From: Oscillospiraceae bacterium
Lineage (GTDB): Bacteria > Bacillota > Clostridia > Oscillospirales > Acutalibacteraceae
NCBI GenBank assembly: GCA_028697255.1
Contig: JAQVFM010000017.1
Location: 1-34,202 of the forward strand
DNA: 34,202 bases
Direction: 5' to 3'
Numbering within the stretch: position 1 is the first letter of the stretch; every line of letters starts with the position of its first letter. This document shows, piece by piece, positions 1-34,202 of the stretch. Below the pieces are notes generated by a model. It made no database searches. It had not been told where the DNA came from and worked only from the letters and a program-made list of their open reading frames with translations. Made by a program: the position numbers and the translations under genes.

Positions 1-136
1 TTACTTCCCTTATACCGGCTTTTACAGAGCTCTGTAGAATTCATTGTATATTATGTGTATTTTATTATATTTTGATAAAGTCTTTGCAATTTTCTCATGA
101 TAGCAGCCTGTTACCACAAAAATTTTTGAACACTTA

Positions 137-260
137 GCGATTGTTAAATACACGGGCGACCACAGGTCGCCCCTACAAGTTATGGCTTCATTAAAACGCG
201 ACTAACTATTGTAGGTGCGAACTGCGTTCGCCCGTAAATCCATATATTTCGCAATTGACT
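137..260. mobile_element. MITE-like inverted-repeat element, copy A
   Basis: Arms AGCGATTGTTAAATACACGGGCGACCACAGGTCGCCCCTACAA and TTGTAGGTGCGAACTGCGTTCGCCCGTAAATCCATATATTTCGCAATTGACT. Confidence 0.65.
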
Positions 261-368
261 ATATAAAATTTTATAATAAAATAGCCGGTATTTTGCGGTA
301 GATTGGTAAGATGATACATGCCCTTGAGGGTTGTCGACCTATGAGGAGTCCAATAATTCAAGCCCTTT

Positions 369-812
369 TTATTGTATTTGGATTCTGCGTGTGTTCGCAG
401 TAGTTTCTGACTTTTTAGGACAATAAATTGTCAAAATTCCGTTATTCATTTCAGCTTTAATTTCATCCGCCTTAATATTCTCTAACGAAAAGCTTCTTCT
501 AAACGATCCGGTGCGGCGTTCTCTGCGTATATATCGTCCATCTTCATCTTTTTGTTCGGTCTTTTCATTGATATTTGCCGAAATTTTTAACATATTATCT
601 TCTATTTCTAAATTAACATTTTTCTTATCTATCCCCGGCATTTCAGCTTCAATAATATATTGATCCTTTTTATCTCTGACATCTACCCTAAACCCACTGA
701 AATTAAAACCATCCCAAATGCCTTCATTGAAAAAGCTTGGGAAAAAACCTCGCGGAAATAATCCATAATCATTGTTATTGAATAAGCTAAGCTCATTTTT
801 GTCGCGGTTCAT
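369..812 (-). CDS. Hsp20/alpha-crystallin family small heat shock protein
   Basis: 147 aa ORF with alpha-crystallin domain pattern (DVRDKKDQYIIEAEMPGIDKKNVNLEIEDNMLKISA...RRERRTGSFRRSFSLENIKADEIKAEMNNGILTI). Confidence 0.93.
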   Translation of the reverse strand: MNRDKNELSLFNNNDYGLFPRGFFPSFFNEGIWDGFNFSGFRVDVRDKKDQYIIEAEMPGIDKKNVNLEIEDNMLKISANINEKTEQKDEDGRYIRRERRTGSFRRSFSLENIKADEIKAEMNNGILTIYCPKKSETTANTRRIQIQ

Positions 813-832
813 ACAGTATAACCTCCTAAATA

Positions 833-1006
833 TTATATTTTATCAAAAAATTCATTAGATAAATCATCAGATTCGCCGGACAAAAGATAAGGCAGCATTT
901 CCTCCATTGATTTGCCTTTCTGAGACATTTTATTCTGTTCTGCACTAACATTGGTTTTGCTTTTAAAATCTTGTTTTTTAGGTTGTTTTTTTATACGGTC
1001 TGTCAT
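833..1006 (-). CDS. Short hypothetical protein, 57 aa, not in the supplied ORF track
   Basis: Translated by hand: MTDRIKKQPKKQDFKSKTNVSAEQNKMSQKGKSMEEMLPYLLSGESDDLSNEFFDKI*; preceded by GGGAGAGG at RBS spacing; lies just upstream of hsp20 on the same strand. Confidence 0.55.
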   Translation of the reverse strand: MTDRIKKQPKKQDFKSKTNVSAEQNKMSQKGKSMEEMLPYLLSGESDDLSNEFFDKI

Positions 1007-1200
1007 TTTCCTCTCCCTTTTATTTACTATATTTTTTCGGATATATTTTTAATAGAGAGCACTTTTAACGGATTTTTTCCTTTTTAATATTATATTATTC
1101 ATCACAGCAATTTTAATCCATTCATAATACAAATATCCGATTAATAGATTGATAAAAAATTTTAGCCGGACATTAGTATATGAATAAAAACGAAAAAAAT

Positions 1201-1270
1201 AAGGGCTTTCCGACATTAACTCCCGCTGCGACACAGCGAAGAGCAATGCTCAATGTCGGGAAACCCTTTG
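1201..1270 (-). terminator. Branched intrinsic terminator-like structure downstream of the atpA fragment
   Basis: Outer imperfect arms AAGGGCTTTCCGACATT (1201-1217) and AATGTCGGGAAACCCTTTG (1252-1270); minus-strand read-out is followed by a T-rich tract (TTATTTTTTTCG). Two small hairpins lie between the arms. Confidence 0.55.
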
Positions 1271-1294
1271 TTTATTGTCATTTTTGTATATTAA

Positions 1295-1750
1295 TCAACC
1301 CTTGACTGCATCGATATTTTCAGCGAGCTTTTCCGAGATCTTGCCACTTTCCCTGATCTCTTCCTTAATATGGGCAGCATGTGTGCCCACATATTTGATA
1401 AAGTCTTTTTGGAATTTTAGAATACGCCCAACATCTATATTTACCAGATGCCTGTTGTTTAAAGCATAAAGAATCAAGACCTGATCTTCAACCGGCATAG
1501 GCTTATACTGTGGCTGTTTGAGGACTTCCATAATGCGTTCGCCATGATTCAGACGATCCAAAGTGTCCTGATTGAGGTCAGAACCAAACTGCGAGAAAGC
1601 AGCTAATTCTTTGTACTGTGCAAACTCGATTCGGAGTGGACCGGCAAGATTCTTCATAGCGGGGATCTGAGCCGAACCTCCAACACGTGAAACAGAGAAG
1701 CCGGGATTAATCGCCGGGCGAACTCCATGGTTAAAGAGGTCAGCTTCCAA
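1295..1750 (-). pseudogene. atpA: C-terminal fragment of F-type ATP synthase subunit alpha
   Basis: Homology begins abruptly at LEADLFNHGVRPAINPGFSVSRVGGSAQIPAMKNLAGPLRIEFAQYKELAAFSQFGSDL; no Walker A region; an in-frame TGA lies a few codons upstream. Confidence 0.88.
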
Positions 1751-1810
1751 ATATTTTCTATTCAGAACTCATGCTAATATCCGATTAAAAGATTATTAAG
1801 TTTAATAATA

Positions 1811-2182
1811 TCAACTCTTCGACGTAAACTTTGCGTTATATATAGCGAGCTGGAAAGATAGTATACCGGCTGCCACTCCCCATAAACTAATCTGTGGTAT
1901 GATGGCACCCAACGCTAATGCAACACCTGTAAGAAGAAGCCTTAAAATATGCTGTATGCTAACATAGTTTCCGGCATGCTTCTGTTCCATTGTGAGTGCT
2001 TTGTCTACGGCACGCTCCAGCAGAAAGACTTTAGCGATACTAACGGCTGAGCCTATCAAAGCTCCGAACATAAATGGAATAAAATCCAAAGAGCGGTGAT
2101 AGATTGCTGAACCTAAAACGCATATCAATGTTGTTATTATTATTATTATAATCATTCGCTTAGCCAAATCCGACAGCTTCAT
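1811..2182 (-). CDS. atpI: ATP synthase subunit I (AtpI-like) membrane protein
   Basis: Four-TM small protein located between an AtpZ-like ORF and an atpA remnant; characteristic atp operon position. Confidence 0.7.
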   Translation of the reverse strand: MKLSDLAKRMIIIIIITTLICVLGSAIYHRSLDFIPFMFGALIGSAVSIAKVFLLERAVDKALTMEQKHAGNYVSIQHILRLLLTGVALALGAIIPQISLWGVAAGILSFQLAIYNAKFTSKS

Positions 2183-2215
2183 AAGACCTCTCTTCCTTGA
2201 TAATCCCTAAGATTG

Positions 2216-2443
2216 TCATTTTTTTGATATGTTGAACAACACCTTGATTGCGGCTCCCGCGCCTAATAAAGAAAAAACCAATAGCAACCAAGGCGTTGTG
2301 CCTAACAAACCGTCTAAGTACTTTCCTATTAAGACGCCGACTAATACCGATGCCGCCATAGTTACTCCTATATGCGAGAAGTGGGCTATGGCACGCAATG
2401 TTTCGCTGGTCTTGTTTTTATCCGTATTTTGCTTCTTACTCAA
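2216..2443 (-). CDS. atpZ: AtpZ/AtpI family protein
   Basis: 75 aa, two TM, GVLIGKYLDGLLGTTPWLLLVFSLLGAGAAIKVLFNISKK matches the AtpZ/AtpI pattern. Confidence 0.8.
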   Translation of the reverse strand: MSKKQNTDKNKTSETLRAIAHFSHIGVTMAASVLVGVLIGKYLDGLLGTTPWLLLVFSLLGAGAAIKVLFNISKK

Positions 2444-2605
2444 AATAGCGTCATCCTCGCTTTAAAAACATGATGCCCAAATATTACTCAATCAAACACC
2501 ATATTTTCACTTAAGGTTAATCTTACCACAAATATTAAGATAATATCAAGCTCTTAAGTTTAAACATCTATCCGAAAGAGAATGCGTCCTTATGTGACAT
2601 TTTTT

Positions 2606-2640
2606 TAGTCGATTGCTAAATGTACGGGCGACACGAATAG
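2606..2640. repeat. Half-copy of the MITE-like element, copy C
   Basis: TAGTCGATTGCTAAATGTACGGGCGACAC matches the left arm only. Confidence 0.45.
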
Positions 2641-2835
2641 TTTAACTGGTAATAAAGTAAAATTCAAGGGAGATTAGCAGTGTTATGGTGAGTGATACTT
2701 TAAGGAAAAAAAACATGTAAATTAAAGCTTATTGTAAGTATATCAAAAAATATTCCCAAAAAGTTATACATGTTGCAATCATTTTATTATCTGATTATAT
2801 ATACTGAATACATAATGATTAAAGGGGAGTTTATT

Positions 2836-4209
2836 ATGAAGCAACCAAAAGAATTAATATTGGATACACTGAATCATAAATTTACTGACCAAGTTCCATG
2901 GATTCCGTTTGCGGGAGTTCATGCCGGGACACTGGCGGGTTATGATGCGACCGAGGTATTGACCGACGGTGATAAATTGTTTGAGTCACTAATGCAAGTC
3001 AACAAGCTTTATCGTCCATGCGGCCAACCTGTGGTTTTTGATCTGCAGCTTGAGGCAGAGATTTTAGGTTGTCAGCTTGTGTGGACAAAGGACGGTCCTC
3101 CATCGGTCAGCTCACACCCGCTTGAGGACAATCCGGTTGTTCCATGCCGCTGCACTTTGCCCACCGCCGAGGACGGGCGACTTCCCATGATTCTTGATGT
3201 TATGAGGCGGATGAAGTCTGCCGTTGGGGATACAACAGCACTTTACGGATTGATTTGCGGTCCTTTCACGCTCGCGTCACATCTTCGCGGTAATGATATA
3301 TTTATGGATATGTTTGATGACGAAGATTTTGTCAACAATCTTCTGGATTATTGCGTTGATGTGGGCAAGCGTATGATAGAGCTGTATACACAAGCGGGTA
3401 TGGATGTTATTGCAGTGGTTGATCCGTTGGTATCTCAGGTATCATCGGCTCATTTCGAGGAGTTTTTATCCAAGCCATTTACAACTTTGTTTGATTTTAT
3501 CCGTGATAGCGGCAAGCTTTCCTCTTTCTTTGTGTGCGGTGACGCGACACGAAATATTGAAGTCATGTGCAAAACAAACCCCGATTCTGTTTTTGTAGAT
3601 GAAAATGTCAATATAGTGGAGGCAAAAGCAATCACCGATCGTTATAACGTCGCATTGGGCGGTAACATTCCGCTTACATCAATCATGCTGCACGGAACGC
3701 AGCAAGATAATATGAAATACGTGGTTGACATGCTGGACAGTCTGCCCAACACGCACAATTTTATTGTTGCGCCGGGATGTGACATGCCTTTTGCAGTTCC
3801 TGTCGAAAATACTGTTGCAGTTGCACAGGCAGTGTGGCAGACAGAAGTAGTTCGGGAAATGCTGAAAAACTATGTGTCCGTACAAGAGGATATTGATGTT
3901 GAGCTGCCGGATTATGACAGGCTTATCAAACCGTTGGTCGAAGTGTTCACTTTAGATTCGGCTACATGTGCCGCCTGTACATACATGATGGGTGCGGTAA
4001 ATGCAGCTAAAGAGCGGTATGGCGACTCCATAGATGTAGTTGAATATAAATATACAATAAAAGAGAATATAGCGAGATGCCAAAAAATGGGCGTGGGACA
4101 CCTGCCGTCGGTATATATCAACGGTCAACTAAAATTTTCGTCCCTTATTCCAAGCCGTGAGGAGCTGGATGCTGTTATTGATGAGGCTATAGCCGCTATC
4201 AAAGGGTGA
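2836..4209 (+). CDS. Uroporphyrinogen decarboxylase (MtaA/CmuA) family methyltransferase-like protein with C-terminal thioredoxin-like domain
   Basis: UroD/MtaA signature regions (VPWIPFAGVHAGTLAG, GPFTLASHLRG, VAPGCDMPFAVPVEN); C-terminal CAAC and HLPSVYINGQ (CxxC plus cis-Pro) thioredoxin-like region. Start moved to the ATG at 2836 after AAAGGGGAG. Confidence 0.88.
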   Translation: MKQPKELILDTLNHKFTDQVPWIPFAGVHAGTLAGYDATEVLTDGDKLFESLMQVNKLYRPCGQPVVFDLQLEAEILGCQLVWTKDGPPSVSSHPLEDNPVVPCRCTLPTAEDGRLPMILDVMRRMKSAVGDTTALYGLICGPFTLASHLRGNDIFMDMFDDEDFVNNLLDYCVDVGKRMIELYTQAGMDVIAVVDPLVSQVSSAHFEEFLSKPFTTLFDFIRDSGKLSSFFVCGDATRNIEVMCKTNPDSVFVDENVNIVEAKAITDRYNVALGGNIPLTSIMLHGTQQDNMKYVVDMLDSLPNTHNFIVAPGCDMPFAVPVENTVAVAQAVWQTEVVREMLKNYVSVQEDIDVELPDYDRLIKPLVEVFTLDSATCAACTYMMGAVNAAKERYGDSIDVVEYKYTIKENIARCQKMGVGHLPSVYINGQLKFSSLIPSREELDAVIDEAIAAIKG

Positions 4210-4210
4210 T

Positions 4211-5152
4211 ATGAGAAAGGACACGGATCATTACATGGCAAAGATGTATGTGATTACCGGCTTTCTTGGCGCAGGGAAAACAACCTTTTTAAAGGAATTT
4301 GCGCGTCTGCTGACGGGTGAAAAGCTTGCTGTTTTGGTTAATGAATTCGGCAAGGAAGATGTGGACAGCAAATTGCTTCGTGAATTAAATGCCGCCATGG
4401 AAGAGGTACACAGTGGTTCAATTTTCTGTGCTTGCCGTATAGAGCAGTTTTCGGATGCACTTTCGCGGTTATTAAAGGACAATCCTGATATAATTTTGGT
4501 TGAAACGTCGGGATTGTCCGACCCCACACGCATTCGTACATTGTTGGCAGAGCATTCCAACGCCGATAAGATTGATTATCGTGGTTGTCTGTGCATTGCG
4601 GACGCAGTTAGATTTGAAAAAGTGTATTCCACCGCTTTGGTATGCGGCAAGCAACTGGACATATGCGATGCAGTTATCATTAACAAAACCGATATTGCAA
4701 GTGATGAGCAAAAACAAAAAACGCTTGAACTTATAAAAAATCACCGTCCCGACGTTCCTGTGTATTTAACCAGCCACGGGAGAATTCAGCCTGAGTGGCT
4801 GTATGCCCTTCGCAAACCTACCGGTACTAAGTCTGCAAATTCTTATCATGTTAAGGATGTTTCTCTGCAAAGCCGTCTTGTTACTATAAGGGATACATTT
4901 CCAATGGATAAGCTAATGGATTTTCTTTGCTGCATTGCCCCTGCATCTTTTCGCATAAAGGGATTTGTGCAGTTACAGGAGGGTGTGTTTTTTGTGGACG
5001 CAGTGGGGCAAGACGTAAAGCTGAAACCCTGGGATAAAGAGGTTGAAAGCCTCAACCGGCTTGTCGTTTTAGCAGGCCGGGGATTGCCGTTGTTATCAAC
5101 GCTTAAAGAGGCTGGCAAAAGCTTTAATGACTATATATTATCTATTGAATGA
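4211..5152 (+). CDS. CobW/HypB/UreG-type G3E GTPase (COG0523 family)
   Basis: Walker A ITGFLGAGKTTFLKEF, NEFGKEDVD, Cys motif GSIFCACR, ETSGLSDP, NKTD. Confidence 0.9.
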   Translation: MRKDTDHYMAKMYVITGFLGAGKTTFLKEFARLLTGEKLAVLVNEFGKEDVDSKLLRELNAAMEEVHSGSIFCACRIEQFSDALSRLLKDNPDIILVETSGLSDPTRIRTLLAEHSNADKIDYRGCLCIADAVRFEKVYSTALVCGKQLDICDAVIINKTDIASDEQKQKTLELIKNHRPDVPVYLTSHGRIQPEWLYALRKPTGTKSANSYHVKDVSLQSRLVTIRDTFPMDKLMDFLCCIAPASFRIKGFVQLQEGVFFVDAVGQDVKLKPWDKEVESLNRLVVLAGRGLPLLSTLKEAGKSFNDYILSIE

Positions 5153-5162
5153 GTGGTAAAAG

Positions 5163-5191
5163 CCCACCCGCATTAACTTTCTGCGGGTGGG
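5163..5191. terminator. Terminator between convergent genes
   Basis: CCCACCCGCA...TGCGGGTGGG perfect 10-bp stem; followed by CTTTTA on the minus strand, at the end of the RACo-like gene. Confidence 0.7.
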
Positions 5192-5233
5192 TACCGAAAG
5201 CCTTGTTCTTTTTTAAAATTCCGGACATTAACA

Positions 5234-6829
5234 TTATGTATTCGGGAACATCATCCCGTTTATATATGTATCCATAAAATATGGATTTGTGGAAAGCTCC
5301 ACCGATTTTGTGAATTTGCCGATTTGCTCCGACTGCATGCGTATCGTGTCGCTTAACAAAATCATGGATGCTCCCGAACCTGCCGCGTTGCCGATTGCAT
5401 GTGCTTTATTAGCGAAACCGGGAGGAATAAGCCCGATTCTTTCAGCCGATTTTACATTGATATTACTGCCGAATCCTCCTGCTATGACAAGCTCTTTGAT
5501 ATCTGCATGAGTGTATCCCGCTTCCTTTATCAATGTTAGAATTCCCGCACACACAGCAGATTTTGCAAGCTGAACCGCTCGTATATCCTGTTGCGTTAAT
5601 ATCACTTGCGTCTCAGGCAGACGAAAGGCAGGTTGACCGTTTATCTCGGTAATATTATCTGTAAAGTCATGCCCATCTTCACAAATCATTCCGGTTTCAT
5701 CGATTATACCCGCTTCACACATAACCGAAACAGCATCCAAAAGACCCGACCCGCAAATTCCTGTGGCTGTTCCACCGCCCAAGACTAAACAGATTATGCC
5801 GTTGCTGTGGATTTTAACCTGATACACCGCGCCTGTCCGTGCAGGCATACCTTGATAAATTCCCGCGCCCTCAAATGCAGGCCCCGCCGCTGTTGAACAG
5901 CACCAGAGCATGCCGTTTGCCGCCAGCGCCATTTCTCCGTTGGTGCCTATATCGACAAGCAATTTCGGGCTGTCCGATACAACCCTGCCTTGATAGAAAA
6001 ATTCAGCAGCCAGCAACGCCGTTGTTATGTCGGCACCGACATAAGCGGATATACATCGCGGCAAATATACCTTTGCATCGCACGGCAAATCCAACTCCCG
6101 AGCAGATAAAAACATTCCGAAATAACAATCCTGTTCAAAAGGTGCCATTGTGATGGATTTCGGATTTCTTTGGCAAAGCAGATACAGCATGGCGGTGTTC
6201 CCGGTCAAAACAAGACTGTCTACTTTTATAGTAGTAGTTGAATCCGATTTGCTTAGCTTGCTGACAAGCCGGGATATGCAGCTGCGAATAGTGTCGGCTA
6301 ATGCTTTTCCCTCGCCGTCAAGTGATTTTTGCAGGCGCGAAATAACGTCCGCGCCGTACATCGACTGTGGATTTTTTTCTGCCATTGTTTTAATCAGCGT
6401 TCCGTCAGACAACCGATATAAATATGCTGCAACGGTTGTTGTGCCTATATCAACCGCAATGCCGAAATCCTTTCCCCACGGATTAAGCTCAAAAGGGGGA
6501 AAATAGCCGTCAGTAAGGATATTGTCTTTATATAATCCGGCTGAAAGAAGCTGGACCTTTACGTCGCCCAAAGCTTCTGTCATACAGGCATACCTAATAT
6601 TTTCACTTTTTTCTTTATCTGTCAGAAAGGAACTCTCGCTTTCGCTCATGGGAGAAAGCTCGCCTGTGGCCTTTACCTTGCATTTCAGGCACTTTTGCCT
6701 GCCGCCACAAGGCATTTCAACTGCAATGTTGTTTTGGGTAAACAGTTTAGACAATCTCACGGGGGCAGTGAATGTAATGTTTTTTTCAAGCCCTGTTGAG
6801 GTAATAATTTCTAATACCGATTGCTTCAC
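5234..6829 (-). CDS. ASKHA-domain / 2Fe-2S reductive activator of corrinoid proteins (RACo/RamA-like)
   Basis: N-terminal PCGGRQKCLKCKVKATGEL ferredoxin-type cluster motif; ASKHA motifs GIAVDIGTTTVAAYL, LLVDIGTNGEMAL, GPAFEGAGIYQGMPARTGAV. GTG at 6829 with AAAGGCGG upstream is the likely start; the ORF track extends to 6892. Confidence 0.88.
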   Translation of the reverse strand: MKQSVLEIITSTGLEKNITFTAPVRLSKLFTQNNIAVEMPCGGRQKCLKCKVKATGELSPMSESESSFLTDKEKSENIRYACMTEALGDVKVQLLSAGLYKDNILTDGYFPPFELNPWGKDFGIAVDIGTTTVAAYLYRLSDGTLIKTMAEKNPQSMYGADVISRLQKSLDGEGKALADTIRSCISRLVSKLSKSDSTTTIKVDSLVLTGNTAMLYLLCQRNPKSITMAPFEQDCYFGMFLSARELDLPCDAKVYLPRCISAYVGADITTALLAAEFFYQGRVVSDSPKLLVDIGTNGEMALAANGMLWCCSTAAGPAFEGAGIYQGMPARTGAVYQVKIHSNGIICLVLGGGTATGICGSGLLDAVSVMCEAGIIDETGMICEDGHDFTDNITEINGQPAFRLPETQVILTQQDIRAVQLAKSAVCAGILTLIKEAGYTHADIKELVIAGGFGSNINVKSAERIGLIPPGFANKAHAIGNAAGSGASMILLSDTIRMQSEQIGKFTKSVELSTNPYFMDTYINGMMFPNT

Positions 6830-6923
6830 TTTATATTGCCGCCTTTCTAAGGAAAACCCCAAATTTACTATCATAAATGATACATGATTCATTCTAAATA
6901 AGCTATCATAATATTTTAATTTT

Positions 6924-6932
6924 TGGTATACT
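6924..6932 (+). promoter_or_regulatory. Possible extended -10 promoter element upstream of the DUF1638 gene
   Basis: TGGTATACT (TGnTATAnT form); no clear -35 box. Confidence 0.3.
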
Positions 6933-6943
6933 ATTTATATCTA

Positions 6944-7070
6944 AGTCAATTGCGTAAAGCACGGGCGTCCACAGATTGCAACTACAAGTTGTGATTTTAC
7001 AAAAATGCACTCAACATATTGTAGGTGCAAACTATGTGCGCCCGCAAATCCGTATATTTCGTAATCGACT
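6944..7070. mobile_element. MITE-like inverted-repeat element, copy B
   Basis: Inverted ends AGTCAATTGCG...CGTAATCGACT; internal inverted GGGCG...CGCCC and CTACAAG...TTGTAG arms; flanked by ATATCTA direct repeats at 6937-6943 and 7071-7077. Confidence 0.7.
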
Positions 7071-7093
7071 ATATCTAAAAGGAGACAAGCAAT

Positions 7094-7834
7094 ATGCGTA
7101 TACATATTATAGCTTGCAGAGTATTTTCAAGAGAACTGAATTACTATGCATCTCAAAGCCCTCATATCGTAGACATTACTTGGCTTCCGCAGGGGCTTCA
7201 TGATACGCCCGAAAAATTGCGTCAGATGCTGAAAAGTACGTTAGACGATCTGTATTTTCAAAAAGAAAGGCAGATGCTTAAACACTGGCCTGACTACATA
7301 GTACTCGGTTACGGGCTGTGTTCAAACGGCATAGTCGGTCTTGAAAGCCGCGATATACCTTTAGTCATTCCAAAAACCGATGACTGTATTGCGATTTTTT
7401 TAGGCTCTCAAAAAAGATATCTTGATTTGTTTGAGCAATATAACGGTACATATTGGCTTAATAGCGGCTGGATTGAAACCGCGTTTATACCATCGAAAGA
7501 GATGCTTGACAAAAGATATAAGGAATATGTTAAGCTATATGGAGAAGAAAATGCAGAATTTTTATTGGAGCAGGATAAGCTCTGGATAAAAAATTACAAT
7601 TCCTGTTGTTATATCGGGTCTTCTGTTTACGATTGCCCCGACTACCCATTGCTTGCTGAACAAATAGCAAATGAGTACAACTGGGAATATCGAAGGTTTG
7701 AAGGCGAGTCCCGTCTAATCCGCGCCATGACTGAAGGAACATGGAATGATACAGAGTTCTTGATCTGTCCATGCAATCACCGTGTAGAAGCTACATACGA
7801 CAATACTAAAATACGTGCCGTTCCAATTAAGTAA
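7094..7834 (+). CDS. DUF1638 family protein
   Basis: MRIHIIACRVFSRELNYY..., DYIVLGYGLCSNGIVGL, PKTDDCIAIFLGS, TYWLNSGWIE are characteristic of DUF1638; RBS AAAAGGAGA. Confidence 0.8.
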   Translation: MRIHIIACRVFSRELNYYASQSPHIVDITWLPQGLHDTPEKLRQMLKSTLDDLYFQKERQMLKHWPDYIVLGYGLCSNGIVGLESRDIPLVIPKTDDCIAIFLGSQKRYLDLFEQYNGTYWLNSGWIETAFIPSKEMLDKRYKEYVKLYGEENAEFLLEQDKLWIKNYNSCCYIGSSVYDCPDYPLLAEQIANEYNWEYRRFEGESRLIRAMTEGTWNDTEFLICPCNHRVEATYDNTKIRAVPIK

Positions 7835-7854
7835 TTAACCATAGGAGGAGACGA

Positions 7855-9063
7855 ATGCAGCAACAACTTGCAAAGCGGTGTATGGAAAATGTTGCACACC
7901 TATCAGCATTGAGCGGTGTATCCGCTAATGTGATAAGTGTTATACAAAAAGCTTTTTTACATACTAAGAATAATTTTTGCGATGAATGCACATGTTCACG
8001 CTGCAATGCGCTTAATACTCATCTTTACGGATGCAATGAAGCATATCGTTGGAATGGAAAATATATTTACTACTGCCCGCTGGGGCTTGTTTTTGTTGCC
8101 TCATCGGTTTCAGATGATTCAGGAAACCTGGTAGGCGGAACAATAATGGGTCCCTTGTTAATGGGAGATTCAGATGATGTTCTGGCAGAAATGACCGATT
8201 GCATGCGAAGTAAGGCTGTCTTGTTGCCGGCTCTTTCAACCTCAAAGGTTACGGATCTGGCAGCCGTTTTGTCAGCAGTTACTTCATATGCGGCGGGTGT
8301 ACCTCACAGTCGAGTCGGCAGATTTGTTTATGAGCAAAAAAAGCTGCTCAACACAATCTATTCGGCACAGGAAAAGTTTTTAAATGACGGTGAAAATTCT
8401 AAATATCCCATCGAAACCGAAAAAAAGCTGCATACGCTGATTTGCAGTCACGATAAAAGCGGTGCGCAGGAATTATTAAATGAGCTTTTGGGACATATTT
8501 ACTGCACCAATAATTTTGATTTGGCAACTATTAAGACACGCGTGGTTGAACTGGTGGTAATTCTGTCCCGCGCCACCATAGATGCAGGAGCCGACATACG
8601 GGAAGTGTTTATGTCCAACACAAATTATTTAAATGAGATCGAGCAGTTTTCATCACTTGAAGAGCTTAGTGTGTGGTTAAACTGCATCATGCACAGATTT
8701 ATTGCATATTCGTTTGATTTTACTCAGGTTAAGCATTCAAATGTTGTGTATAAGGTGATGGAATATGTTAAGGCAAACTACAGTAAAAAAATCTCTTTGG
8801 ACGATATTGCACGACACGTTTATTTAAGCCGATCATATCTCAGCAGTATGTTTAAAGAAGAAACGGGGGAAAGCCTTTTTTCATACATAAACAAGGTGCG
8901 TGTCGAAAAAAGCAAGCTGTACTTGCTTGACGATGCAATTAGCCTTGTAGATATATCATCTTTATGCGGTTTTGAGGATCAAAGCTATTTTACTAAGGTG
9001 TTTAAAAAATATACTGGTGTATCCCCAAAAAAATACAGGGACAGTCGTGGGAATATAGCTTAA
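7855..9063 (+). CDS. AraC family transcriptional regulator with N-terminal PocR-type sensory domain
   Basis: C-terminal double HTH (VKANYSKKISLDDIARHVYLSRSYLSSMFKEETGESLFSYINKVRVEKSKLYLLDDAISLVDISSLCGFEDQSYFTKVFKKYTGVSPKKYR); Cys-rich PocR-like N-terminus (CDECTCSRCNAL...YGCNEAYRWNGKYIYYCPLGL). Confidence 0.9.
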   Translation: MQQQLAKRCMENVAHLSALSGVSANVISVIQKAFLHTKNNFCDECTCSRCNALNTHLYGCNEAYRWNGKYIYYCPLGLVFVASSVSDDSGNLVGGTIMGPLLMGDSDDVLAEMTDCMRSKAVLLPALSTSKVTDLAAVLSAVTSYAAGVPHSRVGRFVYEQKKLLNTIYSAQEKFLNDGENSKYPIETEKKLHTLICSHDKSGAQELLNELLGHIYCTNNFDLATIKTRVVELVVILSRATIDAGADIREVFMSNTNYLNEIEQFSSLEELSVWLNCIMHRFIAYSFDFTQVKHSNVVYKVMEYVKANYSKKISLDDIARHVYLSRSYLSSMFKEETGESLFSYINKVRVEKSKLYLLDDAISLVDISSLCGFEDQSYFTKVFKKYTGVSPKKYRDSRGNIA

Positions 9064-9259
9064 TTAATGCCTTTTTACAAGGGTTTTTACCGGATTAATG
9101 AAATAAATTTCAAAAAGGCATAATATTTTTCTATAATAATAATAGTAAAGCTAATATAATATTTTTAACATGCTGTTTTTTACTTTTATCAGTTACATAT
9201 ATTTTGAGATTTGTTATTGTAAAAACAGTATAAATCATTGTTTTCGGGAGGATCAAGAT

Positions 9260-9892
9260 ATGGGATTATTAGAAGATATCAGCAGCTTTCTGCAGCAGGG
9301 GCGCGCACCTATAGTTAAAGAAAAAGTTCAGGAAGCTTTGGATCAGGGCATTGCACCTCAGGAAATTCTGGAAAAAGGCTTGCTGGACGGCATGGGCATT
9401 ATTGGTGATAAATTTAAGAAGAATGAAATATTTGTGCCCGAGGTTTTGATTGCAGCACGTGCGATGAATGCAGGTGTGGGGATTTTAAAGCCGCATCTGG
9501 TAGAAGCAGGAGTCGAATCAAAAGGAACTGCTGTCATTGGTACGGTTAAGGGAGATTTGCACGATATCGGCAAAAATCTTGTTAAGATGATGCTGGAAGG
9601 CAAAGGACTTAGTGTAATCGATCTTGGCGTGGATGTATCATCCGAGCAGTTTGTACAGGCTGCAATCGACAACAATGCAGATATTATTTGTTGTTCGGCA
9701 TTACTTACCACTACCATGGGAGAAATGAAAAATGTTGTGGCTGCAGCGGAAGAAAAAGGTATCCGCGATAAGGTCAAAATCATGGTTGGTGGCGCTCCAA
9801 TAACGCAAAGCTTCTGTGATTCAATCGGCGCAGATTGTTACGAACCCGATGCCGCTTCGGCAGCCGATGCAGCACTGGCATTTTGCAGTTAA
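9260..9892 (+). CDS. Corrinoid (B12-binding) methyltransferase protein, MtaC/MtbC-like
   Basis: GTVKGDLHDIGKNLV (DxHxxG cobalamin-binding motif), N-terminal helical cap domain; ATG at 9260 preceded by GGGAGGATC. Confidence 0.95.
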   Translation: MGLLEDISSFLQQGRAPIVKEKVQEALDQGIAPQEILEKGLLDGMGIIGDKFKKNEIFVPEVLIAARAMNAGVGILKPHLVEAGVESKGTAVIGTVKGDLHDIGKNLVKMMLEGKGLSVIDLGVDVSSEQFVQAAIDNNADIICCSALLTTTMGEMKNVVAAAEEKGIRDKVKIMVGGAPITQSFCDSIGADCYEPDAASAADAALAFCS

Positions 9893-9902
9893 TTGATTAA
9901 TG

Positions 9903-9964
9903 CTGCCATAGCTGTTTGATTCAGTTTTTTTGTGACTGAGCCAAACAACTATGGCAGTTTTTAT
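9903..9964 (+). terminator. Rho-independent terminator after the corrinoid protein gene
   Basis: CTGCCATAGCTGTTTGATTCAGT / ACTGAGCCAAACAACTATGGCAG imperfect 23-bp stem followed by TTTTT. Confidence 0.88.
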
Positions 9965-10145
9965 GAGCATTAGTTTATTCGAAAGAAAGCAACAGTATGG
10001 TATGATATAATTAAATTAGTAAAGGCTGATTTTTTGATTAATTTTCAACCTGACTATCGGCACATTTTATTATCTGCTCAGAATATTGAGACGGTCCGGC
10101 AGTATCGTGGTGAAACAATTTAATCCATGTTAGTATTAGATTAGA

Positions 10146-10175
10146 AAAAATCCTGTCGATTTCGGCAGGATTTTT
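10146..10175. terminator. Intrinsic terminator with no clear upstream gene
   Basis: AAAAATCCTGTCG ATTT CGGCAGGATTTTT. Confidence 0.75.
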
Positions 10176-10301
10176 AGTTTCGCACATGCCCCATCCCGCC
10201 TACTGAAAAATGGCGCGAGGAGGGCATCGTGCACTATTTCTATTCACCTATTCTACAATTATTTTTAAAACATAAATATTTATTTGTAGGGGTGATCGGC
10301 G

Positions 10302-11018
10302 GTGATGTTTATTGTTTTTAACAGAAAAAAGCTTATATTTGTTTTATTGCCTGTTGTGTTAATATTGTTGTCGATTATATCATATTGCGTGCTAAATCAA
10401 GCGTTGTCCGACAAACTTAAACTTACGTCCGAGAACGATTCCGGATACTTGGTCATGATATATATTGAGGAGAAGAAATTATACCTTTTTAAACATAATA
10501 ACTGTATTAAGGAATATCCAATAGCTTCGGGTAAGCGGGAAAGTCCGTCTCCGATAGGGGTTTGGGAAATTGTTGAAAAAAAAGACTGGGGCGAGGGATT
10601 TGGCGGATACTGGCTGGGACTAAATGTCTTGTGGGGGAAATACGGTATTCACGGCACAACGCGCGAAAGCTCTATTGGCCACGCTGTAAGCCATGGATGC
10701 ATACGAATGCTGAGCAAGGATATTAAAGAGCTATACAATATTGTTAGTATCGGCACACCGGTTGTTATCAGGGACGGAGATTACGGGCCGTTTGGAACTG
10801 GATTTAGACGGCTTAAACCAGGGGATAGGGGTGCTGATGTTCTTGCAGTCCAGCAAAGGCTTAAAGCACTTGGCTATTACAAGGGTAAAGAGAACGGAAT
10901 TTATGAGGATGATTTAAAGCAAGCATTGTACAGCTTTCAAAAAGATAATAACCTTAAAGTTAAATATACAATTACATACGAGGATTATATTGCAATGGGG
11001 TTTGATGAATTTGAATAG
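10302..11018 (+). CDS. L,D-transpeptidase (YkuD) with C-terminal peptidoglycan-binding domain
   Basis: HGTTRESSIGHAVSHGCIRML catalytic motif; GDRGADVLAVQQRLKALGYYKGKENGIY PG-binding repeat; N-terminal TM segment. Confidence 0.92.
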   Translation: MMFIVFNRKKLIFVLLPVVLILLSIISYCVLNQALSDKLKLTSENDSGYLVMIYIEEKKLYLFKHNNCIKEYPIASGKRESPSPIGVWEIVEKKDWGEGFGGYWLGLNVLWGKYGIHGTTRESSIGHAVSHGCIRMLSKDIKELYNIVSIGTPVVIRDGDYGPFGTGFRRLKPGDRGADVLAVQQRLKALGYYKGKENGIYEDDLKQALYSFQKDNNLKVKYTITYEDYIAMGFDEFE

Positions 11019-11152
11019 AGAGCAGTTAAGTGAACGATTAAAAATTTCTCCTGTTGCGTAAACCGGTATTTTATTATATAATGCTGTCATAATTGAAAAC
11101 CAAAGCCAAAATTTATGACGAGTTATTTGGCGCATGTGTTAAGGAGCTTTTC

Positions 11153-12325
11153 ATGGAAATCCTTATTAGAATATTTATTTTACATATAAAAATTATATAC
11201 TCTATTTTTAAGCTTCTGCCTGTGGATAGCCACAAGGTTGTTTTTTTGAGCAGAAATTTTGACACTCCGCCACTCGATTTTAGATTGCTTGAAAATGAGC
11301 TTAACAAGAATTTCACCGGCTATAAAACGGTGTTTTTAACAAGAAGAATACGCGGCGGAATACCGAACATGATTGGTTATTATTTTCATATAATTCGGCA
11401 GCTTTTTCACATTGCAACAACCAATGTTTGCGTTATAGATTCTTACATAATACCAATTAGTGTTTTAAATCACCGCAAAGATTTGCGCGTTATCCAAATA
11501 TGGCACTCGATGGGTGCAATAAAGAAGTTTGGTTATCAGACGCTTGGTACAAGATACGGCAGAGATACAAAATTGTCATCGTTACTGCATATGCATGAGA
11601 AGTATGATGTGATTGTTTCGGGCTCTTATGATATGATCCCATATTATTGCGAGGCGTTCAACACGCCAAGCGAGCATTTTTTTCCTGTTGGTTTGCCCAG
11701 AATTGACTATATCGTCGGCAGCAAGGATGATATTCAAAGACGCATATACGGCAAATATCCTGAGTTAAAGCAAAAGCCGGTCATACTCTATGTGCCTACG
11801 TTCAGGCCGGAGATTGATGATGGTATTAATAGATTAATTGAGAGCGTTGATTTTGATAAGCATACACTGATTATTAAAAAGCACCCAAACGATCAAAGGG
11901 AGTTTAAAGATAATCGTGTTACCAATATACAAGGCTTTTCGGCGCTTGAATTGTTAACCGTAGCAGATCATATTATTACTGATTATTCTGCAATTTCTAT
12001 TGAAGCATCCGCACTGTTAAAATGCGTTTATTTTTATGTCTATGATTATGACAAATATATTGAATCAAACGGTCTTAACATAGATTTATATAACGAAATG
12101 CCCGGGTGTGTTTTTAAAAATGCGGACAAGCTTATGAAAAAAATTAACCACGGGAGCTATGACTTTAAAAGCATCCGTGATTTTAGAGACAAATATGTTG
12201 TTAACAACGGTTATTCGGCACAGATAATAAGCGCATTAATCGACGAATGTGCAAATCGTGTTTGGTCGGGTAATATTGAGCAATTGAGGCGTAAGTATGA
12301 TAAAGTTCCTGAAACAGTTGACTAA
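11153..12325 (+). CDS. CDP-glycerol glycerophosphotransferase family protein (TagB/TagF-like)
   Basis: VIQIWHSMGAIKKFGYQ, VILYVPTFRPE, IIKKHPNDQ, HIITDYSAISIEAS; ATG at 11153 after AAGGAGC. Confidence 0.88.
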   Translation: MEILIRIFILHIKIIYSIFKLLPVDSHKVVFLSRNFDTPPLDFRLLENELNKNFTGYKTVFLTRRIRGGIPNMIGYYFHIIRQLFHIATTNVCVIDSYIIPISVLNHRKDLRVIQIWHSMGAIKKFGYQTLGTRYGRDTKLSSLLHMHEKYDVIVSGSYDMIPYYCEAFNTPSEHFFPVGLPRIDYIVGSKDDIQRRIYGKYPELKQKPVILYVPTFRPEIDDGINRLIESVDFDKHTLIIKKHPNDQREFKDNRVTNIQGFSALELLTVADHIITDYSAISIEASALLKCVYFYVYDYDKYIESNGLNIDLYNEMPGCVFKNADKLMKKINHGSYDFKSIRDFRDKYVVNNGYSAQIISALIDECANRVWSGNIEQLRRKYDKVPETVD

Positions 12326-13538
12326 GAAAAGCGTCGGGCTGCGAAAGCTTGTCCGTTTTCTGATTTATTGTATCAGAAGTCTTAGATATTTTGTGTATTA
12401 TCTAAGCGGCAGAACGCAACCCAACTTAGTTTTGTTCGAGTCTTATATGGGCAGGGCATATGCATGCAGCCCGAAAGCGTTATATGAAGCAATGCTGCGG
12501 GATAATGCTTACAGCTCATTTAAGTTTATCTGGGCATTTAGGGATTGTGAAAAATATGATTTTTTAAAGAAAAACCCTAATACCAAAGTTATTAAATACA
12601 TGTCTGCAGATTATTTAAGGGCATATTCAAGGGCTAAATACTGGATTAGCAATTCGCGTATTCCCGAGCAGATCCGCAAAAGGCAGGATCAAATATATGT
12701 TCAGACATGGCATGGCACCCCTTTAAAAAGGCTTGGGTATGATGTGGAGCTTGACGGCGGCAACGCAATGAACACCCTTGACGAGCTGCGAAAAAAGTAT
12801 TTTTATGACGCTCGCCGCTATACGTATATGCTCTCACCCTCTGCGTTTTGCAGTGAAAAGCTCACTTCCGCGTTTAATCTTAAAAATATACACGACAGCG
12901 ACGTTATTCTGGAAATGGGTTATCCTCGCAATGATTTTCTGTTTCGATACAGTGAAGAGGACATTAAACGTGTTAAAAATACCCTTGGTTTGCCACAGGG
13001 GAAGAAAGTTATTCTTTATGCGCCGACATGGCGTGACAACCAGCACGAAACAGCCGTGGGTTACACCTATGAATTAAAGACAGACTTTGAACTTTTGCGC
13101 CGTGAACTGGAGTCCGAATATGTAATTTTATTCCGTGCCCATTATTTTATTGCCAACAGCTTTAATTTTGAATTTTTTAAAGGGTTTGTGTATAATGTAT
13201 CTGATTATGATGATATAAATGAATTGTATATTATAAGCGATATTTTGGTTACCGACTATTCAAGTGTATTTTTTGATTATGCTAATCTTAAGCGACCAAT
13301 GATTTTTTATATGTATGATTTAGAAGATTACAAAAATCATTTAAGAGATTTTTATATTGATATAAAAGCACTGCCCGGCGAAATTGTAAAAACTGAGCAT
13401 CAGCTAATAGACGCTATACGCAGGGCAAACAGCGATTTTATATATGACGGCAAATATAAAGACTTTAACCGGAAATACAATTATTTGGATGGTCCTGACA
13501 TTAGTGAAAGGGTGATAAAGAAGATTGTAGCAATATAG
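12297..13538 (+). CDS. CDP-glycerol glycerophosphotransferase family protein (TagB/TagF-like), second copy
   Basis: YVQTWHGTPLKRLGYDVE, VILYAPTWRDNQ, DILVTDYSSVFFDYANLKRPMIFYMYD. Confidence 0.92.
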   Translation: MIKFLKQLTKKSVGLRKLVRFLIYCIRSLRYFVYYLSGRTQPNLVLFESYMGRAYACSPKALYEAMLRDNAYSSFKFIWAFRDCEKYDFLKKNPNTKVIKYMSADYLRAYSRAKYWISNSRIPEQIRKRQDQIYVQTWHGTPLKRLGYDVELDGGNAMNTLDELRKKYFYDARRYTYMLSPSAFCSEKLTSAFNLKNIHDSDVILEMGYPRNDFLFRYSEEDIKRVKNTLGLPQGKKVILYAPTWRDNQHETAVGYTYELKTDFELLRRELESEYVILFRAHYFIANSFNFEFFKGFVYNVSDYDDINELYIISDILVTDYSSVFFDYANLKRPMIFYMYDLEDYKNHLRDFYIDIKALPGEIVKTEHQLIDAIRRANSDFIYDGKYKDFNRKYNYLDGPDISERVIKKIVAI

Positions 13539-13567
13539 GCTGATTATTAAAAAAGGGGACAAGCAAC

Positions 13568-13981
13568 ATGAAAAGGGTATTGACATATGGTACGTTCGAT
13601 ATGCTGCACGAGGGTCATATCAATTTGCTTAGACGTGCAAAAGCACTTGGGGATTACCTTATTGTGGGGTTGTCCACAGATGAGTTTAATGCTATCAAAA
13701 ATAAAAAGGCTTATTTCCCGTATGAAAAACGCAAGCTTATTCTCGAATCAATACGGTATGTCGATTTAGTCATTCCTGAAAAAACATGGGAACAGAAATT
13801 GGACGATGTTAAAAATTATTGTGTTGATATTGTGGTTATGGGCAGCGACTGGGAGGGCAGCGACAAGTTTGAGTATTTAAGGAAGCATGTCGAGCTTGTT
13901 TTTTTGCCGAGGACAAAAGGTATTTCATCAACAAAAATTAAACGAAGCTGTGGAGAGCTATTGCGTGCAGCCGGAAAGTGA
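13568..13981 (+). CDS. tagD: Glycerol-3-phosphate cytidylyltransferase
   Basis: VLTYGTFDMLHEGHINLLRRAKALGDYLIVGLSTDEFN and ISSTKIKRS nucleotidyltransferase motifs. Confidence 0.93.
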   Translation: MKRVLTYGTFDMLHEGHINLLRRAKALGDYLIVGLSTDEFNAIKNKKAYFPYEKRKLILESIRYVDLVIPEKTWEQKLDDVKNYCVDIVVMGSDWEGSDKFEYLRKHVELVFLPRTKGISSTKIKRSCGELLRAAGK

Positions 13982-13995
13982 CGGATTGATATTAA

Positions 13996-14778
13996 ATGCA
14001 ACGATTTTTTAAAGACTTAAAGCGATATTACAGGTATATCCTGTATGCTTCTAAGAGTGAACTTAAATCGGAAGTTTCATATTCATATCTAAACTGGCTT
14101 TGGTGGATTTTAGAGCCGGTGCTATTTATGCTTATATATGTTTTTGTCGTTCGTATTGTTTTTAGAACGAGCGAAAAGTATTTTCCGGTTTTTGTACTTA
14201 TCGGGCAAATGGTATGGATGTATTTTAACAGAACAGTCAAAAGAAGTGTAAAAATAGTCAAAAGCTATCGAAGTGTGATTACAAAGATATATGTGCCCAA
14301 ATTTGTCTTTACATTAATTAATATGTTTGTCAACTCGTTTAAGATGTTTATATCATTCTTAATCATAATTGTGATGATGCTTGTATCCCGTGTGCCTTTA
14401 ACATGGAATATATTATATTTCTTACCGGTAGTGTTTGTTCTCAACTTGGTTATATTTGGTATATGTATGATACTTATGCATTACGGTGTGTATATAGGAG
14501 ATTTAAATAATCTGATAAACGTGCTTCTTAGATTTATTTTTTATCTTTCAGGTATATTTTACTCGGTTAAAAATCGCGTGCCCGCACCTTATAATAAGTT
14601 TGTATTAAAGCTAAATCCTATTGCTTTTTTGATTGACCAGATGCGTGACGTGTTGATTTACGGCAAAAAGGCTGATTTGCGATTTTTGGTGATTTGGTCT
14701 GTAACAGGACTTTTGCTTTCAATTGTGGGCATATGGAAAGTTTATAAAAATGAAAACAGCTATGCGAAGGTGATATAG
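13996..14778 (+). CDS. tagG: Teichoic acid/polysaccharide ABC exporter permease (TagG-like, ABC-2 type)
   Basis: Multi-TM permease between tagD and the ATPase; ELKSEVSYSYLNWLWWILEPVLFMLIYVFVV. Confidence 0.88.
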   Translation: MQRFFKDLKRYYRYILYASKSELKSEVSYSYLNWLWWILEPVLFMLIYVFVVRIVFRTSEKYFPVFVLIGQMVWMYFNRTVKRSVKIVKSYRSVITKIYVPKFVFTLINMFVNSFKMFISFLIIIVMMLVSRVPLTWNILYFLPVVFVLNLVIFGICMILMHYGVYIGDLNNLINVLLRFIFYLSGIFYSVKNRVPAPYNKFVLKLNPIAFLIDQMRDVLIYGKKADLRFLVIWSVTGLLLSIVGIWKVYKNENSYAKVI

Positions 14779-15515
14779 TGTCGAATATTGCGTTATCCGT
14801 TAAGGACTTGCATATACGTTATCACGCTCTGAAACCGGTGTCGATTAAAAACTCTATAATTAAACCTAAAAGAATCAAGAAGGATTTCTTTCACGCCGTC
14901 AAAGGTGTTTCATTAGAGGTGCCCAAGGGTCAGATCGTGGGCATTGTCGGGAAGAACGGCAGTGGCAAATCCACATTGCTCAGGGCTATTGCAGGTGTTT
15001 TTTCACCGGACGAGGGAAGTATTGATTTATACGGTAATTCGGTATCTTTGTTATCAATCGGAGTGGGCTTTCAGAGCATGTTAACAGGATATCAGAATAT
15101 TTTTCTTTCAGGATTGCTTTTAGGGTTTACCGAAGAGCAGATTCGCAGCAAGGTCAAAGAAATCATTGAGTTTTCAGAGTTAGGCCGTTTTATTTACAAG
15201 CCGGTAAAGACATATTCAAGCGGTATGTATTCCAAACTGGCTTTTTCGATTACTGCAATTCTGGAAACTGATATTTTGCTCATTGACGAAGTGTTGAGCG
15301 TGGGTGATGCGGCATTTAAACAAAAGAGCTATAACCGCATGAGGACACTGATTGATGACGAAAACAGAACAGTTGTTATTGTATCTCACAGCAACAAAAC
15401 ATTGCTTGATTTATGCGACACTATTATTTGGATGCATAACGGTAAAATTAAGATGAAAGGCGATCCGACCGAAGTAATTGACAGTTATAAAAAATTTATG
15501 AAAGTTAAAGGTTAA
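14778..15515 (+). CDS. tagH: Teichoic acid/polysaccharide ABC exporter ATP-binding protein (TagH-like)
   Basis: Walker A GIVGKNGSGKSTLLRAIAG, signature YSSGMYSKLAFSI, Walker B DILLIDEVLSVGD. Confidence 0.92.
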   Translation: MSNIALSVKDLHIRYHALKPVSIKNSIIKPKRIKKDFFHAVKGVSLEVPKGQIVGIVGKNGSGKSTLLRAIAGVFSPDEGSIDLYGNSVSLLSIGVGFQSMLTGYQNIFLSGLLLGFTEEQIRSKVKEIIEFSELGRFIYKPVKTYSSGMYSKLAFSITAILETDILLIDEVLSVGDAAFKQKSYNRMRTLIDDENRTVVIVSHSNKTLLDLCDTIIWMHNGKIKMKGDPTEVIDSYKKFMKVKG

Positions 15516-15521
15516 TTTTGC

Positions 15522-15550
15522 TTGCAAATCGTATTTAGATGTGCTATAAT
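15522..15550 (+). promoter_or_regulatory. Sigma-70/SigA promoter of the rimP-nusA-infB operon
   Basis: TTGCAA - 17 bp - TATAAT. Confidence 0.78.
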
Positions 15551-15577
15551 CCCGTATAGTGAATAGGTCAAACTTAG

Positions 15578-15608
15578 AAAGAGTGGGGTTGCCCGCTCTT
15601 TTATGTTT
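15578..15608 (+). terminator. Leader hairpin / possible attenuator in the rimP operon 5' UTR
   Basis: AAAGAGTGGG-GTTG-CCCGCTCTTT (one G-U) followed by TATGTTTATTT, about 30 nt after the predicted transcription start. Confidence 0.6.
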
Positions 15609-15841
15609 ATTTAAGGCCTGTTGAACAATTAAAAAATACTGCTTCTATAAGGTTTAATAGAATTTTTTAATTATTCAGGTGCAAGGTTTTTATAAAGAAA
15701 ATGATAAAACAGGCGGCATTCAATGCGAGCTGATCACAAAAATCATGATTTTTGTGGCTTTAGTGTCTAAAGATAATACCGTTCGCAAAAGGTATATTTA
15801 TCGAGCATTATTTAAGGCTGAATACGGGAGTGATAAATTAA

Positions 15842-16375
15842 ATGGCATCTTACAAAAAAAACAAGTCGATTGCCGGCACGGCAGGTGTGTGCTTTCGACT
15901 GGCTCAGCCCGAAGCGGCTGCACTTGGTCTTGAGTTGTGGGATGTTCGCTTTGTTCGGGAGGGTCCGACATGGTTCTTGCGAATATATATAGATAAAAAT
16001 GATGGTTATATTTCTGTCGACGACTGTGTAGCGATGTCACGCCGGATGGACAAAATTCTTGATGAAGCCGATCCGATTCCGCATGCCTATTGCCTTGAAG
16101 TCTGCTCACCGGGAATTGAGCGTGAGCTTGTCAGACCTGAGCATTTTAAAAAGTTTGAAGGGCACCCCGTTAGTGTACGGCTGTATCACCCGATTGAAAA
16201 CAAGCGGGAATACAGGGGCGTTTTGGTTGGATATCAGGACGGTTCGGTAATAATACGCACAATGGATAATCAGCAAAAGCTTTTTTCAAAAAAATCAACA
16301 TCCTCAGTTAATGTTTTAGAGGACTGGGATGATCTTACAAAAGGAGAAACCGATAATGAGCAACGCGAACACTGA
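15842..16375 (+). CDS. rimP: Ribosome maturation factor RimP
   Basis: LELWDVRFVREGPTWFLRIYIDKNDGYISVDDCVAMSR...YCLEVCSPGIERELVRPEHF; upstream of nusA. Confidence 0.95.
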   Translation: MASYKKNKSIAGTAGVCFRLAQPEAAALGLELWDVRFVREGPTWFLRIYIDKNDGYISVDDCVAMSRRMDKILDEADPIPHAYCLEVCSPGIERELVRPEHFKKFEGHPVSVRLYHPIENKREYRGVLVGYQDGSVIIRTMDNQQKLFSKKSTSSVNVLEDWDDLTKGETDNEQREH

Positions 16376-17447
16376 GTTTTTTGATGCACTGCGCATGCTT
16401 GAAAAAGAGAAAGGCATTTCTATTGATTATTTGATGGAGAAAATACGCAACGCTATTGTAATTGCTGTTAAGCGGGATTACGGAGGAAAGGACAACATTG
16501 TTGTCGTTATGAATCCTGATACTGACGAATTCACCGTTTCAATCAACAAAGCCGTTGTTGAGACAGTTGAAGATCCCGACACGCAAATTACTTTAGATGA
16601 AGCAAAGCGCTACTCAAAAAAAGCAATTTTAGGCGGTAATGTTGAAATTAAGCTAAAAACAAAACAGTTTGGGCGCATTGCAGCCCAAACGGCAAAGCAT
16701 GTTATACGCCAAGGAATTCGAGAAGCTGAACGCAACCAGCAGCTGCAGGAAATTCAGCGGCGCAATCAGGAGCTTGTAACTGCTACTGTCACAAGAGTGG
16801 ATCCGAGAACCGGTGCGGTCACTGTTGAATTTGGCAAGGCAGAGGCTATATTGCCCCTGTCAGAGCAGATTGACGGCGAAATCATTCAGGAAGGCGAAAG
16901 AATCAAAATTTATGTTGTTGATGTGCGCGACGGTGACAAAGGACCGCGTGCTTTGATATCACGTACACATCCCGGTCTTGTAAAAAGGCTTTTTGAAATG
17001 GAAGTACCCGAAATTTTTAACGGAGTGGTGGAAATTAAATCAATTTCTCGCGAGGCGGGTTCCCGTACAAAAATAGCAGTAAAGTCACACGATGAGAATG
17101 TCGATCCCGTCGGCGCATGCATAGGTGCACGCGGTACTCGGGTGGCCGGCATTGTTGAGGAGCTGGGCGGAGAAAAAATAGATATTATTGAGTTTAGCGA
17201 AGATCCTGTAGAATATATTTCAGCTGCACTTGCACCGGCAAAGGTGGTAGGTGTAGAGCTTGACCCGAGCGGTGCACATTCATGTCGTGTTAAGGTTCCC
17301 GACGCACAGCTTTCACTTGCTATCGGCAACAAAGGGCAGAATGCCCGTCTTGCGGCAAAACTTACCGGCTGGAAAATAGATATTCGTCCCGAAAGCGGTT
17401 ATTACGGCGAGGAGCCAGTGGAGACAGAGGAGCATGACGAGCAATAA
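16356..17447 (+). CDS. nusA: Transcription termination/antitermination factor NusA
   Basis: NusA N-domain, S1 and KH regions (GACIGARGTRVAGIVEELGGEKIDIIEFSEDP); ATG at 16356 after AAAAGGAG. Confidence 0.96.
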   Translation: MSNANTEFFDALRMLEKEKGISIDYLMEKIRNAIVIAVKRDYGGKDNIVVVMNPDTDEFTVSINKAVVETVEDPDTQITLDEAKRYSKKAILGGNVEIKLKTKQFGRIAAQTAKHVIRQGIREAERNQQLQEIQRRNQELVTATVTRVDPRTGAVTVEFGKAEAILPLSEQIDGEIIQEGERIKIYVVDVRDGDKGPRALISRTHPGLVKRLFEMEVPEIFNGVVEIKSISREAGSRTKIAVKSHDENVDPVGACIGARGTRVAGIVEELGGEKIDIIEFSEDPVEYISAALAPAKVVGVELDPSGAHSCRVKVPDAQLSLAIGNKGQNARLAAKLTGWKIDIRPESGYYGEEPVETEEHDEQ

Positions 17448-17461
17448 ACAGGGAGGATGAC

Positions 17462-17740
17462 GTGCATATGAAGCGGGTTAGAAAAGTGCCGATGCGCATG
17501 TGCACCGGCTGCGGGGAAATGAAACCCAAAAAGGAGCTTGTGCGGGTTGTCAAAAGCCCCGAGGGGGAAATCACTCTTGATTTAACGGGTCGCAAGCCCG
17601 GCCGGGGTGCATATGTCTGTCAAAGGCGGGAATGCCTTAAAGTCGCGCGTAAAGCAAAAAGGCTGGAAAAAGCTTTTCAGTGCGCAATACCCGCAGAAGT
17701 ATACAACCGTTTAGAGGAGGAACTGCCTTCCGATGAATAA
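17462..17740 (+). CDS. ylxR: YlxR family protein (RnpM)
   Basis: VPMRMCTGCGEMKPKKELVRVVKSPEGEITLDLTGRKPGRGAYVCQ. Confidence 0.94.
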   Translation: MHMKRVRKVPMRMCTGCGEMKPKKELVRVVKSPEGEITLDLTGRKPGRGAYVCQRRECLKVARKAKRLEKAFQCAIPAEVYNRLEEELPSDE

Positions 17741-18071
17741 TAATAAGAGCGGACAAATTGGCAATCTTTTGGGTATGATAAAACGCAGTGGTCGGCTTAC
17801 TACCGGTTTCAGTGCTGTTGTCAGAATGGTGTTATTTTCAAAGGGCGATGCCATGGTGATGCTGGCTGATGATTTGTCTGCAAAGACCGAAAAGGAGCTT
17901 CGGTTTGCATTGCAAAACAATGTGTTTAATGTTGTTAATCTGCCGCTGAACAAACAGGAAATTGGGCAGGCGTTGGGGTTAAACAAGCCCATCGGGGTGC
18001 TTGGAATTGACGACACAGGTTTTAGCGGCTCCATACAGGCACTGTGCCGTTGTAATGAGGGCGATTCTTAA
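17733..18071 (+). CDS. ylxQ: L7Ae-family ribosomal protein-like YlxQ
   Basis: Position between ylxR and infB; L7Ae-like fold pattern; overlaps the ylxR stop. Confidence 0.85.
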
Positions 18072-18085
18072 GGAGGAATTTCTAT

Positions 18086-20431
18086 ATGCTGATAAAATAC
18101 CGCGTTAATGAGGTTGCTAAGGACTTTGGCAAGACATCAAAAGAGGTTACTACTTTGTTGGCAAAATATTTTGATACACCCAAAAAAAGTATGACCGCTT
18201 TGGAAGAAAATGAGCTTGATATAGTTTTTGAATACTATACGCAAAAATATGAAGTTGAAAGCTTTGATGAATACTTTGCCATGGCTGAGTCCAAGACGGA
18301 AGATAAGAACAAAGCTGAAAATCAAGTTAAAACCGTCGACGAAACTAAGGCAAAGGCTAAAGACAAGCCGGCGCCTGCTGCTGCCAAGACGGGCAAACAG
18401 ACAAAGGCTAAAGACGGAAAAGCGGCACAGGTAACAAAGACGTCACCAAAGCGCCCGCCTGAAAGGCGTATGGTTGATACGCGCATGCCGCAGAATATTG
18501 TTTTAAATAAATATGACGAAAAATTTGATTTGCTTGCACAGACGTCTAACCGTGTGCAGGATGAAAGTGCGGTGAAAAAACAAAAGCTTAGCCGGCGATC
18601 TCAGCAATACCGCAAGCCGAGGGGACGTCGGGAAACCGAAGCCGAGCGTTTGCGTCGTATACAGGCCGAACGAAAAAGTAAGCCGATTACGGTTACCATT
18701 GGTGATACGATAACTGTTGGCGAGCTGGCTATCCGGTTAAAAGCGACTACGGCTGAAGTAATTAAAAAGCTTATGGGTCTCGGAGTAATGGCGACAGTTA
18801 ATGAGGAAATTGATTTTGATACCGCATATCTTGTTGCAACCGAGATGCATGCAAAGGTAGAGCGTGAAGTAGTTGTCACAATTGAGGAACGAATAATTGA
18901 CGACAGTGAGGATACCGACCAAAACCTCAAACAGCGTGACCCTATTGTGGTGGTAATGGGACACGTCGACCACGGCAAAACTTCAATATTGGACGCTATA
19001 CGCCGCACTAATGTAACCAAGGGTGAAGCCGGCGGCATCACGCAACATATCGGTGCATATAGGGTAGAAACAAACGGCAATTCAATAACCTTTTTGGATA
19101 CTCCCGGGCACGCCGCATTTACTTCTATGCGTGCCAGAGGTGCAGAGGTTACAGATATTGCAATACTTGTGGTGGCCGCTGACGACGGTATTATGCCGCA
19201 AACAGTTGAAGCGATAAACCATGCAAAGGAAGCCAAGGTTTCTATTATTGTTGCGATTAATAAAATTGATAAGCCTGAAGCTAATCCCGACCGCATTATG
19301 CAGCAGCTTACCGAACATGAACTTGTGCCCGAAGAATGGGGCGGAGATGTGATTTGTGTGCCGGTTTCGGCTCTTACCGGCGAGGGTATTGATAGGCTGC
19401 TTGAAATGGTGCTGCTTGTATCCGAGATGAAAGAGCTTAAGGCAAATCCCGATAGGGCAGCCAAAGGAACAGTAATTGAGGCTCGTCTTGATAAGGGACG
19501 CGGTCCTGTTGCTACATTGCTGGTGCAGAACGGTACTCTTAGGGTCGGCGACGTGCTTGTGGCCGGTTCAAGCGTGGGTAGAGTTCGTGCAATGACAGAC
19601 GAAAACGGGAACAAGCTCGAGCATGCGGGGCCTTCTGTGCCGGTTGAAATAATGGGACTTGACGAGGTTCCTGTTTCGGGAGATGTGTTTAACGCCGTTT
19701 CAGATGAGCGCCTTGCACGCGAGCTCGTTGAGCAGCGCAAAACCGCCGCTAAGGAGGCGCAGTTCAGACAATATCAAAAGGTAACGCTGGATAATCTTTT
19801 TGAACAAATGCAGCAAGGTGAAATGAAAGAGCTGAATATAATAGTTAAAGCTGATGTTCAGGGCTCTGTCGAAGCTGTTAGCCAGTCTCTTACAAAGCTG
19901 AGCAACGACGAGGTCAGAGTGCGCATTATTCACGGTGGTGTGGGCACGGTTAGTGAGAACGACGTTATGCTTGCCGATGCTTCAAATGCAATAATTGTTG
20001 GTTTTAATGTTCGTCCTGAACCGCTTGTGCAAACAGCGGCAGAACAAGCCAGTGTTGAAATTCGTCTTTATCGTATTATTTATGATTGTATTGAGGAAAT
20101 TGAATCGGCAATGAAAGGCATGCTGGCACCCAAAAAACGAGAAGTTATGCATGGTCGCATTGAAGTACGTGAGGTTTACAAAATTTCGAGCATTGGTACG
20201 GTTGCGGGATGCCATGTAATTGACGGCAAGGTTATGCGCGGGGATTTGATTCGTGTCGTACGCGACGGCATCATTATTGCCGACGATAAAATGAAATCGC
20301 TGCGGCGGTTTAAGGATGATGTCAAAGAGGTTGCCCAAGGTTATGACTGCGGTATTGCGCTTGAACGATTTAATGATATCCATGAAAACGATATTTTTGA
20401 AGCTTATATTATCGAGGAATACCGTGATTGA
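18086..20431 (+). CDS. infB: Translation initiation factor IF-2
   Basis: [61 protein letters not shown]. Confidence 0.98.
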
Positions 20432-20537
20432 GTTTTATAGAAATTATGCGGTCATAATAAATATAAAGTTATTTTGGACAAGTCTTTATAAAAAACCCGG
20501 TTTTATCGGTGCCGGGGCGGAAAGGGCATGAGTATGT

Positions 20538-20909
20538 ATGGCCGGTTATCGTATAAATCGTATAAGCGAGGACATAATGCGAGAAATTACGGCAATTCTG
20601 CGTTCTGTGAAGGATCCGCGTGTCACCGCAACAATGCTAAGCGTCGTTCGCGTTGAAGTTACCAACGACATGTCATATGCTACCGTTTATATCAGCTCCA
20701 TGGAGGGCATCGAGGCGGCAAAAAAAGCCGTTAAAGGGCTTGTTTCAGCTCAGGGATATATTAGGCGCGAGCTTGGTATGGCACTGCACTTAAGACATGT
20801 ACCTGAATTGCGTTTTGTTGCTGACGATTCTATGGAATACAGTATTAATATCACAGAAAAGTTAAGACGCATTGAAGGGAGTGCTGAAAGCCGTGAGCCA
20901 ACTGATTAA
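20538..20909 (+). CDS. rbfA: 30S ribosome-binding factor RbfA
   Basis: YRINRISEDIMREITAILRSVKDPRV...VTNDMSYATVYIS...LRHVPELRFVADDSMEY. Confidence 0.95.
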   Translation: MAGYRINRISEDIMREITAILRSVKDPRVTATMLSVVRVEVTNDMSYATVYISSMEGIEAAKKAVKGLVSAQGYIRRELGMALHLRHVPELRFVADDSMEYSINITEKLRRIEGSAESREPTD

Positions 20910-21852
20910 TGTTGCCGAAACCGCCTCTATATTTAAGGCTGTTGATAATATTCTTATTCTGACGCATCATTATCCCGACGGAGATACGCTCGGATCAGGT
21001 TTTGCACTTTGCCGGGCGCTGCGCAGTATGGGAAAATCGGCACGTGTTGAATGTTCTGACAAAATACCGGAAAAATACTTGTTTTTATATGAAAATATAA
21101 AGCCACTGCCATATTTTGAACCGGACTTTGTGTGTGCAGTGGATACTGCCGATGTGCAGCTTCTTGGAAAAAAGCTAAGCGTTTATGCCGATTGTATCGA
21201 GCTTTGTATCGACCACCACGGGTCAAATACTAATTATGCCAAAAAGTTGCTGCTTATTCCCGAATACGCTGCAACAGCAATGATTGTCGCCGAGATAATA
21301 CTTAAATTGGGCGTAAAAATAGATAAAGACATCGCTTCGTGTATTTATACGGGTATTGCAACCGACACGGGTTGTTTTAAATATTCAAACACCACATCCT
21401 ATGCATTGCGTATGGCTGCGGATATGCTTGATTGCGGAATTAATTTTGATATGATTAACAGGAATATGTTTGATGTCAAATCTCGTGCCCGTGTTGAGTT
21501 GGAGCGATTAGCGCTCGACAATATGCGTTTTTATTTGAACGACCGGTGCGCTGTTATGTGTATAACACTGGATATGATTGAAGAAAGCGGTGCGGATGAA
21601 GACGATTTAGAGGGTCTTGCGCCGTTGTCGAGACAGATTGAGGGTGTATTGGTCGGTGTAACCATGCGTGAAAAAAAAGATGGTACATTTAAAGTTAGCG
21701 TGCGAACCGACAATCATGCCGACGCATCGGCAATTTGTTCACGTTTGGGTGGCGGGGGGCATGTGCGTGCAGCCGGCTGTACGGTTGACGGCCCTGTTGA
21801 AAATGCCATAAACACCATACTTAATACAGTGCGGACCATCATCGGAGATTAA
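20881..21852 (+). CDS. nrnA: DHH/DHHA1 phosphoesterase, NrnA-like (oligoribonuclease / pAp phosphatase)
   Basis: THHYPDGDTLGSGFAL, CIDHHGSN, GGGGHVRAAGC; probable GTG start at 20881 overlapping rbfA. Confidence 0.88.
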   Translation: MLKAVSQLINVAETASIFKAVDNILILTHHYPDGDTLGSGFALCRALRSMGKSARVECSDKIPEKYLFLYENIKPLPYFEPDFVCAVDTADVQLLGKKLSVYADCIELCIDHHGSNTNYAKKLLLIPEYAATAMIVAEIILKLGVKIDKDIASCIYTGIATDTGCFKYSNTTSYALRMAADMLDCGINFDMINRNMFDVKSRARVELERLALDNMRFYLNDRCAVMCITLDMIEESGADEDDLEGLAPLSRQIEGVLVGVTMREKKDGTFKVSVRTDNHADASAICSRLGGGGHVRAAGCTVDGPVENAINTILNTVRTIIGD

Positions 21853-21883
21853 TTTTGTATAAAGAAACAGCATTGAAAGGGTT

Positions 21884-22789
21884 GTGAATGTGTCTGTAAA
21901 CGGTATAATATGTTTGGACAAACCCAAGAACATAACCTCGTTTGCATGCTGCTCAGTATTTCGTCGCCTGCTGAATACAAAAAAAATCGGCCATGCAGGC
22001 ACACTTGACCCTATGGCAACCGGCGTGCTGCCATTGCTTGTGGGACAGGCCACTCGTGCATTGGAGTATTTACCGGTGCAGGATAAGCGCTACACCGCGA
22101 CTCTTCGCTTTGGATATGTCAGCGATACACAGGATATATGGGGCAGCATGACAGCCACAGGTTGTTCGCTGCCCCTTTTCAGTGATATAAATTCTGCTCT
22201 GGCTTCATTCAGAGGACAGATTGAGCAAATACCGCCAATGATATCTGCAGTAAAACATCAAGGAGTTAAGCTATATGAGCTTGCACGTAAGGGTATTGAG
22301 GTTGAACGCAAGGCTCGCCCCGTTACCATTTATTCGCTTGATGTAATTGATTACGACCAAAAGACAGGCGAGCTTAAACTTGATTGTCACTGTTCTAAAG
22401 GCACTTATATACGCACGCTTTGTGCGGATTTGGGTGAAATGCTGGGATGTGGCGCCGTTATGTCGTCACTGCGCCGTACCATGGCGGCGGGACTTAACCT
22501 AAATCAGTGTATAACAATTGACGAAGCACATAAGCTTGCTGAAAAGGGCTTGCTTGAGTGCAAGCTGATTTCAATTGAGAGTGTTTTTCAAGAGTATAAC
22601 AGTGTTACCGTAACGAGTGCGCAGGCCAAGCGTTTTCAAAACGGTGGAGCTCTTTTGCTTGACAGGCTGAACAAAAGTGTAGATGGTATTACACGTGTTA
22701 ACGCTCCAGACGGTACATTTTTGGGACTGGGCAAGCCAGAGAACGATGAGCTTAAAATACTTAAACTGTTTACCGGCGGAGGAAATTAA
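21884..22789 (+). CDS. truB: tRNA pseudouridine(55) synthase TruB
   Basis: NGIICLDKPKNITSF...KKIGHAGTLDPMATGVLPLLVGQATR. Confidence 0.96.
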   Translation: MNVSVNGIICLDKPKNITSFACCSVFRRLLNTKKIGHAGTLDPMATGVLPLLVGQATRALEYLPVQDKRYTATLRFGYVSDTQDIWGSMTATGCSLPLFSDINSALASFRGQIEQIPPMISAVKHQGVKLYELARKGIEVERKARPVTIYSLDVIDYDQKTGELKLDCHCSKGTYIRTLCADLGEMLGCGAVMSSLRRTMAAGLNLNQCITIDEAHKLAEKGLLECKLISIESVFQEYNSVTVTSAQAKRFQNGGALLLDRLNKSVDGITRVNAPDGTFLGLGKPENDELKILKLFTGGGN

Positions 22790-22790
22790 A

Positions 22791-24401
22791 TTGCGCAACT
22801 TGAAAATATATACATTAAAAAAAGGCGGTTGTACAATACCCAAACGCCCGCGTGCAGTTGCTTTGGGAATTTTTGACGGCGTTCATATCGGGCACAGGGC
22901 GGTAATACTTAACGCTGTGGGGGTTGAGCTGAAAAATGGCGAGTATATAGCGCCATCAGTGCTCACATTTTGCCAGTCCCCGAGTGAATTGCCAAAAGAC
23001 GGTGCCCGCGAGCTGTTAACTTTAAATCAAAAGACAGCAGCCCTTGCTACTTTAGGTGTAGAGGAATGGATACAGGCAGACTTTGAGCAATTGCGCGAGT
23101 TTTCGCCTGAGCGGTTTGTTAATGAAATTCTGCATCATGTTCTTGACGCACGACGCGTATGCTGCGGTTTTAATTATCGGTTTGGAAAAGACGCCTCGGG
23201 CAATGCCGACACACTAAAAGAGCTTTGCAGACCGCTTGGTATTGAGGTTGTGGTTGCCAATCCTGTGCTCGTCGATGACGAACCAGTCAGTGCCAGTCGT
23301 ATCCGTCGGCTTGTTGAAAACGGTGAGATGGAAAAGGCTGCAAGGCTGATGGGGCGTCCGTTTACTTTGGATCTCGAAGTCGTTTGCGGGCAGAGGTTAG
23401 GGCGTCTGCTTGGATCTCCTACACTTAATCAGCCCATGCCTCAAAATTTTGTGCATCCACGTTTCGGTGTTTATATTTCAAGCATTGAGGTTGACGGGCG
23501 TGTAATGCACGGAGTTACAAATATCGGTATTCGCCCGACGGTTGGAAGTAACACACCGCTTGCCGAAACATGGATTGCGGATTATGACGGCGATTTATAC
23601 GGACGGCGTGTACCGGTCAGTCTTATAAAGTTTTTGCGCAGCGAAAAAAAGTTTGAATCTGTCGATGACTTGAAAAAACAAATATTTTATGATGCCGAAC
23701 AAGCAAAACAGGCGGTTTTTGGAACGCCGGACAACAGTATACGCGCTGTATTGTTCGATTTCGACGATACATTGCAGGAACGCCGGCGTGCATTTTTAAA
23801 ATATTGTGATTTCTTTTTTAAAAAGTATTTTCCCGATTTGCCGCAGCAAGAAATTGAAGCACGAAAAGTTGATATGCTGTTGCGGAACAAGGGAGGATAT
23901 GTCAATTACATTGACTTTTTTACGTCTTTGTTTCAGGATTGGGGATGGGAAGATGCTCCACCCGTTGGCGATATATACCATGAGTTTCAGTTGCGTTTTC
24001 CCGAATTTGTTTCGTTGTTTCCGGAAACAGTACAGGTTTTAACCGAAGTTAAGCGGCGCGGATATCTTGTCGGAGTGATAACCAACGGTACTTCTCTTAT
24101 GCAAAATCGCAAATTAGATGTCAGCGGACTTCGCCCATTTCTTGATATTGCGGTAGTATCAGGCGATGAGATGGTGCATAAACCCGACGCCGAAATTTTC
24201 AGGCGAGCCGCGGCGCGGCTGGGCGTTGCGTGCCAAAACTGCATTTATGTCGGTGATCACCCGGTAAATGACATACAGGGAGCGCTTGGTGCCGGTATGC
24301 GCGCGGTTTATATAAACGCATACGGCAGCGATGTTCACCCCGAAGATGCACCCGAAATAGGCAATCTTAACGAGCTTTTAGAATTGTTGCCAAAGCTATG
24401 A
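22791..24401 (+). CDS. ribF: Bifunctional riboflavin kinase/FAD synthetase (RibF) fused to a C-terminal HAD-family hydrolase
   Basis: RibF motifs ALGIFDGVHIGH, GFNYRFGKDASG, VSASRIRRLVENG, VTNIGIRPTVG, KFLRSEKKF; then HAD motifs LFDFDDTLQ, VITNGT, KPDAEIF, YVGDHPVNDIQGA in one ORF. TTG start after GGCGGAGG. Confidence 0.92.
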   Translation: MRNLKIYTLKKGGCTIPKRPRAVALGIFDGVHIGHRAVILNAVGVELKNGEYIAPSVLTFCQSPSELPKDGARELLTLNQKTAALATLGVEEWIQADFEQLREFSPERFVNEILHHVLDARRVCCGFNYRFGKDASGNADTLKELCRPLGIEVVVANPVLVDDEPVSASRIRRLVENGEMEKAARLMGRPFTLDLEVVCGQRLGRLLGSPTLNQPMPQNFVHPRFGVYISSIEVDGRVMHGVTNIGIRPTVGSNTPLAETWIADYDGDLYGRRVPVSLIKFLRSEKKFESVDDLKKQIFYDAEQAKQAVFGTPDNSIRAVLFDFDDTLQERRRAFLKYCDFFFKKYFPDLPQQEIEARKVDMLLRNKGGYVNYIDFFTSLFQDWGWEDAPPVGDIYHEFQLRFPEFVSLFPETVQVLTEVKRRGYLVGVITNGTSLMQNRKLDVSGLRPFLDIAVVSGDEMVHKPDAEIFRRAAARLGVACQNCIYVGDHPVNDIQGALGAGMRAVYINAYGSDVHPEDAPEIGNLNELLELLPKL

Positions 24402-24447
24402 ATTTCAATACAAAAGCGGCGCCATTGCGCCGCTTTTGTATTGAAAT
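24402..24447. terminator. Bidirectional terminator between ribF-HAD and galM
   Basis: 21-bp perfect stem ATTTCAATACAAAAGCGGCGC-CATT-GCGCCGCTTTTGTATTGAAAT. Confidence 0.85.
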
Positions 24448-24449
24448 GC

Positions 24450-24471
24450 GGAACGCCGAGGACGGCGTTCC
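24450..24471. repeat. Second perfect hairpin adjacent to the terminator
   Basis: GGAACGCCG-AGGA-CGGCGTTCC. Confidence 0.75.
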
Positions 24472-24488
24472 AGATTACATATAAACAA

Positions 24489-25532
24489 TTATTTTTCCGA
24501 ACCGAATTTCAACGATGTGGTGTGTCTGTAAGTGTCGCCTGCTTTAAGAATTGGCTGTTCGAAATTGGGATGGTTAATTGCATCGGGGAAAAACTGTGTT
24601 TCAAGGCAAAATCCGCTGTTTTTTCGGTAAACAGCATTTTCTTTTCCGCCAACCTCAGTAATGAAATTGCCGGTATAAAACTGGACTCCCGGCAGGGTTG
24701 TACTTAAACTGATAGAGATTCCGCTTTGCGTATCATATGCGAATGCCGCTTTGCGCAGGGTTCCCGTTTTACCTCTGATGGCATAATTGTGGTCGTATCC
24801 GCCTGCTAAGTTAAGCGCGGTATAATCGGAGTTTATGCGCTCTCCTATTGCGTGGGCAGTGCGAAAATCCATTGGTGTGCCGTCTACAGGCAAAATGCTG
24901 CCTGTGGGAATAAGCTCGCTGTCAGATTCAGTAAAGGCATCCGACTCAATCTGCAGCATTTGGTTGAGCACCGAGCCGCTGTTGTGCCCTGATAAATTGA
25001 AGTATGTGTGATTGGTAAGGTTGCACAAAGTATCCTTATCTGACTTTGCGCAACAATCCCAAGTGAACACGCCGTCGTCGGAAAGCGAGTGTGTAACCGA
25101 TACATTCAGCGTGCCCGGATAACCCTCCTGACCGTCGGGGCTTGTAAGCGAAAGGATAAGCTTGTCGTTTGAAACCTGTGGCTGCCACACCATACTGTCA
25201 AATCCAATACGACCGCCGTGCAGATGGTTGCCGTTGTTGTTGCAATAAAGGTTGTATTCACGGCCGCCCAAAACAAAACGCCCTTTGGCAATTCGGTTAG
25301 CGCAGCGCCCGATAATAGCGCCGAAATGCCCGCTGTTTCGTTCGTATTCTTCAACGGTATCATATCCTAACACAATATCAACAGGGTGCCCGTTTTTGTC
25401 CGGCACTTTCAAAAAATTTATAATCCCGCCAAGGCTTAGAATACCTATTTGGATGTCTGCATTTGATAAAATGAATAAATCAACCGATTTGCCGTCCGAT
25501 GTTTTGCCGAACGGTTTTTTTACAATGTCCAT
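24489..25532 (-). CDS. galM: Aldose 1-epimerase
   Basis: GHFGAIIGRCANRIAKGRFVLGG, NNGNHLHGG, NLTNHTYFNLSGH, GVQFYTGNF. Confidence 0.95.
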   Translation of the reverse strand: MDIVKKPFGKTSDGKSVDLFILSNADIQIGILSLGGIINFLKVPDKNGHPVDIVLGYDTVEEYERNSGHFGAIIGRCANRIAKGRFVLGGREYNLYCNNNGNHLHGGRIGFDSMVWQPQVSNDKLILSLTSPDGQEGYPGTLNVSVTHSLSDDGVFTWDCCAKSDKDTLCNLTNHTYFNLSGHNSGSVLNQMLQIESDAFTESDSELIPTGSILPVDGTPMDFRTAHAIGERINSDYTALNLAGGYDHNYAIRGKTGTLRKAAFAYDTQSGISISLSTTLPGVQFYTGNFITEVGGKENAVYRKNSGFCLETQFFPDAINHPNFEQPILKAGDTYRHTTSLKFGSEK

Positions 25533-25550
25533 TTTACGTCTCCCTTTTTA

Positions 25551-26288
25551 TTAAATAACAAACCCGCCGTTGGGACTGAGCACCTGTCCGGTTATAAAAT
25601 CGGCCTTATCCGACGATAAAAAAACGATGGATTCGGCAACTTCATATGGAGAACCCATCCGTCCCATAGGTGTTTCACTTATTAGCTCCCGCCGTGTTTT
25701 TATGTCTAACGTGCTGTTCATGTCGGTGTCAATTATACCGGGTGCGACACAATTCACCTGAATATTGGATGGGCCAAGTTCTTTAGCCAGTGCTTTTGTC
25801 ATACCAATAAGCGCGGCTTTGGCGGTGGAATAGTGAACTTCGCAAGATGCGCCTACTATGCCCCAAATTGATGATATTAAAACAATTTTACCTTTTTTAC
25901 GGCGTATCATTCCGGGCAGAACTGCACGGCAGCAGTAAAAGGCGGCGTCTACTGTTACCGACATCATTTTGCGCCATTCGTCGGGAGTGATCTCGGTAAA
26001 CAGTTGCTGCTGTGAAATTCCCGCATTACATATTAGTATGTCAATGCCGCCAAAAAAAGATTCGCCTGCCGACACCATATTTTCGACCTGTTGTTGTTTG
26101 GATACGTCCGCTTGATACACAAGCACCTTTGAACCCGTTTTTGTAAGCCGTTCAGATAACTTTAATGCCTTTTCTTTTGAATTATTATAATTGAGAATTA
26201 GTCCGTATCCTTCACGGGCAAATAATTCAGCAGTGGCCTTGCCAATGCCGCGCGACGCTCCCGTAATTAATACAGTTTTACTGTTCAT
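25551..26288 (-). CDS. fabG: SDR family oxidoreductase, FabG-like
   Basis: VLITGASRGIGKATAELF, ILICNAGIS, YSTAKAALIGMTKALAKELGPSNIQVNCVAPGIIDTDM; ATG at 26288. Confidence 0.9.
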   Translation of the reverse strand: MNSKTVLITGASRGIGKATAELFAREGYGLILNYNNSKEKALKLSERLTKTGSKVLVYQADVSKQQQVENMVSAGESFFGGIDILICNAGISQQQLFTEITPDEWRKMMSVTVDAAFYCCRAVLPGMIRRKKGKIVLISSIWGIVGASCEVHYSTAKAALIGMTKALAKELGPSNIQVNCVAPGIIDTDMNSTLDIKTRRELISETPMGRMGSPYEVAESIVFLSSDKADFITGQVLSPNGGFVI

Positions 26289-26311
26289 ATTCTCACTTCT
26301 TATCAATCTAT

Positions 26312-26400
26312 TAGTCGATTTACAATATGATTGAGCTGTTTTTGATAAAATACAACCTGTGACGCGACCTGTGGTTGCCCGTATAATTCACAATCGACCA
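26312..26400. mobile_element. Degenerate MITE-like element, copy D
   Basis: AGTCGATTTAC left end, CGACCTGTGGTTGCCCGTATAATTCACAATCGACC right end; TATCAATC occurs on both sides (26301-26308, 26401-26408). Confidence 0.5.
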
Positions 26401-26402
26401 TA

Positions 26403-26663
26403 TCAATCCATGGTTATTTTAAATTCATTTTCATCAAACATTTTAATTTTTGGCTGCCTTGCCGGGACGCGTTTAAGGGGATCGTACACATATTTGCGGC
26501 AATAATGGTAAAGCGGCATAACACCTTTTTTGGGGCATAGGATAGCTTTGCCGTCAGAGGATTTGCGCCCATACAGACAATATTCGCAGGTCGATTCAAT
26601 ATAATTTCCGTATAGCTTGCGCCGCATGGCTTGCTCCCTCTCTTCCTGTTCAGTAGTTTTCAT
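26403..26663 (-). CDS. Small Cys-rich conserved hypothetical protein
   Basis: CEYCLYGRKSSDGKAILCPKKGVMPLYHYCRKYVYDPLKRVP; overlaps the ylbJ stop by 4 bp. Confidence 0.75.
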   Translation of the reverse strand: MKTTEQEEREQAMRRKLYGNYIESTCEYCLYGRKSSDGKAILCPKKGVMPLYHYCRKYVYDPLKRVPARQPKIKMFDENEFKITMD

Positions 26664-27856
26664 GATAACATATTTTCCTCCTTTTTGCCAATATGTTTTT
26701 TGGCATAGATTTCTTCAGGACGACAAGCAGCAGTCAACAGAAACAACGCACAAAGCGAAAGCAATGCCGCAGAAGCTGCCGCGTTGGTTGAAAACGGTAA
26801 TATCAGAGCGTCTGAAGATGGACGGAACGCCGGTACTGCCACCGGTATAAAACGAAACAGCAACACGCTGAAAAGCCCGCCCAGAACTGCATGCAGTACA
26901 CGAAAAACAAAAAAACCGCGGTCAATTAACGCCAAGCCTTGCAAAGACGCGGCAATTTGACAGTGTACCGAGATGCCGCCAAAGCCCAGCGCCATTCCAA
27001 GAATTAGCGGGGCTGCGATGCCTGTTCGGGCAGCCTCCACAGTGCCGCAGCTTACCTCAAGTATGCAGGGGAAAATGCATTTTAATATATCTTTTAGGGT
27101 ATCAGATTGCCATATTGCGTTAAAAAGTCCGGCTGCGCGTGTTTGAAACCAATTTGGAAAGCCGCTTGCATCGCCAAGTGACAGCACTGCTGCAAAAAGC
27201 ACTATAAAGCCACACATCAGTAAAATTGATCGGCAGGCGTTGCCGACCGATTCCACAAAACAGTATGCAGCAGACGGATTGTTAATCGGTTTTGTTATGG
27301 GCTTTTTGGACGGCACCGTGCAGACATCCGATGAAAAAAACCGCAAAAAAATCCCTATTATCAAAGAGGCTGCAATATGTGCCGCATAAAGCATAACTCC
27401 GTATTTGACATTTCCCATCAAGCCTGCACCAACTGCGCTAATAATGAAGGCCGGCCCCCCGTTAATGCAAAAAAAGAGCATGCGCTTAGCCTGTTCTCTT
27501 GTTATCATTTCGCTTCTTGCAAGCTGCCCTACAGCTATTCCGCCAGCCGGATAACCCCCGATTAAGCTGATTAGGATTGCAGGGGCACAACAACCGGGCA
27601 AATTAAATATAAAGCGCACGGGTCGTTCCAGCAGCTTGCCGATTTTATCGCTTATACCCGATCTTATTATAAAATCAGCAAGAACCAAAAATGGAAACAG
27701 TGACGGAATTATAACCGATGAGCAGATTGCAAGCCCCCTGCTGATTCCCGTTGAAACGGCATGCGGCCATGTAAGCAAAAGCCAGCCGGCGGTAGTACAG
27801 GCAGCCAAAAGAATAAAAGTTGTAAGAGTGGACTTCCGTATAACTTTGACAAACAT
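26660..27856 (-). CDS. ylbJ: Sporulation integral membrane protein YlbJ (nucleoside recognition/Gate domain)
   Basis: FPFLVLADFIIRSG, SLIGGYPAGGIAVGQLARSEMITREQAKRMLFFCINGGPAFIISAVG. Confidence 0.92.
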   Translation of the reverse strand: MFVKVIRKSTLTTFILLAACTTAGWLLLTWPHAVSTGISRGLAICSSVIIPSLFPFLVLADFIIRSGISDKIGKLLERPVRFIFNLPGCCAPAILISLIGGYPAGGIAVGQLARSEMITREQAKRMLFFCINGGPAFIISAVGAGLMGNVKYGVMLYAAHIAASLIIGIFLRFFSSDVCTVPSKKPITKPINNPSAAYCFVESVGNACRSILLMCGFIVLFAAVLSLGDASGFPNWFQTRAAGLFNAIWQSDTLKDILKCIFPCILEVSCGTVEAARTGIAAPLILGMALGFGGISVHCQIAASLQGLALIDRGFFVFRVLHAVLGGLFSVLLFRFIPVAVPAFRPSSDALILPFSTNAAASAALLSLCALFLLTAACRPEEIYAKKHIGKKEENMLS

Positions 27857-28012
27857 TTATCTCTTCCTTTCAAGCAAAGCGGATGCCGTTTGTGATTGTT
27901 TATGGTGTTGCATTCATTCCTATGCTTGTCAGTCCGCATTTTTATGTTTGCGGCCGCATATTTTGTTGTAGGTGTTTTTGAAACAGCGAAAAAGGCTGCT
28001 TATTAAATATAT

Positions 28013-28342
28013 TTGGAAGGAACTGTTTCTATGAGCGTTGCCAGATCAAAAAGTCGAAAAAAGAAAAATAGTAACAAGCCTACCGCTTTGTCCGAGCGGG
28101 TAGAACATATGCTCGAGCTGCCTGTCGGGTCATTAAGCGGTGCTGTGCGGATTGAGCTTTTGGGAAACCAGCGGGCCGTTGTAGACGGCTGCAGAGGAAT
28201 AATCGAATACAGTGACGGACTTATCCGAATGCAGACAGGCAGTGGCATGATTCGTTTTACCGGCAACGTATTAAGCATCAGTTGTCTTACCGAAGACAGC
28301 GCTGTTATTGAAGGATCGATTCTGTCTTTGGAATATTTATAG
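28013..28342 (+). CDS. yqfC: YabP/YqfC family sporulation protein
   Basis: ELPVGSLSGAVRIELLGNQRAVVDGCRGIIEYSDGLIRMQTGSGMIRFTGNVLSI; upstream of yqfD. Confidence 0.9.
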   Translation: MEGTVSMSVARSKSRKKKNSNKPTALSERVEHMLELPVGSLSGAVRIELLGNQRAVVDGCRGIIEYSDGLIRMQTGSGMIRFTGNVLSISCLTEDSAVIEGSILSLEYL

Positions 28343-28380
28343 AAGCTATTAGAAGCTTTAACAAGACTCGGGGGGTCTAT

Positions 28381-29562
28381 ATGTTTTTAATAAGATTTAT
28401 GAGATGGTTGTTCGGGTGGGTCAAACTCGAAGCTGAAGGGGGCTTTCCGGAAAGGTTGCTTAATCTTACGGCAATGGAGGGAATTGAGCTGTGGGGTGTT
28501 TGCAGACAGGGAGTCAAGATGACAGCATGCTGCCCTGTACGCCAGTATAAAAAATTAAGGCTACCCGCTCGCAAAACAGGAATGAGAATACATGTTACAA
28601 AGCGGTATGGGCTGCCTTTTTTAATTAGGCGTTATCGTTCGCGTGCAGGTGCAGCTATTGGTCTTGTGGCTTTTTTTCTTGTACTTCATCTTTTCTCACA
28701 AAGGGTATGGGTGGTTGAGGTACGGGGCAATAAAGAATCAGACTCCAGCGAAATACTTGAGGTAATGGAGCAGTTCGGAGTCAAGGTGGGTGCCGATTTA
28801 TCAACATTGGATATTGATACATTGCAGCTTGAGGCGCTTAAAAAGCTCCCTCATTTAGCATGGTGCGTTGTAAATACTCAGGGCAGTATTGCTTATATCG
28901 ATGTAACAGAACGCATTCCGACTCCCGAGCTTTCAAACACCGATATTCCTTCAAATATTAAGGCGAAATGCGACGGGCGCATAGAATCAGTCGAGGTTTA
29001 TACGGGTCAGGCTATGGTGCAAAAGGGAGATGCCGTTGCCAAGGGCATGCTCCTTGTCAGCGGCGTTATTGAAAGCAAAGTTGGCCCTATTCTGCGCAGG
29101 TCGCAAGCACGTATACTTGCCAGAACCAATCGCAGTCTTGAAGTAAAGGTGCCTCTAAAAGAAACGCACATGAAATCCAACGGACAAGTGCTGCTGCGCC
29201 CTTCTTTGCATTTGTTTACACTTGATATTCCCATGTACACAGACGGGAAAATTGAGCAGCAAAACAAGCTTACGGTGTCACGCGTGATGCTTGATGTAAA
29301 CGGTATTGAGCTTCCGGTTGGCATCATACAGCGAAGATATGATATGTTAAGCCCGGTTGAAATCAAGCGTACCGAGCAGCAGGCCGAGCATCTTGCAAAA
29401 CAGCGGCTTGAAAAGAAAAAAGCAAACGAGCTAAGTAGCGTTCAGATTGTTTCATCTTCGGAAAATGGAGAAATTCAAGACGGCCAATATGTGATTCGGG
29501 GCGAATACACATGTATCGAAGATATTTGCATGGAAGAGCAGATAATCATTGATCGTACATAA
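28381..29562 (+). CDS. yqfD: Sporulation protein YqfD
   Basis: ERLLNLTAMEGIELWGV, TKRYGLPFLIRRYRSRAGAAIGL, FSQRVWVVEVRGN. Confidence 0.92.
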   Translation: MFLIRFMRWLFGWVKLEAEGGFPERLLNLTAMEGIELWGVCRQGVKMTACCPVRQYKKLRLPARKTGMRIHVTKRYGLPFLIRRYRSRAGAAIGLVAFFLVLHLFSQRVWVVEVRGNKESDSSEILEVMEQFGVKVGADLSTLDIDTLQLEALKKLPHLAWCVVNTQGSIAYIDVTERIPTPELSNTDIPSNIKAKCDGRIESVEVYTGQAMVQKGDAVAKGMLLVSGVIESKVGPILRRSQARILARTNRSLEVKVPLKETHMKSNGQVLLRPSLHLFTLDIPMYTDGKIEQQNKLTVSRVMLDVNGIELPVGIIQRRYDMLSPVEIKRTEQQAEHLAKQRLEKKKANELSSVQIVSSSENGEIQDGQYVIRGEYTCIEDICMEEQIIIDRT

Positions 29563-29714
29563 TAGCTAACAAATACTACTTGCAGGCATTGTTTACATTT
29601 ACAATAACAAATACAATAATAAAAAATTTGTGTAAAATGTGCAATGACAAATAAAAAATTTATGGTATAATATATATATTCGGGGTTAAAATTCGGTATA
29701 TTTGCATCGGAAGT

Positions 29715-30728
29715 GTGATTTCTTTAATGTTTGAACAGGTTCTGAATCTGGACCGTATGGAGCAAGCGGTATCGCTGTTTGGTAATTTTGATGAAAACGT
29801 TCGTTTGATTGAAAAGCATTATCACGTCGATATTGTAAGCCGCGGTACCGATATTAAAGTTTCGGGTGAACCCGAATCCGTTGCCAAAGCTTTTCGTGCA
29901 ATACAGGGGCTGCTAAAGCTTATTAACCGGGGTGAGCTGCTTAATGAGCAGAATATACGTTATGTGCTAATGCTGGTTGACGAGGGCAGCGACGAAGAGC
30001 TGCCACAATTATCGTCTGACAGTATTTGTATAACCTCCAAGGGGCGTCCGGTAAAGCCAAAAACACTTGGCCAGAAGAACTATGTTGAGTCGATACGAGA
30101 CAATACGATTGTGCTGGGCATAGGACCTGCCGGCACCGGAAAGACATATCTTGCCGTTGCAATGGCGGTCAACGCTTTTCGTGCAAAAGAGGTAAACCGC
30201 ATAATTTTAACCCGTCCCGCTGTCGAAGCCGGAGAAAAGCTCGGCTTTTTACCCGGAGATTTGCAGTCTAAAGTCGACCCGTATTTACGCCCTCTTTACG
30301 ATGCTTTATTCGATATGCTGGGAGCCGAAAGCTATCAGAAATATATTGAGCGCGGAAATATTGAAGTGGCGCCACTTGCTTATATGAGGGGACGCACCCT
30401 TGATGACAGCTTTATAATCCTGGATGAGGCACAAAACACCACGCCGGAACAAATGAAAATGTTTTTAACCAGACTTGGGTATAATTCCAAGATGGTTGTA
30501 ACCGGCGACATTACGCAGATTGATTTGCCCGAAGGCCGCCGCAGCGGACTTAAGGAGGTTGTCAAGGTTCTTAGGGGAGTCGATGGCATTGGAATTTGCA
30601 TGTTCAACCAAAAGGATGTTGTCAGGCATCAGTTGGTTCAAAAAATAATACAGGCTTTTGAAAAATATGAGAAATTAAACGAAGGGAAACGAGTAAGAGG
30701 TTATGGACAAAATAAAAGTAGTTATTGA
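29715..30728 (+). CDS. phoH: PhoH family protein
   Basis: LGIGPAGTGKTYLAVAMAVNAF, LTRPAVEAGEKLGFLPGDLQSKVDPYLRPLYDAL, IILDEAQNTTPEQMKMFLTRLG. Confidence 0.97.
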   Translation: MISLMFEQVLNLDRMEQAVSLFGNFDENVRLIEKHYHVDIVSRGTDIKVSGEPESVAKAFRAIQGLLKLINRGELLNEQNIRYVLMLVDEGSDEELPQLSSDSICITSKGRPVKPKTLGQKNYVESIRDNTIVLGIGPAGTGKTYLAVAMAVNAFRAKEVNRIILTRPAVEAGEKLGFLPGDLQSKVDPYLRPLYDALFDMLGAESYQKYIERGNIEVAPLAYMRGRTLDDSFIILDEAQNTTPEQMKMFLTRLGYNSKMVVTGDITQIDLPEGRRSGLKEVVKVLRGVDGIGICMFNQKDVVRHQLVQKIIQAFEKYEKLNEGKRVRGYGQNKSSY

Positions 30729-31212
30729 AAACAAACAAAAAACGGTTCGTATTCCAACAGGGGTCAGGCTGTTAATACGGCGCTGTTGCCACGCAACGCT
30801 TGAGCTTGAGGGATTTAAGGGTTCGGCAGAAATAGGTGTCTCAATTGTCGACGACGACCAAATTCGACAGATAAACAATGAACACAGAAAAATCGACTCG
30901 ACTACCGATGTGCTTTCTTTCCCGCTCGGCAAGGACGGCAAATATGACATAAATCCCGAAAACGGTGCCTATATGCTGGGTGATATTATATTGTCTATTG
31001 AGCGCGCTCAGGAACAGGCAGAGCGTTTTGGTCATTCGCTGCAGAGGGAAATAGGATACTTAGTTGTACATTCAGTTTTGCATTTGCTGGGATACGACCA
31101 TGTTGACGGTGGACTCGAGGCAGTGCGCATGAGAGAGCGGGAGGAAACCGTAATGGCGTCTGTTGGACTTCCGCGAGGCGCAAGTTATGTGTTTAATCAA
31201 GATGAGAGATAA
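30703..31212 (+). CDS. ybeY: rRNA maturation RNase YbeY
   Basis: NNEHRKIDSTTDVLSFPLG, HSVLHLLGYDH zinc motif. Confidence 0.96.
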   Translation: MDKIKVVIENKQKTVRIPTGVRLLIRRCCHATLELEGFKGSAEIGVSIVDDDQIRQINNEHRKIDSTTDVLSFPLGKDGKYDINPENGAYMLGDIILSIERAQEQAERFGHSLQREIGYLVVHSVLHLLGYDHVDGGLEAVRMREREETVMASVGLPRGASYVFNQDER

Positions 31213-31217
31213 ACTAT

Positions 31218-31679
31218 ATGAAATCATTTTTAAACAGCTTTTTAAATGCAGCTAACGGTATATGGTTTTGCATTCGCTATGAAAGAAATTTCAGAATTCA
31301 TCTAATTGCTTCGGCCTATGTACTGGGTTTTGCACCGTTGTTTTCTTTGTCGTATGTTGAATGGGCTGTGCTTTTGCTAACGATAGCGATTGTTTTGGTG
31401 GCAGAGGCTATTAACACTGCGGTTGAGCATACTGTGGATTTGTTATCACCTGACACACATCCTGCCGCCCGTATTGCAAAGGATACGGCTGCTGCCGCTG
31501 TTTTGGTGTGTACTGTGGTTTCGGTCGCTGTCGGAATTTTGATTTTTGGTCGTCCGATCATGCTGCTGCAGGTTTTTAAGAGTATAATATCGTCACCTTT
31601 AAAATTAGTGTTGCTTGCGACGTCTTTAGTTTTATCAATATGGTTTATCATAAAAGGTGGATATAAAAAGGCATCCTAA
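31218..31679 (+). CDS. dgkA: Diacylglycerol/undecaprenol kinase family protein
   Basis: GIWFCIRYERNFRIHLIAS, EAINTAVEHTVDLLSPDTHPAARIAKDTAAAAVLV. Confidence 0.94.
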   Translation: MKSFLNSFLNAANGIWFCIRYERNFRIHLIASAYVLGFAPLFSLSYVEWAVLLLTIAIVLVAEAINTAVEHTVDLLSPDTHPAARIAKDTAAAAVLVCTVVSVAVGILIFGRPIMLLQVFKSIISSPLKLVLLATSLVLSIWFIIKGGYKKAS

Positions 31680-31746
31680 TACCTGTAAAGCTTTAAAAAT
31701 AAGCTTAAAAATAATAAATATTATGACGACTAATAGGAAGAGTTTA

Positions 31747-32664
31747 ATGATAGATGATTTTAAAGCAAACCATACAAAAACAGCCTTTATTGCAGTTATA
31801 GGTCTGCCCAACGTGGGGAAATCCACATTGATAAACACGCTTGTCGGCAAAAAAGTCACAATTGTTTCGGACAAGCCGCAAACTACGCGCAACCGCATTA
31901 TGGCGGTGCTCACACAAGGACAGATGCAATTTGTTTTTGTTGACACGCCCGGTTCACACCGTCCGCGTACACGGCTGGGCGAATTTATGGTTAAGTCTAT
32001 TAGCGAGGCTGTGGCCGGAGTTGACGCCGCGGTGCTTGTTACTGAACCTAATATTTGCATAAGGCAAGAGGAATTGAATCTTTTAAATCAATGCAGGCGA
32101 AAAAAACTGCCTGTTGTTCTTGCCCTCAACAAAACAGACAAGCTGACCGATAAAACAAAGCTTCTCAAAATAATAGACACTTGGCAAAGCAAATACAATT
32201 TTGCCGCTGTGGTGCCAATTTCGGCACTGAATGGCGATGGTGTCAAAGACCTTATTTCAGAGCTTTATGCTTTTGCGGTTGACAGCCCTCATTTCTTTCC
32301 CGACGATATGTCGAGCGATATGACCGAAAACATGATTACGGCAGAGCTTATACGCGAAAAGGTTTTGCAGTTTTTACGCGAAGAGATTCCACATGGAGTT
32401 GCTGTCGTAGTTGAGAGCATAAATGAACGCAATTCACGGAATGGTCTTATTCTGGATATTGAAGCAACAATATTCTGTGAGCGTGAAAACCATAAGGGTA
32501 TAATCATAGGCAGCCGCGGACAAATGCTTAGTCAAATAGGAAAAGCGGCCCGTGAAGAGCTTGAGCAGATGTTTGATACAAAGGTCAACCTTCAATGCCG
32601 TGTCAAGGCGAGAGAGGATTGGCGCAATCGGCAGCGTTATCTTAAAAGCTTTGGTTATAAATGA
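31747..32664 (+). CDS. era: GTPase Era
   Basis: IGLPNVGKSTLINTLVGKKVTIVSDKPQTTRNRIMAVLTQGQMQFVFVDTPG, KH domain IIGSRGQMLSQIGKAAREELEQMFDTKVNLQCRVKAREDWRN. Exact start uncertain. Confidence 0.96.
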   Translation: MIDDFKANHTKTAFIAVIGLPNVGKSTLINTLVGKKVTIVSDKPQTTRNRIMAVLTQGQMQFVFVDTPGSHRPRTRLGEFMVKSISEAVAGVDAAVLVTEPNICIRQEELNLLNQCRRKKLPVVLALNKTDKLTDKTKLLKIIDTWQSKYNFAAVVPISALNGDGVKDLISELYAFAVDSPHFFPDDMSSDMTENMITAELIREKVLQFLREEIPHGVAVVVESINERNSRNGLILDIEATIFCERENHKGIIIGSRGQMLSQIGKAAREELEQMFDTKVNLQCRVKAREDWRNRQRYLKSFGYK

Positions 32665-32761
32665 TATGGCTTTTGTGAACATTTTCCGGTATTTGTTTCC
32701 GCGTATGTGAAGCACACATGTGCGTATCATAATTTTATCAGATTAAACTGGAGGCATGAGT

Positions 32762-32923
32762 ATGAAACGCTTTGACATGTGGGATGCCTTTGCTAAAACC
32801 GGCAGGATTGAAGATTATCTTAGATACCGTGGAGTCGATGTATATAATGTAAAGCGCGGGGAGGTACGGCACCGGGATGACAACCGACGCCCTGATAATA
32901 AGGGAGAACAACAATATCGGTGA
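32762..32923 (+). CDS. yqzL: YqzL-like small protein, 53 aa, not in the supplied ORF track
   Basis: MKRFDMWDAFAKTGRIEDYLRYRGVDVYNVKRGEVRHRDDNRRPDNKGEQQYR*; located between era and recO, overlapping the recO start; TGGAGG RBS. Confidence 0.72.
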   Translation: MKRFDMWDAFAKTGRIEDYLRYRGVDVYNVKRGEVRHRDDNRRPDNKGEQQYR

Positions 32924-33623
32924 GGCAGACCGTTTTGTTACAGCACTCACGCGCGAGTTGGGAGTTGTGCGCGCTTCAGCCCGGGGCGCAAGGAATATAA
33001 AAAGCCGCAATTCATCTGCGACACAATTATTTTCATATTCCCGCCTGGCGCTGCGCCGTGGGCGGGATAAATACATAATTACGGACGCAAAACCCATTAC
33101 GGTTTTTTTTGGTTTAAGGTCAGATATTGAAAAGCTTGCGCTTGCCCAGTATTTTTGTGAACTGGTAGGCGTGCTCGCTCCGCGTGAGGAACCCGCGGAG
33201 GATGTTTTGCGTTTAATGCTAAATGCCCTGCACTTTCTTGCCGACGGCAGCCGCAACCCAAAGCTTATAAAGGCTGTACTTGAGTTGCGCCTTTTAGCAA
33301 TGTCCGGGTTTATGCCCGATTTGACGGCCTGTTTTGAATGTGGTGCATTTGAAGGCCCAATGTGGTTTTTGCCCGAGCAGGGGAGGATTATATGCGGCGG
33401 TTGCAGTCCGCATCGTCCTATTCAAAACTGCTGCCGAATTTCAATAAATGTACTATTTGCAATGCGCCATATATTATATTCAGAATTTGAAAAATGCTTT
33501 TCGTTTACGATGTCGGATAACGGACTGTCACAGCTTGCCGATTATACCGAGAATTATATGCGAATTCAGCTCGGTCGCGGGTTTAAGACATTGGATTTTT
33601 ATAATACGCTTAAAACTGTATAG
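32877..33623 (+). CDS. recO: DNA repair protein RecO
   Basis: ALIIRENNNIGEADRFVTALTRELGVVRASARGARN...; CFECGAF...CGGC zinc motif. Confidence 0.92.
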   Translation: MTTDALIIRENNNIGEADRFVTALTRELGVVRASARGARNIKSRNSSATQLFSYSRLALRRGRDKYIITDAKPITVFFGLRSDIEKLALAQYFCELVGVLAPREEPAEDVLRLMLNALHFLADGSRNPKLIKAVLELRLLAMSGFMPDLTACFECGAFEGPMWFLPEQGRIICGGCSPHRPIQNCCRISINVLFAMRHILYSEFEKCFSFTMSDNGLSQLADYTENYMRIQLGRGFKTLDFYNTLKTV

Positions 33624-33654
33624 ATAAGTACAGGTTTATGGGGGATAAGCTTAT

Positions 33655-34202
33655 ATGGCTAACAAAGAGATTCATGGTCGTTATGGTTTGGGTTTTTCCC
33701 GTTTTCTTTTTGCAATGGCAGTAATCATGATTTTGCTATTACAGCTTATGTCTTTTTTTGTGGCTCTTAACGGCGGATACAACATCCGGCATGCCCTTGT
33801 TTTTATGTTGGTGCCGATGATTGGGCCCCTGTTTTGCTGTTTTCAACTAATGCTTGCCGGTACGGGTGCGCCAATGATATTGGTAGCACTTTTTGTGCCA
33901 TGTTCACTTTCTATTCTTGGATGGGCACGAATTTGTGATGATTGCAAAAATGCATTTAATTCGGGCATTGACTTTAATGGCAGTCAATACAATAAAAACG
34001 TACCTTTAAAAATACTGTCTGAACAGACATTGCCGAAAAACAGCTCCTCACAAACCATTAAGCCTATGCCAAAACCTCAGCCGCTGCCCGTGGACAGCCC
34101 GCCTCCAAAACCGCAGCCGCTGCCCATAAACATCCCGCCTCCAAAACCGCAGCCACTGCCCATTAAGCCTGAAAATCTTAGACAAAAAAATGATAAAACT
34201 GA
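33655..34202 (+). CDS. Membrane protein with proline-rich repeat tail, truncated at the window end
   Basis: Open frame from ATG 33655 to the edge: MANKEIHGRYGLGFSRFLFAMAVIMILLLQLMSFFVALNGG... with KPQPLPVDSPPP KPQPLPINIPPP KPQPLPIKPENL. No stop seen. Confidence 0.7.
   Translation, partial: MANKEIHGRYGLGFSRFLFAMAVIMILLLQLMSFFVALNGGYNIRHALVFMLVPMIGPLFCCFQLMLAGTGAPMILVALFVPCSLSILGWARICDDCKNAFNSGIDFNGSQYNKNVPLKILSEQTLPKNSSSQTIKPMPKPQPLPVDSPPPKPQPLPINIPPPKPQPLPIKPENLRQKNDKT
34069..34170 (+). repeat. 36-bp tandem repeat encoding KPQPLP...PPP, about 2.8 units
   Basis: CCAAAACC(T/G)CAGCC(G/A)CTGCCC... units at 34069, 34105 and 34141. Confidence 0.8.

Follow-up and report, generated by a model that had tools for sequence, protein, structure and literature searches.

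Six genes at positions 2836-9892 of the window, which is the whole stretch of 34,202 nucleotides that was analysed, bring together a UroD-type protein fused to a thioredoxin domain (UroD-Trx), a COG0523 GTPase, a reductive activase, a DUF1638 protein, a PocR-AraC regulator and a corrinoid protein. We give about an even chance to the reading that this locus is a folate-independent corrinoid module whose constant enzyme, UroD-Trx, acts on the thiol side (MtaA/MtsA-like) while the donor-side enzyme varies, and in which the UroD-Trx of this organism may carry out both half-reactions. The family is widespread, and gut species are among its anaerobic carriers, yet no description of the fusion was found in the literature searched, which took in little of the subscription literature. 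Because many carriers lack a recognisable folate route, the UroD-Trx family may reveal methyl transfer onto or off sulfur in anaerobes that do without folate or coenzyme M.

Gene organization of the locus

The window corresponds to contig C37 of an 88.5% complete genome of 1.59 Mb in 79 contigs; MAGs assigned to Ruminococcaceae/Oscillospiraceae are its nearest named relatives. The six genes that the earlier note had predicted are all present where it placed them, and each family assignment is backed by Pfam. The UroD-Trx fusion of 457 amino acids (2836..4209, plus strand) matches URO-D (E 3.7e-45) and, above the cut-off, Thioredoxin_3 (E 9.5e-7; 29.2 bits against 24.8, with the CxxC present). 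It is followed by the COG0523/CobW-family G3E GTPase (4211..5152, plus strand; cobW/CobW_C), and then by the RACo/RamA-type corrinoid reductive activase on the minus strand (5234..6892; Fer2, RACo middle and RACo C-terminal domains). The DUF1638 protein (7094..7834, plus strand; DUF1638), the PocR-domain AraC-family regulator (7855..9063, plus strand; PocR and HTH_AraC) and the corrinoid protein, with its cap domain, B12-binding domain and DxHxxG motif (9260..9892, plus strand; B12-binding_2 and B12-binding, and NCBIfam), complete the set.

The only tight pairs are UroD-Trx and COG0523, separated by 1 base, and DUF1638 and the AraC gene, separated by 20 bases. The gap from the AraC gene to the corrinoid gene is 196 bases, and the latter has its own ribosome-binding site (GGGAGG, 5' of the ATG at 9260), as does UroD-Trx (GGGGAG, 5' of the ATG at 2836). 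Since RACo lies on the strand opposite to the other five genes, the locus is not one operon. Two congeners (L032 and L033) repeat the order UroD-Trx, COG0523, (rSAM), RACo, DUF1638, AraC, corrinoid, and all six genes are under purifying selection (dN/dS ~0.03-0.2), with the UroD-Trx and corrinoid proteins lowest overall; order and selection on every gene together indicate that the arrangement is no product of chance. Riboswitch control was rejected, as no Rfam match of any kind was found in the window. The regions 5' of the UroD, RACo/DUF1638 and corrinoid genes have no common word of at least 10 bases that involves the UroD promoter, and a shared operator motif for these genes was rejected on that ground.

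Three other regions of the window deserve mention. At 1295-2182 (minus strand), an AtpI-like gene is followed directly by a frame of 151 amino acids with the C-terminal domain alone of an alpha/beta subunit of ATP synthase, and then by an HSP20 gene. The arrangement looks like what remains of an F-type ATP synthase operon after its deletion, or like an assembly join. A single 572-residue frame at 22683-24401 (plus strand) joins RibF (FAD synthetase/riboflavin kinase) to a C-terminal HAD hydrolase. Genes for a CDP-glycerol glycerophosphotransferase-like protein, a cytidylyltransferase and an ABC exporter cluster at 11093-15515, probably a teichoic-acid-type polymer locus.

The UroD-Trx family, its metal site and its GTPase partner

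A scan of genome contigs recovered 80 UroD-Trx loci from Clostridia, Anaerolineae and Asgard archaea, nearly all of them matching along the entire protein with 50-90% identity; Eubacterium callanderi and Acetobacterium fimetarium are examples of culturable carriers. Of 391 genomes drawn evenly from the class, 39 carried the protein, nearly always with the full profile including the thioredoxin domain. UroD-Trx proteins were monophyletic in a tree with related UroDs, on a long stem and with a support of 0.92.

The URO-D barrel spans residues ~1-335 and the thioredoxin domain residues ~366-451. AF2 gives a model of high confidence (pLDDT 93.5, pTM 0.90), which implies a defined packing of both domains. 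Its top Foldseek match is the Methanosarcina mazei methyltransferase PDB 4ay7 (TM 0.88 by target), so that UroD-Trx has the UroD-type TIM barrel of the SCMTs, and MtaA/MtbA-type methylcobalamin:CoM methyltransferases are also its closest match by sequence. Both cysteine ligands of these soluble enzymes are kept as well. UroD-Trx nevertheless differs from them in its low identity (22% to 4ay7), in its extra thioredoxin domain and in its scores, which fall below the cut-offs of TIGR01463/NF040654 for the MtaA/CmuA subfamily (124.1 against 235.4 bits) and of the MtaA equivalog (111.6 against 400 bits). It differs above all in the metal site: the sequence Phe232-Val-Cys234 (3529..3537, plus strand) aligns to H-I-C of 4ay7, the second retained cysteine position being Cys315 (codon 3778..3780, plus strand). 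Phe232, Cys234 and Cys315 are found in 83 of 83 members, and the zinc-ligand histidine of MtaA/MtbA is thus replaced by phenylalanine throughout. The His-x-Cys...Cys zinc ligands typical of SCMT-type zinc S-methyltransferases, which the nearest MtaA-like UroD relatives retain, are therefore incomplete in this family. Loss of the histidine may have impaired the metal site or altered it; CdmB is active without zinc (PMC13222342).

The cysteines of the thioredoxin CxxC, Cys378-Ala-Ala-Cys381 (3967..3978, plus strand), are invariant in 73 of 73 aligned members. We know of no CoM-like acceptor thiol in these bacteria. It is conceivable, though we think it quite doubtful, that this dithiol is itself catalytic, reaching the UroD active site to replace the lost histidine as a ligand or to accept the methyl group. 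If so, this would be a corrinoid methyltransferase that carries its own thiol instead of coenzyme M and is served by a dedicated G3E GTPase of variant metal motif.

Co-conservation of the six genes, which the earlier note had set as a test of its reading, proved uneven. Neighbourhood counts across the 80 loci place UroD-Trx and COG0523 at the core. COG0523 lies within 6 kb of UroD-Trx in 68 of 80 members and is the next gene downstream in 57 of 74 loci. Within the same distance were found the corrinoid gene in 40, the PocR-AraC gene in 39, RACo in 26 and DUF1638 in only 8 of the 80, in counts that depend on a simple ORF script and on many loci that end at contig edges.

The window GTPase has the features expected of its family (PF02492, E 2.3e-36), with conserved G20, G22, K23, T24 and T25 in the Walker A motif and K159 and D161 in NKxD. 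A CXCC motif has been described for all COG0523 members (Haas 2009, PMC2770081), but the window protein carries GSIFCxC, reading GSIFCAC, in place of GCxCC, and this variant is present in 77 of the 84 COG0523 proteins of UroD-Trx loci. The variant motif would also set it apart from COG0523 subfamily 13, which clusters with mtaA/mtaB/mtaC (PMC2770081) and is otherwise similar as a G3E GTPase adjoining corrinoid methyltransferase genes. In Anaerolineae, another COG0523 subgroup with a GCxCC-like motif occupies the same place next to UroD-Trx, suggesting that the function was recruited independently there. We infer that the partner is a metal chaperone or insertase for UroD-Trx, and an unusual COG0523 metal chaperone would thereby gain a concrete client hypothesis. 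In five loci (L049, L053, L058, L083 and L036) a TauABC/SaoP-like ABC transporter, which may import the substrate, stands beside UroD-Trx/COG0523, accompanied in four of the five by a DUF5714 gene.

Methyltransferases of the genome and of its relatives

As the earlier note had claimed, the locus is a corrinoid methyl-transfer locus without MttB or MtaB, and neither protein, and hence no three-component MttB/MtgB or MtaB system, was found in the 88.5%-complete genome; MtaB was likewise not found in the four carriers searched for it. UroD-Trx is the only URO-D protein of the assembly and, MetH apart, its only recognisable methyltransferase candidate, which extends to the assembly what had been proposed for the locus. 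A pterin-binding search of the genome returned a dihydropteroate-synthase-like protein and MetH, on contigs C63 and C74 and none on C37, and found no stand-alone folate methyltransferase, including the MtrH/MtgA-type methyl-corrinoid:pterin methyltransferase of O-demethylase (Odm/Mtv/Mto/Cdm) systems. Two B12-binding_2 proteins are encoded, the corrinoid protein of the window and a MetH of ~833 residues. MetH is neighboured by a separate gene of its own for an activation-domain-like protein, which scores 24.3 bits where the cut-off is 25, so that RACo probably serves the UroD-Trx system alone. With the genome 88.5% complete, these absences are provisional.

The lack of a second methyltransferase turned out not to be general. 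One is encoded within 8 kb in 29 of 72 UroD-Trx loci, belonging to one of two UroD groups, to a distant UroD-like family or to MttB, and the 43 of 72 without one include many that end at contig edges. In the window's own genus, two of three congeners have one beside UroD-Trx: the URO-D gene lies directly after the corrinoid gene in L032 and directly before UroD-Trx in G002, and L126 (G004) has none in the locus. Nearly all of the 48 carriers have further URO-D proteins. MttB occurs in 15 of these 48 carriers and its association is limited to a single region of the tree that lies apart from the branch of the window; MttB as an obligate partner was rejected on this count. The distant family, whose kinship to UroD rests on weak profile matches, comprises proteins of ~430 amino acids with a YGCCE motif (L075:8011-9306, L051:15507-16769, L053:6519-7760 and L071:555-1844), and its L075 member, of a kind not found in the window's genome, has no Pfam or NCBIfam match. 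The family is possibly an undescribed donor-side methyltransferase.

The search for folate methyltransferases covered 45 carriers, three methyltransferase-rich carriers being left out, and found none of MtgA/MtvA type within 20 kb of UroD-Trx. In ~35 of the 45, the pterin-binding matches were only dihydropteroate-synthase-like and/or MetH-like, or there were none, as was the case in 6. In L054, MetH lies ~5 kb from UroD-Trx.

These distributions bear on which side of the transfer UroD-Trx serves. It might be a donor-side (MT1) demethylase of an O-, N- or halo-methyl substrate, the methyl group passing to folate by way of MetH or another enzyme. MT1 enzymes of the UroD superfamily are well established (MtvB, OdmB, MtoB, CdmB and CmuA; PMC13222342, PMC8630106), regulators with a PocR domain are known from such systems too (mec cassette, PMC9768040), and a genome whose sole candidate besides MetH is UroD-Trx would agree with this role. 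We nevertheless regard it as rather unlikely, because UroD-Trx is closest to SCMTs by sequence and fold, because both cysteine ligands are invariant where one or both are replaced in O-methyltransferases (PMC10418091), because most carriers are without the dedicated folate MT2 of the Odm, Mtg, Mto and Cdm systems, and because a donor-side role seems to suit the variable UroD and MttB proteins encoded nearby better. A constant, SCMT-like protein with two thiolate ligands, in carriers mostly without a folate acceptor route, favours a thiol-side (MtaA/MtsA-like) role over that of a direct O/N-demethylase, and proves neither.

A thiol-side role need not exclude a separate donor enzyme here too. 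UroD-Trx could be purely acceptor-side (MT2), with a donor enzyme that is missing from the assembly or of an unrecognised family; this would fit the incompleteness of the genome, the 7-8 URO-D proteins of each of the three UroD-Trx congeners against one here, and the URO-D gene next to the corrinoid gene in L032. The searches for a URO-D partner, MttB, MtaB and the distant UroD-like family were negative in this genome, however, and the locus is complete, with unrelated genes on both flanks, so that any partner must be elsewhere in the genome. We consider this reading unlikely.

Known systems and a proposed mechanism

The closest described kind of system is the type 1 mlp cluster (Kountz and Balskus, PMC10418091), which shares with the window an MtaA-like UroD, a corrinoid protein, a Ram/RACo activase, an anaerobic host and the absence of a folate methyltransferase nearby (none within 20 kb here). 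Such clusters have at least two Mlps (Mlp2 and Mlp3) and are transcribed in one direction, whereas the window has one UroD, fused to thioredoxin, and RACo on the minus strand. They further differ in having H-x-C...C instead of F-x-C...C, and the window system in having COG0523 as a constant partner and a genus without selD above the cut-off. MtsA/MtsB, the methylthiol:CoM methyltransferase of Methanosarcina, is likewise composed of one MtaA-family methyltransferase and one corrinoid protein, but no CoM is expected in the window system, which has the thioredoxin fusion and has lost the zinc histidine. MtvB, OdmB, MtoB, CdmB, CmuA and MecE resemble UroD-Trx as UroD-superfamily enzymes that methylate a small corrinoid protein and are served by a RACo-type activase, and the mec system also has a PocR-type regulator. 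Those with a defined MT2, however, use a folate or H4MPT methyltransferase, which was not found here, and the published descriptions found of UroD-type O-demethylases and dehalogenases include no thioredoxin domain.

The likeness to type 1 mlp clusters, which have been linked to methyl-selenide (PMC10418091), raises the question of a methylated metal or metalloid (As, Se, Te or Hg), bound by the two-cysteine site and the CxxC with the corrinoid carrying the methyl group. The thioredoxin domain weakly matches ArsE-type, HUIPC and SaoT models, and among the neighbouring genes of relatives are DUF2284, DUF5714 (with weak likeness to MbdU) and an ABC permease with weak likeness to SaoP; all of these NCBIfam matches, however, are below the curated cut-offs. 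No ars or mer gene was found among the representative neighbours that were annotated, and a selD above the cut-off is found in no more than 27 of the 48 carriers, with the four of the window's genus not among them. A metal or metalloid substrate thus appears very improbable, and the absence of a selD above the cut-off from this genus speaks against selenium salvage, the role put forward for type 1 mlp clusters.

In the mechanism that we infer, from catalysis and substrate to the identity of the metal and the role of the thioredoxin domain, RACo, with DUF1638 as its likely helper, would maintain the corrinoid protein as Co(I), and UroD-Trx would transfer a methyl group between this corrinoid and a sulfur compound, either thiol or thioether, that its two-cysteine metal site binds. 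The fused CAAC thioredoxin domain would keep the site or the product reduced, or present the thiol. The COG0523 GTPase would load metal into UroD-Trx, and the PocR-AraC protein would induce the module on a small organic ligand. In many relatives the donor side would fall to the second, variable methyltransferase of UroD, distant UroD-like or MttB type. MtsA is described as carrying out both half-reactions (Tallant 2001, cited in PMC10762971). As no donor-side enzyme was found in the window's genome, UroD-Trx probably does both as well, or its partner lies in the unassembled ~11%.

The activase combines an N-terminal [2Fe-2S] domain, with conserved Cys62/68/71/103, with the RACo middle and C-terminal domains, and its best PDB match is RACo itself (3zyy/4c1n). 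The corrinoid protein, whose best PDB match is 1y80, has conserved D99, H101 and G104; the earlier note was right to call it a corrinoid protein, but by score it resembles MtgC_2 (239 bits) more than MtaC (125-132 bits), the likeness that had been suggested. Small hydrocarbon derivatives are the predicted ligands of PocR domains, which occur in the regulator of the mec cassette (PMC9768040). Phaeobacter genetics tie DUF1638 to a RamA-like protein (PMC5764234), by analogy with which the DUF1638 protein is a probable helper of corrinoid reactivation; its AF2 model is confident (pLDDT 91.0, from 11 sequences) but has no PDB fold match below E 0.001. The slot next to RACo is often taken in other UroD-Trx loci by DUF2284 or an activation-domain-like protein, which may be alternative reactivation helpers. 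The latter is a small protein, encoded on its own, that resembles the B12-activation domain of MetH (L128:3143-3730, L082:7839-8492 and L054:15968-16609); it adjoins MetH or RACo in UroD-Trx loci, and the L128 copy scores just below the Pfam cut-off.
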